A stretch of 64,000 nucleotides of DNA from Streptomyces nigrescens (lineage in GTDB: Bacteria; Actinomycetota; Actinomycetes; Streptomycetales; Streptomycetaceae). A program made the translations under genes and the position numbers. Shown piece after piece: positions 1-64,000 of the stretch (position 1 is the stretch's first letter; the number at the start of each line of letters is the position of its first letter). The stretch is from positions 558,001-622,000 of the forward strand of contig AP026074.1 in assembly GCA_024349765.1 (NCBI GenBank), in the 5' to 3' direction. The notes beneath the pieces were generated by a model. That model saw only the letters and a list, made by a program, of their open reading frames with translations. It made no database searches and was not told where the DNA came from.

Positions 1-498
1 GTGCTCGCCTCCCGTCGCCCCACCGGTCTGGCGGGCGTGGTGCTCGTCGCACCGGCTCCGCCGGCTCCGGTCGGTGTGACGCCTGAGTTCCAGGAGGCGC
101 TGGCGCACGCGTACGACACCGACGAGACCATCGGCCGCAGCATCGATCTGGTCCTGACCCACCGCGAGCTGTCCGCCCAGGCACGCCGGCAGATTCACGA
201 GGACAGCGCCCGGGCGGGCGAAGCGGCGCGCATGGCGTGGCCACGGCAGGCGCTGGTCGAGGACTTCACGGACCGGGTCGGTGCGATCGACGTGCCGGTA
301 CTGGTGCTGGCCGGCAGCGACGACAAGGTGGACCCGCCGCACATCCTGCGCGAGCACCTGCTTCCTGCGATCCCCACCGCCACCCTCACCGAGCTCAGCG
401 GCACCGGTCACCTGTCGCCGCTGGAGGTGCCTGACCAGGTCGCCGCTCATATCGGCAGGTTCGTCGCCCGCCTGTCGACAGTCGTCGAACGTGGATGA
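1..498 (+). CDS. Alpha/beta-hydrolase fold protein, 5' truncated by window
   Basis: This is the C-terminal part (165 residues) of an alpha/beta-hydrolase; the N-terminal half lies before the window. The acid strand (VLVLAGSDDKVDPP, near residue 100) and the histidine turn (GTGHLSPLEVP, near residue 137) of the fold are visible. The nucleophile elbow is not, so neither the substrate nor an intact triad can be judged. The GTG at base 1 is only an in-frame codon, not a supported start. The gene is convergent with the minus-strand VOC gene downstream. Confidence 0.75.
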   Translation: MLASRRPTGLAGVVLVAPAPPAPVGVTPEFQEALAHAYDTDETIGRSIDLVLTHRELSAQARRQIHEDSARAGEAARMAWPRQALVEDFTDRVGAIDVPVLVLAGSDDKVDPPHILREHLLPAIPTATLTELSGTGHLSPLEVPDQVAAHIGRFVARLSTVVERG

Positions 499-688
499 CG
501 GGAAACCGGATACCGAGCCCGTACTGCGCGCCCTGGCAGCCCACGCGATCCGCGGCCGTATCAACCGCTGACACCCACCGGGTGCCCCATCGCGGGCTGC
601 GGGAGCGGGTTCGGGGGAACGGCCATGCTCAGCAAGGCGCTGTTGGTGGTGGCCGTCGGGCCGTCGACGTTCCCCAAGCCGCTGGTCG

Positions 689-1087
689 TCAGCGTGCGAA
701 CTTCGCTATGGCTGCCGGCGTGACGGGGGTGAAGAAGTTGACGAGGTTGCCGTCGGGGTCGCGGAACAGCAGCGACCGGTTGCCCCAGGGCATGGTGGTG
801 GGCTCGCTGACGAAGTCGGTGATGAAGGCGGTCAGGTTTTGGTGAACGCGATCCACGTCGGCGACGAGGAACTCGGTGATCACGCTGTGGTTGTCCGCCG
901 GGCGGGCAGAGCCCGGCGCGAACAGCGGGACGGTGCGGGTGCTGGCGATCGCCAGGGTCGCGGTGGGGGTCCTGAGTTCGGCGAAGTCCTCGGTGGCCCA
1001 CGTCGCCTGCACATCTGTGGCCCGCTCGTAGAACTCGACGAGGCGCGCGACGTCGCTGGTGATGATGCGGATCGAGACGAAGTCCAT
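689..1087 (-). CDS. VOC (glyoxalase/bleomycin-resistance fold) family protein
   Basis: This 132-residue protein has the VOC-fold pattern. It opens with the beta strand MDFVSIRIITSDVARLVEFY, has a middle strand with E in VITEFLVADVD, and ends with the typical RSLLFRDPDGNLVNFFTP motif that supplies a metal-ligand position in this superfamily. Members are metal-dependent dioxygenases, lyases or binding proteins, so the substrate is unknown. I chose the ATG at 1087 because it follows an AAGGAGATCACC ribosome-binding site; a longer in-frame extension has no such site. It is divergent from the WYL-domain regulator at 1180, which is the obvious candidate regulator. Confidence 0.85.
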   Translation of the reverse strand: MDFVSIRIITSDVARLVEFYERATDVQATWATEDFAELRTPTATLAIASTRTVPLFAPGSARPADNHSVITEFLVADVDRVHQNLTAFITDFVSEPTTMPWGNRSLLFRDPDGNLVNFFTPVTPAAIAKFAR

Positions 1088-1167
1088 GGTGATCTCCTTG
1101 GCTGCGGGAGTGACTGTGCTGCGCAGACTAGGAGGAATAGAGGACAGAATCGGTCCAGTATTCGCGT

Positions 1168-1173
1168 TAGGCT
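1168..1173 (+). promoter_or_regulatory. -10 box of leaderless WYL-regulator gene
   Basis: TAGGCT ends 6 nt before the ATG at 1180, the spacing expected when transcription starts on the start codon. No Shine-Dalgarno sequence precedes this ATG. Confidence 0.5.
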
Positions 1174-1179
1174 GTGCAC

Positions 1180-2169
1180 ATGCCTCGCCCCACCGGCCGC
1201 GTCCTGACACTCCTGGAGCTGCTGCAGTCGGGCGGCACACGGACGATGAGCGAACTGGCCGAGCGGCTCGGCGTCGACGGGCGCACCGTACGGCGATATG
1301 TGGACCACCTGATCGACCTCGACGTGCCCGTGGAGTCGGTGCGCGGCCGGTACGGCGGGTACCGACTGGCTCCCGGCTACCGCTTGCCTCCGCTCATGCT
1401 CAGCGACGACGAGGCGCTGGTCGTGCTGCTCGGCCTGGTCGCCGGTCGCCGAACGGGGTTGATGACGGCGGGGCACACGGCGAGCGAGACGGCATCGGCC
1501 AAGATCCGGCGGGTGCTGCCCCAGCACGTCGCCCGCCGGCTCGACATGCTCCTGGAATCCCTCGCCTTCACGGATCAGCCCGGTGAGTTCGCCGCCCCGG
1601 ACGCAGGTGTCCTGCTCACCCTCGCCGATGCGGTGCGCCACCGCCGACCGGTCTCGATGAGATACACCGACGGCGGCGGCCGGCGCAGCGAACGCACGCT
1701 GCACGCCTATGGGATCGTCGCCCATTCGGGCCGGTGGTACGTCACGGGCCAGGACGCCCAGCGCGGCGAGGACCGGACCTTCCGCCTCGACCGCATCGCA
1801 GACGCCCGGACCCTGCCCGGCTCATTCGAGCCGCCCGTGGATTCCGGGCCGGCGGAGCGCGTGTTGTCCGGGTTCGCCACGGCTGAGTACCGGCATGAGG
1901 TGACCTTGCGGATCCACGGGACCGTTGAGCAGATCCGCGCCCACCTTCCTGCCGGCGTCGCGAGCCTGGAGGAGCACGAGCCCGCCGTGGACGACGACCG
2001 GGTGACCGAGCGCTGGCTGCGCGTCCAGCTACGGGCGGAGCGGCTCGACTGGTTGCCTCCGGTACTGGCCGCGCTCGACCGGCCGTTCGTCATCGAGCGC
2101 CCCGATGAACTGCGCGAGCTCGTGACCACGTTCGCCGAGCGCCTCGCCTCCTACGCCCGCCAAGCCTGA
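1180..2169 (+). CDS. WYL-domain transcriptional regulator (YafY/DeoR-type HTH)
   Basis: This 329-residue regulator begins with a winged HTH of the HTH_11 type (residues about 1-60, including MSELAERLGVDGRTVRRYVDHL). It continues with a WYL domain (about 135-220) whose signature is GRWYVTGQD followed by RTFRLDRI, and ends with a WCX-type C-terminal region. WYL domains are thought to sense ligands or nucleic acids. The ATG at 1180 fits a leaderless transcript (TAGGCT 6 nt upstream); an in-frame GTG at 1174 is too close to that box. It is divergent from the VOC gene with about 90 nt between them, suggesting control of that gene and itself. Confidence 0.85.
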   Translation: MPRPTGRVLTLLELLQSGGTRTMSELAERLGVDGRTVRRYVDHLIDLDVPVESVRGRYGGYRLAPGYRLPPLMLSDDEALVVLLGLVAGRRTGLMTAGHTASETASAKIRRVLPQHVARRLDMLLESLAFTDQPGEFAAPDAGVLLTLADAVRHRRPVSMRYTDGGGRRSERTLHAYGIVAHSGRWYVTGQDAQRGEDRTFRLDRIADARTLPGSFEPPVDSGPAERVLSGFATAEYRHEVTLRIHGTVEQIRAHLPAGVASLEEHEPAVDDDRVTERWLRVQLRAERLDWLPPVLAALDRPFVIERPDELRELVTTFAERLASYARQA

Positions 2170-2324
2170 CAGCGGGTCATCGATGTCGTGAGCGGTGGGT
2201 CACGCTACGTGTCCGTCTCTCGTGCGGGGACGCCGAAGCCTGTCGGGTGCGGTCTACGCTGGAGAGGTCGTTCCTCCCCACGTTCACCTCGCACCGCCGA
2301 TGGCATCCGACACAGAGCGGCGCC

Positions 2325-2969
2325 ATGACCGAAGCCACCCCTTCACCCGAGGATCTCGTCCAGGCCGTTCGAGCGGTCGGCGTCAGGGACGAGCGTCTCC
2401 TCGAGGCCGTACGCGCGACGCCCCGGGCGGCGTTCGTCCCCCACGGTCACCAGGCCCATGCCTATGAGGACGCCCCCCTGCCGATCGCCCACGGTCAGGT
2501 GACCACGCAGCCCTCGCTCTCCGCCCTGATGATCGAGGGCCTTGAGGTGAGCGGGGACGCACACATTCTTGAGGTGGGTACCGGCCTCGGCTTCCAGACC
2601 GCGCTGCTCGCCCGGTTGGCCGGCGATGTCGTGACCATCGAGATGTGGCCGGAGCTCGCGCATCAGGCACGGCGCAACCTCGACCGTCAGGGCATTCGCA
2701 ATGTCGAGCTGCACATCGGTGACGGCAGTGGCGGCGTACCGGTCCGTGCTCCGTACGACGCGGTCATCGTCTCCGCGGCGTTCCCGGAGGTTCCCGCGCC
2801 GCTGGTCGAGCAGCTGCGTCCGGGCGGCCGCCTCGTGCAGCCCATCGGGCCGGGCGGCCGGGAGCAGGTCATGTCTTTCGTGCGCACCGCGACGGGGTTG
2901 GAGCGCTGCAGGGTCCTCACACCCGCCCACTTCGTCCGGCTGCGCGGACGGTACGGCTTCTCCTCTTGA
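2325..2969 (+). CDS. pcm: Protein-L-isoaspartate O-methyltransferase
   Basis: This 214-residue cytoplasmic enzyme belongs to the PCMT family, which methylates L-isoaspartyl residues in aged proteins using S-adenosylmethionine. Visible family motifs are the substrate-side region AYEDAPLPIAHGQVTTQPSLS (about residues 44-64) and the SAM-binding motif ILEVGTGLGFQTALLARLAG (about 80-99). An acidic strand VVTIEMWPELA follows. Length matches the family. The ATG at 2325 begins the conserved N-terminus; the further upstream in-frame codons give unrelated sequence. Only a weak ribosome-binding site (GAGCGG) precedes it. It stands alone, ahead of a two-component system transcribed in the same direction. 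Confidence 0.88.
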   Translation: MTEATPSPEDLVQAVRAVGVRDERLLEAVRATPRAAFVPHGHQAHAYEDAPLPIAHGQVTTQPSLSALMIEGLEVSGDAHILEVGTGLGFQTALLARLAGDVVTIEMWPELAHQARRNLDRQGIRNVELHIGDGSGGVPVRAPYDAVIVSAAFPEVPAPLVEQLRPGGRLVQPIGPGGREQVMSFVRTATGLERCRVLTPAHFVRLRGRYGFSS

Positions 2970-3070
2970 ATTCCGCGGACGGTGCGGTCGCCCGCCGCCG
3001 GCTTCGACGGCCTCGTGCGGGCGGTGGTCTCCTGCAGGGTCCGGCCCGCGTCCCCGGATAGGGTCGGGGC

Positions 3071-4240
3071 GTGGACCGCAGCAGCCGACAGCCGGACGAC
3101 GCGTTCGCCGGGGAAGCGCGGGGCGAGCTGTCGCCCCGGGCGGCCCGGGCGCTGTGGTGGGGGTCGGCAGGTCTGGTGCTCGCCGTCCTCGGCACCTCGG
3201 TGCTCGTCGCCGGCGCGGGGCACGGCTGGCGACTGCCCGTCGCCGGGGCTCTGGTCCTCGCACAGGCCTGCGCGCTGAGGTGGCTGGGGCGCGCCCCGGT
3301 CGCCGTGCTGGCCGCGACCGCCGCGACGGGCCTCGCGGTGTGGGCGCTGCTGCCCGCGGTGACCTTGACGGGGGCGTTGCTCGCGGCGCAGGTGGCGTTG
3401 TGCGTACTGTCGGCCATCAGGCCGCGGCGGGTGTCGGTGCGGGCGCTCGCGGCGATGTGTCTGCCGGCGCCGCTGGCGTTCGGGGCGGGCGGCCCGGCGG
3501 GCCTGACGGTCTATCTGCTGACGGTGGTCCTGGCGTGGACCGTGGGACAGTGGCGCAGGGCGCAGCAGGCACGGACGAGGGCGGAGATGCGCCGGGCCGT
3601 GGTGGAGGAGCGGGCGCGGATCGCGCGCGAGGTGCATGACGTCGTGGCGCACACGCTGTCGGTCATGGTCATCCAGGCAAGCGCCGCCGATGATGTGTTC
3701 GGCGAACGGCCCGATCAGGCACGTCAGGCGCTGCGGGCCATCGAGACGGGTGCCCGCTCTGCGCTGGGTGAACTGCGGTTGCTGCTGCGGGCGTTCGGGC
3801 CCGGCGCGGGGGAGGAGGAGTCCGGGGAGCAGCGGGAGCCGGGGCCCTCGCTCGCGCGTCTGGACGAGCTGATCGACACCGTGCGCGCGACCGGGATGAC
3901 CGTGTACGTAGATCGTGCGGGCACCATCGAGGGGCTGCCGGCCGCGGTGGATCTGGCGGCGTACCGCATCGTCCAGGAAGCCCTGACCAACACGCTGCGC
4001 CACGCGGCCGGCGCCGACGAGGTGAGCGTGCGCGTGACGGCCGAGGGGGAGTGTGTGAAGGTCACGGTGGTCGACAACGGGCGTACGACGCAAGGCAGTT
4101 GGGCCGTAGTGGGAGCGGGACGCGGTCTGATGGGGATGGAGGAGCGCGCACGGCTGGTGGGCGGCAGTCTGCACGCCGGTCGGCTGCCCGGCGGCGGGTT
4201 CGAGGTGGCGGCGGAGCTGCCGGTGGAGGGCGCGTCATGA
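3071..4240 (+). CDS. Two-component sensor histidine kinase, DesK/NarL-partner type
   Basis: This 389-residue membrane kinase has about five hydrophobic segments within residues 26-160. A HisKA_3 dimerisation helix follows, with phospho-acceptor His189 in REVHDVVAHTLSVMV, and then a HATPase_c domain (N box EALTNTLRHA at about 303-312, VVDNG near 334, GRGLMGMEER near 350). The extracytoplasmic signal is unknown because there is no sizeable sensor loop. The GTG start at 3071 sits 6 nt after a TAGGGT -10 box (3059-3064), so the transcript is probably leaderless. The stop overlaps the start of the response regulator at 4237 (ATGA), showing translational coupling. Confidence 0.92.
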   Translation: MDRSSRQPDDAFAGEARGELSPRAARALWWGSAGLVLAVLGTSVLVAGAGHGWRLPVAGALVLAQACALRWLGRAPVAVLAATAATGLAVWALLPAVTLTGALLAAQVALCVLSAIRPRRVSVRALAAMCLPAPLAFGAGGPAGLTVYLLTVVLAWTVGQWRRAQQARTRAEMRRAVVEERARIAREVHDVVAHTLSVMVIQASAADDVFGERPDQARQALRAIETGARSALGELRLLLRAFGPGAGEEESGEQREPGPSLARLDELIDTVRATGMTVYVDRAGTIEGLPAAVDLAAYRIVQEALTNTLRHAAGADEVSVRVTAEGECVKVTVVDNGRTTQGSWAVVGAGRGLMGMEERARLVGGSLHAGRLPGGGFEVAAELPVEGAS

Positions 4241-4896
4241 CACTGCGCGTGGTGGTGGCCGACGACCAGGTCCTGGTCCGCACCGGATTCCGCATGATCA
4301 TCGACGCCCGGGAGGACCTCGAGGTGGTCGGTGAGGCGTCCGACGGCCAGGAAGCGGTGCGGCTGACGCGGGAACTGGCGCCCGACGTGGTGCTGATGGA
4401 CGTACGCATGCCCGTCGTGGACGGCATCGAGGCGACCCGGCAGATCGTGGAGTACGGCAGCCGGGCGCGGGTGCTGGTGCTGACCACCTGGGACGTGGAC
4501 GCGCATGTGGTCGCGGCCCTGCGGGCCGGGGCGAGCGGCTTCCTGCTGAAGGACATCCGCCCCACCGAACTCGTCGACGCGATCCGCCTCACCGCGCGCG
4601 GCGACGCGCTGCTGGCGCCGACCGTGCTGAGCCGCGTCCTCGACCGGTTCCTGCGCACCACGCCCGACCCGGCACCGCCGCCCTCCCTGCAGGACCTCTC
4701 CGGCCGCGAGCGGGAGGTGCTCACCCTGATCGGGCAGGCGCTGTCGAACGCGGAGATCGCCGAGCGGCTGCGCCTGTCGGAGGCCACCGTCAAGAACCAC
4801 GTCACCGCGGTGCTGCGCAAACTGGGGCTGCGCGACCGCGTCCAGGCCGTCGTGGCTGCCTACGACCACGGCCTCGTGCAGCCGCGCCGCCCCTGA
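4237..4896 (+). CDS. LuxR/NarL-family response regulator
   Basis: This 219-residue regulator is the cognate partner of the kinase it overlaps by four bases. Its receiver domain (1-120) has the acidic pair at residues 9-10, phospho-acceptor Asp55 in VVLMDVRMPVVDG, a conserved Thr in LVLTTWD and Lys in FLLKDIRP. The C-terminal LuxR HTH (about 155-210) reads LSGREREVLTLIGQALSNAEIA and continues with the recognition helix SEATVKNHVTAVLRKLGLRDR. The target promoters are not evident from the sequence. A GC-rich hairpin (4950-4967) follows the gene. Confidence 0.93.
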   Translation: MTLRVVVADDQVLVRTGFRMIIDAREDLEVVGEASDGQEAVRLTRELAPDVVLMDVRMPVVDGIEATRQIVEYGSRARVLVLTTWDVDAHVVAALRAGASGFLLKDIRPTELVDAIRLTARGDALLAPTVLSRVLDRFLRTTPDPAPPPSLQDLSGREREVLTLIGQALSNAEIAERLRLSEATVKNHVTAVLRKLGLRDRVQAVVAAYDHGLVQPRRP

Positions 4897-4949
4897 CGGC
4901 AGTCCGCGCCCTCTCTGACGCCAGGCCGCGTCGCCTCTGACGGCACCGT

Positions 4950-4967
4950 CTCCTCCTCAAGGAGGAG
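4950..4967 (+). terminator. Hairpin after the two-component operon
   Basis: CTCCTCC, loop TCAA, GGAGGAG form a perfect 7-bp stem 53 nt after the response-regulator stop. There is no T tract, as is usual in high-GC actinobacteria, so terminator function is inferred. Confidence 0.45.
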
Positions 4968-5054
4968 GCCGGGGCACGATCCTCCTGTGTTCCCAGTGCC
5001 GGTCCGTTCCCGTGGCCGATCCGCGGCGGGGGTAGCCGACCATAGCGTCGAGGT

Positions 5055-5693
5055 GTGAACGACGACCTGGCTTGCCTCATGTATCTGCTCGCCCACGACG
5101 ACGCGGCCGAAGGCCCTTACGACCGTTCCCGGACGGAGCTGCTGGTCCGGGCCGCCGCCCTGATCGACCTCGCGTTGCGCGGCCGGCTGGGGGAGACGGG
5201 CGGCACGGTCACCGTGTCCGGCACGGAACCGACCGGCGACCCCGTCCTGGACGGCGTACTGCGCGACGCCACCGCCGGGCACGGCTGGAAGCACCTCATG
5301 CGCCGCCACCGCAAGCGGACCCTGACGGAGGTGGAGGACCGGCTCGCCGCGGCGGGACTCCTCACCGTGCAGACACCCCCCACCCGCTTCGGCACCCGGC
5401 GGCTGACCGTGGCGGACCGCGCCGTGCCCGCCGCACTCCACGCCCGCGTGTCCGCGGTGCTGCACGGGGACGGCCCCGTGCAGGAGATCCCCACCGCCGA
5501 CGCCGCGCTGCTGGCACTGGCCGCGGCGGGCGGCATCCGCTCGGTCGTGTCACGGCAGGACCAGAACCTCTTTCGGGCCCGTATCGACGCCTGCACGGGC
5601 TCTCTCGCCGCACTCGCGCCCGGCCTGGAGAAAGCCGTACGCACTCTGCCGATGACCATGATCGCCGCGCAGGGCGGCATGGGCGGCAGCTGA
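5055..5693 (+). CDS. GPP34 (GOLPH3-like) family protein
   Basis: This 212-residue protein matches the actinobacterial GPP34 family, whose eukaryotic relatives are phosphoinositide-binding Golgi proteins. Typical features are the N-terminus DDLACLMYLLAHDD, an ALIDLALRGRL helix near residue 35, PVLDGVLRD near 66, and a C-terminal region ending in QNLFRARIDACTGS. The bacterial function is unknown. The GTG start at 5055 lies 6 nt after TAGCGT (5043-5048), another leaderless arrangement. The carboxylesterase gene starts 11 nt after its stop, so the two are probably co-transcribed. Confidence 0.85.
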   Translation: MNDDLACLMYLLAHDDAAEGPYDRSRTELLVRAAALIDLALRGRLGETGGTVTVSGTEPTGDPVLDGVLRDATAGHGWKHLMRRHRKRTLTEVEDRLAAAGLLTVQTPPTRFGTRRLTVADRAVPAALHARVSAVLHGDGPVQEIPTADAALLALAAAGGIRSVVSRQDQNLFRARIDACTGSLAALAPGLEKAVRTLPMTMIAAQGGMGGS

Positions 5694-5704
5694 CCGGAGG
5701 GGAG

Positions 5705-7312
5705 ATGAGCGGGGAGATGATGAGCATGCACCGCGTCCTGACCACCCTGGGATGCGCCCTGACCGCCGTAGTCGCGACGGCCTGGTCCGCGGCACTACCG
5801 TCCCAGCCCGTCCGGCCCGCTGCCACCACGGTACGGACGACCGAGCCCGCCGCCACGACGGTACGCACCCACGACGGCCCGGTGCGGGGCGCCACCCACG
5901 ACGGCTACCGCACCTTCGAGGGCATCCCCTACGCGGCGCCCCCGGTCGGCAGGCTGCGCTGGACGCCGCCCCGTCACCCGGCCCCCTGGTCGGGGGTACG
6001 GGACGCGACCCGCCCCGCGGGCGCCTGCCCGCAGCCGGCCGGCGAGGTGCCCGGCGGCAGCACCGACGAGGACTGCCTCCACCTGAACGTCACGACGCCC
6101 GACGGCGCAGGGCCCGCACGTCCCCGGCCGGTGATCGTGTGGCTGCACGGCGGCGGCTTCACCACCGGAGCGGGCAGCTCGTACGACGCCCACCGCCTGG
6201 CCACCCGCGGCGACGTCGTGGTCGTCACCGTCAACTACCGCCTCGGGGCTCTCGGTTTCCTCGCGCACCGCGGGCTGCCCGGCTCCGGCACCTTCGGCCT
6301 GGCCGACCAGCAGGCGGCGCTGCGCTGGGTCCGCGCCGAGATCGGCGCCTTCGGCGGCGACGCGCACAACGTGACGCTGGCCGGCGAGTCGGCGGGCGGC
6401 TACAGCGTCTGCGCCCAGCTCGCCTCACCCGCCGCCGCGGGGCTCTTCGACCGGGCGATCATCCAGAGCGGCCCGTGCACCGGCCGCTCCGACCGGCCGT
6501 TCGCCCCGTCCTCCGTCCCCTTGTCCACGGCGCGCGCCGCGGGCGCGGACCTCGCGACAAAGGTCGGCTGCGGCTCCACCCGCGAGGTGATGGCCTGCCT
6601 GCGGCGCGTGCACGTCTCCCGCCTGCTGGCACACCAGGGCATCGACCAACAGCCGTCCTACGCAACCCCGTTGCTGCCCGGCGATCCCGCAGCGGCGATC
6701 GCCGCCGGCCGCTTCCCGCGCGTCCCCGTGCTCCTCGGCAACAACCACGACGAGGGCAACGGCTGGGCCGCCGGGATCGTCCAGGCCGGCCATCCCGTCA
6801 CCCCGGACACCTGGCCCGGCGTCGTGGCCTCCTTCTTCCCCGCCCCGGGCCGGACGAAGGCGATCGTCCGCGAGTACCCGGTGCACCGCACCGACGGCGG
6901 CCCGGTGTTCGGCGCGGTCATCGGCGACGCCAACTTCGCCTGCCCGACGGCGCGCACCGAAGACCTGCTCGCCTCCCAAGTCCCCGTCTGGCGCTACGAG
7001 TTCGCCGATGAGCACGCCCCGCCGCTCACCCCGGGCACACCGCCGTTCCCGCCCGGCGCACCGCACGCGAGCGAGCTGCCCTACCTGTTCGATCTGGGCG
7101 GCCGCCCGCGGCACCTGACCGCGGCACAGCACCGGCTGGCCAACACCATGATCGACTACTGGGCCCGCTTCGCCCGCACCGCCGACCCCAACGGCCCGTC
7201 GTCGCCGCACTGGCCCCGCCAGACGGTCCTCTCCCTGGCACCGGACCACATCGTCCCCACCCGAACGACGCGAGCCCGCCATCACTGCGCGTTCTGGAAC
7301 GCCCTCGGGTGA
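5705..7312 (+). CDS. Secreted type B carboxylesterase
   Basis: This 535-residue protein carries an N-terminal signal peptide (hydrophobic core about residues 10-31) and a full type B carboxylesterase domain. The oxyanion motif WLHGGGF is at about 146-152, the nucleophile Ser229 sits in GESAGG, the acid Glu350 in NNHDEGN, and the catalytic His454 in GAPHASELPY. The family hydrolyses carboxylic esters, and the protein should act outside the cell. The ATG at 5705 follows CCGGAGGGGAG; in-frame ATGs at 5717, 5720 and 5726 are alternatives that would still leave a signal peptide. It follows the GPP34 gene by 11 nt. Confidence 0.9.
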   Translation: MSGEMMSMHRVLTTLGCALTAVVATAWSAALPSQPVRPAATTVRTTEPAATTVRTHDGPVRGATHDGYRTFEGIPYAAPPVGRLRWTPPRHPAPWSGVRDATRPAGACPQPAGEVPGGSTDEDCLHLNVTTPDGAGPARPRPVIVWLHGGGFTTGAGSSYDAHRLATRGDVVVVTVNYRLGALGFLAHRGLPGSGTFGLADQQAALRWVRAEIGAFGGDAHNVTLAGESAGGYSVCAQLASPAAAGLFDRAIIQSGPCTGRSDRPFAPSSVPLSTARAAGADLATKVGCGSTREVMACLRRVHVSRLLAHQGIDQQPSYATPLLPGDPAAAIAAGRFPRVPVLLGNNHDEGNGWAAGIVQAGHPVTPDTWPGVVASFFPAPGRTKAIVREYPVHRTDGGPVFGAVIGDANFACPTARTEDLLASQVPVWRYEFADEHAPPLTPGTPPFPPGAPHASELPYLFDLGGRPRHLTAAQHRLANTMIDYWARFARTADPNGPSSPHWPRQTVLSLAPDHIVPTRTTRARHHCAFWNALG

Positions 7313-7810
7313 CCACGGAGACGACCGCCGTGAGGGCCGCCGGATCGGCCGACGGACCCTCACGGCACGGACCCGCGGCGTCGCCCGGGCACCTTCCTCG
7401 TCGTGGCCCTCGGGCGGCTCGTGCCAGGCAACCGCAACGACCGCAAGGCATGCCCGGGGCCTTGCCGACGGCGGCACCGAAAGACACGGCCTGGCCACGA
7501 TGCTGGTGACGTTGGGGTGCGGATTGCCGGCTGCGGACGGTCGACGCGGCCAGCAGATGCGCCCGCTCATAGTTGGTGACACGGTGGTTGTACAGCGTGA
7601 AGCCAGGCCCTACGCACGGAGCCACGCGCCCGCCGGAGGCAGCGCGACGCCGTCTCCATCAGCGCCCGCCCGCCGCGGGGTGGCCGTGGGCATATCCCGC
7701 GAAGACCGTTCGACCGGCAGGTAGGGACGCTTCGATCCTTTGGGCGGGGCGGGTCCAGGGCGTTACCGGCCGGGCAGCCCTGCTCGGCCGATCACCATGG
7801 AGGTGCTGCT
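7313..7810. other. Intergenic, no gene supported
   Basis: About 500 bases with open frames on both strands but none with family features or a convincing ribosome-binding site. The only recognisable element is the GGAGG just before the ATG at 7811. Confidence 0.5.
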
Positions 7811-8536
7811 ATGACTGCCAAGTACGGAGAGAGGACGCTCTCCTCAACCCCCGATCCCCTGTTGTGCGGAAGCAGTACGGACGATGACACTCTCTGGAAA
7901 ATGGCGTGGCAGTGCCAAGAGAGGCCCAAAGGCAGCCGTTGGCTCGTAGCCAAAGGGCAACAGGGACACCTCCTTGTTCCCACCGATCGCATCAGAGGAA
8001 TCGAGTGCCCGGACCTCGTGTCCGGCGCCTACTCCGACAAGGACCACAACTACTGGCAGGTGGCCTGGGACAGAGCCTACGACTGGTTCTCAAAGCCGCC
8101 TTGGGGAACCTTCGGACTGGGGATCAACGCGGCCGGGTCGCGTTCCCAGGACCAGTTGCACATCCACATGTCTCTGGTCGTCCAGGGGGTGACAGCCGAC
8201 CTCAACAACGCATCGGGCGCGGTCGCCAAGGATTTCGATCATTGGCCCTACTGTTTGGTCACGGTCAATGGCTGGGACAACCAGAAGAAGCAGCGTGACC
8301 CGCGGAGCTACCGCGTGGTCCACACCAATACCTTGGATTTCAACCTCTTCGCTGCCCTCCACGACTCCATGATCACCACCATGGGGGAGAAGATGGCCGC
8401 TCAGACGCTGATCGTCATCGGGGCGGGCGTGAGCCAGAAGGAGGGGTACTACATCCTGAACAGCCGGAAAGAGCTCACGAATCCTCCTGATCCCCCGGGA
8501 GTTGGATACTGCGACAGTGTCCTCGCCTGCAAGTGA
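7811..8536 (+). CDS. CDP-diacylglycerol diphosphatase-like (Cdh family), no signal anchor
   Basis: This 241-residue protein matches the Cdh family, which cleaves CDP-diacylglycerol to phosphatidate and CMP and belongs to the HIT superfamily. The pattern is DTLWKMAWQCQ near residue 26, then LVPTDRIRGIECP (about 55-67) and YWQVAWDRAYDW (about 81-92). The catalytic signature SQDQLHIHMS follows near residue 112. Enterobacterial Cdh is membrane-anchored, but this N-terminus (MTAKYGERTLSS) has no signal or hydrophobic segment, so it is predicted cytosolic. Lysine content and A/T-ending codons are higher than in neighbours, suggesting acquisition by transfer. The ATG follows GGAGG. A strong hairpin lies downstream. 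Confidence 0.75.
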   Translation: MTAKYGERTLSSTPDPLLCGSSTDDDTLWKMAWQCQERPKGSRWLVAKGQQGHLLVPTDRIRGIECPDLVSGAYSDKDHNYWQVAWDRAYDWFSKPPWGTFGLGINAAGSRSQDQLHIHMSLVVQGVTADLNNASGAVAKDFDHWPYCLVTVNGWDNQKKQRDPRSYRVVHTNTLDFNLFAALHDSMITTMGEKMAAQTLIVIGAGVSQKEGYYILNSRKELTNPPDPPGVGYCDSVLACK

Positions 8537-8932
8537 GGGTACGCGCGGCCGAGTGTCGCCAGGCAGGGCCATGGGCCTACGGCCCCGGGTCCTGCCCGCC
8601 TGTCTGCGCCGGCGCAACGCCGACGTCACGTCCGCCACCGCGACGCCCTGACCGACGAACGCAAGGCGGCTTTTGACTTCCGACCGGTCCGCCTGTCGGC
8701 GTAGTTGGCCTCGGTGCCACATCGCGATTTTCGCCCAATCCGTATAACCTGTGCGAATCTTCACCCCTTTCATCGGTTTGTAGTAACGACAGGCGAGCCT
8801 TGGCCGCACCGCAGGAATGCGTCCGGGGTGGCGTCAGACAGGCGAACGGAGGCCCGAGGACGTGGTGCGTCCCGCGGCCGTGATCGACTCGTCCGCCCGT
8901 TCGGCCGCCCTATCGGAAGGCATCGAGACACC
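8537..8932. other. Intergenic upstream of cyclodipeptide synthase
   Basis: It holds the hairpin at 8562-8596 and, around 8725-8805, a relatively A/T-rich patch with a TATAAC hexamer at 8743-8748 that could be a -10 box. The frame of the synthase stays open back to 8705, but the encoded sequence there is Arg/Gly-rich and does not match the family, so I treat it as untranslated. Confidence 0.4.
8562..8596 (+). terminator. Long GC-rich hairpin after the Cdh-like gene
   Basis: A 16-bp imperfect stem (8562-8577 with 8581-8596, three mismatches) and a TAC loop lie 26 nt after the Cdh-like stop codon. It probably separates this gene from the cyclodipeptide synthase gene. Confidence 0.55.
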
Positions 8933-9652
8933 GTGCTGCAGGCGAGCCCCGCGACCTCCAACTGCCAGGCCATATTCGGACGGCGAGAGCATGTGCTGCT
9001 GGGCGTCAGCCCGTTCAACAGCCGCTTCGGCGACGCCTACATCGCCCGCTTGGTCGCCTGGGCGCACGCGTCGGTACAGGACTTCGATGTCCTGCTGCCT
9101 GGTGTCGAGCATGCCTCCTGGATTCTGGAAGCGGTCGGTGAGTCCCGCCCCCTGGCCAAGTCGCGCAAGGAAGTGGGGCGCAGGAAGCGTGCGGTGCAGG
9201 AGGCACTGGAGGCCTGCGCGCCGGAACGCCGGTTGGCTGTCCACGACTTCGGTGACTTCGCCGACAACCCGCACTACCTCGGGCTCCGCGACGAGGTGGA
9301 GCGGGTGTTCGCGGCAGACGAGGGCTTCCGGCGCGCCTGCCTGGACATGAGCCGTCAGGCCGTCAGCAGCCGGTTGCGCACGGTCCGGGGCCCCGATGCC
9401 TGCGTCGACGACGGCCAGGCGGCCGCGGCGGTGCGTTACGTGCTGGACGAACTGCCCTACGTCCTGGACGGCGCCACCATCCTCGGCCGTGAGGAGATGC
9501 TCATGGTTTATTATCGGCCCTGGCCGCTGTGGGACCGCATCGAGCGAGGTGAATTCCCCCTCAAGGTCAGCCCCCGCCAGGGATTCCTCGTCCTCCACGA
9601 CTGTGAGGAAATGCGCAGTGGCCTGACGCTGCGCGGTACCGAGCCCCGTTGA
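8933..9652 (+). CDS. tRNA-dependent cyclodipeptide synthase (YvmC-like), NYY variant
   Basis: This 239-residue enzyme belongs to the cyclodipeptide synthases, which use two aminoacyl-tRNAs to make 2,5-diketopiperazines. It resembles Bacillus YvmC along its length: HVLLGVSPFNSRF holds the catalytic Ser26 (AlbC Ser37), and AVRYVLDELPYV holds Tyr169 and Glu173 (AlbC Tyr178/Glu182). FPLKVSPRQGFLV matches the C-terminus. The subfamily positions are Asn29, Tyr193 and Tyr194, where NYH enzymes have His at the last position. The GTG at 8933 is preceded by GGAAGG and gives a length close to YvmC; the start is uncertain because the frame is open further upstream. No oxidase or P450 is adjacent, so it is an orphan. 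Confidence 0.85.
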   Translation: MLQASPATSNCQAIFGRREHVLLGVSPFNSRFGDAYIARLVAWAHASVQDFDVLLPGVEHASWILEAVGESRPLAKSRKEVGRRKRAVQEALEACAPERRLAVHDFGDFADNPHYLGLRDEVERVFAADEGFRRACLDMSRQAVSSRLRTVRGPDACVDDGQAAAAVRYVLDELPYVLDGATILGREEMLMVYYRPWPLWDRIERGEFPLKVSPRQGFLVLHDCEEMRSGLTLRGTEPR

Positions 9653-9724
9653 GGGTGGCGTCAGCGGCTGTCTTGAGCCGGTCATGCGGATGATCGCAGA
9701 ACGTGGAGACGTCGAAGACCGGCG

Positions 9725-9762
9725 CCTGGTCGAGGTCTTCTGCCGGAGCGACCTCGACCAGG
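9725..9762. terminator. Bidirectional hairpin between convergent genes
   Basis: CCTGGTCGAGGTC pairs perfectly with GACCTCGACCAGG across a 12-nt loop. It lies between the ends of the cyclodipeptide synthase (+) and the serine hydrolase (-), the expected place for a shared terminator. Confidence 0.65.
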
Positions 9763-9769
9763 CAGCAGG

Positions 9770-11011
9770 TCAGTCGTCGATTGCCTGGTAGAGGGTGGTC
9801 CAGAAGTCGTGGATGGCCCGTGCCGAATCGGGGGTGGACATCCCGGTCTGGGTGAGCAGGATGCCGATGAGCTGGTTGTCCGGGTCGGCGTAGGTCGTGG
9901 TGCCGGCTCCGCCGTCCCAGCCGAACTGGCCGACGGGCGCGTAGTCGCCGCGGTAGGTGCGCACCGCCATCCCGAAGCCCCAGCCGCCGTGTTGCCCCAG
10001 GCCGAGTGACAAATGGACGAGGTTGCGGGCCAAGGCTTCTCGGGCGGCCAGCTGCTCGGGCGTGAGGCGGTTGGTGGTCATCAGTTCAACGGCGGGCCGG
10101 GACAGGATCCGTTGGTTCCCGTGCATCCCGTGGTGGAGCAGCATCCGGAAGTAGGCGTGATAGTCGTCGACGGTGGAGTCGAGTCCGCCGCCGCCTGACT
10201 GGAACGCCGGAGGCCGGCTGTGGTGTCCCCCTTCGGCCTCGTCCGCCACGATGAACTCTCCGGTCTGCGGATCGGGAGCGCAGAGGGGAGGCAGCCGGTC
10301 GATCTTGTCGGCGGGCACGTGGAAACCGGTGTCCTCCATGCCCAGCGGATCAAAGATGCGTGCACGCAGGAAGTCCTCGAACGACTGGCCGGTGACCCTG
10401 GCGACGAGCACGCCGAGCACGTCGTCGCTGACGTTGTACAGCCACCGTTCTCCGGGCTGGTGCATCAGCGGGAGTGCGCCCAGGCGGCGCATCCACTCAT
10501 CCGGCTCCGGTGCCGGCAACAGCCACCCATCCTCCTGGCCGTAAACCCCCTGCTCGAAGAGCGCGCCCATCATCGGGGAGTCCTTCGCGGTCATATCCAG
10601 GCCGAGCCCGAACGTGGACGTGAGCAGGTCCCGCACGGTGATCGGCCGCCGCGCCGGCACGGTGTCGTCCAACGGGCCGTCGGCCCGCTTGAGCACCCGC
10701 CGGTCCGCGAGCTCGGGCAGCCACCGATCTATTGGGTCGTCCAGCCGCAGCCGGCACTCATCCAGCAGGACCATCGCCGCCGCCACCGCGACCGGCTTGG
10801 TCGTCGAGGCCATCCGGAAGATGGTGTCCCGGCGCATCGGCGCGCCACCGTCAGGGCGCATCGTCCCGATCGCTTCGACGTGGGTCTCCTCGCCGCGGCT
10901 GACCAGGGCGACGAGACCGGGAATCTTCCCGGTCTCGACATGCCGTGCCAGCACGTCGCGCAGTCTGCGCAGCCCTGCTTCGGAGAAGCCGCTGTTGCCT
11001 TTTCCCGTCAT
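9770..11011 (-). CDS. Class C beta-lactamase-fold serine hydrolase
   Basis: This 413-residue protein belongs to the beta-lactamase/transpeptidase-like (Pfam Beta-lactamase) family. Ser69 and Lys72 form the SxxK motif in FRMASTTKPVAV, and the tyrosine motif is ERWLYNVSDDVLGVL near residue 192. No signal peptide is present, so a cytoplasmic esterase or carboxylesterase role (EstB-like) is more likely than beta-lactam resistance. The ATG at 11011 follows AGGGGGATTC; an in-frame upstream extension to 11251 lacks a site and has atypical residues. It is convergent with the cyclodipeptide synthase. Confidence 0.85.
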   Translation of the reverse strand: MTGKGNSGFSEAGLRRLRDVLARHVETGKIPGLVALVSRGEETHVEAIGTMRPDGGAPMRRDTIFRMASTTKPVAVAAAMVLLDECRLRLDDPIDRWLPELADRRVLKRADGPLDDTVPARRPITVRDLLTSTFGLGLDMTAKDSPMMGALFEQGVYGQEDGWLLPAPEPDEWMRRLGALPLMHQPGERWLYNVSDDVLGVLVARVTGQSFEDFLRARIFDPLGMEDTGFHVPADKIDRLPPLCAPDPQTGEFIVADEAEGGHHSRPPAFQSGGGGLDSTVDDYHAYFRMLLHHGMHGNQRILSRPAVELMTTNRLTPEQLAAREALARNLVHLSLGLGQHGGWGFGMAVRTYRGDYAPVGQFGWDGGAGTTTYADPDNQLIGILLTQTGMSTPDSARAIHDFWTTLYQAIDD

Positions 11012-11432
11012 GAATCCCCCTGCATGAAGTGTGCGTTGCACACAATGTTGGTTCTGTGAGGCCCGTCCCCACGTGGAGTCCATGGGCCTTGCACGGGCGC
11101 GTGAGACGTCGCCCGGTTCGCAACCCTGAGGGCGCGATCGCTGTGCCGTTCCAGGCATCCACCAACGGCTCTGATGCTGACTGTCGCCGTCCTGACGTCG
11201 TCTCTGACGTGCGGCGCGAGGTAGCCGGCCGGTGGCTTTGTGACGAGCCACGTCGTCGTCTCGACATGGTTCCGGGCGTCGCAGGCCCGTATGGGGAGGC
11301 GCTGTAGGTCGAAGCGCTGCTCCGTGCCGCGTACGAAGCCACAGCCGGGCATGACCCGTGGCCGCGTAGTGCCGGCAGTCGAGGAAAGTGGTGCCTGGCG
11401 CGCCCCCCCGGGCGTGATGTGCTGCCTTGTTC
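11012..11432. other. Intergenic, no gene supported
   Basis: Roughly 420 bases between two minus-strand transcription units. Open frames here are short and lack start signals or family features. A promoter for the serine hydrolase must lie near its right end, but no clear boxes are visible. Confidence 0.45.
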
Positions 11433-11822
11433 TCAGACTGCCTTGTCTGCTTTTCCGGTGTCCTCGCCGGCGGCGCGCCCGATGGCTTCGATCAGGCGCT
11501 TCCGCGCACGAGGGGGGACGTAGCCACCCTCCGAGTAGTTCTGGACGAACGCCTCGACGAACTCCACCGGGTCCTCCCCGACGATCTCGCGGATCGGCGT
11601 TCCGTTCGCCGTGGCCTGCTCGAAGAGGTCGGCGAGGTCTTCGAACATCGACGCACTGCTGTCGCTGTCGGTCGGTACGAAGTGCATCAGGTACTGCTCG
11701 ATCGCTTCGACCACCGTGCGGTAGTTCTCGGGAAGCTCCTTGACGCGCGCCTTGTACGCCCTCCAGCGCTTCTTGGGCCCGATCACCTTCGAGAGGAATC
11801 CGCTCTTTTCGCCATCGGACAT
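11433..11822 (-). CDS. DUF1048 family protein
   Basis: This 129-residue soluble, charged protein matches DUF1048, a family of small helical proteins usually encoded beside PadR regulators. Typical segments are LSKVIGPKKRWRAYKARVKELP at the start and the following YRTVVEAIEQYLMHF helix. The function is unknown. The start ATG at 11822 lies 2 nt after the stop of the PadR gene, so both are translated from one transcript. The C-terminal tail (EDTGKADKAV) is hydrophilic. Confidence 0.85.
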   Translation of the reverse strand: MSDGEKSGFLSKVIGPKKRWRAYKARVKELPENYRTVVEAIEQYLMHFVPTDSDSSASMFEDLADLFEQATANGTPIREIVGEDPVEFVEAFVQNYSEGGYVPPRARKRLIEAIGRAAGEDTGKADKAV

Positions 11823-11824
11823 GG

Positions 11825-12154
11825 TTACTTGCCCCCTTCGTGGAGCTGTTCCAGTCGTTCCGTGAGGAAGCTCCACGTCCTCCAGAACTCTTCGAGGTAC
11901 TCCCGTCCCTGAGCGTTGAGGGAATGCACCTTGCGTGGCGGCCCCTTCTCGGAAGGGACCTTCGCCACGTCGACGAGACCGCGCTTCTCCATCCTGATGA
12001 GCAGCGCGTAGATGGTCCCTTCGGCGATGTCGGAGAAACCCTGCTCCCGCAGTCGTGCCGTGATCTCGTAGCCGTAGGCGGGCCGACCGGACAGCGACGC
12101 GAGGATGATGCCCTCCAGTGTGCCCTTGAGCATCTCCGTCATCAGCTTGGTCAT
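11825..12154 (-). CDS. PadR-family transcriptional regulator
   Basis: This 109-residue repressor has the PadR winged helix: LEGIILASLSGRPAYGYEITARL, then the recognition region AEGTIYALLIRMEKRGLV and the wing GPPRKVHSLNAQGREYLEEF. A C-terminal dimerisation helix follows. The ATG at 12154 follows a strong AGGAGGTGTTCC site. It is the first gene of a two-gene operon with DUF1048. The promoter carries two copies of a 15-bp repeat (12186-12223), which fits autorepression. Confidence 0.92.
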   Translation of the reverse strand: MTKLMTEMLKGTLEGIILASLSGRPAYGYEITARLREQGFSDIAEGTIYALLIRMEKRGLVDVAKVPSEKGPPRKVHSLNAQGREYLEEFWRTWSFLTERLEQLHEGGK

Positions 12155-12185
12155 GGAACACCTCCTTCCTGAGCTATTCAGTGCT

Positions 12186-12230
12186 GCTGACTACTGGTAC
12201 ACAGTAACGCTGACTACTGGTACTTAGCAA
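12186..12230 (-). promoter_or_regulatory. Promoter and probable PadR operator
   Basis: On the minus strand, TTGCTA (12225-12230) and TACTGT (12201-12206) are spaced 18 nt and form a plausible promoter. A 15-bp direct repeat, GCTGACTACTGGTAC on the plus strand, occurs at 12186-12200 and 12209-12223. The copies are 23 bp apart (about two helical turns) and overlap both boxes. Each copy ends near a small ACTG/CAGT dyad. The adjacent PadR protein is the likely ligand. Confidence 0.6.
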
Positions 12231-12405
12231 GACGGAATAGTGAGGGGGTGCAGTACGCGCAGCCGTCATCGTCGTCCGGCTCGGCCGCGGCTGGGCTGCG
12301 CAGCGGGAGGAGGGCGCGTGAAGGGTGCTGGTGGCTGTGCGGGCAGCGTCGAGGTGACAGAGACGGTCGTACGGCGGGACGTGCACCGCTGTTGCCCCAG
12401 GGCGG

Positions 12406-12774
12406 TCAGGCGCTCAGGGCTTGCTCGGCGGTGGGGTGGCAGGGGATGAGGGAGTCGATGCCGACCAACTGCAGGATGCGCAGCACAGGCTCCTGGGCGC
12501 CGGCGATGCGGAGCCAGCCGTCGGCGTCGCTGACCTGTTGGAAGAGGGTGACGAAGACGTTGATGCCGCTGGAGTCCATGAAGGGCACACCGCTGAGGTC
12601 CACCACGATCCGTGGTGGCACCGTGCCGTCCTCGAACACCAGGGCCTTGCTGAGGGCGTCCTTGACGTCGTGGTCGATCTCGCCCCGCACAGTCACCACA
12701 TGGATGCCGTCGACCACCTGGCGCTCGACGTTGAGCCGGTTCGGCCGGCCCGCTTGCTGGATATCGGTCACCAT
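12406..12774 (-). CDS. STAS-domain anti-sigma factor antagonist (RsbV-like)
   Basis: This 122-residue protein is a single STAS domain. The strand VVTVRGEIDHDV is followed by the phosphorylation region VDLSGVPFMDSSGINVFVTL, where the first Ser after Asp is the expected phospho-site. The family binds RsbW-type anti-sigma kinases when unphosphorylated, releasing a sigma factor. The ATG at 12774 follows CGAGGAA. The divergent neighbour (12937) encodes an RsbW-like ATPase, so they may form a partner-switching pair, although many such genes are unpaired in Streptomyces. Confidence 0.85.
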   Translation of the reverse strand: MVTDIQQAGRPNRLNVERQVVDGIHVVTVRGEIDHDVKDALSKALVFEDGTVPPRIVVDLSGVPFMDSSGINVFVTLFQQVSDADGWLRIAGAQEPVLRILQLVGIDSLIPCHPTAEQALSA

Positions 12775-12879
12775 TTCCTCGACTGTGCTTAGGCTTGCCC
12801 GGGTCAGAGGTGCGCGGACGATTCTGCCCCACCACCCTGTCCGGACGCATCAGGGCTGAGGGTGCCGAACACCCCTACG

Positions 12880-12904
12880 GCATGCATGGCGGCCGGCTGG
12901 GTAC
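12880..12904 (+). promoter_or_regulatory. Candidate sigma-B-type promoter
   Basis: GCAT (12880-12883) and GGGTAC (12899-12904) with 15 nt between them fit the actinobacterial SigB-group consensus GNNT-N14-16-GGGTAY. They lie 32 nt before the start of the RsbW-like gene, a sensible target for stress-sigma autoregulation. The -35 part is short and could occur by chance. Confidence 0.35.
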
Positions 12905-12936
12905 TGACGCACGCGTGAACTGGGGAGTGAAGCGAG

Positions 12937-13425
12937 GTGAGGCCGGTGGGTTCCCGAGCCGACGGGGACGGCTGTAGGGCGCTGGATGGACCTCTGATGC
13001 GTGCCGGTTACGCCCTGGAGGGGGATGACGGGTGCATCGCGGATGCGCGCCACTACGCCCTCGACTTTCTCGACCAGGCCCACGCGAACCATCAGCTGGC
13101 GGTGTCCGCACGGGCGAGAGATCTTCTTCAGCTGGTGGTCAGCGAGCTCGTCACCAACGCCCGCAAGTACGCCCCAGGCCCGGTTCTGATGGAACTGCGC
13201 GTCAACGCTGTCGCCGTCGACGTCGTCGTGTGGGACAGCGACCCCACCGTCCCCGCGGCCCGGGCCACCGACCCCGGCAGGATCGGCCAGCACGGTCTGG
13301 AGATCGTCAAGGCCGTCACGGAGGCCCTCTTCATCGAGCAGGAGCCGGTCGGCAAGCGCATCACCGCCCGCATCGCCCTGACCGACACGGACAAACAGAC
13401 ACCCCACCGCCCGCGGCCGACGTAG
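12937..13425 (+). CDS. RsbW-like ATP-binding anti-sigma regulatory protein
   Basis: This protein of up to 162 residues carries a HATPase_c_2 domain of the SpoIIAB/RsbW type. The N box is DLLQLVVSELVTNARKYAPG (near residue 62-81), the G1 region is VVVWDSDP and the ATP-lid side is GQHGLEIVKAVTEAL. Such proteins bind sigma factors or phosphorylate STAS antagonists. GTG at 12937 is given as start; an ATG at 12997 is an alternative that still retains the whole domain. It is divergent from the STAS gene and may be driven by the sigma-B-like boxes upstream. Confidence 0.82.
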   Translation: MRPVGSRADGDGCRALDGPLMRAGYALEGDDGCIADARHYALDFLDQAHANHQLAVSARARDLLQLVVSELVTNARKYAPGPVLMELRVNAVAVDVVVWDSDPTVPAARATDPGRIGQHGLEIVKAVTEALFIEQEPVGKRITARIALTDTDKQTPHRPRPT

Positions 13426-13616
13426 CCGCCGGGCCCCGGGGTCGGAAGGTCGGTCCCTGCGTCCTGGGCGTCGCCGGCGTCACGTCCGCCCGTACGCGTC
13501 GCCACCAGGTCCGTAGCGCGGCGGGAAAAGTTTCTTCGGATTCCTGTCACACCTTCGTTGGCTGGTCCGTCGGTGCAGTGAAGCCGCCGATCAGGCCGAT
13601 ATGAAGGAGTGCAGTC

Positions 13617-14105
13617 ATGACGAACACCTCGATCTCCCGGATGCCGAACCCGGCCGAGTTCGTGCCCGAGGTGAACGACATCAGCGCCGCGTTGTTCCGG
13701 GCCACGGGTAACCGTTCGGTGCCGCGTACCACGATGAGCCTGGTCCACCTGCGGGCTGGTCAGATCGTCCGCAACACCTATCTGACGGTGTTGAACACCG
13801 GCTTCCTGCGCAAGGCCGGCGAGTCCGAGGAGCGCATCACCGCCGTTTCCTCCTGGCAGGACGCCCCCTACTTCACCGACGCCGAACGTGCCGCCCTCGC
13901 CCTGGTGGAGGCCACCCTCCAGCCCGCGCCGCACGGCCAGGAGCGCGTCTCCGACGAGCTGTACACCGAGGTCGCCAAGCACTACGACGAGAAGGCACTG
14001 GCCACTCTCACCATCGCCATCGGCCAGATCAACTTCTTCATCGCCCTGGCCGTCATCGGCAAGCCCCAACCGGTCACCTCCCTCGCGGACGAGCAGTGGG
14101 ACTGA
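13617..14105 (+). CDS. AhpD/carboxymuconolactone-decarboxylase fold protein lacking the CxxC
   Basis: This 162-residue protein aligns with the AhpD-like CMD family. The helix starting LVHLRAGQIV and the stretch LRKAGESEERITAVSSWQD, ending APYFTDAERAALALVEA, are characteristic. Family members normally carry a CxxC plus a nearby His that reduce peroxides or partner proteins. Here the matching segment reads IVRNTYLTVLN with neither Cys nor His, so thiol redox activity is not expected. The remainder is well preserved, which argues for a retained non-redox role rather than decay. The ATG follows AGGAGTGCAGTC. Confidence 0.8.
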   Translation: MTNTSISRMPNPAEFVPEVNDISAALFRATGNRSVPRTTMSLVHLRAGQIVRNTYLTVLNTGFLRKAGESEERITAVSSWQDAPYFTDAERAALALVEATLQPAPHGQERVSDELYTEVAKHYDEKALATLTIAIGQINFFIALAVIGKPQPVTSLADEQWD

Positions 14106-14334
14106 CCTGAACTGACCTGAACTGACCTGAGGCGACCGTCAGGCCAGCACTGAACAGCGCCTGTTGGGTCTACGCCTCGGCTTTCTCGCGAGAACTCATG
14201 GAATGCGCTTCCTCGTATCGCGTGTACCGCTTTTGTGGCCCCACATGCCTCGGCCTGCCCCGAGCGATGAAGGTGCAGTCAGAGGAATGAAGGGAGAAGT
14301 GCGGGGCACACGGAAGCTCAGGAGGTCGATAACT

Positions 14335-14505
14335 ATGGTTCCCCTGCTGCTTGTTCTGCTTCTGGCGCTTGTCCTCTTCGGCGCCGGGTTTGCCGTCAAG
14401 CTTCTCTGGTGGGTCGCCATCGCCGTCCTGGTGTTGTGGCTCCTCGGTTTCGTCATGCGCTCCACCACTGCCGGTGGCGGTCGCAGCCGCTGGTACCGAT
14501 GGTGA
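14335..14505 (+). CDS. Small hydrophobic membrane protein
   Basis: This 56-residue protein consists of two closely spaced hydrophobic stretches (about residues 2-20 and 22-40) and a short basic tail ending GRSRWYRW. Similar small hydrophobic proteins of unknown function are common in Streptomyces. The ATG at 14335 follows AGGAGGTCGATAACT, a strong ribosome-binding site. A longer in-frame reading from 14164 has no support. A perfect 14-bp hairpin follows the stop. Confidence 0.7.
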   Translation: MVPLLLVLLLALVLFGAGFAVKLLWWVAIAVLVLWLLGFVMRSTTAGGGRSRWYRW

Positions 14506-14533
14506 TCTCGACCGCATACCAAACGCACCGCTA

Positions 14534-14567
14534 GTAGGGCCCGGCCGGCATGGCGGCCGGGCCCTAC
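14534..14567 (+). terminator. Perfect 14-bp terminator hairpin
   Basis: GTAGGGCCCGGCCG, a 6-nt loop (GCATGG), and CGGCCGGGCCCTAC pair perfectly 29 nt after the stop of the small hydrophobic protein. No T tract follows. Confidence 0.7.
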
Positions 14568-14588
14568 GCCGCGCCGAAGGACATTTCC

Positions 14589-14795
14589 ATGCCGCGAAAC
14601 AGGGACAGCATGCCGTGAAACAAGGACAGCGATAAGCCCTCCACCAAATCGGCCCTCGACGAAGTGCTCGAAGAGTTCGAGCGTGCCGAGGCCGAGGAAT
14701 CCGATCCTGCTGACTCAACTCACCACGTACAAAAGGGAGATGCCTGCACGGTCAACGAGGAGGCGCAGGAGGAGACGGCGAAGAGGAAGAACTGA
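14589..14795 (+). pseudogene. Small acidic protein gene interrupted by an in-frame TGA in a tandem duplication
   Basis: From ATG 14589 a 69-codon frame runs to TGA at 14793-14795 but meets an in-frame TGA at 14616-14618. The first 42 bases are two 21-bp copies (14589-14609 and 14610-14630) differing at two positions. Copy 1 reads MPRNRDS and copy 2 reads MP-stop-NKDS, because CGA became TGA. Removing either copy or the mutation restores an acidic protein (DKPSTKSALDEVLEEFERAE near its start). AAGGACA before the first ATG is a fair ribosome-binding site. I do not recognise the family. Either the gene is dead or a GTG (GTGCTCGAAGAG) further in restarts it. Confidence 0.5.
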
Positions 14796-14826
14796 GTGCG
14801 CGTGCCGGGGAGGCGTAGGCGCTCCG

Positions 14827-15537
14827 TCATTCCTGTGGAGGGCTGACGACTGAATACGGGTGCTTTCCTTCCCGCGAGGAAGACGGGCCGTCCACCCTCG
14901 TCGAACGGGCTCGCATGGCGGAGCCGGCCGGTTTACGCCGACGGCCGACGATGTGGATGACCCCGCCGACGCCGACGGCCGAGACCGAGAGGGCGATCAG
15001 GGCGATCTCCGACGCGACGGCGAGCACGGCAGCAGCCCGGCCGGCACGCACTTGCCCGTCGAATTCCGGATCGACCAGCCCCTCGGGATCTCGCACCACC
15101 TGTACGGGGTCGCCGACTCGGTCGTACCGACCGCAGGAGATGGCGTCGGCCGCAGCCTTGGCGGAACCGTCGTAGCGGACCGTGCAGCCGTACGTGGTCG
15201 TCTTTCCGTGGTGCACCGCGATCCGCGTGATGACGGCCGGACGCGCTACGCCCCGTGCCTGAAGGACCAGCGCCTGCGACGCCTTCATGGCACTCAGCGG
15301 TGCGCCGATCATCGGCACGAACATCAGCACCATGGTCACCGCCCGCAGGATGACGGACGGAGACAGCGCCATCACCGCCACCAGCAGCCAGATGCCGCCG
15401 ACCAGGCACAGCACGATCGAGGGCACCAGCATCCAGCTGAACGACCCCAGCGCCCCGCCTGCGAACAGCAGTAGGGCAGCCACCGGGACGGACAGTGCGG
15501 TCAGCACCGGGCGGCGTGGGTATTCCGGATCGGCCAT
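14827..15537 (-). CDS. Membrane protein, DUF3592-like, paralog of the next gene
   Basis: This 236-residue protein has hydrophobic segments near residues 12-30, 33-55, 60-80 and 165-195, with a soluble segment between. That segment contains VITRIAVHHGKTTTYGCTVRYDG, a pattern seen in DUF3592-type proteins. The function is unknown. The ATG at 15537 follows GAGGAGGAAGCGG. The upstream minus-strand neighbour (15653-16432) has the same architecture (MLVPSxVL, GGIWL, HHGKTT), so the two arose by tandem duplication. Confidence 0.7.
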   Translation of the reverse strand: MADPEYPRRPVLTALSVPVAALLLFAGGALGSFSWMLVPSIVLCLVGGIWLLVAVMALSPSVILRAVTMVLMFVPMIGAPLSAMKASQALVLQARGVARPAVITRIAVHHGKTTTYGCTVRYDGSAKAAADAISCGRYDRVGDPVQVVRDPEGLVDPEFDGQVRAGRAAAVLAVASEIALIALSVSAVGVGGVIHIVGRRRKPAGSAMRARSTRVDGPSSSREGKHPYSVVSPPQE

Positions 15538-15652
15538 CCGCTTCCTCCTCACGCGCCGTGTGCCCGTCGTCATCACCTCCCCCGCTCCGTCGGTCATGGC
15601 CGGCGCACGATCGTTCCGCGAGGTGGCCGGCCGGGCCCCAGGGTGGGCGCGC

Positions 15653-16432
15653 TCATCCGGCACTGGCCACTCCGGGGCGGCCGTCCGCACCAGTCGCTCG
15701 GGCCACGTCCCCGCGGGCGGCACGCAGGACGACCCCCAGGAACACCGTGAACTCGCCGAGGAACACCAGCGCGATCTCACTCCCCATGGCGAGGATCGCG
15801 AAGAAACGGTACGTACCGTTCGCCTCGGCGAAGTCGGGCTCGACCCACCCGCTGGGGTCCCACGCCACCCGTACCTGCTCATCGACATGGTCGGAATTGC
15901 CGCAGTCGAGTCTGCCCGGCGCCTTGGTGACACCGTGGTAACGGATGACGCACTCGTACGAGGTGGTCTTCCCGTGGTGCTCGATGACCCGCGCGACCAC
16001 GCCCGACCGCACCTCGCCCCGCATCTCCAGGACAAAACCCTGCGAGGCGTTCGCGGCCAGCACCGCGGTGGCGACCGCCGGCACGGCCAACAGCGCCATC
16101 ATCAGCCGGCTCAGCGCCCCATCGGGTACCAGCCCGGGGACCATCACGATCAGCCAGATGCCGCCGGCCGCCCCCAGCACGAGCGAAGGCACCAGCATCC
16201 AGCGGAACGAAGCCAGCGCCCCGCCGGCCAGGACGAGCAGCGCGGCGGCCGGAATCAGCAGCGCGACCCGTCTCGGACTGGTCGTGCGCCCAGCCTTACG
16301 CGCGTTACGCGCCTTACGCGTCCGGATGCGGCGCCGCGGGGGCAGCACCTGCCCGTCGCGCCGGTGTCGCCCCGCCGGCACCAGCGCCCGGTTGTCGGCC
16401 GCCGGTTCCCCCTGCTCCAGGTCCGTCATCAT
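15653..16432 (-). CDS. Membrane protein, DUF3592-like, paralog of the preceding gene
   Basis: This 259-residue protein has a basic, Arg-rich cytoplasmic N-terminus (about 55 residues) absent from its paralog. Membrane segments follow near 60-80, 82-102 and 108-130. The shared soluble motif is VVARVIEHHGKTTSYECVIRYHG, and two further hydrophobic segments follow near the C-terminus. The function is unknown. Start at the first of two adjacent ATGs (16432 or 16429), preceded by GGGGGGAG. It ends 115 nt before the paralog starts. Confidence 0.7.
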   Translation of the reverse strand: MMTDLEQGEPAADNRALVPAGRHRRDGQVLPPRRRIRTRKARNARKAGRTTSPRRVALLIPAAALLVLAGGALASFRWMLVPSLVLGAAGGIWLIVMVPGLVPDGALSRLMMALLAVPAVATAVLAANASQGFVLEMRGEVRSGVVARVIEHHGKTTSYECVIRYHGVTKAPGRLDCGNSDHVDEQVRVAWDPSGWVEPDFAEANGTYRFFAILAMGSEIALVFLGEFTVFLGVVLRAARGDVARATGADGRPGVASAG

Positions 16433-16464
16433 GCTCCCCCCGACCGCCGAGCCAAACATCAACT

Positions 16465-16974
16465 TCAGGAGCGCGCCAAGACGCTGTCGGTGTTCTTGAC
16501 CTCACCTTGATGCCAAGAACACCGACGGCAGGGGAAAGGGCCCGGACTGACGGCACGCCAGGGGACGTGGGCCCCTCGAACACGAGCGATCGATCGTCCG
16601 TTGCCGTGTTGGCACCGTTGAACTCGCCGTAGATGAGGCCGTCGATCGTGATCTCCTGAAAGGCGGGGAGAGAGGCAGGCCCACCCTTGCGGTGCTTGCC
16701 GCTGATGAGCCACGGTTTCGGACTGCGGCAATACCTTCTCCATCTGGCCCCTGGTGTGTTTCCAGTGGGCGTGGAAGGCCGCCGCCGCGGCGCCGGTCCA
16801 GTCGTCGCCGAGCCGGGTGACCTCCTGGTCCTGGGTCTCGATCGTGCCCTTCAGATCATGGGCCATGTGCCGCCAGGCCTCGGCACAGGCCCGTAGCACG
16901 GACGGGTCCCCGCCGGGGTTGAACAGGTCGAAGCTCTCGATCTGCGGCTGCTGCTCCTGCTGCGGTCCGGCCAT
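16465..16974 (-). pseudogene. WXG100 N-terminal domain of an ESX-type toxin, truncated
   Basis: The first about 80 residues are a WXG100-like helical hairpin: FDLFNPGGDPSVLRACAEAW, KGTIETQDQEVTRLGDDWTG, AAAAAFHAHW. Such domains head large polymorphic toxins or ESX substrates in Streptomyces. After SETVAHQ the frame becomes Arg/Pro/Cys-rich and unlike any protein. A different minus-strand frame over about 16560-16720 reads more like protein (EITIDGLIYGEFNGANTATD). The body of the protein therefore seems deleted or shifted. The ATG at 16974 is 1 nt after the stop of the upstream gene. Confidence 0.6.
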
Positions 16975-16975
16975 G

Positions 16976-17347
16976 TCACTTCCCCCCGAACTGTTGCGCC
17001 TGCGCGGAATCGGATGCCTGGTACGAGGTGGCGGTGTGCTGCAGGCCCGCGGCGTAGTGCCGCGGCCCGGCACTCAGTTGTCGCAGGGAAGTCACCGTGT
17101 GGCGGGGCATCTCCACGTACTGGGAGAGGACCTCGGTGGACTCCGACATCACGCCGAAGGCGTCATCCACGTTCTCCGCGCGGGTGGCGAAGGTGGTGAT
17201 GCGGTCGTCCAAGTGGTCGGAAGAGGACGCGAAGTCCTTGGCTAACGCCGAACCGGCTCGGGATGTATCGAAAAATTCTCGTGCGGCATTGCAGCCCCCA
17301 TGGTGAAACCGTACGTGATCACCGGTGCTGAAGGAGTTCGGCGGCAC
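16976..17347 (-). CDS. ESX-associated (EspC/type VII target-like) helical protein
   Basis: This frame of up to 123 residues is largely helical and polar, with DDAFGVMSESTEVLSQYV and a C-terminal region ending SYQASDSAQAQQFGGK. It resembles the small helical partners encoded ahead of WXG100 toxins. The N-terminus (MPPNSFSTGDHVRFHHGGCN) is atypical and no ribosome-binding site precedes the GTG at 17347, so the 5' part may be frameshifted. It is followed at 1 nt by the truncated WXG100 gene. I regard the pair as remnants of an ESX effector locus. Confidence 0.5.
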   Translation of the reverse strand: MPPNSFSTGDHVRFHHGGCNAAREFFDTSRAGSALAKDFASSSDHLDDRITTFATRAENVDDAFGVMSESTEVLSQYVEMPRHTVTSLRQLSAGPRHYAAGLQHTATSYQASDSAQAQQFGGK

Positions 17348-17598
17348 CGGCGCGCGCTACCGCCACCACCGGAGCCTGGTGAACGCACCGGCCCGGTGAA
17401 CCGCGCCGCCGCCCCGATGTTGCGGACCGCGTCGGGCCAGGCCAGGCCAGGCCCGACGCGGTGTAGTCCGTCCCGAGCTCAAGTGGCGCCACCATGGCGT
17501 CACCGCGGTGCCGCCGTGAGCCATCTCGCCGTGAAGACGGCGTCACGGCACCTCAATTCAAGGAAGAACGCCAGGTCAGAGTGGTGTGCGCCAAAAGG

Positions 17599-17643
17599 GA
17601 GCCAATCTGGCTCGCCATGGCGCCATACGTGTGCCATGATGGC
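17599..17643 (+). promoter_or_regulatory. Cluster of GCCAT/ATGGC half-sites before the RHH gene
   Basis: Within 45 bases before the ATG at 17647 are GAGCCA-ATC-TGGCTC (17599-17613), CGCCATGGCG (17613-17622), ATGGCGCCAT (17617-17626) and GCCAT-G-ATGGC (17633-17643). Ribbon-helix-helix proteins bind short repeated half-sites as dimer arrays. Autoregulation by the product at 17647 is therefore the simplest reading. CATGAT (17635-17640) sits 6 nt from the ATG and may be the -10 of a leaderless transcript. Confidence 0.45.
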
Positions 17644-17646
17644 GTC

Positions 17647-18180
17647 ATGGACCTCACGCCCTACGTCGACAACCTCCGGCAAGAGCTGGCCGTCGCCGCG
17701 GACGCCGGCGGCGACGACGCCCGCGCCCTCGCCGAGCGGCTCACCACCCCCCTGGAGTCAGCCGTCCGCCTGACGCTCCTCAACGCCCTGTCCGCCGCCA
17801 TGGGTGAGGTCACGCGCGAGCTGGCGCCGGGCTCGGTCGACGTGCGGCTGCGCGGGCTCGACCCGGAGTTCGTGGTGACGGCGCCGCCCGTCCCCGAGCC
17901 GTTCCGCGAGGCGCACGAGCCGGTCGCGGAGCCCACCGTGGCCACGCCGCCCCCACCGTCCGCGGACGCCGACGACGGCGCCATGGCGCGGATCAACTTC
18001 CGCCTGCCCGCCCACCTCAAGGCCCGCGTCGAGGGCGCCGCCGCCGTGGAGGGCCTGTCGGTCAACGCCTGGCTGGTGCGGGCCGTGTCCACCGCCCTCG
18101 ACGGCGGGGAGCGTCGTGCGAGCCAGCCGGCCCGCGGCAAGGACGCGGGCGGCCGGGGCTTCACCGGCTGGGTCCGCTGA
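17647..18180 (+). CDS. Ribbon-helix-helix (Arc/HicB-antitoxin-like) regulator
   Basis: This 177-residue protein has an N-terminal helical domain (about 1-70), a Pro/Ala linker and a C-terminal ribbon-helix-helix domain. The latter reads MARINFRLPAHLKARVEGAA followed by VEGLSVNAWLVRAVSTAL (about 116-153). The tail is basic (KDAGGRGFTGWVR). Such proteins are often annotated as HicB-type antitoxins but no toxin gene is adjacent. It is followed by DUF4097 and an ABC exporter in the same direction, a cassette recurring in Streptomyces. The upstream palindromes suggest autoregulation. Confidence 0.8.
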   Translation: MDLTPYVDNLRQELAVAADAGGDDARALAERLTTPLESAVRLTLLNALSAAMGEVTRELAPGSVDVRLRGLDPEFVVTAPPVPEPFREAHEPVAEPTVATPPPPSADADDGAMARINFRLPAHLKARVEGAAAVEGLSVNAWLVRAVSTALDGGERRASQPARGKDAGGRGFTGWVR

Positions 18181-18290
18181 GGCCCCCGGCCCACACCACT
18201 TTCACCGGCGGATCACCGATCCCGCCGACGTCACTCATCACCCGCCTCACCAGCGGGATCAGCCACCCGAGCCAAGAGGACGGAACAGCC

Positions 18291-19181
18291 ATGCCTGCTT
18301 ACGAGACCCCCGAACCCATCTCCGCCACCCTCGAACTGGAGGTAGGCACCGCCCACATCACCGCGGGCAAGCGCACCGACACGGTCGTCGAGGTGCTGCC
18401 GCGCGACGGCTCCGACGACAACGACGTACGCGCCGTGCAGCAGACCCAGGTCACCTGCTCGGGCGGCCGCCTCGCCATCAAGACTCCCAAGAAGTGGACG
18501 CTGTTCGGCAAGCCGGGCGCCATCGAGGTGAGCGTGGAACTGCCCACGGGATCGGACGTCCGGGGCACCTCGGGCATGGGCAGCTTCTCCTGCGAAGGCA
18601 GCTTCGGGGACGTCACGCTCAAGACCGCGCTCGGCGACCTCCAGGTCGACGAGGTGGCCGGAGCCAGCCTCAAGACCGACCACGGCGACATCCGACTGGT
18701 CCGCTCGACCGGGGGCGTCGAGGTCATCGGCTCCGGCCGGATCGAGGTCGGCACCGTCACCGGCGCGGCGACCGTCAAGAACAGCAACGGCGCGACCAAG
18801 GTCGCCGAGGTCACCGGCGACCTGCAGACCAGCTCGGCCAACGGCGACATCTCCATCGGCATCGCGCACAGCAGCGTCGGCGCCAAGTGCGCCAACGGCC
18901 GGATCGAGATCGAAATCGCCCACGCCGGGGTCGAGGCGATGTCCTCCAACGGCGCCATCCGCGTCGGAGACGTCACCCGCGGCCGTATCGACCTGCGCAC
19001 CTCCGTCGGCGACCTCGAAGTAGGCATCCACGAGGGCACCGCGGCCTGGCTCGACCTGCACCCCAAGTACGGCACGGTACGCAATGCGCTCGACTCCGCC
19101 GCCGGCCCCGCGGACTCCGACGAGACCGTCGAGGTGCACGCCCGGACCCTGACCGGCGACATCACCATCCGCCGCGCCTGA
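18291..19181 (+). CDS. DUF4097 beta-strand-repeat protein
   Basis: This 296-residue protein is a DUF4097 right-handed beta-repeat type. Repeated short strands such as DVTLKTALGDLQVDEV, GDIRLVRSTGGVEVIG, GDISIGIAHSSVG and GRIDLRTSVGDLEVG run from about residue 95 to 255. No signal peptide or membrane segment is visible. The family is often called a putative adhesin, but a cytoplasmic sensor or scaffold role is equally possible. The ATG follows AGAGGAC. It lies between the RHH regulator and the ABC exporter with short gaps, so it is probably part of the operon. Confidence 0.82.
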   Translation: MPAYETPEPISATLELEVGTAHITAGKRTDTVVEVLPRDGSDDNDVRAVQQTQVTCSGGRLAIKTPKKWTLFGKPGAIEVSVELPTGSDVRGTSGMGSFSCEGSFGDVTLKTALGDLQVDEVAGASLKTDHGDIRLVRSTGGVEVIGSGRIEVGTVTGAATVKNSNGATKVAEVTGDLQTSSANGDISIGIAHSSVGAKCANGRIEIEIAHAGVEAMSSNGAIRVGDVTRGRIDLRTSVGDLEVGIHEGTAAWLDLHPKYGTVRNALDSAAGPADSDETVEVHARTLTGDITIRRA

Positions 19182-19222
19182 CCGGGCGCACCCCAACTCC
19201 CGCACCTGAAAGGAAAAGTGGC

Positions 19223-20226
<1,004 letters not shown>

Positions 20227-20227
<1 letters not shown>

Positions 20228-21018
20228 TGGCCACCATGTCCTACGCCGCCAAAGACTCCAGGACGATGCTGCGGCGCAACCTCAAGAAGGCCCTGCGCTA
20301 CCCGTCCCTGACGCTCACCGTCGTCATCATGCCCCTCATGATGCTGCTGCTGTTCAACTACGTCTTCGGCAGCGCCCTGGGCACCGGCATCAGCGGCCTG
20401 CCCACCGGCAGCGGTGACTACATCGACTACCTCGCGCCCGGCATCATCCTGATGGCCGCCACGTCCGGCGCCCTGACCACCGCGATCAGCGTCTGCGCGG
20501 ACAAGACCGAAGGCATCGTCAACCGCTTCCGCACGATGCCGATCTCCCGCGCCTCGTTCCTGACCGGCCATGTCGTGGCCAGTGTGATCCAGACGATGAC
20601 CAGCGTCGCCCTCGTCATCGGCGTCGCGCTCCTCGTGGGCTTCCGGCCCGACGCCACGCCCCTCGAATGGCTCGCCGCGATCGGCCTGCTCGCCCTGCTC
20701 ACCCTGGCGCTGACCTGGCTCTGCGCCGGTATCGGCCTGGTCGCCAAGAACGTCGAGACCGCCAGCAACATCCCGATGCCGCTGACGTTCCTGCCCTTCA
20801 TCGGCAGCGCCATCGTGCCGCCCGAGTCGATGCCCACCGGCCTGCGCTGGTTCGCCGAGTACCAGCCGTTCACGCCGATCATCGAGACCCTGCGCGGCCT
20901 GTGGCTCGGCACCGAGATCGGCTCCAGCGCGGTCATCGGCCTCGCCTGGTGCGTGGGCCTCAGCCTGGTCGGCTACGTGTGGGCGCGCCGCACCTTCAAG
21001 ACCGGCCCCAAGCGGTAA
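20227..21018 (+). CDS. ABC transporter permease, DrrB family (ABC2 type)
   Basis: This 263-residue integral membrane protein has six predicted membrane segments and the ABC2 signature. A first helix follows the basic N-terminus RRNLKKALRYPSL. A cytoplasmic loop DKTEGIVNRFRTMPISRASF leads to the later helices, and the conserved loop PLTFLPFIGSAIVPPESMP lies near residue 185. It should form the export channel with the preceding ATPase. Start ATG 20227 overlaps the ATPase stop. A P450 and ferredoxin follow 75 nt later, suggesting export or detoxification of an oxidised small molecule. Confidence 0.92.
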
Positions 21019-21093
21019 CTACCCCTTCCTGCAAGCCACTTCACCGATGCGCACCATGGACCACACCCCACCCGACGATCACAGGAGGACCTT

Positions 21094-22347
21094 ATGTCGT
21101 ACGACCCGACGGCCGCCGACACCACCACCGCAGCCGCCGCCACTGCCGGCACCACTGATGAGCCGCCCACCCTGCCCACCGACCGCCACACCGGCTGCCC
21201 CTTCGACCCGCCCGCCGCACTCACCGCGCTGAGCGACCAGCCGTTGCGCCGCATGCGCTACGCCGACGGACACATAGGCTGGCTGGCCACCGGACACGCC
21301 GCGGCCCGCGCGATCCTGGCCGACCCGCGCTTCAGCTCACGCAACGAACTCCTGCACCCTCCGGTACCGGTCCCAGGGATGCCGGAGGAGCTGCCGCCGG
21401 CGCCGGTCGGCGACATCACCGGCCTCGACGCCCCCGAGCACACCCGCTACCGGCGCCTGCTCACCGGCAAGTTCACGGTCCGCCGCATGCGTCAACTCAC
21501 CGAACGCGTCGAGCAGTTCACCACCGAGTGTCTGGACGCCATGGAGCAGGCCGGGCCCACGGCCGACCTGGTGGCGGCGTTTGCGCAGCCCGTGCCCGCG
21601 CTCATGATCTGCGAGCTGCTCGGCGTGCCGTACGGCGACCGCGAGCGCTTCCAGAGCCAGGTGGCGACCATCTTCGACCAGACGGCGGATGCGGAGGCGA
21701 AGGGCGAGGCCTATACGGCGCTGCTCCAGTACCTGAACGAACTGGTCCTCGCCAAGCGGGCCGAGCCCACCGACGACCTGCTCAGCGATCTGACCACCTC
21801 CGACCTCACCGACGAGGAACTCGCCGGCATCGGCGGACTGCTGCTCGCCGCCGGACTCGACACCACCGCGAACATGCTCGGCCTCGGCACCTTCGCCCTG
21901 CTGAGCAACCCCGATCAGCTCGACGCCCTGCGCGCCGACCCCGGCCTCGCCGAGCAGACCGTGGAGGAACTGCTGCGCTACCTCAGCGTCGCCGACCCGA
22001 TTCTGCGGGCAGCGCTCGAGGACGTCGAGGTGGAGGGCCAACTCATCAGGGCGGGGGAGACGGTGACCGTTTCCGTGCAGGCCGCCAACCGCGACCCGCG
22101 GAAGTTCCCCGACCCCGACCGGCTCGACATCCACCGCAAGGCCACCGGACACGTCGCCTTCGGGCACGGCGCCCACCAGTGCCTGGGCCAGCAGCTCGCC
22201 CGCGTCGAGATGGCCGTCGCCTTCCCGGCGCTGCTCGCCCGCTTCCCCACCCTGCGCCTCGCGGTGCCGCCGCAGGAGGTGCCGCTACGCGACCGCTCCA
22301 ACATCTACGGCGTGATCAACCTGCCCGTCACCTGGGACAAGGAGTAG
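21094..22347 (+). CDS. Cytochrome P450 (CYP105-like)
   Basis: This 417-residue soluble monooxygenase has all P450 landmarks: the I-helix oxygen-activation motif AGLDTT (253-258), ExxR (Glu292-Arg295) and the heme-binding loop [11 protein letters not shown] with Cys363 as thiolate ligand. The overall pattern ([25 protein letters not shown]) resembles Streptomyces CYP105 enzymes, which hydroxylate varied hydrophobic substrates. The ATG follows AGGAGGACCTT. The ferredoxin gene starts 4 nt after the stop and is its likely electron donor. Confidence 0.93.
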
Positions 22348-22351
22348 CCCC

Positions 22352-22615
22352 ATGAGCGACCCTTCCCGAAGCTCTTCGAGTAGGGAGAACCCCATGGAGC
22401 CGCTGCGTCTCAGCGTCGACCGTGAGCGCTGCGCCGGCGCCGGCATGTGCGCCCTGACGGCTCCCGAGGTCTTCGACCAGGACGACGAGGAAGGCCTGGT
22501 GGTGCTCCTGCACCCGGCGCCGCCGCCCCAGCACCGGGCCGCCGCCCGGATGGCCGCCGGCCTCTGCCCCGCCGGAGCCATCGCCCTCAACTCCCCGGAC
22601 CCCACGGACTCGTAG
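22352..22615 (+). CDS. Small ferredoxin ([3Fe-4S] type) partner of the P450
   Basis: This 87-residue ferredoxin carries the cluster pattern CAGAGMC (C-x5-C near residues 26-32) with a final Cys in GLCPAGAI. That is the arrangement of the [3Fe-4S] ferredoxins that serve actinobacterial P450s. The start at 22352 uses AAGGAG within the end of the P450 gene; an ATG at 22394 with its own AGGGAG is equally possible and would drop a Ser-rich leader. It is co-transcribed with the P450. Confidence 0.88.
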   Translation: MSDPSRSSSSRENPMEPLRLSVDRERCAGAGMCALTAPEVFDQDDEEGLVVLLHPAPPPQHRAAARMAAGLCPAGAIALNSPDPTDS

Positions 22616-22636
22616 CGACCGTGGCAGTGACCGGAC

Positions 22637-22673
22637 CGAGAACCCCGCGCCGCGCACCGGTGGGGGGCTCTCG
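22637..22673. terminator. Hairpin between convergent ferredoxin and DUF6445 genes
   Basis: CGAGAACCCC (22637-22646) pairs with GGGGCTCTCG (22664-22673), 9 of 10 positions matching, in the gap between the ferredoxin (+) and the oxygenase (-). Confidence 0.5.
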
Positions 22674-22742
22674 CGTGTGCGGACCCGTCCGCCACGCCGC
22701 CTCGGCCCTCGGGCCGGCTTCTTCCGCTGCTCCGGCGTGCTG

Positions 22743-23435
22743 TCAGGCCATCCAGAAGAAGACCGCGGTCATCCGCTTGTCTTCCAGGGTGCTGCCCCAG
22801 TAGCCGGTGGCGCTGTGCAGCATGTTGGCGGTGTAGAGCAGCAGCCGGTTGTGGCGGTGCGCTACGCGTACGTCCTCGGTGAAGGAATCAGGCGGGACGA
22901 AGCGGGTTCCCAGGGCGTCGACGAGGTTGTTGTGGGGCGCGGTCACCATGTTTCCGCCCAGTCGGCCGCCCGGTAGCTTCTGACGGTAGAAGCTCGTTCC
23001 GCAGTCCTTGGGCACCTGCGGGTTGAGGTAGAGCACCGCGGCGTAGCGGCTCAGCGATCGCGAATCGGTGTGTGGCCGCGGCTCGCACTCGTCCTTGCCC
23101 ACGACCTGGATGCAGTTGTGATTGAGGGTGCCGCCACCAGGTGCGGTGTGCTGCCACAGCCGACGCGCGCCGGTCGCCTTCATGACCAGTCTTTCGACTC
23201 TGGCCAGTTCCGCCGGTTCGAGCCCAGGCATCGTGCGCAGACCGGGCCAGCTCTCGGGCTTGTGCGGATAGCCTTCGATCCAGTTGCCGCTGTCGAGACA
23301 GCGCGCCCGGACGGCATCGACGTCCGGCAGCACGTTGTCCAGGACCCAGTAATCCCGGCCCGGGGTGGGTTTGCGGTAGGGGAGGACGGGGAGCACCGGG
23401 CTCCTCGGGGGGTGTGGGGGCATGCCGCTGACCAT
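22743..23435 (-). CDS. DUF6445 family, putative 2-oxoglutarate/Fe(II) oxygenase
   Basis: This protein of about 230 residues shows the facial-triad pattern of 2-oxoglutarate-dependent oxygenases. HxD lies in EPRPHTDSRS (near residue 140), the distal His in NMLHSATGYWG (near 210), and a C-terminal Arg in DKRMTAVFF could bind 2-oxoglutarate. The preceding motif GGGTLNHNCIQVVGKDECEP is typical of DUF6445. The substrate is unknown; relatives occur near natural-product genes. Start ATG 23435 or 23423 is uncertain, with no clear ribosome-binding site. It is convergent with the P450-ferredoxin operon. Confidence 0.72.
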   Translation of the reverse strand: MVSGMPPHPPRSPVLPVLPYRKPTPGRDYWVLDNVLPDVDAVRARCLDSGNWIEGYPHKPESWPGLRTMPGLEPAELARVERLVMKATGARRLWQHTAPGGGTLNHNCIQVVGKDECEPRPHTDSRSLSRYAAVLYLNPQVPKDCGTSFYRQKLPGGRLGGNMVTAPHNNLVDALGTRFVPPDSFTEDVRVAHRHNRLLLYTANMLHSATGYWGSTLEDKRMTAVFFWMA

Positions 23436-23620
23436 ACGGTCGGCCGGCGCCAGGCACGCCCGCGAAGGGGTCAACCTTCCGTCAACTCCCGGCAGTCTCA
23501 AGGTCGAGTTTTGTCAAACCGGCCGCTCAGGTCACACTCGCGCAGGCCTCCCTCAGCTGCCTGGTCCCCAAGGACTCAAGTGCCCGCAGCCGCCCGGGTC
23601 ACCGCAGCACCGCGTGGAGA

Positions 23621-23992
23621 TCATTTGTGGTCGTGGCCCGCAGTAGGCAGCTCCTGACGGGCGGCCAGTCGGTCCAGCAGCCCCGTGAGTACGGCGCTCT
23701 CCGTCGCGGTGAGGTCCGCGGCGAATTCGGCGTCGGCGGACTGTGCCAGCTCTCCGCAGAAAGCGAGCAGTTCCCGGCCGTGCTCGGTGGGTGTCAGTAC
23801 CTGGCGTCGGCGGTCGGCCGGGTCCCTTACCCGCTGAATCGCACCAGACTTCGCCCGCACCCGACGCGCGCCGCAGCACGAGCAGGTGAATCCGAGATCG
23901 CTGATCATGACGTGGAGCCTGATGTTCGGGTTCGGTGCCCCCGGAGGTGCCCATCTGCACCACCGGCGAGCCGTAGAGCCTTCAGCGTCCAT
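23621..23992 (-). pseudogene. MarR-family regulator remnant (C-terminal half)
   Basis: Codons from about 23850 leftwards read GAIQRVRDPADRRRQVLTPTEHG and continue with RELLAFCGELAQSADAEFAADL and TATESAVLTGLLDRLA. This is the wing and C-terminal helices of a MarR regulator. The DNA-binding helices that should precede them are missing; the N-terminal part (MDAEGSTARRWCRWAPP, then a CSCCGARR cluster) is unrelated. Neither other minus frame restores them. A 5' deletion or rearrangement is the best explanation, so the product should not bind DNA normally. Confidence 0.6.
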
Positions 23993-24122
23993 GACTGGTT
24001 GTAGGTCCCCGGGTCTTCTGTTCCCAGGCCCTCAGCCATGTGAGGATGGCCCACACCCGCGCTGTTCTGCCGACGGCGAAGACCGGCCCGACCGGGCTCG
24101 ATGATCACTACAGTCCCGTCTC

Positions 24123-24848
24123 ATGACGACGATTACGACGCGTACGGTCGAGTATCCGGCCGACGGTTTGACGATGATCGGGCACCTCGCGCTCCCGGCC
24201 GGTGTCGACCGCCGGCCCGCGGTGCTGCTCGGACCAGAGGGCACGGGGCTCAGCGACGTCGAGCGCCGCCGGGCCGATGCTCTCGCCGAGCTGGGATATG
24301 TAGCGCTGGCCTTCGACCTTCACGGCGGGCGCTATTTGGGCGACCCCGAGGAGATGCTGGCCCGTTGCATGCCACTGCTCGCTGATCCCGACCGGATGCG
24401 GGGCATCGGCCATGCGGCGCTCGACGTGTTGCGCACCGAACCGCGGACCGACCCGGACCGGATCGCCGCCGTCGGTTACGGCACCGGGGGCGCCATCGGG
24501 CTGGAACTCGGGCGCGACGGCGTCAGCCTGCGCGCGATCGGGACAGTCAACGCACTGACCACGGGCCGACCGGGCGAAGCGGCGCGCATCCGCTGCCCGG
24601 TGTGGGCCGGGGTCGGGTCGGAAGACCCGATCATGCCGCCCTCGCAACGGGACGCATTCACAGCCGAGATGCAGGCCGCGGGCGTCGACTGGCGCCTCAC
24701 GGTCTACGGCGGCGCCTTGCACGCCTTCCACCACCCGTCGGTCGACCACACGGTGCGCCCCGGCGTCGGCTACCACCCACGGCACGCGCAGCGCGCCTGG
24801 CGCGACGTCGTCGACCTGCTCGCCGAGTGCCTGCCCGTAACGGAGTGA
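24123..24848 (+). CDS. Dienelactone-hydrolase-family protein lacking the nucleophile
   Basis: This 241-residue protein has the dienelactone hydrolase fold: MIGHLALPAGVDRRPAVLL, then FDLHGGRYLGDPEEM, an acid region GVGSEDPIMPP and a His region YGGALHAFHHPSV. The nucleophile elbow, normally G-[FY]-[CS]-x-G-G, reads VGYGTGGAIGLEL, so the catalytic Cys/Ser is Gly. Either this is a non-catalytic subfamily or another residue has taken over. The ATG at 24123 lies 8 nt after TACAGT (24109-24114), consistent with leaderless expression. Confidence 0.82.
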   Translation: MTTITTRTVEYPADGLTMIGHLALPAGVDRRPAVLLGPEGTGLSDVERRRADALAELGYVALAFDLHGGRYLGDPEEMLARCMPLLADPDRMRGIGHAALDVLRTEPRTDPDRIAAVGYGTGGAIGLELGRDGVSLRAIGTVNALTTGRPGEAARIRCPVWAGVGSEDPIMPPSQRDAFTAEMQAAGVDWRLTVYGGALHAFHHPSVDHTVRPGVGYHPRHAQRAWRDVVDLLAECLPVTE

Positions 24849-25286
24849 GCTGGAGCGTCGGGACTTCCAACGTCATGACACGACAGCGGAGAAAATGACC
24901 CGGAGCCTGACAACCTGAACGGCTGCCACCATCCGGTGATTGCGGTAGGCCGTCGGTGACGACTGGCGGCCGCCCGCCGTGCCTTGCGCTCGCGGTCTAC
25001 GCGTCGCCACTTCAGGATGGACTCGCGAATGTTTCTCCCGCGCGGATTCCGCCATGGCCGCAATGCACGCGAACGGCAGCTTCCCCGCGGCCCGGCCGGG
25101 TCGTAGTTGCCAGGTAGTTGCCGGGTAGTGACCAGGCAGTGGCCTGGCGGGCACTTCCAGCACCAAGCCGTGCGCGGTGAACTGCTCAGCAGACGCGGGG
25201 AGTTCGGCGGTATGTCGCGGCCGAGCCGCTTCGTCGTCCATCAAGGACCCGCTCGGTCTTCCCCAGTGCCCGGCGGTCACCCGCCC
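24849..25286. other. Intergenic, no gene supported
   Basis: About 440 bases between a plus-strand hydrolase and the minus-strand end of the TetR gene. It contains short imperfect repeats of GTAGTTGCC/GTAGTGACC around 25104-25145. Open frames lack start signals and family features. Confidence 0.45.
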
Positions 25287-25877
25287 CTACAGGCGTCCAG
25301 AGCCACCAAGGACTCTGGTGATGAAGCTGGCCAATTGTGCGCGCATCTCTTCCCGGGGCACGCGCTCCTGTCCGGCCAGGTGCTCGACGAGATCGGCTCG
25401 GGTGGCGGCGAGCAGGGCGTGGGCGGTGAAGTCGCTGTCGGTCAGGCCGGGGACCTGCTCCAGTACGGCCTGGAGCAGTCCGTGCCACCGTTCGTAATGC
25501 TCCGCTTGGTACGGGCTGCCGGACGCGCTCTCCTCCAAGGCCAGTGCGAGGCGGCGGTTGTCGAGTTTGAAGCACAGGACGGCGTCCAGCAGGGCGGGCA
25601 CACGCTGCTGTGGTGGGGTGGCGGGCCCCAGGGGTGGCGGGCCGGTTTCGACGGCTTCCCTGATCGGTTCGAGCCGTGCCTCGTACAGCGCGCGGAGCAG
25701 CCCGGCGCGGTCGCCGAACGCCCGGAAGAGCGTTCCCTTCCCGACGCCGGCCGCTCCTGCGATGTCGGCCATGGTGATGTCGTCGGGACTCTCGCTGCGG
25801 GCGAAGAGGGTGTCGGCGGCCGCGAGCACGGCCTCCCGGTTGCGGACGGCGTCCTTGCGGGACTTGCGCTCGGGCAT
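25287..25877 (-). CDS. TetR-family transcriptional regulator
   Basis: This 196-residue repressor has a TetR HTH in residues 10-55: NREAVLAAADTLFARSES, then DITMADIAGAAGVGKGTLFRAFGDRAGLL. An all-helical ligand-binding domain follows. The ATG at 25877 follows CTGGAGGAGCCGC. It is divergent from the SnoaL-like/NmrA-like operon at 25964. The gap holds two palindromes of one family (25898-25939), so this protein most likely represses both directions until a ligand binds. Confidence 0.92.
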   Translation of the reverse strand: MPERKSRKDAVRNREAVLAAADTLFARSESPDDITMADIAGAAGVGKGTLFRAFGDRAGLLRALYEARLEPIREAVETGPPPLGPATPPQQRVPALLDAVLCFKLDNRRLALALEESASGSPYQAEHYERWHGLLQAVLEQVPGLTDSDFTAHALLAATRADLVEHLAGQERVPREEMRAQLASFITRVLGGSGRL

Positions 25878-25897
25878 GCGGCTCCTCCAGTTGCAAA

Positions 25898-25939
25898 ACG
25901 GACCCCGGGTCCGTAACGTCAAAGCGGACCTTGGGTCCG
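25898..25939. promoter_or_regulatory. Two palindromic TetR operators
   Basis: ACGGACCC-C-GGGTCCGT (25898-25914) is a perfect 8-1-8 palindrome. CGGACC-TTG-GGTCCG (25925-25939) is a second palindrome of the same family. Their centres are 26 bp apart in the gap between the TetR gene and the divergent operon. Confidence 0.75.
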
Positions 25940-25963
25940 GATTCTACGAGATGGAGGACACCC

Positions 25964-26389
25964 ATGTCCGCACCGACTTCCCCGGCGGATCTCTACCGCC
26001 ACGGCCTGCGGCTGCTACTGGACAAGAACACGACCGGCTGGGTCGACCTGTGGGCCGAGGACGGCGTCATGGAGTTTCCCTTCGCCCCCCAGGGCTGGCC
26101 CACGCGCTTGGAGGGCGCAGAGGCCATCGCCGCCTACATGCGCCGCTACCCCGACCACATCGACCTGCACGACTTCCCGGACCTGCGGATCCACCAGACC
26201 ATCGATCCGGAAACCATCGTGGTGGAGATGCGCGGCGTCGGCCGCCTGGTGGAGACCGGCGCGCCCTTCGACATGACCTACATCGCCGTAGTGACCGTTC
26301 AGGAAGGGCACTTCACCTCCTACCGCGACTACTGGAACCCCCTCACCGTCCTCGAACCCGGCACCGACTTCACCGGGAGCAACCGATGA
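25964..26389 (+). CDS. SnoaL-like/NTF2-fold protein
   Basis: This 141-residue protein has the SnoaL/NTF2 cone fold. The sequence LYRHGLRLLLDKNTTGWVDLWAEDGVME FPFAPQGWP opens with the long helix and first strand, and is followed by LEGAEAIAAYMRRYP, IVVEMRGVGRL and HFTSYRDYWNPL. Members are small cyclases, isomerases or binding proteins often linked to polyketide or redox pathways. The ATG at 25964 follows ATGGAGGAC. The stop overlaps the start of the next gene (ATGA), so the two products probably act in one pathway under the divergent TetR. Confidence 0.85.
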   Translation: MSAPTSPADLYRHGLRLLLDKNTTGWVDLWAEDGVMEFPFAPQGWPTRLEGAEAIAAYMRRYPDHIDLHDFPDLRIHQTIDPETIVVEMRGVGRLVETGAPFDMTYIAVVTVQEGHFTSYRDYWNPLTVLEPGTDFTGSNR

Positions 26390-27288
26390 CCCCCACCGGC
26401 ACCACGTTGGTCATCGGCGCCACCGGCACCACCGGCAGCCGCACCGCCGCGCGGCTGACGGCCTCCGGCCACCGCGTCAAAGCCGCCAGCCGTCACGCCA
26501 CCCCGGCCCCCGGGGCCGAGCCGGTCGCCTTCGACTGGTACGACCCCACCACCCACGCTGCCGCCCTCGACGGAGTCGACCGCGTCTACCTCATACCGCC
26601 ACTGGGCGACTCCGACCCCGCGGCGACCATGCTGCCCTTCCTCCAACAGGCCCATAGCGTCGGCGTACGCCGCGCCGTGCTCCTCAGCTCCTCGGCCATC
26701 CCCGAGGGCGGCCCCGCGGTGGGAACGGTCCACCAGGCCCTGCCCGACCTGTTCGCACACTGGGCGGTACTGCGGCCCTCGTGGTTCATGCAGAACTTCA
26801 CCGGCACACACGCGCACGCCCTGAGCATCCGTAAGGACGGCACCATCTGGACCGCCACTGGAAGCGGTCGGATCGGCTTTGTCGACGCCGAGGACATCGC
26901 TGCCGTCGCCGTACGCGCGCTGACCGACGAACACGCCCCCAACACCGATCTCCTCCTCACCGGACCGGAGGCGCTCAGCCACGACGACATCGCCACGACC
27001 ATCACCGAGGTCACCGGTCGGCCAGTGACCCATCGCCGGCTGTCCTACGACCAGTTGCGCGATCGCCTCACGGCTCTGATGCCGGGGGAGTTCGCCGCGT
27101 TGCTGGCCGACATGGACCGCGCCATCGCCCAGGGGGCGGAGGACCGCACCACCGACACCGTCCAGCGCCTCACCGGTCGACCCCCGCGCACCTTCCGCGC
27201 CCTGCTGGAACGGGAGATGGGATCACGGCCAAGAGCTGTTCGGCTCGGCAGGCCACGTCTACTCGTTGCCCGTCGCAACCGGCTCTGA
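26386..27288 (+). CDS. NmrA-like NAD(P)-binding atypical SDR protein
   Basis: This 300-residue protein starts with the Rossmann motif LVIGATGTTGSRTAARL (G-x-x-G-x-x-G) and continues with VYLIPPLGD, an AVLLSSSAIPEGG strand and LRPSWFMQNF, all typical of the NmrA/ergot-alkaloid-type group. Enzymes of this type reduce or sense quinones and other small molecules. The last about 20 residues after RTFRALLERE are Arg-rich and could come from a late frameshift. It is coupled to the SnoaL-like gene by an ATGA overlap. Confidence 0.87.
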   Translation: MTPTGTTLVIGATGTTGSRTAARLTASGHRVKAASRHATPAPGAEPVAFDWYDPTTHAAALDGVDRVYLIPPLGDSDPAATMLPFLQQAHSVGVRRAVLLSSSAIPEGGPAVGTVHQALPDLFAHWAVLRPSWFMQNFTGTHAHALSIRKDGTIWTATGSGRIGFVDAEDIAAVAVRALTDEHAPNTDLLLTGPEALSHDDIATTITEVTGRPVTHRRLSYDQLRDRLTALMPGEFAALLADMDRAIAQGAEDRTTDTVQRLTGRPPRTFRALLEREMGSRPRAVRLGRPRLLVARRNRL

Positions 27289-27319
27289 CCTGCCCGAGCG
27301 CAGCCTCCTGCAACGTGCT

Positions 27320-28063
27320 TCAGCCGGTCGCCGCAGCGGCGCGTTCCTCACCCCTGCGCCGGGCCCGCTTGCTGTACATCATCGTCCACAGAACGAGGGC
27401 GCCGAGCACGCCGTAGATGAGAATCGGGCTCAGGACGGCCACAGTGCCGGCGCCCAAGACGTAGGCCAGCGCGATCCGGGCTGCTGCCTCCAGGCAGTAG
27501 GCCACGCCCCAGACCGTCGTCATCGTCCGTGTGGTCCTGCGGAATCCTTCGTGCTGCCACAGGTCGTTCCACCAGGCGGTGCTCGCCGCAGTGCCGTCGG
27601 TGGCGAACTTGCGGCCGAAGTAGAACATCAGGGGGCGCGGCGCCAGCAGCGTTGCCAGGCACAGCAGCCCGAACAACCCGGTGATGGCCGAGTCCTTGAT
27701 CAGCAGAGCCTGGACCGAGTGGGGGCCGACGAGCGTCGCCGCAGCGGTGATCACCAAGAACACCAGGGTCACCACGGCGAACTCGTCGAGACGGCGTCGC
27801 CATATGAGGTGGACGACGCTGTCGAGAACCGGCCAGGCACCGCTTGCCAGCAGTGCCGCGAACTCGCTCCAGCCCTGATCGCGCAAGACGTTGCACGTGA
27901 TGATCGGGGCGGCCACATTGAGCGCGATGGTGAGCACCCAGCCACCAATGGCGGCGCCTTGGGACCGGGCGGGTGGCCCAGGGCGTTCATCGGCTTGTGC
28001 CGCTGAGGTCTCCGGCGTGCCGGGTCTGTCTTCTGGTCTGGTCGTGTGGTCGTGAGCGAGCAC
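27320..28063 (-). CDS. VC0807-like integral membrane protein
   Basis: This 247-residue protein has a polar N-terminus (about 35 residues) and six hydrophobic segments. The pattern PIITCNVLRDQGWSEFAALL, HLIWRRRLDEFAVVTLVFLV and FYFGRKFATDG is seen in the VC0807 family, whose function is unknown. GTG at 28063 is preceded by AGGGGGG. It is convergent with the TetR-controlled operon. Confidence 0.72.
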   Translation of the reverse strand: MLAHDHTTRPEDRPGTPETSAAQADERPGPPARSQGAAIGGWVLTIALNVAAPIITCNVLRDQGWSEFAALLASGAWPVLDSVVHLIWRRRLDEFAVVTLVFLVITAAATLVGPHSVQALLIKDSAITGLFGLLCLATLLAPRPLMFYFGRKFATDGTAASTAWWNDLWQHEGFRRTTRTMTTVWGVAYCLEAAARIALAYVLGAGTVAVLSPILIYGVLGALVLWTMMYSKRARRRGEERAAAATG

Positions 28064-28764
28064 GGTCCCCCCTGAAAGTTCTTGGTGTGTGGTCAGGGGA
28101 ACGCCAAACAGGCGCGCGGCAGGAGACGAACTCCCCAGGCCACGCGTCAGCCCCCCGGTAGGGCGTGATCATGCATGACCGAAAACCATCTGCGCAACTG
28201 CCCCTTGGGACTGGGTCCTACGTGACGTGGTGGAGCAGGCGTTTGCGACGGCAGAGGGGCACCACGAGCGGGAGAAAGGCGAGGTAGTTGCGGAGATCTC
28301 GTTCGCGGCGGGGCAGAGTTTTCGGTGGCCGGACAGTCAGGGGAGGGGGCGTTCGATGAGGCGAGGACGCCGTCCCGTCGATGGCTGATCTTCGCCCCCT
28401 TGAGTGCGATGCGGACGCCGATGCCGATGCCGAATCCGATGCCGATGCGCTTCCACGGTGTCATTGACGGTGATCTCCTCGCCCACGGGCACCTCATGCG
28501 CGCACCTGCGCTGCACCTGGAAGTCGCCCTTCGGTGGGAGCGGCTGCGGACGGGATCAACGAGTTCGGCGCACCGGGTGAAGCGGGTTTAACGGGTATTC
28601 GGAATGGCAGCCATAGTTTGATGCCGAGTCCGATGTCTGCCGGACTACTGCCGAGATCGGCTCAATGAGTGGCTTTCCCGGACCGGAACGGCATGCGGCA
28701 GCAACGTTGTGAACCAGCCCTGTATCCCTTGGGCGTTGGGTGAGGCGACGGACGGCTGGAGACG
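28064..28764. other. Gene-poor stretch with a GCCGAT hexamer repeat
   Basis: About 700 bases. The only candidate gene is a minus-strand frame starting ATG 28464 (after GAGGAGATCACCGTCA) that encodes MTPWKRIGIGFGIGIGVRIA from imperfect CCGATG repeats at about 28407-28450 and then degenerates into Pro/Arg-rich sequence. It could be a short membrane peptide. Between about 28170 and 28330 a minus frame vaguely recalls a transposase end, but the match is too weak to call. Confidence 0.35.
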
Positions 28765-30132
28765 ATGTTCGGGCGAAGGAAATTGCTCATGGCCGGTGCC
28801 ACGGCTGGTGCCATGGGGGGGTGCGGCCATGCTTTCACGGAGTTTCCTGGGAGCTCAGGATGCGTCGTCGACTCACGGGACAGGGCCTGCGGATACTTCG
28901 GTGACGCAGACCACGTTGACCCACTGCCCAGGCCGATGACGGCCATCTCGGATCCTTCCGTCTATCCGGGCGCCGACTACTACGAGATCACGATGCGGCA
29001 GGGTTCGTGGCGCTTCCACCGGGACGGCTCGCTCGCCTACACCATGACCCAGAGGGAAGGCGAGGACACCCCGGTCGTCAACGGGAAGGCGTACCCTTTC
29101 CTGGCCGTCGAGCCGCGACGCTACCGGCTCCGCATTCTCAACGCTTCGAATGAGCGTTTCTGGCGGCTGCGGTTCGAGGTTCCCAGGGACGTACTGCCCC
29201 AGCCCACCTTGCCGTTCTGGCTGATCGGCACCGACGGCGGCCTGCGTACTCCGCTACAGATGCTGAACTTCCTGATCTCGCCGGCCGAGCGGTACGACCT
29301 CATCGTGGACTTCAGCCAGATGCCCATGGGCACGAACGTCACCTTGACGAACTACCACGCGCCGGTCCACCACCCCGGAATGCCCGGCATGGGGCCGGTC
29401 ATCTTGGAAATCATGCAGTTCCAGGTCACCAAACGATTGTCCGGAGGCGCAGACAAGACGACGCCGCCCAAGAAACTCCAGCTGCCGGCGGCCACACCCA
29501 TCGAGCTGAAACCGGGCACCCGACGGCGGGAATGGGTCACATATCAGCATGAGCTCTTCGGCACGATGACGTTCAACGCGGTGCCCTTCATGGAGCCGTC
29601 CCAGGACTTCATCAAGGTGGGCTCGGCGGAAGTCTGGGAGTACATCAATCCCCACCACGACGCCCATCCGATGCATGTCCACCTCGTCAACTTCCAGGTG
29701 CTGAACAGGCAGCCGATCGACGCAGCCGGTTACCAGGCGGATTACGAAAAGTGGCTTGACGGTGGCCGCAAACCGGAGAACCGGCCGGTGTTGGCGAACT
29801 ATCTCACCGGCCCACCGATTCCGCCGGACCCGGACGAGGCACAGTCCGACAAGGACACCTTCAAGTCCTGTCCGGAGACGGTGACCAGGATCATCGTTCA
29901 GGAATTCAGTCCGCCCACGGATACGATCGCGTCGATCCCGGGCAGCGGCACTCAGCTTCCGGCGACGTACGTCCATCACTGCCACATCCTTGAACACGAA
30001 GACAACGACCTGATGCGCCCGTGGACGATCGTCGGCCACGGCGACCATGCCGATGGCGACCACAGCCACAGCCAAAACCACAGCCAAAACCACAGCCAAA
30101 GCCGTAACCACGGCCGGAGCCACGGCCACTGA
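28765..30132 (+). pseudogene. Multicopper oxidase (PhsA-like) with frameshifts and an internal deletion
   Basis: The frame encodes 455 residues, while phenoxazinone-synthase-type oxidases have over 600. The C-terminal cupredoxin domain is intact, with HPMHVHLVNFQ (type 1/type 3 ligands) and HCHILEHEDNDLM. The N-terminal copper ligands (HLHG, WHDH) are absent: GSWRFHRDGSLAYT joins two regions that resemble separate FHRD segments in full-length relatives. Residues 19-50 are Cys-rich and out of frame. Reading one base fewer in the G7 run (28815-28821) gives GGAAMLSRSFLGAQDASSTH, a normal Tat-leader tail, and a second indel near 28915 restores VDPLPRPM. The tail is His-rich (tandem CACAGCCAAAAC). 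Confidence 0.75.
30055..30130 (+). repeat. 12-bp tandem repeat encoding a His-rich tail
   Basis: Units of the type CACAGCCAAAAC recur about three times, followed by degenerate CACGGCC units. They encode alternating His/Ser/Asn (HSHSQNHSQNHSQ) at the C-terminus of the multicopper oxidase frame, a plausible metal-binding tail prone to slippage. Confidence 0.7.
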
Positions 30133-30326
30133 CGGGATCGACCCACCCGCATGTGCCGGTCCGCCTCCAAGGGGCGGGCCGGCGCTGACTCCGTGGCTCG
30201 CCCCTGCCCCGGATCCTGGCGCGTACGGCGCCCGCACAAGGACGGATGCGCTCGGCCCTCGAATGCCGCCCCGCCACACACTGTCGGTCTGACGAACCGG
30301 AGCCTGTCCCTCGGGAAGCCCGCACA

Positions 30327-30373
30327 CGACAACTGTGGTTTACAGATTGAGGAGTTGGTAACTAAAGTTGTCG
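30327..30373 (+). promoter_or_regulatory. Promoter with flanking inverted repeat
   Basis: TTTACA (30339-30344) and TAAAGT (30363-30368) spaced 18 nt form a promoter whose start point would fall on the ATG at 30375. CGACAACT (30327-30334) and AGTTGTCG (30366-30373) are perfect inverted repeats flanking it, suggesting an operator, possibly bound by the product itself, which has an HTH-like segment. Confidence 0.5.
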
Positions 30374-30374
30374 C

Positions 30375-30911
30375 ATGACCTCATTCGAGATCACTCCGGA
30401 AGAACAGGTAGAGCTAGACAAGGCTCTCCACGACGCCCTCAATCCCCTCGCGTCGGCCATGCGCTCCCGGGCGTCGGGGCTGCCTGAGGACCGCATGTGG
30501 GAGGCGGACCCCGTCGAGGTGACGCTGTCCGTGCTGGCTGCATGGAAGGTCGTGGACGCAGAAGTCAAACGGCTGACGGCGATCGCAGCAGGCACCGCTG
30601 GGTCCTACGGAGCGAGTTACGAACAGATGGGTGCCGTGTGGGGCATCACCCGGCAAGGCGCCCGCAAGAAGTGGCCCGAAGCCGTCAGCCGCCCGGCCAC
30701 CACAGCGGCGCGGACGAGCGGCGCACTCGAACTGTGCGGCGGAACGGCCGAACTGACGCAGGAGGACTCGTCCGGCGGCTGGCGGTGGACCGGCAAAGGC
30801 GCGGACGGAACGCATGGGGCCGCCGACGCCGGCACCTGGTACGTGACGAAGGAGGAGGCTGCGGCCCATGCGGGGGCCTTCCTGAAGGAGCACGCCCTCA
30901 GCCAGGCTTAA
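30375..30911 (+). CDS. Hypothetical protein with an HTH-like segment
   Basis: This 178-residue soluble protein is not from a family I can name. An N-terminal helical part (PEEQVELDKALHDALNPLAS, VTLSVLAAWKVVDAEVKRL) leads to SYEQMGAVWGITRQGARKKWP (about residues 83-103), which looks like a helix-turn-helix with Arg/Lys in the recognition helix. The C-terminal half (LTQEDSSGGWRWTGK, GTWYVTKEEAAAHAG) may be a small beta domain. The leaderless promoter and flanking inverted repeat fit an autoregulated DNA-binding protein. Confidence 0.65.
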   Translation: MTSFEITPEEQVELDKALHDALNPLASAMRSRASGLPEDRMWEADPVEVTLSVLAAWKVVDAEVKRLTAIAAGTAGSYGASYEQMGAVWGITRQGARKKWPEAVSRPATTAARTSGALELCGGTAELTQEDSSGGWRWTGKGADGTHGAADAGTWYVTKEEAAAHAGAFLKEHALSQA

Positions 30912-31009
30912 GGTCTGCCTCTTCGGTCATCTGCGGATCCAGAGGAGGTTGGCGGCGAGGTGGGGTCCGGCCTGGTAGGCGATGGTGGGCATCGGCCCGG
31001 CGAGCCCAT

Positions 31010-31633
31010 TCAGATGTGCAGTTCGGGGGGAAAGCCCGTCCAGCGCAGCGCGGCGGGCAGATGTCGCATGTCGTTGGCGATGAGGACGGAGGCCGGCCGA
31101 CCAGGCGCGTATCGGATGACCGTAAGTGCCGCGTTGCAGTGATTGAGGCCGAGCCAACGCCACTTCGGCGCATGCATGGCGTCCCGGACCAGCCAGGCGA
31201 CGAGGAAGTTGTGCGTGACGACCAACTCGTGCCGGTCCTCCTCGCCGTCCACCGGTCCGGTGAACAGATCCAGCGCCTGGCGGGCGAGCGCAGGTCCGTG
31301 TTCCCGCTCCTCGTCAGTGGCACCAGCGAGGAAGCGGAGATAAAAGTCTGCCGATTCCTCCGGAAGCTCGCCCCTTGCTGGCATATAGGGCACGTAGTCA
31401 CCGGCAACTTCCGAGACATGCAGAGGGACGCTCTTCAGTTCGTCGGCAATCAGACGCGCGGTCTCCTCCGCCCGCGGCAGCGGACCGTGGTGAACAGTTG
31501 CGAAGGGGGTGTCCCGGAGGCGTTGGCCGAGCAGCGTGGCTTGCCGACGGCCAACCTCTGTCAGCCTGCTCTCGTCCGGCGACGCCTCGCCGTGCCGGAC
31601 GAGATAGAGGTAGCGGGTGGCCGTGCCGGTCAT
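31010..31633 (-). CDS. Histidine phosphatase (phosphoglycerate-mutase-like) family protein
   Basis: This 207-residue cytoplasmic protein opens with the catalytic motif YLYLVRHGEASPDESRLTEVG (phospho-His near residue 14). It has GPLPRAEETARLIADEL, the conserved Arg/Glu helix, and the second catalytic His in LVVTHNFLVAWLV. Family members are phosphatases of sugar phosphates or phosphoproteins, so the substrate cannot be inferred. ATG 31633 follows GAGGAGATCGAG. It stands alone, convergent with the HTH-like protein gene. Confidence 0.88.
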   Translation of the reverse strand: MTGTATRYLYLVRHGEASPDESRLTEVGRRQATLLGQRLRDTPFATVHHGPLPRAEETARLIADELKSVPLHVSEVAGDYVPYMPARGELPEESADFYLRFLAGATDEEREHGPALARQALDLFTGPVDGEEDRHELVVTHNFLVAWLVRDAMHAPKWRWLGLNHCNAALTVIRYAPGRPASVLIANDMRHLPAALRWTGFPPELHI

Positions 31634-31833
31634 CTCGATCTCCTCTGCCCACTGGCGATCTTGTGCATCGCATCAATGGACGTTGCCTCCCTCAGCGCCG
31701 GTTCCCTTGTCCCACGCTGATCGGCAGGACCTCCACACCCTCGTTGCCGGCATCGGCCGAGACCGCGACGCCGTCCACGCCGGAGTCGTCCTGCGCTCGG
31801 CTTGCCCTGCCGTTGGGAAAATCGTCGCGAACC

Positions 31834-32388
31834 TCAACCGGTGGCGAGTTCAGTCCAGACCCCTGCCGGGTGCTCGGCCGGCTTCAACCACAACTGCGGC
31901 TGGGACTGCTGGTACTGCTCTTTGGTTCCCGGCTGCCAAAGGAAGCGGCCGTCCGCGTCCGGCCACACCACTTGCAGGACCGGGAACGGAGGCCGCCGGT
32001 AGTAGGAAATCGCGAGCCCGAAGAACTCCCGGTACCAGCGGAGATCCGCTGCCTTCAGGATGACGGACCGTTCCTCGATGACGCCGTGGCATTCCATGCC
32101 GCTCTCCAGCACAGCCCCAGCGGCAGCCTTGCGCCCGAGGGAGTTGAGCAGCACGTGCATTGTCTGGAGTTCCAGCCCGAACATGGCAAGCTCAGGCGTC
32201 CCGTGCGTGTGCCAGAGCCCGATCGTGTACGCGAAGCCCGGCCCTTCGTCGTCGGCAGGCACCATCACGACACTCCAACCGTGCTCCTCAACCTGCTCGA
32301 CAGTCCGCAGGTCCAGGCGATCGGCCTCTGCCCGATCCCCGTAGTCATGGCAGATCACGCAACGGCAGGCAGGACGGTCGTGAGGCAT
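31834..32388 (-). CDS. DUF4262 family protein
   Basis: This 184-residue protein matches DUF4262: an N-terminal CRCVICHDYGD segment, then HGWSVVMVPADDEGPGFAYT, IGLWHTHGTPELAMFGLE and a C-terminal FPVLQVVWPDADGRF. The function is unknown; the two closely spaced Cys pairs may bind metal. No ribosome-binding site is obvious before the ATG at 32388. It is separated from neighbours by about 200-280 nt on each side. Confidence 0.82.
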   Translation of the reverse strand: MPHDRPACRCVICHDYGDRAEADRLDLRTVEQVEEHGWSVVMVPADDEGPGFAYTIGLWHTHGTPELAMFGLELQTMHVLLNSLGRKAAAGAVLESGMECHGVIEERSVILKAADLRWYREFFGLAISYYRRPPFPVLQVVWPDADGRFLWQPGTKEQYQQSQPQLWLKPAEHPAGVWTELATG

Positions 32389-32667
32389 GCCGGTGAGAGT
32401 ACCTTGCGCGTCTCCGGCCGCACTTCGGCCCAGACGACGATGTCAGCAGCCGTGTTCCGGTCCTGCCTGGTTCACGCCCGGTGGCCCATCACGGAAGCGG
32501 TGCAACATTCGGCGAACGGGCAGCACTTGTCCAGGGGCGGGTCGGGAGGTAGGGGAATTCCGCCGGGATTCGACGTGGTCAAGGGCTCGGACAGCGACAG
32601 CCGGTTTCTGGACGCGCGGTGGGGGACATGCGCGCCGGCATGGGATGGCCGGGCTTGGTGGCTGGGG

Positions 32668-33291
32668 TCAGCGGTAGGCGGCGAGGAAGGCCCGGATGCC
32701 GGCGTCGGCGTAGTGGTCGAGTTCGGTCTGGGTGTGCTGTGGGCCACCGTGGAACATCGCCTTGTTCACCGGGATCCACAACAGCAGGCCGGAGAAGTGG
32801 TTCGCGGCCAGGAGCGCATCGTCGATACGCAACAGGCCTTGGTCGGCGAGGCGTTGGAAGGCGTCGGCCAGGGTGGTGAGTACCCGCTCGAAGCCCTGCT
32901 CGTACCAGGCGGCGCCCAGGTCGGGGAAGGTGTCGGCGTTGGCGATGATGAGCCGTCGCAGCTGGAGTACCTGGGGCTGGTTGAGTGTGGTGAGGAACTG
33001 GCGGGCCAGCCGGATCAGGTTCTCTTCCAGGGAATCGGCGTCGGCGGGAATGTCGGACACCAGGTCGATCATGGCTTCGACCCGGTCGGTGGTGGCCAGG
33101 ATGATCTCGGAGAACAGCTTCTCCTTGTCGGCGAAGTGCTTGTAGACCGTCTGCTTGGAGACGGCTGCCTGCTTGGCGATGTCGTCCATGCTTGTGCCGG
33201 CGTAGCCCTTCGCCATGAACGCCGCCGTCGCGGCCTCCATGATCGCCTGGTGCTTGCGCGCGGACCGGCCGCCGGGTTCGTTCGCTTCCAT
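32668..33291 (-). CDS. TetR-family transcriptional regulator
   Basis: This 207-residue regulator has a clear HTH (residues 12-60): KHQAIMEAATAAFMAKGYAG, SMDDIAKQAAVSKQTVYKHF, ADKEKLF. A TetR_C_33-like C-terminal domain follows, with LRRLIIANADTFPDLGAAWYEQG. The ATG at 33291 follows AAGGAGGAGAC. It is divergent from the DUF998 membrane protein gene. The gap holds three copies of a 20-22 bp repeat (33319-33388), almost certainly its operator array. Confidence 0.92.
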   Translation of the reverse strand: MEANEPGGRSARKHQAIMEAATAAFMAKGYAGTSMDDIAKQAAVSKQTVYKHFADKEKLFSEIILATTDRVEAMIDLVSDIPADADSLEENLIRLARQFLTTLNQPQVLQLRRLIIANADTFPDLGAAWYEQGFERVLTTLADAFQRLADQGLLRIDDALLAANHFSGLLLWIPVNKAMFHGGPQHTQTELDHYADAGIRAFLAAYR

Positions 33292-33318
33292 GTCTCCTCC
33301 TTGGTTCGAGACCCAACA

Positions 33319-33388
33319 GTACTGGACAGTCCAGTTCTTCTTTGAGTACTGTACCGTCCAGTTCTTCGGTACTGAACCGTCCAGTTCC
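33319..33388. promoter_or_regulatory. Triple operator repeat for the TetR regulator
   Basis: Three direct copies of GTACTGnACnGTCCAGTTC begin at 33319, 33346 and 33369 (27 and 23 bp apart). Copy 1 contains a perfect palindrome ACTGGAC-A-GTCCAGT. They fill the gap between the TetR gene and the divergent DUF998 gene. Confidence 0.8.
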
Positions 33389-33417
33389 GAGCTTGGACTC
33401 GGCATAGGGGGATCTCC

Positions 33418-34089
33418 ATGACTCAGGCGATCGACGCTCCGTTCGCGCATCGCGCTGTCTCCACTCCGCTCGCCACCCGCGCCCTGCTGGTCGCCGGCGC
33501 CGCGGCGGGCCCGCTGTTCCTCGGCGTGGGGGTGATCGAAGGCCTCACCCGCAACGGCTTCGACTTCACCCGAAACGCGATCAGCCAGCTCAGCCTCGGC
33601 TCCCCGGGATGGATCCAGGTCGTCAGCTTCCTGCTCACCGGCGTGCTGATCACAGCCGGCGCGGTAGGAATCCGCCGGGCGATCGGCCACACCGCAGGTG
33701 GCACATGGGCGCCGCGACTCATCGGAGTCTTCGGCGCATCCTTCCTACTCGCGGGGGTGTTCACCGCGGACCCCGGCGCAGGCTTCCCGGTCGGCACGCC
33801 GGACGGTCCGGCCACGTTGAGCGCACACGGATCGGTCCACATGCTCAGCGGCATGGTGGGCTACCTCGCGCTGTGTGCCGCGCTCCTCGTGCTGGCCCGG
33901 CACTTCGCCGCCCACGCTCGGCGCGGCTGGGCTCGTACCTGCCGCATCGTGCCGGTGGGAATCCTCGCCGGATTCGCCGGCTCCGCCACCACCGTGGCTG
34001 CCTTCACCGTCGGAGCAGGCCTCGGCCTGCTCATGCTCACCGCGGTCATTGCCCGGCTGGCCGGCTTGACCTCGACCTCGGAGCGGTAG
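33418..34089 (+). CDS. DUF998 integral membrane protein
   Basis: This 223-residue protein has six hydrophobic segments and the DUF998 pattern: GPLFLGVGVIEGLTRNGFDF, then TRNAISQLSLGSPGWIQ near the start, FLLAGVFTADPGAGFPVG in the middle and HGSVHMLSGMVGYLAL. The function is unknown. The ATG at 33418 is preceded by GGGGGAT and the triple operator, so it is the likely target of the divergent TetR. A 24-bp minisatellite begins 23 nt after its stop. Confidence 0.85.
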   Translation: MTQAIDAPFAHRAVSTPLATRALLVAGAAAGPLFLGVGVIEGLTRNGFDFTRNAISQLSLGSPGWIQVVSFLLTGVLITAGAVGIRRAIGHTAGGTWAPRLIGVFGASFLLAGVFTADPGAGFPVGTPDGPATLSAHGSVHMLSGMVGYLALCAALLVLARHFAAHARRGWARTCRIVPVGILAGFAGSATTVAAFTVGAGLGLLMLTAVIARLAGLTSTSER

Positions 34090-34112
34090 CGGCTCCGGCT
34101 TCCGCCGCAACA

Positions 34113-34208
34113 GCAACGTCCCAAGCCCTCATGGCAGCGACGTCCCAAGCCCCCATGGAAGCGACGTTCCAAGCCCGCATAACAGCAACGTCCCAAGCCC
34201 GCACGCCC
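34113..34208 (+). repeat. Four tandem copies of a 24-bp repeat
   Basis: Copies at 34113, 34137, 34161 and 34185 each start GCRACGTYCCAAGCCC and differ at a few positions. The unit is a multiple of three and one plus frame reads an eight-residue repeat like ATSQAxMA, but no start or protein context supports translation. It lies between the DUF998 and DUF4287 genes. Confidence 0.85.
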
Positions 34209-34230
34209 AGACAGACAGGATGCCCGCGAG

Positions 34231-34443
34231 ATGACCGCACCGGTGAAAGGCCCCGCCAGCTACTTCCCGTCGATCGAGAAGAAGTACGGCCGCCCGATCG
34301 AGGAGTGGAAGGACTTGATCCGCTCCTCGCCCCTGACCAAGCACATGGAGCTCGTCACCTGGCTCAAGGCCGAGCACGGACTCGGCCACGGCCATGCCAA
34401 CGCCCTCGTCGCCCACACCCTGAGCGAACGCAACGGAAGCTGA
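34231..34443 (+). CDS. DUF4287 small protein
   Basis: This 70-residue soluble protein matches DUF4287: SYFPSIEKKYGRPIEEWKDL, then HMELVTWLKAEHGLGHGHANALV. Similar domains occur alone or beside DUF5655 and are of unknown function. No strong ribosome-binding site is visible (GCCCGCGAG precedes the ATG). It lies just after the 24-bp repeats and may be co-transcribed with DUF998. Confidence 0.82.
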   Translation: MTAPVKGPASYFPSIEKKYGRPIEEWKDLIRSSPLTKHMELVTWLKAEHGLGHGHANALVAHTLSERNGS

Positions 34444-34577
34444 CCCGAATACGGGTTCTGCACGACCGGTGCGTCCCGCGGAACCCGTGCTCGGTCCCGG
34501 TACTGCCGGTTCTCGTGAAGATCGAACGCGCCGAACGTGGCACGCCTCGCCAAGTCGGACGCGGCTTGCGGAAGCGG

Positions 34578-35036
34578 TCAGAGGGCCTTGGTCATGAAGG
34601 TGCTGTTCGGGTCGTGCTGGTAGTCCGCGAAGGGTTCGCAGCGGCGGAAGCCGAACTTCTCGTACAGCCTTCTGGCCGGCAGGAAGAACTCGCCTGAGCC
34701 GGTCTCCAGGCTCAGGCGAGTGAAGCCCATGTCTTCGGCTTCGCTGAGGATGTGCTCCAGTAGCTGGGAGGCGATCCCGCTTCGCTGCCGCGTCGGCCGG
34801 GTACGCATCGACTTCAGTTCCGCGTGGTTCGTGTCCAGTCTCTTGATCGCACCACAGCCCACCAGGCTGTCGCCGTCCACGGCTGACCAGAACGTGATCT
34901 CGGGCTTCCGGAGACTGTCGAGGTGGAGCGCGTGCTTGCTCTCCAAGGGCGTGAGGGACCGCATCTGCTCGACGTGGTCGGCTAGGAACCTGGCGATCTC
35001 CGGGCCGGAGAGGTCATCTACCGCAATCTTCAACAC
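34578..35036 (-). CDS. GNAT-family N-acetyltransferase
   Basis: This 152-residue enzyme shows GNAT motifs: strand ITFWSAVDGDSLVGCGAIKRL, the acetyl-CoA pyrophosphate loop RTRPTRQRSGIASQLLEHIL (Q/R-x-x-G-x-A near residue 86) and the C-terminal RRLYEKFGFRRCEPF. The GAIKRLDTNHAELKSMRT segment is typical of the PhnO/ElaA-like subgroup. The substrate is unknown. The GTG at 35036 starts the conserved first strand; longer readings run through the 20-bp repeats upstream and are unlikely. Confidence 0.85.
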   Translation of the reverse strand: MLKIAVDDLSGPEIARFLADHVEQMRSLTPLESKHALHLDSLRKPEITFWSAVDGDSLVGCGAIKRLDTNHAELKSMRTRPTRQRSGIASQLLEHILSEAEDMGFTRLSLETGSGEFFLPARRLYEKFGFRRCEPFADYQHDPNSTFMTKAL

Positions 35037-35419
35037 GCCTATCCGTTCTCCGAGTTCCCGGTGGTCCCGGTGCCGCCTTGTCGTGTCTGATCCGCTTTCT
35101 GAAGTGGCGCAGATCGAGCCTACGTCGATCGATCTGGAAGTGCGAAGCCACATGTTGAAGCGGGAAGCCACAGGTTGAAGAGCGAAGCCACATGTTTCGG
35201 ATCGCCCTGGTGGCGGGGCCGTCCCCCCCCGCATTGCCTTCGGCTTCCGCGGCACTGGAATCCCGACGCCGCCCTCGACCAGGGCTCATGACGCTCCTGC
35301 GCGGTCTTACCGGCCGGCCCCGCCCCCACCAGCCGACTCACCACTTGGCGCCCTACACACCGTCGCTGACCTTGATTACGGTGGGCACCGCACATGGCAC
35401 AAGAGATACGGGAGGGCCC
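35037..35419. other. Intergenic region with the 20-bp repeats
   Basis: Holds the three 20-bp repeats and a C-rich run near 35221-35230. No gene is supported here; promoter elements for both flanking transcription units should lie within it but no clear boxes are seen. Confidence 0.4.
35142..35201 (+). repeat. Three tandem copies of a 20-bp repeat
   Basis: Units at 35142, 35162 and 35182 share GNGAAGCCACANGTT with a few changes. They lie upstream of the GNAT gene, between it and the methyltransferase locus. Their role is unknown. Confidence 0.75.
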
Positions 35420-35530
35420 GTGGACGCCTTACGCGCCAAACACCGCAGTCCCATCGGCGATGACGGCCATCAGCCCCATCGTCCCGTCCCGCCGCCACCG
35501 CCACCGCCGCCGGCCCCGGACCAGAAGTAA
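35420..35530 (+). CDS. Candidate short peptide ahead of the methyltransferase
   Basis: A 36-codon frame from GTG 35420 (after GGGAGGGCCC) encodes VDALRAKHRSPIGDD, then GHQPHRPV, an eight-proline run and APDQK. It ends 6 nt before the methyltransferase start. Position and size recall a precursor or leader peptide, but no known precursor motif is present. An overlapping frame from ATG 35394 is a competing reading, so this is only a candidate. Confidence 0.3.
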   Translation: MDALRAKHRSPIGDDGHQPHRPVPPPPPPPPAPDQK

Positions 35531-35536
35531 TCCACC

Positions 35537-36781
35537 GTGCGCGCGCCCGCGGCCACCGCCGCTCACGCCCAGCGCCTGCTGGCCCAGGTGAAGCAGGTCC
35601 TCCACCACCCCGTACCGCCCGCCCTGGAGCAGGCACTGCGCACGGTGCCTCGGCACCTGTTTCTTCCCGACCGCATCTGGCGCGGCGACGGCCAAGGCGG
35701 CTACGACCTCATCGACCGCACCGCGGAGCCCAACCGCTGGCTGGAAGCGGCGTACTCCGACGTCTCCCTGGTCACGCAGTTCGGCGACGGTCTGCCCACG
35801 TCCTCGGCCTCGATGCCGTCCATGGTGCTGCGCACGCTGCTGCTCGCAGGTCTCGACGCCCCGTCCCGCCCGCTCAGCGTGGCAGAAATGGGCACGGCCA
35901 CGGGCTTCAACGCTGCCCTGCTCTGTGCCCTGCTCGGCGACCGCGGCGTCACCACGATCGAGGTGGATGCGGCACTGGCAGAACTGGGGGAGCACAACCT
36001 CCGTGCGGCGGGCTACACCCCGACGGTGATCCGCGGCGATGCCGCGGCCGGTTGGCCGGAGGGCGCACCCTACGACCTGGTCCTCGCGACGTTCTCCGTC
36101 GACCGGCTTCCTCCTGCGTGGACAGCGCAGACCGCCCCGGGCGGGCGCATCGTCACACCCTGGAACTCGGCCTGGTGTTGCTACGGCACCCTGGCGCTGA
36201 CCACCCACCCGGACGGCAGCGCACAGGGCCGCTTCCACTCGTTCGCGTCCTACCTGCCCATGCGGCGCCCTCAACCCGCTCGCGGCGCCCCAGGGCCGGA
36301 GGGCGGACACGATCGTCCGCAGACCTCCGCGAGCGCGCTCTCCCCGTGGGCAGTCGCCGGCGGGGACCTGGACGCCGAATTCCACGTCGGACTCGCCGTC
36401 CCGGGCGCCTCATTCGCCTGGGACACCAGCGGCACCCACGCCCCGGCGCGCCTGGAGGTCGTCGACGCCACCGGCCCGTCCTGGGCCACCGTCGACTACG
36501 ACGGGCAGCGCAGCGACAGGTTCGCCGTCACCGAGTCCGGTCCGCGACGACTGTGGGAGGAGATCACCGCCACATACGACCGTTGGCTGAGACTTGGCCG
36601 TCCGGGTGTCGACCAGCACGGTCTGACCGTGGACGCCGCAGGGGTGCACACCCCATGGGTGGAGGCAACTGGACGCCGGCACACGGTGTGCCCTGCTCAG
36701 GCAGCGGAGGCCGCCGCCGAGCCGCCGGGTATCCCGGGCGAGTTCGCCGCGTCGGTGGAGGATGGATTCCCGCTGGGGTAA
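35537..36781 (+). CDS. PCMT-type SAM-dependent methyltransferase, long form
   Basis: This 414-residue protein has an N-terminal PCMT-like methyltransferase domain. ALRTVPRHLFLPDRIW (about 36-51) is followed by SLVTQFGDGLPTSSASMPSM, the SAM-binding motif VAEMGTATGFNAALLCALLG (about 114-133) and GDAAAGWPEGAPYDLVLATF. A C-terminal domain of about 190 residues holds the segment DVDQHGLTVDAAG-like VDQHGLTVDAAGVHTPWVEA near the end. Similar long PCMT proteins modify ribosomal peptides in actinobacteria (for example those of FxLD and ATP-grasp systems), but no other maturation enzyme is adjacent. GTG 35537 has only a weak ribosome-binding site. Confidence 0.78.
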   Translation: MRAPAATAAHAQRLLAQVKQVLHHPVPPALEQALRTVPRHLFLPDRIWRGDGQGGYDLIDRTAEPNRWLEAAYSDVSLVTQFGDGLPTSSASMPSMVLRTLLLAGLDAPSRPLSVAEMGTATGFNAALLCALLGDRGVTTIEVDAALAELGEHNLRAAGYTPTVIRGDAAAGWPEGAPYDLVLATFSVDRLPPAWTAQTAPGGRIVTPWNSAWCCYGTLALTTHPDGSAQGRFHSFASYLPMRRPQPARGAPGPEGGHDRPQTSASALSPWAVAGGDLDAEFHVGLAVPGASFAWDTSGTHAPARLEVVDATGPSWATVDYDGQRSDRFAVTESGPRRLWEEITATYDRWLRLGRPGVDQHGLTVDAAGVHTPWVEATGRRHTVCPAQAAEAAAEPPGIPGEFAASVEDGFPLG

Positions 36782-36849
36782 GCGTAGGGCCCGGCTGTGC
36801 AAGCGGCTGGGCCTGAGAGCTCCGCACGGAATGACGTGAGGCGTCACAG

Positions 36850-36855
36850 TAGGCT
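36850..36855 (+). promoter_or_regulatory. -10 box of leaderless HEAT-like gene
   Basis: TAGGCT ends 6 nt before the ATG at 36862, and no Shine-Dalgarno sequence is present. Confidence 0.5.
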
Positions 36856-36861
36856 CCCGCC

Positions 36862-37608
36862 ATGACGCTTGGGTACTGGGAACGGCACGGCTTCGACGAC
36901 CCGGCGGTGGCGGCCGACCGGGACGAACTGATCAAGTCGGCGGACCAGAACCCGGACCGTTGCGCCGCCTTCCGCAACCTGCTGCGCTCCGGGCGGCGGG
37001 ACGCGGTGTGCACGGCGCTGGAGTACTTCCACTACGAGGACCGGCAAGCCCGGTGGGGTTTCGGTAACCCCCTGGACGAGTACGCCGGGGAGGTGCTGGA
37101 CCGGGCCCGATGGGTGCTGCGCGGGACGCCGCTGCCTGCAGCGCGAGGGCAGGACCGGGCCAGCGCGCTCTGGGCGATCCAGAACCACGCCGAGGCTGCG
37201 GACGCCCCACTGATCACCGCCGCGCTGCGCGCCGTGGACGGTGACGTCGTCGATGATGGCGCCGTGTCCGCCGCCGGGCAGTGCCTCTACGCCTGCGATG
37301 TGCCTGAGGACGGAGAACTCGTTGCCCAGCTCGGCGCGATGGCCCTGGACGAGGACCGCCCCCTGCGCGTCCGGGTGGCGTGCGCAGGGGCGCTGGCCTC
37401 GGCGGAGTCCGACCAGGCCGCCGAGATCGCGGTACGGCTGACCGACGTCCCGGAACGTGAGCTCCAACTGGCCGGCGCGCTTGTCCTCACCGCTCACCTC
37501 GACACCCATCGCCCCCTCCTCGAACGTCTGGTGGCCACCTGGCCCCCCAACACCCCCCAGGCGGACGACATCCGGGATGCCTTGGCGGAGGTCGGGGATG
37601 AGGTGTGA
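36862..37608 (+). CDS. HEAT-repeat-like helical protein
   Basis: This 248-residue soluble protein is almost entirely helical, with repeated helix pairs such as RDAVCTALEYFHYED, DRASALWAIQNHAEAADAPL, LRVRVACAGALASAE and LQLAGALVLTAHLDTHRPLL. This pattern fits HEAT or armadillo-like scaffolds. No catalytic motif is visible and the partner is unknown. It is leaderless (TAGGCT 6 nt before ATG). It lies alone between the methyltransferase and a minus-strand zinc-ribbon gene. Confidence 0.72.
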   Translation: MTLGYWERHGFDDPAVAADRDELIKSADQNPDRCAAFRNLLRSGRRDAVCTALEYFHYEDRQARWGFGNPLDEYAGEVLDRARWVLRGTPLPAARGQDRASALWAIQNHAEAADAPLITAALRAVDGDVVDDGAVSAAGQCLYACDVPEDGELVAQLGAMALDEDRPLRVRVACAGALASAESDQAAEIAVRLTDVPERELQLAGALVLTAHLDTHRPLLERLVATWPPNTPQADDIRDALAEVGDEV

Positions 37609-37778
37609 CGTGCTCGTAGAACTCCCGACGGCGTGATCTCCGGGGTGGTGGGATCACGTTGTTGAAGCCGGACTCCCTCACAAGCACCTTCGACGACTGG
37701 CGGAAGGTGACTGTGAGTGCCGACTCCCCTCCGGAGCAGCCGGCAAGCTGACGGTAGGCGGCTGCGGCACCGATCGGG

Positions 37779-38141
37779 TCATGCGGAGGCCGGTGGATCT
37801 GCCTGTCCCAGCATGTCGGCGAGGGGGATGCCGGTTCGGGCTGCTGCGATGCGACGTGCGCGCAGCTGGGCTCGGGTACGGGGGCGGAACGTGGGTTCCT
37901 TGCCGCAGCCGCAGGGTTCGCGGCCCTCGTAGCGCAGTCCGGCGTCGAGTACCGCAGCCACGACGGTCCATGCCTTGGTGTTCCCGCGCCGTGGAGCCGC
38001 GAAGTCGTGGCCGGCGCAGACCATGGGCTCTGAGCATCGGGGGCATCGGTGCTCGCCGGGCCCGGGATGCCGCTTGAACGCGACGCGGCAGGGCACGCAC
38101 GCGTAGTGCAGCTTGTAGGGCTTCTCGGCGTAGTAGCACAT
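37779..38141 (-). CDS. Small zinc-ribbon protein
   Basis: This 120-residue protein begins MCYYAEKPYKLHYACVPCRV and carries two CxxC pairs (CVPC near 15-18, CPRC near 33-36). A CGCG follows near residue 77, enough ligands for one or two zinc ions. Proteins of this type are common in Streptomyces and are frequently misnamed as deoxyxylulose-phosphate synthase. Their true function is unknown. No strong ribosome-binding site precedes the ATG at 38141. Confidence 0.75.
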   Translation of the reverse strand: MCYYAEKPYKLHYACVPCRVAFKRHPGPGEHRCPRCSEPMVCAGHDFAAPRRGNTKAWTVVAAVLDAGLRYEGREPCGCGKEPTFRPRTRAQLRARRIAAARTGIPLADMLGQADPPASA

Positions 38142-38264
38142 GGGGTGAACGTACCCGGCGTTGTGGCGGCCGGCGAGACGGTTGTGCCGCCCAGGCCAGG
38201 GGACGTGGTGTCGGGCGCCGCCGTCGGCAAACCGTCGATGAAGTGGGCTGGCATGCTGAGGTTC

Positions 38265-38972
38265 ATGAAGATCGCGACAGCCCAGTTCACCTGTGTTCCT
38301 GCGGACATTTCAGCGAATGTGCAGCAGATGGCCTCCCTCGCCGATGAGGCGCGAGTCCAAGGGGCCGAGCTCGTGGTGTTTCCTGAGCTGGCGCTGACCG
38401 GGTACGAGCTCGAAGCCGTGCGTGCCCGTCGTGATCTCTGGGTGCAGCCGGACGACCCGCGGCTGGATGCGGTCAGGGCGTCCGGTGTCGCCAGCGTCAT
38501 CAATGGTGTTGCGGCCACCGAAGGAGAGCGGCCTGTCATCGAGACGTTGGTCTTCGGCGCTGATGGCGAACTGCTTACCACCTACCGCAAGCAGCATCTG
38601 TTCCAGCACGAGCAGGATGTCTTCGCGGTAGGGCAGCGTGACGGGCGATTCGAGTGCGGAGGACTTCGTTTCGCTCTGGCCACGTGTTTTGACAACCACT
38701 TCTCCGAACTGGTCGCCCGTGGCGCCGCCGATGGGTGTCAGGTGCATCTGGCCAGCTCGCTGTATGGCACGGGCGGCGGCGTGGAGGAGCTGGCGACGGT
38801 GTATCCGGACATCGCCAAGAACTTCGGCCTGTACGTGGTGATGGCCAACCATGTGGGCCCGGCGGGCGAGTGGACCGGCTGCGGCCGCTCCGCGCTGTGG
38901 GCTCCGGGCGGCGCCCTGCTCGCGCAGGCCGACGCTGCCACGCCCATGGTGGTCACCGCGGAGATCGGGTAG
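38265..38972 (+). CDS. Carbon-nitrogen hydrolase (nitrilase superfamily)
   Basis: This 235-residue enzyme has the full Glu-Lys-Cys triad of the nitrilase superfamily: Glu41 in VVFPELALTGYE, Lys109 in YRKQHLF and Cys141 in ATCFDNHFSE. Such enzymes hydrolyse amides, ureides or nitriles. The length is at the short end but includes the whole core. The ATG at 38265 begins the conserved first strand (MKIATAQF); an in-frame ATG at 38253 with GCTGAGG is an alternative. It is transcribed alone. Confidence 0.88.
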   Translation: MKIATAQFTCVPADISANVQQMASLADEARVQGAELVVFPELALTGYELEAVRARRDLWVQPDDPRLDAVRASGVASVINGVAATEGERPVIETLVFGADGELLTTYRKQHLFQHEQDVFAVGQRDGRFECGGLRFALATCFDNHFSELVARGAADGCQVHLASSLYGTGGGVEELATVYPDIAKNFGLYVVMANHVGPAGEWTGCGRSALWAPGGALLAQADAATPMVVTAEIG

Positions 38973-39054
38973 AGCGGGGCCGGCCCATCGGTGCACTGGA
39001 ATCGATGGGATGACGAACCGGGTCCGGCAGGTTCATGTGCCGGACCCGGGAGTG

Positions 39055-39273
39055 TCAGCCATTCATGGCCGCCCAGAACTCCTCGAAGGACATCTGGCGG
39101 TCGCCGTTGGTGTCGAGCGAGTCGATCAGCTCCTGGGCCTGCGCCTCGGTGATCTGCGAGCCCTCCAACTCCGCCACGACCTTCCGGTATTCGTCCGCGG
39201 TGACCTGGCCGTCCCCGTCGAGGTCGTAGCGCTCGAAGACCTTGCGCGCCGCCGTCTCCACGATGTCTGCCAT
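39055..39273 (-). CDS. Calmodulin-like EF-hand calcium-binding protein
   Basis: This 72-residue protein consists of two EF-hands. Loop 1 is DLDGDGQVTADEY (about 17-29) and loop 2 is DTNGDRQMSFEEF (about 53-65), both with acidic residues at positions 1, 3, 5 and 12. In loop 2 the usual Gly at position 6 is Arg, which may weaken binding. Streptomyces has several such Cab proteins thought to buffer or sense calcium. The ATG at 39273 follows AGAAGGGCGGAGCAC. Confidence 0.9.
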   Translation of the reverse strand: MADIVETAARKVFERYDLDGDGQVTADEYRKVVAELEGSQITEAQAQELIDSLDTNGDRQMSFEEFWAAMNG

Positions 39274-39355
39274 GTGCTCCGCCCTTCTGTGATCTTCACT
39301 GACATGCCCAGACTATCCGTCCGCTCGGAGAGACACGGGCGCGCCCATCCTGCCC

Positions 39356-39410
39356 GGTGGCTTGTCGCGCACCCCTGGCCGGGAAATCGGTCCACTGCCG
39401 GATCGGTGGC
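39356..39410 (+). repeat. Dispersed 55-bp repeat, copy 1
   Basis: This segment matches 40299-40353 with about 8 mismatches in 55, sharing the core CTGGCCGGG-AATCGGTC and TCGGATCGGTG-type ends. The two copies are in the same orientation and flank the methyltransferase gene at 39569-40216. Confidence 0.65.
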
Positions 39411-39499
39411 CCGAGTGGGTTCTCGGAGTCCCCTCGCCTCATGCGACCACATCGGACCGCGAGCGGGCGGTGAGCCCTGATCATGAGTCGCCACTTGAT

Positions 39500-39521
39500 G
39501 CCGGACGGCTTCCCGTCCGGC
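39500..39521 (-). terminator. Hairpin after the methyltransferase gene
   Basis: GCCGGACGG, loop CTTC, CCGTCCGGC is a perfect 9-bp stem 48 nt beyond the stop of the minus-strand methyltransferase. Confidence 0.55.
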
Positions 39522-39568
39522 AGGTTGGATGCCGTCGTGAGCTCGCGCGGTCGGCCGGACAGCCGTGC

Positions 39569-40216
39569 CTAGGCTTTGCGGGCGAGTAGTTGAACCTCTT
39601 GGAACTGCCGTCGGTCGGTGGGCTGAGGCTCGCGAACCATCCGGGCCACCTCGGCCAACCCGGACTCGCGCAGCATCGTGGCAAGGTGATCAGGCCACCA
39701 CCGATAGGCCGGCGCTACGGTGTGATCGAAGACCTGCGTCGGGTGAGACGGATCATCGCTTGCCGAAAAGCCGAGCAGAAGGTGGCCGCCAGGTGCCAGC
39801 ACGCGGTGGAACTCCGCCAAGATGACCGGGAGTTCTTGCGGCGGGGTGTGGATGATGGACCAACGTGAGAGTACGCCGCCCAGCGTGCCGTCAGCGATGT
39901 CCGACGCGGCCATCGAGCCCACGTCGAACCGCAGGCCCGGATAGGCCTGTCGAGCCAGCTTGATCATCTCAGGAGAGGCGTCGATACCGAACGCCGCCAG
40001 CCCCAGCTCGTCCAGATAAGCGGTGATATGGCCAGGCCCGCACCCCAGGTCTGCGACCTGACCATCCCCACTGGCACGTACGACCTCGGCGAAGGCGTCC
40101 AACATCGCACGGTCCAGGGGCCGGTCACGCAGCGAGTCGCGGAACAACTGCGCATAGGCGGGGGCAGCAGCGTCGTAGGCATCGCGGGTGGCACTGAGGG
40201 CGTCGTGTTCGACCAT
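39569..40216 (-). CDS. Class I SAM-dependent methyltransferase
   Basis: This 215-residue enzyme has the Methyltransf_11/25 pattern: DAYDAAAPAYAQLF at the start, motif I VADLGCGPGHITAYLDELG (about 53-71), motif II acidic FGIDASPEMIKLAR, and LAPGGHLLLGF (post-III). The N-terminal helix is typical of small-molecule O- or N-methyltransferases; the substrate is unknown. On the minus strand TACTGT (40224-40229) lies 7 nt before the ATG, consistent with leaderless transcription. The dispersed repeat copies flank it on both sides. Confidence 0.87.
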   Translation of the reverse strand: MVEHDALSATRDAYDAAAPAYAQLFRDSLRDRPLDRAMLDAFAEVVRASGDGQVADLGCGPGHITAYLDELGLAAFGIDASPEMIKLARQAYPGLRFDVGSMAASDIADGTLGGVLSRWSIIHTPPQELPVILAEFHRVLAPGGHLLLGFSASDDPSHPTQVFDHTVAPAYRWWPDHLATMLRESGLAEVARMVREPQPTDRRQFQEVQLLARKA

Positions 40217-40298
40217 GCTCAGGACAGTAGTTCCTGGCGTTGAGTCGAGCCGAGGGAATGACGATCTTCCCTCCTGTCTGTCTGTCCGGGCTCCCGCT

Positions 40299-40353
40299 GG
40301 TGGCTTGGTGTGCAGCCCTGGCCGGGCAATCGGTCGACTGTCGGATCGGTGCC
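40299..40353 (+). repeat. Dispersed 55-bp repeat, copy 2
   Basis: Second copy of the element at 39356-39410, in the same orientation, about 940 bp away. It lies upstream of the methyltransferase gene. The copies do not extend into recognisable mobile-element ends. Confidence 0.65.
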
Positions 40354-40543
40354 TCTCGGGAGGTCGAGGGCGGTCGAGGGTGGTCGGTGGGTGCCGCCGC
40401 ACCAGGCGGGTGACCGTCGTACACGAATCCGGTGATGTCGTGACGATCTCAAGACATTCCACCGCCCGATTGGTGGGGATGAGTGAAGTTGGCCAGGGTT
40501 TCGGCGGATTACCCGTGAACCGCCGTGCAGAAAGGGAGTGTTC

Positions 40544-41071
40544 ATGAGGCGTATCACCCGGAAGTTCGCCGTCACCGCTGCTGTCGCTGCGTTGGTGGGT
40601 ATGGCGGGAGGGGGAGCGGCGCAGGCGTTGTCACCGACTGCCGCGGCTGTGGCGGCGCCCGGCTACCACGCGCCCTCCGCATGCCGTCCGGCGAACCACA
40701 CCGCCAAGATCACGGTAGGGCCTGCCACCACGGGTCACCGTCACTACCGCGTCACCCTGATCGCGGCGCCCGGGTACGAACCGTGCAGGCTTGCCGGTTC
40801 ACCGACTGACGTGCGGTTCTACCACCACGGTGCCCTGAACGCGGTCACTGCCGGCCAATACGGCCCGCAGGGCGCGGTCGTGAACTTCGGTCCGGGCCAT
40901 CCCGTCCACTTCGACATCCAGGTCCCGTACGGTGCCGGTGGCGCTCCCGCCGACGAGGCAACCTTCACCCTCAAGGCTCCGGACGGGGTGATCCCCGGTG
41001 AGTCCACCGCCTACGGCCCCCTCACCGTGGGCGCGGGCACCGTCATCGGTCCGGTTCGACCCGGCGCCTGA
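40544..41071 (+). CDS. Secreted DUF4232-like protein
   Basis: This 175-residue protein has a signal peptide: basic MRRITRKF, then a hydrophobic core to about residue 28 with cleavage near AQA. The mature part resembles DUF4232, a beta-sandwich with a disulfide between the Cys in SACRPANHTAKITVG and the Cys in YEPCRLAGSPTDVRFY. The function is unknown but such proteins are abundant on Streptomyces surfaces. The ATG at 40544 follows AAAGGGAGTGTTC; a GTG at 40538 is too close to that site. Confidence 0.82.
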   Translation: MRRITRKFAVTAAVAALVGMAGGGAAQALSPTAAAVAAPGYHAPSACRPANHTAKITVGPATTGHRHYRVTLIAAPGYEPCRLAGSPTDVRFYHHGALNAVTAGQYGPQGAVVNFGPGHPVHFDIQVPYGAGGAPADEATFTLKAPDGVIPGESTAYGPLTVGAGTVIGPVRPGA

Positions 41072-41360
41072 TCTTCAGCCGCACACTCTGCCGGCATTCC
41101 GCAACGCTTGCTCCTGCGCAATGCCGGCGAGCCGCCCCTTCCGTTGGAGACGTAGGAGCCCGCATATGAGGACGCGGGCCAACCTTGTACGAAGCGGATC
41201 TCGCGTGTCGAAACGCGGGTGTGGTGGCCGCCCGCCGTGCCCGACGCGCCACCTCCCGCGGCGGGCTCGGCAGGGCCCGGCGCCCGGCTCGCCGCCCGCA
41301 CACAGCCGGGTGACCATGGAATACGGGACCGGTCGGGGGACCAGGCACTGGGAGGCACCC

Positions 41361-41741
41361 GTGGCGCACACCCCGACAACCGACGTACTGATCGCGGGCG
41401 GGATGGTCGCTACCGAGGTACCGCCGACCGGCGACGTGGGCCCGGGCACTTCCCACCGCCCAGAGTCCCGGATCGGACTGCATACCGTCGCCGTCCTCGC
41501 CCCTGGAGCCGTACCGACGACCGCCCACCCTCTGCCCGTGCCTGGATATCACGACACCGCCGGGGAGTTCGCCCGGCTCAACCGCCGTGACGGCCCGACC
41601 GGGTTCGTCATCCGTCCGGACGGACAGCTCGGCGCCCGCTTCCCTCTCGCCGACACCGCGGCTGCCCTCTCCGACTACTTCGCGGGCCTCTCGGCGAGGT
41701 GGGTACGACACTGGCCGGACTCGATGACGGTTGTGCCCTGA
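41361..41741 (+). pseudogene. FAD-dependent monooxygenase remnant (ends joined)
   Basis: This 126-residue frame opens VAHTPTTDVLIAGG, like the first beta strand of FAD monooxygenases, but the G-x-G-x-x-G and the rest of the FAD domain are missing. It then jumps to a thioredoxin-like C-terminal tail: GLHTVAVLAPGAVPTTAHPL and GPTGFVIRPDGQLGARFPLADT. Full-length relatives exceed 450 residues. A ribosome-binding site GGAGG precedes the GTG at 41361. The simplest reading is an in-frame internal deletion, so the product should not bind FAD. Confidence 0.5.
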
Positions 41742-41788
41742 GGAAGACCTCGTGACGGCGCGAAACGCGCTGGAGCGGGCCGGGTGGG

Positions 41789-42079
41789 TTGCACCCGACC
41801 GGCGGTCACATCGCTCTCACTCTCGAAATCTGCTACGACGCACCGGGCGGCCGAGGCGAGTGCCTCACAACTCACGCCCCGTACAGGCTTGTCTCCACCA
41901 GGCCGGGCCGGGCAGAGTCGTTCACCATGCGTCGCACGAACTGCCGGCTGAGCGCGTGTGCCCGTCTCGTCTTGCCCGACGGGCGCACCCTCACCGTGCC
42001 CGAGGCGGCGCAGGGGCCGACCATGGAGAACCCGGCCCGTTTCCATGCCGAACTGACTTCGCTCCTGGAGAGAACATGA
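41789..42079 (+). pseudogene. Alpha/beta-hydrolase C-terminal remnant
   Basis: The last about 50 codons read CARLVLPDGRTLTVPEAAQG and PTMENPARFHAELTSLLERT, recalling the His-turn region of alpha/beta-hydrolases (usually EAGHGPTMERP), but with the catalytic His replaced by Gln. The upstream part is not recognisable. The stop overlaps the isochorismatase start (ATGA), showing a former hydrolase-isochorismatase operon. It is probably a decayed gene. Confidence 0.42.
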
Positions 42080-42636
42080 GCAGCGCCCTTCTTGTGATGG
42101 ACGTCCAACAGGCCATCGTGGACTTCGTCGATGACGGCTCCGGATACCTGCCACGGCTGCGCAGGGCGATCGACGGGGCCCGGGCGGCGAACATCCCCGT
42201 GATCTACGTGGTCATCGCCTTACGTCCCGGCTTTCCGGAAGTCGGCACGCGCAACAGGGCTCTCGCTGCCATCGCACGGGCCGGCCTCTACGTCGAGGGC
42301 GCCCCAGGCACCGAGATCCACCCTGAGGTCGCGCCGCAGCCGGGCGACGTGGTGGTCACGAAGAGACGGGCGAGTGCGTTCTCGGGCAGTGATCTCGACG
42401 TGGTGCTGAGGGCACGCGGTATCGACAGCCTCGTGCTCACCGGCATCGCCACCAGCGCTGTGGTGCTGTCGACCCTGTGTCAGGCGAACGACCTGGACTT
42501 CGGCCTCACCGTGCTGCCCGACGCCTGTCTGGACACCGACCCGGAGCTGCACCGGGTCCTCATCGAGCGACTGTTCCCGCAGTGGGCGGATGTCGTCCCC
42601 GTCGACGACTGGCTCAAGACGATCGCCCCTCAATAG
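42076..42636 (+). CDS. Isochorismatase-family hydrolase lacking the catalytic Cys
   Basis: This 186-residue protein has the isochorismatase fold: Asp9 in LLVMDVQQAIVD, Lys96 in VVTKRRASAFSGSDL and the cis-peptide region LTGIATSAVVLST. In cysteine hydrolases the residue at Val129 is the nucleophilic Cys (GVATSxCV). Here, as in PhzD-type or other Cys-less members, hydrolysis would need only Asp and Lys or does not occur. The ATG at 42076 follows GGAGAGAAC and overlaps the hydrolase remnant's stop. Confidence 0.82.
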   Translation: MSSALLVMDVQQAIVDFVDDGSGYLPRLRRAIDGARAANIPVIYVVIALRPGFPEVGTRNRALAAIARAGLYVEGAPGTEIHPEVAPQPGDVVVTKRRASAFSGSDLDVVLRARGIDSLVLTGIATSAVVLSTLCQANDLDFGLTVLPDACLDTDPELHRVLIERLFPQWADVVPVDDWLKTIAPQ

Positions 42637-42822
42637 CGGCAGACCAGGCGGACGACAACATGGGCGGCCGGCTTCGGCGGGCCTGCCTGTCTGCGCGCGG
42701 GGGACGCGACGCCGCTTCGTAGTTGCGCGAATCCGGGCTGTCGAAGGCGGCCTCCGGCGGCAGAGCCCGGTGGCCGGATCGAAAGGCTCGTATGAACCGT
42801 CACGGCAAGCACCGTTGCAGGG

Positions 42823-43254
42823 CTAGCCCTCACAAAGGGGCTTTCCGAGATTCATGGCTGTCTCGGATGCGTCCTTGTGGGTCAGGGCGACGACCAATGC
42901 CGTCAGGGGGACCATGAGGCCGGCGACGATGACGAAGAGTGTGGGAAGCCAGCTCTGCCAGCCGGAAGTGCGGGGGAGTCCACCACGCCGCTGGGCGCGG
43001 GACACAAGTAGGTGAACGAGCACTGCCGAGGTGGCCGCGAGGAGGCCGCCGTAGGCGGATGCGAAGTGCGTCCACGGCACCGCCATGTAGCGGCAGGCAG
43101 CCGACTGGTGGTGTATGTGGGCACTGGACAGCGCGAGGCATGTGGCGAAGCAGGCGATCGCGGTCAACGAGAGCAGGGGCACGGGAAGGACCTGTGTCCA
43201 GCGTAGTGCGGGGCGATGCGGTCGAGCCTCGTGCTGTGTGACTGCCTCGGCCAT
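42823..43254 (-). CDS. Small membrane protein, unrecognised
   Basis: This 143-residue protein has three or four hydrophobic segments (near residues 20-42, 60-82 and 105-130) separated by short loops, with a Cys pair (LSSAHIHHQSAACRYM) between the first two. I do not recognise a family. The ATG at 43254 is chosen because the preceding reading (to 43374) is Arg/Pro-rich; no strong ribosome-binding site is present. It is convergent with the isochorismatase gene. Confidence 0.55.
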   Translation of the reverse strand: MAEAVTQHEARPHRPALRWTQVLPVPLLSLTAIACFATCLALSSAHIHHQSAACRYMAVPWTHFASAYGGLLAATSAVLVHLLVSRAQRRGGLPRTSGWQSWLPTLFVIVAGLMVPLTALVVALTHKDASETAMNLGKPLCEG

Positions 43255-43756
43255 GCCTATCAGTACCAATCCGGGTGTGGGCGGGCGATGTGGACTTGCT
43301 GCTGTCCTTCGGCCTTTTTTCGTTGCGGGGGAGTCGGCCTTGCAGGCTCTGGATGATGTCCCCGGGCCTGGCATCGGAGCGGGGGACCGGTGCTGCGTTC
43401 CTTGACCGTGCCCACCCGTATGTCAGACACCGGCGACCCCCGTTACGTTTGCTCTTTCCCCGCACCTGGCTCTGTGCCCGGCCGGTGCTCGCTCCCTACC
43501 TGCTACCTGCACACCGTACGAAGTGGCCGACAGGACCACCAAAGACCGCCTCTGAAGGGGCGGTTCTGGATCGAAGCCGCTGAAACCGAGCGGAGCCGGA
43601 AGGGCCTGCACGAAGTTGACGTGCGCGCCCACCTGGCCGGAGGGTCGGGGTGGCGATCCTCCGTTGGCTCGGCGACGACCGCACCACCGCCATATGGCCG
43701 GCTGAGGACGGAAACCTGGCTGTCCCGGACCACACGTAGGGGCCGAGGCGCCGGGT
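43255..43756. other. Intergenic, no gene supported
   Basis: About 500 bases. A short plus frame ending near 43739 (VAILRWLGDDRTTAIWPAED, then GNLAVPDHT) looks protein-like but has no start context, and may be another gene fragment. Nothing else is recognisable. Confidence 0.4.
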
Positions 43757-44030
43757 TCAGCCGTCCCGGCGCCAGATCGTGCTGCCCAGGTCGGCGCCGC
43801 GGACGAGCTGGACGCGCCAGGGGGCGATGCGGATCACGTGGTATTGGGGGTCGTCCGGCCCGCCGCGCCAGTAGTGGACCGGGTCGTAGCCGACGCCCGG
43901 CGGCCCGCCCCTGAGGTAGAGGTCCCAGGCGTGGCGCCGGGCACCCTCGTCTTCGGCCCAGGCAGAGACGCTGTCGACGAAGAGGGCGTTCTGCCTGGAC
44001 CTCGGAGAAGTCGTGGGTCCTGGTGGCCAC
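43757..44030 (-). pseudogene. Pyridoxamine-phosphate-oxidase-fold (FMN-binding) gene, internally deleted
   Basis: The start ATG 44030 encodes MATRTHDFSEVQAE, the typical N-terminus of small actinobacterial pyridoxamine 5'-phosphate-oxidase-like proteins. The sequence then shifts frame into ALFVDSVSAWAEDEGARRHA, WDLYLRGGPPGVGYDP and YHVIRIAPWRVQLV, the C-terminal part of the same family. About 75 central residues, including the FMN-binding strands, are missing, and 274 bases is not a multiple of three. It is a clear pseudogene behind the MFS transporter gene. Confidence 0.68.
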
Positions 44031-44085
44031 GAGGGGTCTCCCTTACCCAGGGGTCGGCGCGGCGGTCGCGTCCGAGGGCGGCACC

Positions 44086-45531
44086 TCAGATCGCGTTGTG
44101 GGTCTCCGGACGGCCCGCGCCGTCCGTACGGTCCGTGCTCACGGCCACCGGCACCGTGCCCGCCCGGCCCCCGTCCCGCAGCCCGAACGCGCCGATGGCG
44201 ACGGCGAGCAGGGCGGTGGCGAGCGGGACGGCGAGGGCGGCGTGGTAGCCGTCGAGCAGGGCGGCGGGGCTGCCCGCATCCGTGGCGGCGACGTTGACCG
44301 CGGTGGCGGCGGAGAGGCCGAGCGCGGCGCCGAACTGGAAGGAGGTGTAGAGCAGGCCGCCGGCGAGGCCCTGCTCGGATTCCGCTACGCCGTCCGTGGC
44401 GACGATGGTGAGCGGTCCGTACGCCAGCGAGAAGCCGAGGCCGAGGAGGATCAGGCTCGGCAGCATCATCGGGTACGTCCAGTCGGCGCCGACCGGCAGG
44501 AACAGGCCGTACGAGAGCGCCGCCAGCAGCAGTCCGCCGAAGATCACCCGGGCGTTGCCGAACCGGTCCACGAGTTTGGGGGTGAGCGTGGGCGACAGGA
44601 TCGCGTCGATGCCGATGACGATCATCGCGAAGCTCGTCTGGAGCGGGGACCAGCCGCGCAGTTCCTGGAGGTAGAGCACCACCAGGAACTGGAAGCCGAA
44701 GAAGCCGGCGGCGAAGAGCAGCCCGACGAGGTTGGCGCGGACCAGCGAACCGCGGCGGAGGATGCCGAGGCGGACGAGCGGGGTGGCGGCGCGGCGCTCT
44801 ACGGCAGCGAAGGCGGCGAGGAGGGTGAGGCCGGCGGCCAGCGTGCCGGCGGTCCAGCCGACGTCCGCGTGCGAGGCGCGTTCGACCCCCAGGACGAGCA
44901 GCACGATGGCCGCGGTGACGGTGATCGCGCCCGCCAGATCGACGCCCTGCCCGGCCCGGTCCTCCTGCGGCGACTTCGGCACGAGGGCGAGCGCGGCGAC
45001 CAGGAGGGCGGCGGACAGCGCGACCGGCGCGAAGAACACCCAGCGCCAGTCGGCCGCGGCGAGCAGCCCGCCGACGACCAGGCCGATGGAGAACCCGCCG
45101 GCCGCGGTGCCGGAGTAGATGAGCAGGGCCCGGTCGCGCTGCGGCCCCTCCGCGAAGCTCGTGGTGATGATGGACAGGCCGGCCGGGGTCATGAAGGCGG
45201 CCGCGACACCGGTGACGAACCGAGCGGCGATCAGCATCCAGCCCTCGGTGGCGAAGCCGCCCAGGCCGGAGAAGAGCACGAAGACGGACAGCCAGAAGAC
45301 GAACATCCGGCGGCGCCCGAAGAGGTCGGCCGCGCGTCCGCCCAGCAGCATGAAGCCGCCGTAGCCCAGGACGTAGGCGCTCATGACCCACTGCAGCTCG
45401 CCGGTGGACATGCCGAGGTCCGCGCGGATCGACGGCAGGGCCACGTTGAGCATGGCCACGTCGATGCCCTCCAAGAAGATCGCCCCGCACAGGACGAACA
45501 ACACGCCCCAGTTTCTTGCGCTCATCTGCAT
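44086..45531 (-). CDS. MFS transporter, DHA2 (EmrB/QacA-like) family
   Basis: This 481-residue transporter has about 14 membrane segments. It has the DHA2 N-terminal motif LEGIDVAMLNVALPSIRADL with WVMSAYVLGYGG, the loop 2-3 motif LGGRAADLFGRRRMF and motif C-like GLVVGGLLAAADWRWVFF. The family exports drugs by proton antiport. ATG 45531 follows GAGGGATCGAG; ATG 45525 is an alternative. The LysR gene is divergent with about 170 nt between them, a usual arrangement for regulated efflux. Confidence 0.92.
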   Translation of the reverse strand: MQMSARNWGVLFVLCGAIFLEGIDVAMLNVALPSIRADLGMSTGELQWVMSAYVLGYGGFMLLGGRAADLFGRRRMFVFWLSVFVLFSGLGGFATEGWMLIAARFVTGVAAAFMTPAGLSIITTSFAEGPQRDRALLIYSGTAAGGFSIGLVVGGLLAAADWRWVFFAPVALSAALLVAALALVPKSPQEDRAGQGVDLAGAITVTAAIVLLVLGVERASHADVGWTAGTLAAGLTLLAAFAAVERRAATPLVRLGILRRGSLVRANLVGLLFAAGFFGFQFLVVLYLQELRGWSPLQTSFAMIVIGIDAILSPTLTPKLVDRFGNARVIFGGLLLAALSYGLFLPVGADWTYPMMLPSLILLGLGFSLAYGPLTIVATDGVAESEQGLAGGLLYTSFQFGAALGLSAATAVNVAATDAGSPAALLDGYHAALAVPLATALLAVAIGAFGLRDGGRAGTVPVAVSTDRTDGAGRPETHNAI

Positions 45532-45701
45532 CTCTCGATCCCTCGGTTCCTCGGTGACGTGGGTGGATGGGGGCGGGGGACGAGGTCGTCTCCCGCTCCA
45601 CCACACTCGATCGGCCGGGGAGGGGGAACAACAGCGAAGATCGCAATGTTCGTTCAGGCAGGCTTACCGATCCGGGGACTTCCGGGGAGCGGAGGTTGTC
45701 C

Positions 45702-46637
45702 ATGGAGCGCGACGAACTGGAATGCTTTCTCATCCTCGCCGAGGAGTTGCACTTCGGCCGCACGGCCGAGCGCATGCGACTGTCCCGGGCCCGGGTGAGC
45801 CAGCTCGTGCAGCGGCTCGAACGCCGCATCGGCGCCCCGCTGTTCGTCCGTACGAGCCGCCGGGTCGCCCTCACCGCCCTCGGCCGGCAGCTCCGTGAAG
45901 ACCTCGAACCCCATCACCGCGCGATCGACGCGGCCCTGGCCAGAGCCGCCGCTGCCGCGCGCGGCGTCAGCGGGGTGCTGCACGTCGGCTTCTCCAGTCC
46001 GCCGGCCGGGGAGGTGGTGCTGCGGGCGGCCGAGGCGTTGCGCGCGAGCCACCCGGAGCTCGACGTGGAGATCTGCGAGGTGCCGCTGTCCGATCCGTAC
46101 GGGCCGCTGCGCAAGGGCGAGTTCGATGTCCAGCTCACCGAGCTCCCGGTACGCGAGGAGGACCTGGGCGAAGGCCCCGCGCTGCTCACGGAGGAGCGGG
46201 TGCTGGCCATCGCCTCAGGTCATCCGCTCGCCGCCCGAAGACTGGTCTCGCTCGAAGACCTGGCCAAGGTGGTGCTGCTGACGATCGCCGGTGAACTCCC
46301 CGATTACCGGCTGGAGCACCATGTCCCCGCGCGGACACCAGGCGGCCGCCCCATCGCGCACGGCCCGAGCGTCACCAACATGCAGGAGGCGCTGATGCTC
46401 GTTGCCGCCGGCAAGGGCGCCTTCCTCACCGCCGCACACACCGCCACCTACCATGCCCGCCCCGGCATCTGCTACCTCCCCTTCGACGACGCGGCCCCGG
46501 TCGGTTACGGGCTGGTCTGGCGCGCCGGCGACACCACCGGCGCGGTGCGGGCCTTCGCGCGGATCGCGCTGGAGGTGGCGCGGGCGAACCTGACCGGCGG
46601 GGAGTTGGACTCGGCAGACCTGACCGGAACCAACTGA
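45702..46637 (+). CDS. LysR-family transcriptional regulator
   Basis: This 311-residue regulator has an N-terminal HTH (MERDELECFLILAEELHFGR, TAERMRLSRARVSQLVQRLE, RRIGAPLFVRT) and a type 2 periplasmic-binding-like effector domain from about residue 92 (VLHVGFSSPPAGEVVLRAAE). The ATG at 45702 follows GGGAGCGGAGG. It probably controls the divergent MFS exporter. No T-N11-A box was firmly identified in the gap. Confidence 0.92.
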   Translation: MERDELECFLILAEELHFGRTAERMRLSRARVSQLVQRLERRIGAPLFVRTSRRVALTALGRQLREDLEPHHRAIDAALARAAAAARGVSGVLHVGFSSPPAGEVVLRAAEALRASHPELDVEICEVPLSDPYGPLRKGEFDVQLTELPVREEDLGEGPALLTEERVLAIASGHPLAARRLVSLEDLAKVVLLTIAGELPDYRLEHHVPARTPGGRPIAHGPSVTNMQEALMLVAAGKGAFLTAAHTATYHARPGICYLPFDDAAPVGYGLVWRAGDTTGAVRAFARIALEVARANLTGGELDSADLTGTN

Positions 46638-46831
46638 GAGGCGCACAACTCACCTCCGACTGACCATTTCCGAAGGAGTTGGTTGTGGCGGTTCGTGGTT
46701 GAGGGCGGCGTCGATCGGGGTCTGCACCGACCCGCGCGAGGCGGGTCCTTCGCCCTTCCCATGCCGGAATGGGGCCGGGAGCCAGCCCCTGACACCTCGT
46801 CACCTCGCATGGGCTGTGATGCCCCTTGATA

Positions 46832-46860
46832 TTGACACTGCATACGGTCGACCGCATGCT
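46832..46860 (+). promoter_or_regulatory. Promoter and palindromic operator of the SGNH hydrolase gene
   Basis: TTGACA (46832-46837) and CATGCT (46855-46860), 17 nt apart, place the start point at the ATG at 46867, a leaderless arrangement. The palindrome CATACGGTCGACCGCATG (46841-46858) fills the spacer and the -10 box. It is one base from perfect symmetry and matches sites at 47966 and 50239. Confidence 0.7.
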
Positions 46861-46866
46861 TTAATA

Positions 46867-47541
46867 ATGACGTCGACATACTTCACCGAGGAGACCGACC
46901 CGTTCTGCCTGGCCACGATCGATGCTGCGGCGATGCTGTTCGATGCCCCCTGGCAGCGCTACGCCGTGATCGGGGACAGCCTCTCCGCAGGGACGGGAGA
47001 CAAGAGCGTCGGCTACGGGAACCAGGGCTGGTCCGATCGATTCGCGCACATCCTGCGGCAGGTGCGGCCTGATCTGGCCTACCTCAACACGGCGGTGATC
47101 CGGGCCACGACGGTTGACACCCTTGACCACCAGATCGACGGGATGCGGGACTTCGCCCCGGACCTGCTGCACCTCCCGTGCGGCGCCAACGACCTCCTGC
47201 GCCGCTCACCGGATTTCGGGGCGATCGAGCAGGACATGCGGAAGATGTACGACCTGGCGGCTGAGACGGGTGCGCAGCTCACGACGTTCACCCTGGGGCG
47301 CGCCTACGTCGTGCCGGTCTTCCCCGACTGGACGGAGCGCGTGCTCACCCTGAACGACCTGACGCGCGCCCTTGCCGACGAGTATGACGTCGTCGTTGTC
47401 GACATGTGGGATCACCCGGTCAACTCCCGGGAGAACCTGCTGAGTGCCGATCGCATCCACTTCTCCACGTCGGGCCAGGCCGTCATGGCGAGCGAGATGG
47501 TCAGGGCGTTGGCTGCCACCCTGGCCCGCCGCACGCCCTGA
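46867..47541 (+). CDS. SGNH/GDSL-family hydrolase
   Basis: This 224-residue hydrolase has all four SGNH blocks: Ser in YAVIGDSLSAGTGDKS (near residue 38), Gly in the GYGNQGWSDRF region, Asn in LPCGANDLLRR (near 105) and Asp-x-x-His in SADRIHFSTSGQAV (near 200). Members are esterases or lipases. No signal peptide is present, so it is cytoplasmic. Its promoter carries the palindrome shared with the TetR and MFS genes downstream. It may therefore process a compound also exported by that MFS pump. Confidence 0.88.
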   Translation: MTSTYFTEETDPFCLATIDAAAMLFDAPWQRYAVIGDSLSAGTGDKSVGYGNQGWSDRFAHILRQVRPDLAYLNTAVIRATTVDTLDHQIDGMRDFAPDLLHLPCGANDLLRRSPDFGAIEQDMRKMYDLAAETGAQLTTFTLGRAYVVPVFPDWTERVLTLNDLTRALADEYDVVVVDMWDHPVNSRENLLSADRIHFSTSGQAVMASEMVRALAATLARRTP

Positions 47542-47965
47542 ACGACGGTGTGGCAGGGCGAGGAGGAGGCCGACGTGGTGTGGCGGGGGAGGTCATGGAC
47601 CCCTTCACCACACCGCGTTCGCCGCCGGCGCCCGGCTCTCGCCCGGGCGTCATGGGCCGCCGTCCGCCACTGGCACAGATCCTCGGCCCCGCGCATGTGG
47701 TCAACGCTCCTGCCGGGGCCCATCAACGCGTCCGCGCGCCAAAGCGAGAACGCTTCCTCCAAGATCGCTCAAGATCGCTGCGACGATGGCCGGTGTCGCC
47801 GGCGTCAGGCTCAACCCCTTCTGCACGAGTTCGCTGAAGCGGTGCATGAGCCTTGTCGGCCCGGAGTATTCAGAGTGCTTGGATCCATGCGCATCGAGGT
47901 GGCTGACTCGGGGTGGAGCCCGTACGGATGGATGGGTGGGTCCTCTCGGTGGATCGCCCACAAGA
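47542..47965. other. Intergenic, no gene supported
   Basis: About 420 bases between the SGNH hydrolase and the TetR operator. Open frames here are shadows without start signals. Nothing else is recognisable. Confidence 0.4.
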
Positions 47966-47983
47966 GGTACGATCGACCGTATG
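47966..47983 (+). promoter_or_regulatory. Operator overlapping the TetR start
   Basis: GGTACGATCGACCGTATG differs from the palindrome consensus at three positions and overlaps both the probable -10 (TACGAT, 47968-47973) and the ATG at 47981. This fits autorepression of the TetR gene. Confidence 0.6.
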
Positions 47984-48622
47984 GACACTGGGGCGCGAAC
48001 GTTCGTCAGGCGGGCAGATGCGGTGTCGATCACTGACAAACGCCTGCTCAAAGGGGCACGGGCGCGTGAGACCGCACTGCGGCGCGCCGTCGACATCGCC
48101 TCCCTCGACGGGCTGGACGACGTGAGCTTCGGCCGTCTCGCGACCGATACGGGCATGAGCAAGGCGGGCATCCAGACCCTCTTCAGGTCCAAGGAAGTGC
48201 TCCAGCTCGCGACCATCGACTATGCGCGCGAAATGTTCATCGATGAGGTCATCCGCCCGGCGAGGGAAGCGGCTCCCGGAGTCGACCGGCTGCGCTCCCT
48301 GATCGAGCACTGGATTGATTACGCCAAAACCCCGCTGTTCGAAGGTGGCTGTTTCCGCGTCGCGAACATCGCCCGTTTTGACAGCAAGCCGGGAACGATC
48401 CGCGACGCCCTGCTCCGCAACCAGCAGGAATGGCTCGACACCATCGGGAAGGAATTGCGGAACGCCGTCGCATCCCACGAGATCGCGGAACTCGACATCG
48501 ACCTCGCGGTCTTCCAGATCGATTCCGTGCTCTGCGCGGCCAACACGGCTCTGCGCCTCGGAGACGAAGACGTCATCGCCAAGGTTCGCCGCACCGTCGA
48601 AAATCTCCTGAACACGGCCTGA
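47981..48622 (+). CDS. TetR-family transcriptional regulator
   Basis: This 213-residue regulator has an HTH at about residues 26-75: ARETALRRAVDIASLDGLDD, VSFGRLATDTGMSKAGIQTL, FRSKEVLQLATIDYA. A TetR_C_13-like ligand domain follows, with PAREAAPGVDRLRSLIEHWID and GGCFRVANIARFDSKPG. The ATG at 47981 lies inside the operator and fits a leaderless transcript; a GTG at 48023 would be an alternative. The same palindrome precedes the SGNH hydrolase and the convergent MFS transporter, so this is the likely local repressor of all three. Confidence 0.9.
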   Translation: MDTGARTFVRRADAVSITDKRLLKGARARETALRRAVDIASLDGLDDVSFGRLATDTGMSKAGIQTLFRSKEVLQLATIDYAREMFIDEVIRPAREAAPGVDRLRSLIEHWIDYAKTPLFEGGCFRVANIARFDSKPGTIRDALLRNQQEWLDTIGKELRNAVASHEIAELDIDLAVFQIDSVLCAANTALRLGDEDVIAKVRRTVENLLNTA

Positions 48623-48711
48623 ACACTCCACGCGCCGAACCGTGCGGCGCACGAGGTGCCGGCGCCTCCCGGGACTCGATCCCCGGAGGCGCCGGCACCT
48701 GCTGCACGTCG

Positions 48712-50178
48712 TCATGCCTTCGTCGTCGGCGCCTTCGGCAGGAGGAACACCAGCAGGGCCGCGAGCGCCGCGATGGCGCAGGTCGTCAGGGACGTCAGCG
48801 CGAAGGCGTGTCCCGCCGCGTGTACCTTGTCGCCCGAGGCGGCGCCGGTCTGGAAGGAGTGGAAGAACACCGCTCCGACGACCGCCACGCCCAGCGCAGC
48901 GCCGACCTGCTGTGCGGTGGACAGCGAGCCCGAGGCCATGCCCGCGGACTGCGGATCGATCCGCGCCAGGACCGTATTGAGCAGCGGAGTGATCAGCAAC
49001 CCGCCCCCCACGCTCTGCAGCATCAGGGTCGGGATGATGAGCAGGGGCGTCAGACGCGGCCCGGAGAGCAGGACCACGGCGGTCGTCAGATAGCCGATCG
49101 TGAGGACGACCGCGCCGACCTCCAGTACGCGGCGTCCGTACTTCGGGACGATCCGGCCGGCGATCATGCTGCAGACGAAGAAGGTCACCGCCGCCGGCGT
49201 GTACACCAGCCCGGCACCGAGCGCCGACATGCCCAGCCCGTCCTGCATCGAGACGGACAGCGCCAGGTAGTACGAGGTCAGAAGCGCATACACGGCGAGG
49301 ACGAGGACGATACCGAGCGAGAACGAGCGCTGCGCGAAGAGCGACAACTTGATCAGCGGCTCACCGCCACGCCGCTCGACGGCGCGCTCCAGCGCGACGA
49401 AGAGCACGAACGCCACCGCGCTGCACGCGATGCACGCCCATGTCCACCAGGGCCAGCCCGAGTCCCGCCCCTGGATGAGCGGGTAGGTGAGCAACAGCAG
49501 GGCCGCACTGAGGACCAGAACGCCGGGCACATCGAGCTTGCGGGTTTGCTCCGCCCGCGACTCCGGTACGTACTTGAGGGCCAGCAGGATCGTGACGATC
49601 CCGATGGGGATGTTCACCCAGAACACCGAGCGCCAGTCGGAGCCGAAGAGGTTGGCGCCGATCAGGAGGCCACCGATCAACTGGCCGCTGACCGACGCCA
49701 TGCCGATGACGACGCCGAAGACACCGAAGACACGGTGTCGGTTCTGCGCTGAGACCGTCAGCGTGATGATGGCGAAGACCTGCGGAACCATCAGCGCCGC
49801 GCCGAGCCCCTGGACGATGCGGGCACCGATGAGCACGGCCGGATCGCCCGCCAAGGCACAGGCGATGGACGAGAGCGTGAAGACCGTCGTCCCGATGATG
49901 AAGACGCGCTTGCGTCCGTACAGATCGGCGAGCCGTCCGCCGGTGATCATGAAGACCGCGTAGCTCAACTGGTAGCCGGCGAGGACCCATTGGATCTCGC
50001 TCGCGGTCGCCTTGAGATCGGTCTGGATGGCTGGGCCGGCCACGACGACGATGAACGAGTCCAGGATCGCCATGAACATACCGATCATGACGGTCGACAG
50101 TGCGGCCCAAGGCACCGCATCCCTTGTGCCCGGCTGCGCGTTGGGCGCCGCCTTCAGTGTGTGGCTGGCATTCGACAT
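48712..50178 (-). CDS. MFS drug-exporter, DHA2 family
   Basis: This 488-residue, 14-helix transporter has the motifs IGMFMAILDSFIVVVAGPAI, WVLAGYQLSYAVFMITGGRL, ADLYGRKRVF and GLGAALMVPQVFAII of EmrB/QacA-type proton antiporters. It probably exports toxic or self-made small molecules. The ATG at 50178 is preceded by AAAGGGATTG. On the minus strand TTGCAG (50261-50266) and TATTCT (50237-50242) form a promoter with the shared palindrome in its spacer, linking it to the convergent TetR regulator. Confidence 0.92.
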   Translation of the reverse strand: MSNASHTLKAAPNAQPGTRDAVPWAALSTVMIGMFMAILDSFIVVVAGPAIQTDLKATASEIQWVLAGYQLSYAVFMITGGRLADLYGRKRVFIIGTTVFTLSSIACALAGDPAVLIGARIVQGLGAALMVPQVFAIITLTVSAQNRHRVFGVFGVVIGMASVSGQLIGGLLIGANLFGSDWRSVFWVNIPIGIVTILLALKYVPESRAEQTRKLDVPGVLVLSAALLLLTYPLIQGRDSGWPWWTWACIACSAVAFVLFVALERAVERRGGEPLIKLSLFAQRSFSLGIVLVLAVYALLTSYYLALSVSMQDGLGMSALGAGLVYTPAAVTFFVCSMIAGRIVPKYGRRVLEVGAVVLTIGYLTTAVVLLSGPRLTPLLIIPTLMLQSVGGGLLITPLLNTVLARIDPQSAGMASGSLSTAQQVGAALGVAVVGAVFFHSFQTGAASGDKVHAAGHAFALTSLTTCAIAALAALLVFLLPKAPTTKA

Positions 50179-50236
50179 GTGAGGCAATCCCTTTCGCGGC
50201 AAAGCGCACTGGCTCAGCGGTTCCGAGCTCCGCCAA

Positions 50237-50266
50237 AGAATACGTGCGACCGTATGTTCACTGCAA
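50237..50266 (-). promoter_or_regulatory. Promoter and operator of the MFS exporter gene
   Basis: On the minus strand TTGCAG and TATTCT are 18 nt apart. On the plus strand AATACGTGCGACCGTATG (50239-50256) matches the CATACGGTCGACCGTATG consensus at 15 of 18 positions, so it is the third site of the TetR regulon. Confidence 0.6.
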
Positions 50267-50820
50267 TCGGTTATCCCTTGAGTCAGCGCGAACGCCTTAG
50301 GGCTGCCGGGCAGGCGGGTGGCGCATCAGTAGGTGGGTGTCAATGCCCGGCCAGGAATAACGATTGACGCCATGTCAGGCCGCCTGGTGGTCAACCCGCC
50401 CCGGCCAACGATGTGTTCGCTCGCGCCCCCAGGGCCGGGACGTAGTCGTTCGTGAGCGGGATGCGTGTGCAGCTGATGCGGTGGGTGGGGGAGCTTGGCT
50501 CGGAGCGCGACTCGGCGAACCGCCGCCGACGAGGGGGCGGGTGGGGCGGCGGCATGGGCGCGGATGGTGAGGGGGCGGGGGAGTGGCGCGGTGATCGCCA
50601 TGAAGGCGAGGGAGTTGGTGATGATCGAGGTCGCGTCGGCGAGCGCCGCGCTCTGCCTGGCCGGCGAGGTGCCCACGTCGTTGCCGCATCGGAAGCCGAC
50701 GGCGAGCAGGCCGCGGACCCGGCCCCGGGCCCGGATCCGGGCCAAGGTCGTCGCTTGGGTCCGCGGCCACCGCTACCTCGCGCACCCCGCCGGCCTGGCC
50801 GGCGGTAGCGGACGATGCTT
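50267..50820. other. Intergenic, no gene supported
   Basis: About 550 bases, very G-rich around 50530-50600 on the plus strand. Frames on both strands are long but of low-complexity composition (Pro/Arg/Ser) and lack start signals. I see no gene. Confidence 0.4.
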
Positions 50821-51312
50821 TCAGTCGTTTGTGGTGGCCGGGCAGGCGTTGTCGGGGCCGATGGCGTTGCTGATGCGGCGGCCGATCTGGCGCAGCTGCT
50901 TCTGCTGGGCCTTGGTGAGCGGGTCGAAAACCAGGCGGCGCACCTCCGCGACATGGCCGGGGGCGGCGGCCGCGACTTTGTCCCAGCCCTGGTCGGTCAG
51001 CACGGCCAGGGTGTATCGGCCGTTGGCGGGATCAGGGGTGCGGCGGATCCAGCCCTCCTTCTCCAGGCGTTTGGCCGTGTGGGAGAGGCGGGAGAGCGAG
51101 CCGTCGACGAAGTTGGCCAGGGCGCTCATCCGCAGGGTGCGCTCCGGGCTCATGGAGAGCCATGCCAGGACCTGGTACTCGAAATGACTGATCCCCGCGT
51201 CGCGCTGCAGCTGTCTGTCCAGAGCGGCCGGAAGTCGTGTGCCGGTGCTGACCAGGGCCAGCCACGCTTCCTGTTCGTCGTCGTCCAACCAGCGGGGCTC
51301 GTCTGTGCTCAC
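50821..51312 (-). CDS. MarR-family transcriptional regulator
   Basis: This 163-residue regulator has the MarR winged helix: ISHFEYQVLAWLSMSPERTL, RMSALANFVDGSLSRLSHTA, KRLEKEGWIRRTPDPANGRY, then a C-terminal helix. No redox cysteine is present in the DNA-binding part. ATG/GTG start at 51312 is the first in-frame codon before the conserved region. It is divergent from the DoxX-like gene at 51452. Three TTGAA/TTCAA dyads (51362-51429) in the gap are likely binding sites. Confidence 0.9.
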   Translation of the reverse strand: MSTDEPRWLDDDEQEAWLALVSTGTRLPAALDRQLQRDAGISHFEYQVLAWLSMSPERTLRMSALANFVDGSLSRLSHTAKRLEKEGWIRRTPDPANGRYTLAVLTDQGWDKVAAAAPGHVAEVRRLVFDPLTKAQQKQLRQIGRRISNAIGPDNACPATTND

Positions 51313-51361
51313 ACCCCCACTCTAGCTTGAACCATCAACCCCACGGGCGCGCTCGATGGCT

Positions 51362-51430
51362 TGAAGCTTCATGTCAGCTCACTTGACCCTTCAAGTCAGA
51401 ATGGCCTAGCTTTTGAGTTGAAAGTTCAAC
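51362..51430. promoter_or_regulatory. MarR operator region with three TTGAA-type dyads
   Basis: TGAAGCTTCA (51362-51371), ACTTGA-CCCT-TCAAGT (51381-51396) and GTTGAA-AG-TTCAAC (51417-51430) are palindromes built on the same half-site. They lie in the gap between the MarR and DoxX-like genes. Confidence 0.65.
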
Positions 51431-51451
51431 CAATCGTGGAGGAGTCACCTC

Positions 51452-51826
51452 ATGAACACCACCTTGTGGATCATTGCCGGCGTCCTGGCCATGGCCTTTT
51501 TCGCGGCCGGCCTGATGAAGCTCAGCCAGCCGAAGGAGAAGCTCGCCGCCTCCGGCATGGCCTGGGCCGAGGACTTCTCCGTTGGAGCGGTCAAGGCGAT
51601 CGGTGCCGTCGAGGTGATCGGCGCGCTGGGTCTGATCCTGCCGGCCGTGCTCGGTAAGGCGCCGGTCCTGGCGGCCTGGGCCGCTCTCGGGCTCGCGGTG
51701 ACCATGGTGGGCGCAGCCGCAGTGCACCTCCGCCGCAAGGAGGCGAAGGCGGTCCCGGTCAACCTGGTGCTGTTCATCCTGGCCGCCGTCGTGGCCTGGG
51801 CGCGCTTCGGCCCCTATGCCTTCTGA
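51452..51826 (+). CDS. DoxX-family membrane protein
   Basis: This 124-residue protein has four hydrophobic segments and the DoxX-like pattern: AGVLAMAFFAAGLMKLSQPK near the start, a GAVKAIGAVEVIGALGLILP helix and VLFILAAVVAWARFGPYAF at the end. Family members are linked to thiosulfate/quinone or redox stress functions, but the role here is unknown. The ATG at 51452 follows GGAGGAGTCACCTC. It is probably repressed by the divergent MarR. Confidence 0.87.
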   Translation: MNTTLWIIAGVLAMAFFAAGLMKLSQPKEKLAASGMAWAEDFSVGAVKAIGAVEVIGALGLILPAVLGKAPVLAAWAALGLAVTMVGAAAVHLRRKEAKAVPVNLVLFILAAVVAWARFGPYAF

Positions 51827-52219
51827 TCTTTCGCACTCTTGAGAGGAGAGGGTGCTGAGTCCGTATGTCGGTGAAGTGGAGCGCTCCACGCAGGCCGCGG
51901 GGCTGGCCTCGACGCCGAGAGTTCCGGCAGGTACGTCACGTCGGAACCGTTCCGGGCCTCGAAGATGATCTCTGGGCAATGTGGTCACGTCCCGCATGCG
52001 TCCGTCGCACGCCGGGGAGCTCTGGTCCACGTCGGTCGTCTACAGTGACGTAGACCGTCTACGCGCCTGTAGTCGCTCAGTGTCGTGTGCGGCGACCCGG
52101 TGTGCTCCGCGATGCCGCACGGCGGCCGCTCGCTGTCGAAGTCTTCGAGCCGGTTCTCCTGGAGGCAGCGGAGTGCGCGGGTCGCCGGAGATGATCCCGA
52201 GCCTGTGAGGTGAACTTCC
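51827..52219. other. Intergenic with an orphan inverted repeat
   Basis: About 390 bases before the OmpR-type regulator gene. It contains the GTCTAC/GTAGAC repeat at 52038-52062 and no supported gene. Confidence 0.45.
52038..52062. promoter_or_regulatory. GTCTAC/GTAGAC operator-like repeat
   Basis: GTCTAC-N6-GTAGAC-N1-GTCTAC places three alternating half-sites within 25 bases. This is the form of a TetR-type operator, but no TetR gene is adjacent. It lies 157 nt before the two-component operon. Confidence 0.45.
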
Positions 52220-52882
52220 TTGTGCCCCACCCTCCTGGTCGTCGAGGACGACCACGCCTTGAGGGACGTGCTGGTCCGCGGTCTGCGCGATGAGGGCTTC
52301 GACACGCTGCCCGCCCGGGACGGAGCCACCGCGCTGCGCCTCATCCGCGATGCCGTCGATGCGGTGGTGCTGGACGTGGGGCTGCCCGACGCCGACGGGC
52401 GGGACGTGTGTCAGGCCATGCGGGCGCACGGGTTTCTGGGCCCGGTGGTCTTCCTGACCGCGCATGGCCGGCTCACCGACTGTCTGAGCGGGTTCTCGGC
52501 CGGCGGTGACGACTACCTTTCCAAGCCGTTCCATCTGCCCGAGCTCACCGCCCGGCTGCGGGCGGCCCTCAAGCGTTCTGGGCCTTTTGCACCTACCAGG
52601 GCCGGCGATCTGGTCCTGGACCCGGGGCGGCACAGCCTGACCGTGCGTGACGTCGAGGTGGCGCTCACGCCCACCGAATTCCGTCTGCTGGCCACGCTGA
52701 TGTCAGGTCTGGGGGCGATGGTGCGCAGGCGGGAGCTGGTCCGGGCCGGCTGGCCGGACGGCGCCCAGGTCAGCGACAACACGCTTGATCAGTATCTGAG
52801 CCGGCTGCGGCGCAAGATCCGTGATGCGGGCAGCCACCTGACGATCAGCACCGCGCGGGGCATCGGACACTGCCTGTCATGA
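52220..52882 (+). CDS. OmpR/PhoB-family response regulator
   Basis: This 220-residue regulator has a receiver domain with the acidic residues in LLVVEDDHALR, phospho-acceptor Asp52 in AVVLDVGLPDADG, Thr in VVFLTAHG and Lys102 in DDYLSKPF. A winged-helix output domain follows at about 130-218 (LTPTEFRLLATLMSGLGAMV, NTLDQYLSRLRRKI). The GTG at 52220 follows GAGGTGAACTTCCTT. Its stop overlaps the kinase start (ATGA). Two COG4705-type membrane genes lie downstream in opposite orientation and are possible targets. Confidence 0.92.
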   Translation: MCPTLLVVEDDHALRDVLVRGLRDEGFDTLPARDGATALRLIRDAVDAVVLDVGLPDADGRDVCQAMRAHGFLGPVVFLTAHGRLTDCLSGFSAGGDDYLSKPFHLPELTARLRAALKRSGPFAPTRAGDLVLDPGRHSLTVRDVEVALTPTEFRLLATLMSGLGAMVRRRELVRAGWPDGAQVSDNTLDQYLSRLRRKIRDAGSHLTISTARGIGHCLS

Positions 52883-54267
52883 CCCCACGCCGCTCCCGCC
52901 TCACCGCCGTGGTCGCCCGCTGCTGGCCGCGCACCCTGCGGGGTCGGCTGTCGCTGGTGGCGCTCACCACCGCCGCGCTGGTCATGGTGATCCTCACCGT
53001 CGTGTTCAACGCGATCGTCCGCCAGCACCTCCGGCAGCAGGCGGACGACGAGCTGCGCACCCGGGCCGCCGCCGTGGCCGCGACCGTCGACACCCGCCAT
53101 GACCCGGTACGCGTGCTGGAGACCGGCGACGACGCACTCCTCGATGCCAATGTGTGGGTCTACGCCGGCGCCCGCGTGCTCGAACATCCCGCCTCGGCCC
53201 CCGCCCATGGCACGGTCAGCCGTGCCGCCGCGCATCTCGCCGCACGGGCCGGCGCGCGGTGCGCCACCCTGGAATCCGCCGCCCCCATACGTCTGTGCGC
53301 CGAGCCTGCGGGACACACCCGGGCCGGCGCTCCGCCCGCCACCGTCGTCACCGCCATGGACCTCGGCCCCTACCGCGCCTCGGCGAGCACCCTGCTGGTC
53401 GCCTCCCTCGCCCTGGACGGCACCGTCCTGGCCTGCACCTATGTCCTGACCCGGCTCGCGGTGCGCCGCGCACTGCGCCCCGTGCGGACGATGACCGACC
53501 AGGCCACCCAGTGGGGCGCGGTCGCCTCCGGGCAGCGGTTCGGCGGTGCGGGCCGCCCCGTGGAGCTCGCACGGCTCGGCGCTTCCCTGGACGAGCTCTT
53601 GGACCGCATCCGCGCCGTACTGCGCCACGAGCAGCAGCTGACCAGGGAGCTGTCCCACGAACTCCGCAACCCGCTCGCGCGGATCACCGCCGAACTCGAC
53701 TGGTGGCGGGCACGCCCCCGCACCACCGCCGACACCCGCACCACGCACGCGGCCATCGCCGACGCCGCAGACTCCATGCGCACCATCTGCGACACCCTGC
53801 TCGACGAGGCACGCGCCACCGCGCACACCGCTCCCGGCACCACTGATGTCATGGGCGTGCTGCGACGTCTCACGGATCGACTCCGCATGCCTGGGAAGGT
53901 GCCCGTCACGGTCACCGGCCCGAAGACACTGACGGTCGGCGTCCCGGCGGCCCTGTTGGAGCGCATGGTCGGCCCGCTCGCCGACAACGCACTGCGCTAC
54001 GCACACGCGCGCGTCACCATCCGGGCCTCCCAGGAGCCCGGGGGCGTCCGGGTGGCGGTCGTCGACGACGGCCCCGGGGTACCGGCCGACTTCGCCCCGC
54101 AGCTCTTCCAGCCGGGCCGACGGGCCGACCCGGAGGACGGCCACGGCGGAGCGGGCCTGGGGTTGCCGCTGGCGCGGCGCCTGGCCCGCTCCGCCGGCGG
54201 CGAGGTGGGCCATGACGCCGAGCACACGCCTGGCGCGAGGTTCGTGGTCGACCTGCCCGGCGGCTGA
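52879..54267 (+). CDS. Two-component sensor histidine kinase (HAMP, HisKA)
   Basis: This 462-residue kinase has a membrane segment at about 23-47, an extracytoplasmic sensor of about 120 residues with two Cys (RCATLES and RLCAEP) that may form a disulfide, and a second membrane segment at about 170-192. A HAMP region follows, then HisKA with His260 in LTRELSHELRNPLARI and HATPase_c (DNALRYAHARVTI, VVDDGPGVP, GLGLPLARRLA). It is coupled to the response regulator by an overlapping start. The signal is unknown. Confidence 0.92.
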   Translation: MTPRRSRLTAVVARCWPRTLRGRLSLVALTTAALVMVILTVVFNAIVRQHLRQQADDELRTRAAAVAATVDTRHDPVRVLETGDDALLDANVWVYAGARVLEHPASAPAHGTVSRAAAHLAARAGARCATLESAAPIRLCAEPAGHTRAGAPPATVVTAMDLGPYRASASTLLVASLALDGTVLACTYVLTRLAVRRALRPVRTMTDQATQWGAVASGQRFGGAGRPVELARLGASLDELLDRIRAVLRHEQQLTRELSHELRNPLARITAELDWWRARPRTTADTRTTHAAIADAADSMRTICDTLLDEARATAHTAPGTTDVMGVLRRLTDRLRMPGKVPVTVTGPKTLTVGVPAALLERMVGPLADNALRYAHARVTIRASQEPGGVRVAVVDDGPGVPADFAPQLFQPGRRADPEDGHGGAGLGLPLARRLARSAGGEVGHDAEHTPGARFVVDLPGG

Positions 54268-54331
54268 ACCCTTCCCTGAGGGGCGCCGGCGGGCGAAGCT
54301 CGGTCAACCCGCCGATGCCGCTCCCCTCGGG

Positions 54332-55210
54332 TCAGGACACCTCGCTCAGGACCTCGTTCCGCGGGACGAGGTTCCTGCGCTCCTGCACCTGCGCGTACCC
54401 CATGAGGCCCACGAGGATCGCGAGGAGTACGGCGGACGAGCCCGCCGTGCCGAGGTCGAGTCCGCCCTTGGCGAGGGGCTTGGTGAGGAAGTCGCCGGCC
54501 GTGGCCCCGAGCGGGCGGGTGAGGACGAAGGCGATCCAGAACAGCAGGACGTTCGGCACGGCGGGCACCCGCATGAGGGCGACGAGAACCGCGAGCACCC
54601 CTGTGACGAGCAGTGCACCACCGGCATAGCCGAGTCCGGAGCTGTCGGAGAGGAAGTCGCCCATCGACGTGCCGAGCGTGTTCGACACCAGGATCGCCGC
54701 CCAGAACAGGGCCTCCGCACGGAAGGTGACGATGTCTCGGATGGCGAAGGTCAGCCCGGTCGCCTTCCAGATCAGGAAGATGACGATCAGCAGTGAGATC
54801 AGGATCGCGGCACCGATGGGGTATCCCAGACCCAGTCCCTGCGGCCCCCAGCCCAGCGACTTCGCGCCGTCGGTGAGGTACTTGGCGCTGGCGTCCCGGT
54901 TCATGAAGTCGGACATCGTGGTCCCGGCCATGCTGGTCGACAGGATCACCGTCCAGTAGAAGAACGGGTGGTAGCGCTGGGACCGGAGCTGTACGACCAG
55001 CGTGACCACGAAGATCAGGAACAGCGCGACGGTGGTGAGGAAGTACCCGAGCTTGAGGGTCTGGGCGAACAGGTCACCGGCCGTCTCACCGAGGGTGGTC
55101 GCGGCGATCTTCATGACCCAGAAGGCCAGGGTGACCTCCGGCAGCTTCTTCATGACGTACCGGTTGCTGCCGGCGACATCCGGATCGGTCAGGACTTCGG
55201 GCTTATCCAC
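54332..55210 (-). CDS. COG4705-type integral membrane protein, copy 1
   Basis: This 292-residue protein has about eight membrane segments in four repeated hairpins, each carrying a Gly-Asp motif: TTLGETAGDLF, MAGTTMSDFMN, TLGTSMGDFLS and TRPLGATAGDFLTKP. The internal repeats suggest a duplicated transporter-like core with acidic residues in the membrane, perhaps for cations, but the substrate is not established. The GTG at 55210 follows AGGAGAGACC. A paralog lies immediately upstream (55422-56264). Both are near the OmpR-type two-component system. Confidence 0.82.
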   Translation of the reverse strand: MDKPEVLTDPDVAGSNRYVMKKLPEVTLAFWVMKIAATTLGETAGDLFAQTLKLGYFLTTVALFLIFVVTLVVQLRSQRYHPFFYWTVILSTSMAGTTMSDFMNRDASAKYLTDGAKSLGWGPQGLGLGYPIGAAILISLLIVIFLIWKATGLTFAIRDIVTFRAEALFWAAILVSNTLGTSMGDFLSDSSGLGYAGGALLVTGVLAVLVALMRVPAVPNVLLFWIAFVLTRPLGATAGDFLTKPLAKGGLDLGTAGSSAVLLAILVGLMGYAQVQERRNLVPRNEVLSEVS

Positions 55211-55421
55211 TGTCGGTCTCTCCTGGTCGACGGATAGGAGGCGTCGTCTTGTTGGGGTGCGAGCATCGTCGTGCAGTAGTACGTCGCACGCCGCCCGACG
55301 CTCTCAACTCCGGCCTGAACGCATCCTGAACGCCGCTCTGCCGCACACGCACGAAGGGCCCCGGACGGGTGAACCGGCGCGCGTACGCGGCAGTTGGCAC
55401 CCGCCGGGGCGACGCCCGTGA

Positions 55422-56264
55422 TCAGCCGGCCCGCGGGGTGAGCCGCTCCGGATCGGCCACGTCCCTCCGGGTCACCGTAAGGAAGACCACCAGGCCGAGG
55501 ATGACCGCCAGGAAGAGCACGCTGGTGATCACGGTGCCCAGGCCGAGCCCGCCGTCGGCGGTCGGCTGGGACAGGTAGTCGCCGATCGACGCGCCCAGCG
55601 GCCTGGTCAGGATGTAGGCGATCCAGAAGCTCCACACCGCGTTCAGCCCCAGGGTGAAGTGCGCCACCGCGACCGCGGCGATCGCCAGGGCGAACAGACC
55701 GGCGGAGATCCAGTACCCGAGGTCCATACGCTCGGCGACCAGGTCACCGGCGGCCGTGCCCAGGGCGAAGGTGAACAGGACGGCGAGCCAGTAGAACGAC
55801 TCCCGGCGGGTGGTGTCGATGTGGTGGATGGAAAGGGTGCGCTCGCTGCGGTACCACGCGACGAACACCACAGCGAGGAGGATCGCGAAGGCAATGGTGC
55901 TCGTCTCCAGCGGCACACCCAGGTTGTCGGTGAGGTTGTCGCTGATCAGCGTGCCCACGATGCTGATCAGCGCCACCGCGAGCCAGTAGACGCCCGGGCG
56001 GTAGGCGCGGGTGCGGAACTGCGCCACCAGCACCGCCACGAGCAGCACGCTCATCAGCAGCGACACACCGGTCAGGCCCAGGCCCAGCTTCTCGTTCAGC
56101 AGGTCGGCCGCGGTCTCGCCGACCGTGGTGCACAGGACTTTGATCACCCAGAAGTACACGGTGACTTCGGGGACCTTGTTCCAGCGAAGGCGATGGCCGG
56201 CGGGGAAAGAGGCGGCGGTCGCCGACTCGTGCGTCTCGACCGCCCCAGGGATATCAGCTGTCAT
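55422..56264 (-). CDS. COG4705-type integral membrane protein, copy 2
   Basis: This 280-residue paralog of the preceding protein has the same four Gly/Asp hairpin motifs: TTVGETAADLLNE, GTLISDNLTD, ALGTAAGDLVAE and TRPLGASIGDYLSQP, with a shared N-terminal start (KVPEVTVYFWVIK). The ATG at 56264 begins the reading; a longer version from 56288 is possible. The 211-nt gap to copy 1 contains no gene, so each copy may have its own promoter. A cation-transport role is only inferred. Confidence 0.82.
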   Translation of the reverse strand: MTADIPGAVETHESATAASFPAGHRLRWNKVPEVTVYFWVIKVLCTTVGETAADLLNEKLGLGLTGVSLLMSVLLVAVLVAQFRTRAYRPGVYWLAVALISIVGTLISDNLTDNLGVPLETSTIAFAILLAVVFVAWYRSERTLSIHHIDTTRRESFYWLAVLFTFALGTAAGDLVAERMDLGYWISAGLFALAIAAVAVAHFTLGLNAVWSFWIAYILTRPLGASIGDYLSQPTADGGLGLGTVITSVLFLAVILGLVVFLTVTRRDVADPERLTPRAG

Positions 56265-56333
56265 GGTGCCTGACCGTGTCACCCGCAACTTGAACGCATC
56301 CTGAGCACGCGCGCCCCGGCGTCGATCGTCCGC

Positions 56334-56717
56334 TCAGCCCTGGGCCCAGGCTTCCTCTTCCTCGCGTGCTGCGTCGTAGGCGTGCCGGGCGGCGGAGACG
56401 GCGGGGAGGTGGGCAGCGGACCAGTCTGTGATGGCCTTGAACAGCGGTGTCAGGGTGCGGCCCAGGTCGCTGATCTCGTATTCGACCCGCGGGGGGATCT
56501 CGGCGTGGTACGTGCGGACGACCAGGCCGTCACGTTCGAGCTGGCGCAGGCGCTGGGTGAGGACCTTCGGGGTGATGGTCGGCAGGTGCCGCTGCAGCTC
56601 GTTGAAGCGCAGCCGGCCGTGGTGGTCGAGGACCCACAGGATCGGTGTGGTCCAGCGGCTGAACACCAGATCGATCACCGGGTTGATCGGGCATGCCTGC
56701 TCCACCGGATCGCTCAT
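56334..56717 (-). CDS. HxlR-family transcriptional regulator
   Basis: This 127-residue regulator has the HxlR winged helix: ACPINPVIDLVFSRWTTPIL with one Cys near residue 9 (a common thiol-sensing position), then LRFNELQRHLPTITPKVLTQ and the wing RTYHAEIPPRVEYEISDLG. The ATG at 56717 follows AGGGCGAG. The divergent gap to 56893 contains a perfect 14-bp palindrome, the probable operator. The divergent DUF5519 gene is the likely target. Confidence 0.92.
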   Translation of the reverse strand: MSDPVEQACPINPVIDLVFSRWTTPILWVLDHHGRLRFNELQRHLPTITPKVLTQRLRQLERDGLVVRTYHAEIPPRVEYEISDLGRTLTPLFKAITDWSAAHLPAVSAARHAYDAAREEEEAWAQG

Positions 56718-56759
56718 GACTCGCCCTTCCCTCATGGCGCACGATCACGACCAGGGTAC

Positions 56760-56773
56760 TTTCCTATAGGAAA
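56760..56773. promoter_or_regulatory. HxlR operator palindrome
   Basis: TTTCCTATAGGAAA is a perfect 14-bp palindrome 43 nt before the HxlR start, in an A/T-rich patch unlike its surroundings. A partial half-site (AGGAAACTA) follows near 56786. Confidence 0.75.
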
Positions 56774-56892
56774 CCACTATACCCAGGAAACTAGCCTGGT
56801 GGTGCGAACAGCGACCCCGCTTCCGCGGAGGCCGCACCAGGCTCGCCCCTTGCGGAGGCGGGCCGTCCCATGACGACGAAGGACGCACCACC

Positions 56893-57381
56893 ATGACGTT
56901 CCCGGCACTCCCGCACCGTGAAGGCGAGCGACCCCGGACGGGCCCCGAAGTCCCGCATCTGCAGTTGAACCAGACCAGTCCCGCCGCGGTCAGGGCCGAG
57001 CTGCTGCGGTGGATGGACGCCGCACTGCCCGGCACCACCTGGGGCCGCAGCAAGGTCTCCGCCCCGAGTTCCCGCGCGCTGTTCCTCGACGGCACGCCTC
57101 CTGCCCCGGGGGCGCTGCTGATGCCGCCGCGCGGTGACGAGGAATTCGCGCATGTGCACGCCGACGGCAGTCTCCATCTGGCGCTGGACCCGGCCGACCA
57201 CGCCGCTTTCCTGTCCTCCGGCTGGGGCGAGAAGCACCCGCTCTACGACCGCGGCATCAACGTCGTGATGCTGTACGCCCCGCGCGACCAGGCCGAATTG
57301 TGCGTGGCCCAGCAGGTCATCGCCGCCTCCTACACCTACGCGACGGGCCGGGTGCCGACGTCCGACACCGCCGCGGCCTGA
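56893..57381 (+). CDS. DUF5519 (luciferase-domain) family protein
   Basis: This 162-residue protein matches DUF5519: EVPHLQLNQTSPAAVRAELL, SSRALFLDGTPPAPGALLMP and the hallmark EFAHVHADGSLHLALDPADH, AAFLSSGWGEKHPL. The name luciferase refers to a domain label; the reaction is unknown. The conserved His pair (HVH) may be catalytic or bind metal. The ATG at 56893 follows GAAGGACGCACC. It is probably controlled by the divergent HxlR and followed by a membrane protein gene. Confidence 0.78.
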   Translation: MTFPALPHREGERPRTGPEVPHLQLNQTSPAAVRAELLRWMDAALPGTTWGRSKVSAPSSRALFLDGTPPAPGALLMPPRGDEEFAHVHADGSLHLALDPADHAAFLSSGWGEKHPLYDRGINVVMLYAPRDQAELCVAQQVIAASYTYATGRVPTSDTAAA

Positions 57382-57504
57382 CACCGCGCCGTCCGCTCCC
57401 CCCGCTCCCGACATCTTCCCGAGCCGGTCGGGCATCCCAGCCCTCCCGGCCTCCCCGGGCCGGCCCACAACGGCCGGCCCGAACGAGACGAAAGGCCACT
57501 TCCG

Positions 57505-58011
57505 ATGCGCAACTCCCGCTCTTCCACGCCTGCTTCCGGCGGAGCGACCGCCCGGTCCGCCACCCGTTCACGTACCGTGATCGGCAAGGTGATGCTCTCG
57601 CTGGTCGCCGTGTTCACCGGTGTTTCGCCCTACGTCGCCGACTGGAACGAAACGCACGTACTGAATCCGCTCTGGCCCGCACACGCCAAGTTCCACAATG
57701 GTCAGACGATGGCCATGGGTACGCTCCTCGGCCTGACCACGCTGTACTTCGTCTGGCGCCGCCGGGGCGATGCACGTTCCCACCTGCGTGCCGCGGTCGT
57801 CCTGGCCGCCCTGTACTGGGTCAGCCAGGCGGTGGCCATCTTCTACCCGGGTGCCGCTTACTTCGACCCGCAGTTCGACAAGCCGGACATGTACGTCGCC
57901 GGTCTGCCGGTGCAGGCGGTCATCGAGATCGTCGTTCTGGCCCTCATCGGGGGCGCGGTCCTGCTCTTGCGTCCGGCGCCGTGCTCCGGTGCGCCGGAGA
58001 GCAACACCTGA
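57505..58011 (+). CDS. DUF6640-like integral membrane protein
   Basis: This 168-residue protein has four hydrophobic segments after a polar N-terminus of about 25 residues: LSLVAVFTGVSPYVADW, MAMGTLLGLTTLYFVW, AVVLAALYWVSQAVAIFY and AVIEIVVLALIGGAVLLL. The loop HVLNPLWPAHAKFHNGQ carries conserved His residues typical of the family I take this to be. The function is unknown. The ATG follows GAAAGG. It is probably in one operon with the DUF5519 gene 123 nt upstream. Confidence 0.65.
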   Translation: MRNSRSSTPASGGATARSATRSRTVIGKVMLSLVAVFTGVSPYVADWNETHVLNPLWPAHAKFHNGQTMAMGTLLGLTTLYFVWRRRGDARSHLRAAVVLAALYWVSQAVAIFYPGAAYFDPQFDKPDMYVAGLPVQAVIEIVVLALIGGAVLLLRPAPCSGAPESNT

Positions 58012-58098
58012 CCTCCTCGCCCCAGGGCCCCGAACCGGCTGTGGAGCCACCTTGGCCCGGCGGAGGACCGGGTACGTCCTCGTGGTGCAGGCGGTCGG

Positions 58099-58386
58099 TC
58101 AGTGTGCCGAGGCCACGACCTCCCCGGCCGTGACCTGGGGAGGGTTGGGCATCAGCGTCGCGAGGTTGTCGCGCACGAATTCCGCCGCGGTGGAGACTGA
58201 TTGTTCGGCGCCGGCCTGGTCGTGGAAGATGCTGATGGAGACCATGACGCCGTTCCCGGCGTCGATCCAGTAGTAGGCCACGAAGCCGGGGACCTGGCGC
58301 ATGAGCGGTACGAATCCTTCTCTGACGATGCGTCCGGCCGCGGCTGGGTCGGTCACCCCTTCGTAGCGTCGGACTGCTGCGTACAT
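58099..58386 (-). CDS. ABM-like small protein
   Basis: This 95-residue protein resembles the dimeric ferredoxin-like fold of antibiotic-biosynthesis-monooxygenase proteins: MYAAVRRYEGVTDPAAAGRI, VPLMRQVPGFVAYYWIDAGN and VSISIFHDQAGAEQSVSTAA. No catalytic residue is diagnostic. The ATG at 58386 follows GAGGAGACCGGCC; upstream in-frame codons are unsupported. It is convergent with the DUF6640-like gene. Confidence 0.82.
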   Translation of the reverse strand: MYAAVRRYEGVTDPAAAGRIVREGFVPLMRQVPGFVAYYWIDAGNGVMVSISIFHDQAGAEQSVSTAAEFVRDNLATLMPNPPQVTAGEVVASAH

Positions 58387-58792
58387 GGCCGGTCTCCTCG
58401 TGGGGGCAGGGTCGTGCTTGCTGGAACGCCGTACCCCTGCGGCGGCTGCCCGGCTCGTAAGGAATCCGGAAATCACCTGAAGGGCCGTCTTGGGTGACCC
58501 GAACGGCGTCCCGGCGCGGTGTGGTCGCATTCCCGTGCCGTTCGGGGGGCGGCTGTGGGCCCGTGCCACCGAGGGTGAGAGCCCTGGCGTCCGGCTGCCG
58601 CCGCTGCGTTTGAGCAGATGTCTGAATCACGGGCGCCCAGAGCGTGGCGTCTGTTCATGGTGCGCGGGAACGGGTCGCTCCTACCGTCGGTATACGCGAG
58701 ATCCAGCGCCGGGCGCACCCCGCGTTCCGCGCCGGTCGGCCCCGGCGGTCCCGGCCTTGGGTGCCGCACCACCATCCGAGGGGAGCAGACCC
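58387..58792. other. Intergenic, no gene supported
   Basis: About 400 bases between divergent transcription units. GAGGGGAG near 58779-58786 is the ribosome-binding site of the candidate Cys-rich frame that follows. No gene is supported here. Confidence 0.4.
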
Positions 58793-59020
58793 TTGAACGC
58801 TGACGGCAGGCAGCCCGTCCGGCCGCCCACCGGCACCCTCCACCACGGACCGGACGGCCTCGCGCCCGGGAGAACGCCTGCGGTGCGCGGCCGGTCCGCG
58901 GATCCGAGCGAACTCAGGTGCCACTGCGGCCGGTTGCTCACCAGCTGTCCGGGCTGCCGGTCCCCCCGTTGCCTCGACTGCGACCCCTACCGATCCGATG
59001 ACTGTGCCTTCGATCTCTGA
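58793..59020 (+). CDS. Candidate Cys-rich small protein overlapping the channel-like gene
   Basis: A frame of 75 codons from TTG 58793 (after CCGAGGGGAGCAGACCC) ends ELRCHCGRLLTSCPGCRSPR, CLDCDPYRSDDCAFDL. The seven closely spaced Cys could bind zinc or an iron-sulfur cluster. Its end overlaps the start of the next gene by 23 bases in another frame, a typical sign of translational coupling. The start codon is uncertain, and a longer in-frame reading goes back to 58490. Confidence 0.45.
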   Translation: MNADGRQPVRPPTGTLHHGPDGLAPGRTPAVRGRSADPSELRCHCGRLLTSCPGCRSPRCLDCDPYRSDDCAFDL

Positions 59021-60434
59021 GCAATCCCTCGACGGCGCCGCCACCGAGGAGGCCGACGCATCGCCGCATTCCGCGGGCGGCCCACGACGCGAAATCGCGG
59101 CACCGCAGGGGTACTTCGTCGTGATCGGCAGCGATGAGGCGCGCCGGGTCTGCGGTGCCCTGCAATCGGCGGGACACCGGGTGCGCCACCTGGCACAGCC
59201 CACGGATGAGGATCTGCGCCGGGCGCTGGCTCAGGATCTGCCGGAAGGCGCGGTCGCCGGGGTGGCGATCCTGCTCGATGACGACGTCGAGTCCCTGCGC
59301 TACGCCCTCGCCGTCGAGCACATCCGTCCAGGCATCAAGCTGGTGGTGACCGTCTTCGACCGGACGGTTGCCGAGCAGCTCGTGCGCGTGGTCCCGAACT
59401 GCCAGGTCACCTCGCCGGCCGAGGTCGCCGCCCCGGTCCTGCTGGCCGCCTGCCTCCAGCCGGACCTGCTGGCCCTGAGCCGGACATCCTCGGGCCACGT
59501 CGGTGCCCGCTGGGAGAAGGACGGCGTGCGCCTCGAGACGTACCGGCCACCGCGCTCCCTGCGGTACCGGGCCCGGCTGGGGAAGATCAGAGGACAGCTT
59601 CGCCCCCACGACGGCAGCTCCCGCATCATGCTGACCGGTCTCGCCGGACTTCTCGCCGTGCTGCTCGCGGACTGGAGCTGGGCGGTGACCCTCAACCACC
59701 GGCCACCGGTGGAGGCCTTCTTCGAAGCGGTACGAACCGTCGCCGCCGTCGGCCCCGCGTCCGCGCACGGATCGAGCGCCTATCTGCTGTTCGCCGCATT
59801 CGCCATGCTCGTCACCATCGTCTTCACGGCCGTTTTCACCGCCGGTATGGTCGACCGCCTCCTCGCTCCCCGCTCGATCGGCATGGTGGGTCCGCGGGCC
59901 CTTCCCCGCGCGGGCCACGTGGTGGTCGTCGGGCTCGGGCAGGTGGGGCTGCGGCTGTGCACCCGGTTGCAGGACCTCGGCATCGGCGTGATCGCGGTCG
60001 AACGCGACCCGGCCGCCCCCAACCTCCGCCTGGCCAAGGCCCTCGGCGTTCCCGTCCTCATCGCCGACGCCACCGACAGGTTCGTACTGCGCAAGCTCAG
60101 CCTCCACACCGCTCAGGCGATGGCCGCCGTCGCCTCCGACGACCTGGACAACATCGCGGTCGCTGTCGCCGCACGCGCAGTCGCACCCGATCTGCGCGTG
60201 GTCATCCGGGCAGGTGACCACGAAGCCATCGCCGAGACCCAGTCCCTGTTCAGGATCGGCACCGTCCACGATCTGGGCAGTCTGAGCGCCGCGTACACGA
60301 CCGCGAGCCTGACCGGGCTCCGCCCACGCGGAGTACTCGCCCACGGCAGAAGGCTGTGGGTGGAGCACGGCGGCGGAACCTTCACACCGTGGCCGCACGC
60401 GCTCCGGTGCGATCACCAACCGGACGCTGCCTGA
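58998..60434 (+). CDS. TrkA-N/RCK ion-channel-like membrane protein with a degenerate filter
   Basis: This 478-residue protein starts with a degenerate nucleotide-binding domain (GYFVVIGSDEARRVCGALQS). Two membrane helices flank a pore-like loop (about 210-290), and a standard TrkA-N domain follows (HVVVVGLGQVGLRLCTRLQD, IGVIAVERDPAA, VLIADATDR). This is the layout of RCK-gated potassium channels. The loop, however, reads VRTVAAVGPASAHGSSAYLL instead of a TVGYG filter, so K+ selectivity is not expected. It could be a non-selective pore or a regulator. Confidence 0.72.
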   Translation: MTVPSISEQSLDGAATEEADASPHSAGGPRREIAAPQGYFVVIGSDEARRVCGALQSAGHRVRHLAQPTDEDLRRALAQDLPEGAVAGVAILLDDDVESLRYALAVEHIRPGIKLVVTVFDRTVAEQLVRVVPNCQVTSPAEVAAPVLLAACLQPDLLALSRTSSGHVGARWEKDGVRLETYRPPRSLRYRARLGKIRGQLRPHDGSSRIMLTGLAGLLAVLLADWSWAVTLNHRPPVEAFFEAVRTVAAVGPASAHGSSAYLLFAAFAMLVTIVFTAVFTAGMVDRLLAPRSIGMVGPRALPRAGHVVVVGLGQVGLRLCTRLQDLGIGVIAVERDPAAPNLRLAKALGVPVLIADATDRFVLRKLSLHTAQAMAAVASDDLDNIAVAVAARAVAPDLRVVIRAGDHEAIAETQSLFRIGTVHDLGSLSAAYTTASLTGLRPRGVLAHGRRLWVEHGGGTFTPWPHALRCDHQPDAA

Positions 60435-60595
60435 GCGGTGGGATCCACTGCGCCGGAGGAACGCGGAGGCACAGCGGGTTTTCCGTCCAGGAGGAGGGGC
60501 ATACGCGAGATCAGTCCCCGGCTGGGTTCCCCCGTCCAGCCGGGGACTTCGTCCCGTGCGGAACGGGGCCACGGGCGAGGTGCGGCGGCGGTCGC

Positions 60596-61948
60596 TCAGC
60601 GTCGTACCGCCCCCGTCACCAGCCAGGCCTCGCCGCGGGCCCGCCAGGCGAGGGTCGCCAGGCGGGCGAGCATCCATACGCCGATCGCGAGCCACAGGGC
60701 CACGAGTCCGCCGCCGGTCAGGCGGACCGCGCCGGCCGCCGGGAGGAAGACGAGGGTGGTCAGGACGCCGGCCACGGCGAGGAAGCGCATGTCGCCGGCG
60801 CCGATCAGCACCCCGTCGAGCACGAACACGGGTCCTGCCACGACTTGGAGGACGGCCACCACTGCGAGCGTGCTCAGCAGGAGGGACCGCACGTGCGGCT
60901 CCACGCCGAACAGTGCGGGCAGCCAGGGGCGGACGGCCAGGAGCGCGAGGCCGACGCCTATGCCGGCGACGATGCCCCACTGGGTCATCCGCCAGGTCGC
61001 CGCACGGGCCGCGGGCACGTCGCCGGCGCCCAGGCAGCGGCCGGTGATCGCTTGCCCGGCGATGGCGATGGCGTCGAGGGCCAGTGCGAGGAACCACCAC
61101 ACCTGGAAACCCACTTGGTAGGCGGCGATCTCGTCGTCACCCATCGCCGTGGCGACGACCGTGCCGGCGACCAGGACGACGCGCAGGGTGAGCGTACGGA
61201 CGACGAGGTTCGCCCCGGCCGTCGCGGCGGCGCGGAGCCCTGCCAGGTCGGGGCGCAGCGGGGTCCCGTGGCGGTGCGCGGCGCGCAGCACCGTGGCCAC
61301 GTAGACGGCGCCGCCGACGGTCTGGGCGACTACGGTGCCCCAGGCGGAGCCGGCGATGCCCCAGTGGAGGCCGTAGACGAAGGTGGCGTTGAGCGCGGCG
61401 TTGCCCGCGAAGGTGGCCACGGAGACGACCAGGGGCGTGCGGGTGTCCTGCAGCCCGCGCAGTACGCCGGTGCTGGCCAGGGCCACGAGCATGCCGGGTA
61501 CGCCGAAGAGGCTGATGCGCAGGTACGTCTCGGCGTGCGGGGTGACGGCCGCGGAGGCGCCGAAGGCGTCGACGATGGCGGGGGTCAGTGGCCAGCCCGC
61601 GAGGATCACGAGCAGGCCGATGCCGACGGCCAGCCAGATGCCGTCGAGCCCTTGGCGGATGGCCTGGTCGAGTCGGCCGGCGCCGACGAGTCGGGCGACG
61701 GCGGCGGTGGTGCCGTAGGCGAGGAAGATGCAGATGTTCACCAGGGTGCCGAGCGCCTGCCCGGCGACACCGAGGCCGCCGAGGGGAGCGGTGCCCAGGT
61801 GCCCGACGATGGCGGAGTCGGTGAGGAGGAAGAGGGGTTCGGCCACGAGCGCGCCGAACGCCGGCAGGGCAAGTCGCAGGATCTCCCGGTCGTGGGCGCG
61901 CGCGGAGGTCCGCCGGGTGGCGGGGGCTTGGTCGGGCGATGGGGTCAT
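60596..61948 (-). CDS. MATE-family efflux transporter
   Basis: This 450-residue protein has 12 membrane segments and the MATE pattern: REILRLALPAFGALVAEPLF, LLTDSAIVGHLGTAPLGGLG, VAGQALGTLV at the start and VVATAMGDDEIAAYQVGFQV in the second half. It should export small molecules by Na+ or H+ antiport, plausibly the product of the cluster entered at the window edge. Its start overlaps the thioesterase stop (ATGA), so it is the third gene of the minus-strand operon. Confidence 0.92.
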   Translation of the reverse strand: MTPSPDQAPATRRTSARAHDREILRLALPAFGALVAEPLFLLTDSAIVGHLGTAPLGGLGVAGQALGTLVNICIFLAYGTTAAVARLVGAGRLDQAIRQGLDGIWLAVGIGLLVILAGWPLTPAIVDAFGASAAVTPHAETYLRISLFGVPGMLVALASTGVLRGLQDTRTPLVVSVATFAGNAALNATFVYGLHWGIAGSAWGTVVAQTVGGAVYVATVLRAAHRHGTPLRPDLAGLRAAATAGANLVVRTLTLRVVLVAGTVVATAMGDDEIAAYQVGFQVWWFLALALDAIAIAGQAITGRCLGAGDVPAARAATWRMTQWGIVAGIGVGLALLAVRPWLPALFGVEPHVRSLLLSTLAVVAVLQVVAGPVFVLDGVLIGAGDMRFLAVAGVLTTLVFLPAAGAVRLTGGGLVALWLAIGVWMLARLATLAWRARGEAWLVTGAVRR

Positions 61949-62739
61949 TCGGTCTCCGGGGTGTCGGGCCAGCCGGGGGCCGTGCCGGGGCGGCGGTCCA
62001 GTTCCTCCGCGATGGTGCGCAGGAGGTCGGCGCGGGCCGACCGGTGCGAGAACGGGAAGAAGTGGCCGCCGGGCAGACGGTGGACGGTGAAACGGCCGCG
62101 GGTGCAGGCACCCCAGGCCTGGACCGCTGCCCAGGGCACCACGGTGTCGTCCGCGCCGGCGAAGGCGGTGACCGGGCAGTCGAGGACGTTTCCGGCGCGG
62201 TGCCGATAGGTGTCGGTGAGGGCGAAGTCGGCCCGGAGGGCGGGCAGGAGGAGCTCGAACAGCTCCTCGTTGTCGAGGACGGGTGCCGGCGTGCCGCCGA
62301 GGGTGCGCAGCCGGGCCCTGAGCTCCTCGTCGGTGGGCTCGCGCCCCGGTGGTGAGCCGGTCCGCCCGGCCGCGGCACGGGCGGCCACGGGGAAGACATG
62401 GCGGACGGGCGCGCCCTCGCGCTCCAGGCGGACGGCGAGTTCGAAGGCGAGGACGGCGCCGAAGCTGTGGCCGAGGAGTGCCAGGGGCCGCCCGGCGTGG
62501 GGCCGGACGGCGTCCATGAGGTCGGCGAGGAGGGCGTCGAGGTCGGTGTGGGGTTCCTCGTCCGTGCGCAGGCCGTGGCCGGGTGGTTCGAAGGCGAAGG
62601 CTTCGACGGTGGCGGGCAGGTCCTCGTCCCAGCCGGCGAACAGGCCGGCCGAGGCGCCCGCACCCGGCAGGCAGAACAGCGCGGTGGCCCCGGGGTGCCG
62701 CGCGGCCGGCGGCGACGGGGAGGGGAGGAACGTCACCAC
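61945..62739 (-). CDS. Type II thioesterase (alpha/beta hydrolase)
   Basis: This 264-residue enzyme matches the external thioesterases of polyketide and non-ribosomal-peptide clusters: LFCLPGAGASAGLFAGWDED, FEPPGHGLRTDEE, nucleophile Ser92 in ALLGHSFGAVLAFELA and His in LPGGHFFPFSHR. They remove misprimed acyl or aminoacyl groups from carrier proteins. Tandem GTG codons at 62739 and 62736 follow GGAGGT; I give the first. It overlaps the end of the MetRS-like gene and the start of the MATE gene, so all three are translated together. Confidence 0.88.
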   Translation of the reverse strand: MVTFLPSPSPPAARHPGATALFCLPGAGASAGLFAGWDEDLPATVEAFAFEPPGHGLRTDEEPHTDLDALLADLMDAVRPHAGRPLALLGHSFGAVLAFELAVRLEREGAPVRHVFPVAARAAAGRTGSPPGREPTDEELRARLRTLGGTPAPVLDNEELFELLLPALRADFALTDTYRHRAGNVLDCPVTAFAGADDTVVPWAAVQAWGACTRGRFTVHRLPGGHFFPFSHRSARADLLRTIAEELDRRPGTAPGWPDTPETE

Positions 62740-64000
62740 GGGGCGGGCACCTCCCCGTGCCCGGTGGTGCCGTAGCGTTCCTGCAGCTCGCGGGTGAGGC
62801 CGGGCAGCAGGGGCGCGGCCCATGTGGCGAGGGCCCGCAGGCCGTGCAGGGCGAGGGTGGGGTCGGTGCTGGCGCGGCCGGCCAGCAGGCCGAGCAGGTG
62901 GGCGGTGGTCTCGGCGGCCTGGCGGAGGCTGAAGGTCTCCATGCTGTAGGCGCGCACCATGCGGTCGCGGTAGCGGCCGAGGATCTCGGTGGTCGTCGGG
63001 TCGGGTGGGGCGGGCCGGTCGTACCCGGCCAGGGCGGTGTGCAGCGCGGCGAGGGGCCGTCGCAGCCGGGCGTCGACGGTGGTGAGGAAGTCCGCCTCCG
63101 AGAAGTCGGCGGGTTGGTGTTCGGGGTTGGCGAGGGCGAGGTGGAAGCGTACGGCGTCGGCGCCGTGCTTGGTGACGAGGTCGCGGGCCCAGACGAGGTG
63201 GCCCCGGCTGGTGGAGAACTTGGCGCCCTCCAGGTGGAGGAACTCGTTGGTGATGATCGCGGCCGGTTCGATGAGGCCGCCGTGGGCGAAGCCCAGGCCG
63301 AGATGGGCGAAGGCGAAGTAGAAGGTGTTGTCGTAGCCGAGGAACTGCACCAGTTCGTACCCGGAGTCGCGGGCCCAGACGTCCGGTGCCGGCCGGGCCG
63401 GGGCGAGTCCGGCGCGGGCGGTGGCGGCCATGTGGGTAAGGCCGGGCAGCATTTCGGCCCAGACATTGAGGACCTGGCCGGGGAAGCCGTCGACGGGGAC
63501 GGGGATGCCCCAGTCGGCGGGGTAGCTCACGGGGAAGTCGGGCAGCGGCCGGGCCAGCATCTCGTCGACGAAGCGCAGGACGTGCGGCCGCATGGTGGAC
63601 CGGTGGCGTGCGTAGAAGGCCTCGAACCGGTCCCGGTAGTCCTCCAGGGGCAGCACGAGGACGTCGGCCTCGCGAGGTTCGGTGACGGCCTGCCCGGCGC
63701 CGGTGGGTGTCTGATACAGCAGCGTGGCGGGCTCGTTGGGGTGTCCGCACGTCTCGCAGATCGCGCCGCAGGTCTCGGCGAGGCATGCGGGGCAGTACCC
63801 GGCGGCGAACCCTTCGAGGAGGTGGCGCCCGGTCGCCGGGTCGTAGGGGAAGGTCCAGGTGCGCCGGGCGAGGCGGCCGGCGCGGTGGAGACGGGCGAAG
63901 AAGTCGCGGACCCGGGCGCGGTAGGGCTCGTCCGGGGTGGTGAAGGCGTCGACGACGATGTCGGCGAGGTGGAGGGTCTCACGGATGTCGCGGTTGCAGC
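62733..64000 (-). CDS. Methionyl-tRNA-synthetase-like protein, 5' end outside window
   Basis: The visible 422 codons are the middle and C-terminal part of a class I synthetase of the MetG group. A zinc-binding knuckle reads CPACLAETCGAICETCGHPN (near 63780-63725), followed by FLGYDNTFYFAFAHLGLGF, the segment IITNEFLHLEGAKFSTSRGH with KFSTS in place of KMSKS, and a helical anticodon-binding-like domain. The stop overlaps the thioesterase. In this setting it is more likely a biosynthetic or resistance paralog than the housekeeping enzyme. MetRS-like domains also occur in hydrazine synthetases together with a cupin domain, which is not visible here. Confidence 0.8.
   Translation of the reverse strand, partial: CNRDIRETLHLADIVVDAFTTPDEPYRARVRDFFARLHRAGRLARRTWTFPYDPATGRHLLEGFAAGYCPACLAETCGAICETCGHPNEPATLLYQTPTGAGQAVTEPREADVLVLPLEDYRDRFEAFYARHRSTMRPHVLRFVDEMLARPLPDFPVSYPADWGIPVPVDGFPGQVLNVWAEMLPGLTHMAATARAGLAPARPAPDVWARDSGYELVQFLGYDNTFYFAFAHLGLGFAHGGLIEPAAIITNEFLHLEGAKFSTSRGHLVWARDLVTKHGADAVRFHLALANPEHQPADFSEADFLTTVDARLRRPLAALHTALAGYDRPAPPDPTTTEILGRYRDRMVRAYSMETFSLRQAAETTAHLLGLLAGRASTDPTLALHGLRALATWAAPLLPGLTRELQERYGTTGHGEVPAPW

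Follow-up and report, generated by a model that had tools for sequence, protein, structure and literature searches.

The window, a stretch of 64,000 nucleotides from contig AP026074.1 of Streptomyces nigrescens, encodes a real, rather divergent member of the cyclodipeptide synthase (CDPS) family that belongs to the YvmC clade and has tyrosine in the column of AlbC His203. We favour the view that this protein is a divergent cLL-type synthase, probably active and with an altered first-substrate pocket. Its family, alignment, clade, pocket residues and genomic context were observed directly and are given first.

The window CDPS within the YvmC clade

The open reading frame begins with GTG, ends in TGA and contains no frameshift or internal stop:

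8933 to 9652, forward strand: cyclodipeptide synthase of the YvmC clade, 239 residues, signature Asn29-Tyr193-Tyr194 (Pfam, NCBIfam and PDB matches, alignment, trees)

The translated protein matched the Pfam CDPS profile PF16715 with 194.8 bits (E 2.1e-57, profile positions 2-219 of 220) and TIGR04539 with 197.5 bits (E 2e-58), exceeding both curated cut-offs (27 and 45 bits, respectively) over its full length. Its closest PDB match was YvmC (3oqh, E 2.2e-51), followed by BtCDPS and a Staphylococcus cLL synthase, with Rv2275 and AlbC as far weaker matches. Upstream of the GTG at 8933 the frame stays open to a TTG at 8705; the GTG start gives an N terminus near that of the Staphylococcus enzyme in length, and a GGAAGG lies 12 bases 5' of it, which is a weak argument for a ribosome site. 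GC content by codon position was 0.73/0.47/0.85, and the frame therefore reads as a coding gene. A structure model derived from two aligned rows was of low quality (mean pLDDT 53.9).

The original prediction had described the protein as resembling Bacillus YvmC throughout and as carrying the catalytic Ser, Tyr and Glu of cyclodipeptide synthases, and both descriptions were borne out. Identity to YvmC of Bacillus licheniformis, an NYH-type cLL synthase, is 44.8% over 221 aligned positions, and in a 64-row tree the two proteins fell in the same 12-row clade (support 100/99), together with two Priestia enzymes, BtCDPS, five Staphylococcus-type rows and two Streptomyces enzymes (L084 and L235). 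Trees of 51 and 63 rows agreed with this placement; the 63-row tree held the first of the Streptomyces relatives, and addition of the second in the 64-row tree left the picture unchanged. The inner order of the clade was weakly supported, with 88/36 at the fork that places the window CDPS. An AlbC-anchored alignment located the key residues as follows:

9008 to 9019, forward strand: codons of catalytic Ser26 to Asn29 (AlbC S37 to N40; alignment and sequence)
9437 to 9451, forward strand: codons of Tyr169 to Glu173 (AlbC Y178 to E182; alignment)
9458 to 9463, forward strand: codons of Tyr176-Val177 (AlbC 185-186, in pocket P1; alignment), Phe-Phe in other clade rows
9509 to 9514, forward strand: TAT TAT, Tyr193-Tyr194 (AlbC Y202-H203; sequence and alignment)

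Residues S26, N29, Y169, E173, Y193 and Y194 thus correspond to AlbC 37, 40, 178, 182, 202 and 203, and the catalytic S37, Y178, E182 and Y202 are all present, as Ser26, Tyr169, Glu173 and Tyr193. YvmC likewise has S37, N40, Y178, E182 and Y202, but His203 where the window CDPS has Tyr. Within the second segment, Asp172 (AlbC 181) stands against Ala in the other clade rows. By phylogenetic position the protein belongs to the NYH subfamily, falling among NYH enzymes in trees built without a named XYP reference, but it lacks the strict N40-Y202-H203 signature, of which two of three residues are kept (Asn, Tyr, Tyr). Proline at 203, the hallmark of XYP enzymes, is absent, its place being taken by Tyr194.

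Within the clade the window CDPS sits on the longest end branch (0.95), and it differs at 12 of 54 positions that are invariant among the other rows. The other clade subgroups differ at fewer such positions (3/46, 0/42, 8/54 and 7/51), figures that are not strictly comparable, as group sizes differ and multi-member groups were scored where all members differ. At family-conserved sites, 5 of 28 are broken, which ranks the protein 21st of 185 rows; by this measure it is no outlier and has no wreck-like look.

The two Streptomyces enzymes (L084 from G669 and L235 from G1367) are each 43.7% identical to the window CDPS, with almost no difference between the two (branches 0.015 and 0.038). Although of the same genus and clade, they are NYH enzymes with pockets LGLAIFFL / MKAGQWE, unlike those of the window CDPS, and each has a TIGR04538-type P450 directly downstream, which the window CDPS lacks. 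These pairs are:

L207:7207-9250 (G669) and L242:6345-8388 (G1367): YvmC-type CDPS with CypX-type P450, Streptomyces

Against the CDPS-associated P450 model (cut-off 500) the P450 of L207, which is 54% identical to a Priestia P450, scored 503 bits and that of L242 just under the cut-off, 496.6. From their sequences the two loci are apparent chromosomal yvmC-cypX, pulcherriminic-acid-type gene pairs in Streptomyces. Genes for an RtcB-like protein and a heavy-metal P-type ATPase, identified by Pfam in L207 and by size and order in L242, lie close to both.

Orthologs of the window CDPS with more than 45% identity were absent from the matches listed in the searches made. An exact short-peptide scan of genome contigs, which rules out close relatives only, found no relative, an alignment-based scan returned one Staphylococcus locus, and the viral contigs and phage records searched held none. 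Of 398 genomes in the class to which G959 (Staphylococcus lugdunensis) belongs, 3 contained a CDPS, G959 included. Among plasmid-borne relatives compared by protein, the best were Staphylococcus and Priestia enzymes (35-38%).

Residue 203 and the substrate pockets

The numbering Asn29-Tyr193-Tyr194, with tyrosine in the His203 column, proved correct by alignment, and Tyr194 is the only tyrosine there among 206 full-length CDPS-like rows. Residue 203 was His in 193 of these and another residue in 13 (Ser 4, Arg 3, Pro 2, Gln 2, Asn 1, Tyr 1). The rows, drawn from the matches listed, were mostly from Streptomyces and included five PDB chains; identical cores had been merged, and 11 of 217 rows that were short or gapped at position 202 were dropped. 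A minimum of 6 changes between His and not-His was needed on the 64-row tree, in which the non-His rows are included, and 6 also on the 63-row tree, which indicates that His203 was replaced several times. Two NYQ rows carried DmtB1-like pocket residues, in agreement with the published Gln203 of DmtB1 and thus a check on the alignment. No Tyr203 cyclodipeptide synthase appeared in the literature searched, which comprised the main texts of open papers. Tyr203 is unique in our sample, while departure from His is already published (Gln203) and other departures recur in the family.

DmtB1 of Streptomyces youssoufiensis is described as an active enzyme of the NYH subfamily in which residue 203 is likewise not His (PMC6173783). 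Where the window CDPS has Tyr203 it has Gln203; it belongs to the cWX group, is encoded in a three-gene operon and yields five DKPs (PMC6173783). The plasmid-encoded cLL synthase of Staphylococcus haemolyticus (PDB 6ez3; NC_007171) is of the same clade and shares a similar P2 and a short N terminus with the window CDPS, but combines Thr40-His203 and an adjacent P450, in contrast to Asn40-Tyr203 and no P450 here. Residue 40 of this Staphylococcus chain, a cLL synthase by its PDB name, is Thr, so the 40/203 pair allows some variation within the clade. Residues 40, 202 and 203 give the CDPS subfamilies their names, and a working Asn-Tyr pair, if true, would loosen that rule, in line also with the published Gln203 and with the Arg, Ser, Pro and Asn rows among the 206. 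If active, Asn-Tyr would be another stable loop-holding pair beside Asn-His and X-Pro. Its value would be modest and enzymological, a help in predicting products from sequence; the system as such is not new.

In AlbC, N40A and H203A strongly impaired activity, and the two residues contact each other via water and keep the dipeptidyl geometry (PMC5935735). Simulations of AlbC in the same study, in which alanine variants at N40/H203 disturbed the catalytic loop and the dipeptide, prompted the suggestion that the enzyme tolerates only certain 40/203 pairs (PMC5935735). The published residue lists give P1 as 33, 35, 65, 67, 119, 185, 186 and 200 and P2 as 152, 155, 156, 159, 204, 206 and 207, and contain 203 in neither (PMC5816076). 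Because position 203 lies outside the listed pockets and holds the catalytic loop together with N40, a change there bears first on catalytic geometry; the earlier proposal that the tyrosine itself alters tRNA or amino-acid choice was not upheld by these sources.

A comparison of the two specificity pockets with those of YvmC found likeness in part. P2 reads MQASRWP against MAAGRWK in YvmC (4/7 identical), with MDASRWK in BtCDPS and MQASAWE in Staphylococcus. P1 reads LGLPFYVM against LGLAFFFL (4/8 identical); L33, G35, L65 and F119 are kept, and likeness breaks down at A67P, F185Y, F186V and L200M. Position 186 in DmtB1 is reported to shift product ratios (PMC6173783). Judged by these alignments, F185Y, F186V and A67P would be a better basis for arguing a shift in specificity than Tyr203. 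With a cLL-like P2 and a changed P1, we would expect a leucine-like second residue and regard the first as uncertain. Residues K76, R78, K79, R83 and R86 were invariant in a four-row alignment, and by our own assignment they may lie on the tRNA-binding helix described for NYH enzymes (PMC13062777).

Genomic surroundings

The window lies on contig C2 (1.07 Mb) of a 9.33-Mb genome in two contigs; no repeat was shared between the first 8 kb of C2 and its last 8 kb, or between these and the first 8 kb of C1. The features that bear on the CDPS are:

C2:555451-556428, outside the window, about 10.5 kb upstream of the CDPS: P450-like match
2247 to 2969: PCMT-type methyltransferase
7811 to 8536, forward strand: CDP-diacylglycerol pyrophosphatase-like protein, upstream neighbour (PF02611, E 4.6e-22; below NCBIfam cut-offs)
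8584 to 8666, no strand assigned: transposase-like stretch of 83 bases between the pyrophosphatase-like gene and the CDPS (matches in several relatives)
9770 to 11251, reverse strand: beta-lactamase-fold serine hydrolase, downstream neighbour (Pfam)
21094 to 22347: P450, 11.4 kb downstream of the CDPS (NCBIfam comparison)

As had been claimed, no tailoring enzyme is adjacent: the immediate neighbours are the pyrophosphatase-like protein and the serine hydrolase, and no P450, oxidase or small-molecule methyltransferase adjoins the CDPS. Upstream are GPP34, carboxylesterase and the pyrophosphatase-like genes and, farther away, histidine kinase-like and response-regulator-like frames named by eye from their translations; downstream on the other strand, the serine hydrolase is accompanied by a DUF1048 protein and a PadR regulator. 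The pyrophosphatase-like gene has a GC content of 60%, below its surroundings, and proteins related to its product, at about 31-34%, are encoded on Streptomyces plasmids. Between 7200 and 9900 no promoter-like or terminator-like site was found (sigma-70 consensus only), repeats in 6800-10500 were short imperfect pairs, and the window held no tRNA gene.

The linked CypX P450 of the cLL/pulcherriminic acid system has no adjacent counterpart here. The P450 at 21094-22347 matched a pentalenolactone-synthase model best (256.6 bits, below its cut-off) and reached 121.8 bits against the CDPS-associated model. The best CypX-like P450 of the genome (L209, C1:4289910-4291238) scored 362 bits against the cut-off of 500, and the CDPS-associated model was by far its best NCBIfam match. 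It was set aside as a tailoring partner because its orthologs are mostly in relatives without a CDPS: a search of 60 other genomes found them, at 67-72%, in 11, of which 3 have a CDPS.

In relatives, DDE_3-type transposase genes, which we take to be of the IS630 type, contain in their 3' part a sequence 74-83% like the 83-base stretch at 8584-8666. When four matching places were scanned with Pfam, three lay inside DDE_3 frames and the fourth overlapped a frame with HTH domains only; by this likeness the stretch probably represents what is left of a transposase gene. Both flanking genes, for the carboxylesterase and the serine hydrolase, have matches in plasmid records (16 records, 14 of them Streptomyces), and none of the places listed there covers the CDPS.

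Activity, decay or re-tuning of the enzyme

We infer activity, product and the role of Tyr194 from these comparisons. If the protein works as a synthase, one aminoacyl-tRNA would enter P1 and its aminoacyl group would be parked on Ser26, a second aminoacyl group would be added from a second tRNA, and the dipeptide would be cyclised with Tyr193 as proton relay, the order of steps that the papers cited above worked out for AlbC. Tyr194 would replace the second-shell His that holds the catalytic loop together with Asn29. Since other family members vary in the 40/203 pair, we expect activity to remain, perhaps lowered. Given the cLL-like P2 and changed P1, cyclo(Xaa-Leu) or cLL would be the probable product, and no linked CypX step would follow. 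The retained catalytic residues and Asn40, the clade support, the likeness in P2 and the variation at 40/203 elsewhere all point towards an active synthase, whereas the H203A effect, the long branch, the missing ortholog and partner and the transposase remnant speak against it and would also fit a decaying import. A single-base sequencing error may be a further caveat.

Loss of activity is the main rival, and we consider it somewhat unlikely. Here the gene would be a decaying, horizontally acquired cLL synthase under weak selection, its CypX lost or never brought, with Tyr194 crippling the enzyme much as H203A impairs AlbC (PMC5935735). His to Tyr would be a single C-to-T step from CAT to TAT, and the run GTT TAT TAT is, by eye, unusual for a GC3 of 0.85. 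Among 100 genomes searched, a match to the whole 2.4 kb of 7300-9760 came from the genome itself alone, the other 99 giving pieces below 100 bases (three candidates scored per genome), and the transposase remnant adjoins the CDPS. The two nearest Streptomyces relatives retain His203 and the P450; we gave decay more weight because these near-identical proteins count as one witness and because the window CDPS has the most broken clade-invariant positions. Against decay, the other catalytic residues are kept, no frameshift or stop is present, the breaks at conserved sites stay within the family range (rank 21/185, as above), and DmtB1 is a published active precedent with Gln203 (PMC6173783).

Returning to an active synthase, a bolder version, in which a fully active Asn40-Tyr203 pair is coupled to a re-tuned P1 giving a cyclodipeptide foreign to other YvmC-clade enzymes, seems improbable. 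Ranked third after decay, and quite improbable, is a special case of the active, altered-P1 enzyme in which Tyr194, Asp172, Tyr176, Val177, Val192 and Trp200 form an adaptive package remodelling the catalytic loop and P1: the clustering of altered clade-invariant positions in AlbC 178-209 (6/15, vs 6/39 elsewhere), absent from the four other subgroups, and the effect of position 186 on DmtB1 products would agree with it, but the choice of segment was post hoc and the difference is not significant (Fisher p 0.07).

Two further groups were noticed among the Streptomyces rows. One CDPS group (L088, L151 and L163) has Arg203 and common pocket motifs FGAPFFLF / MGVTAPA. Three CDPS-like proteins (L148, L149 and L152) have His/Ala at the catalytic Tyr178/Glu182 and Ser at 203; among the four Ser203 rows, three are without Y178 and E182 and possibly inactive as CDPSs, and from their residues these three proteins are perhaps a related family with a different function.
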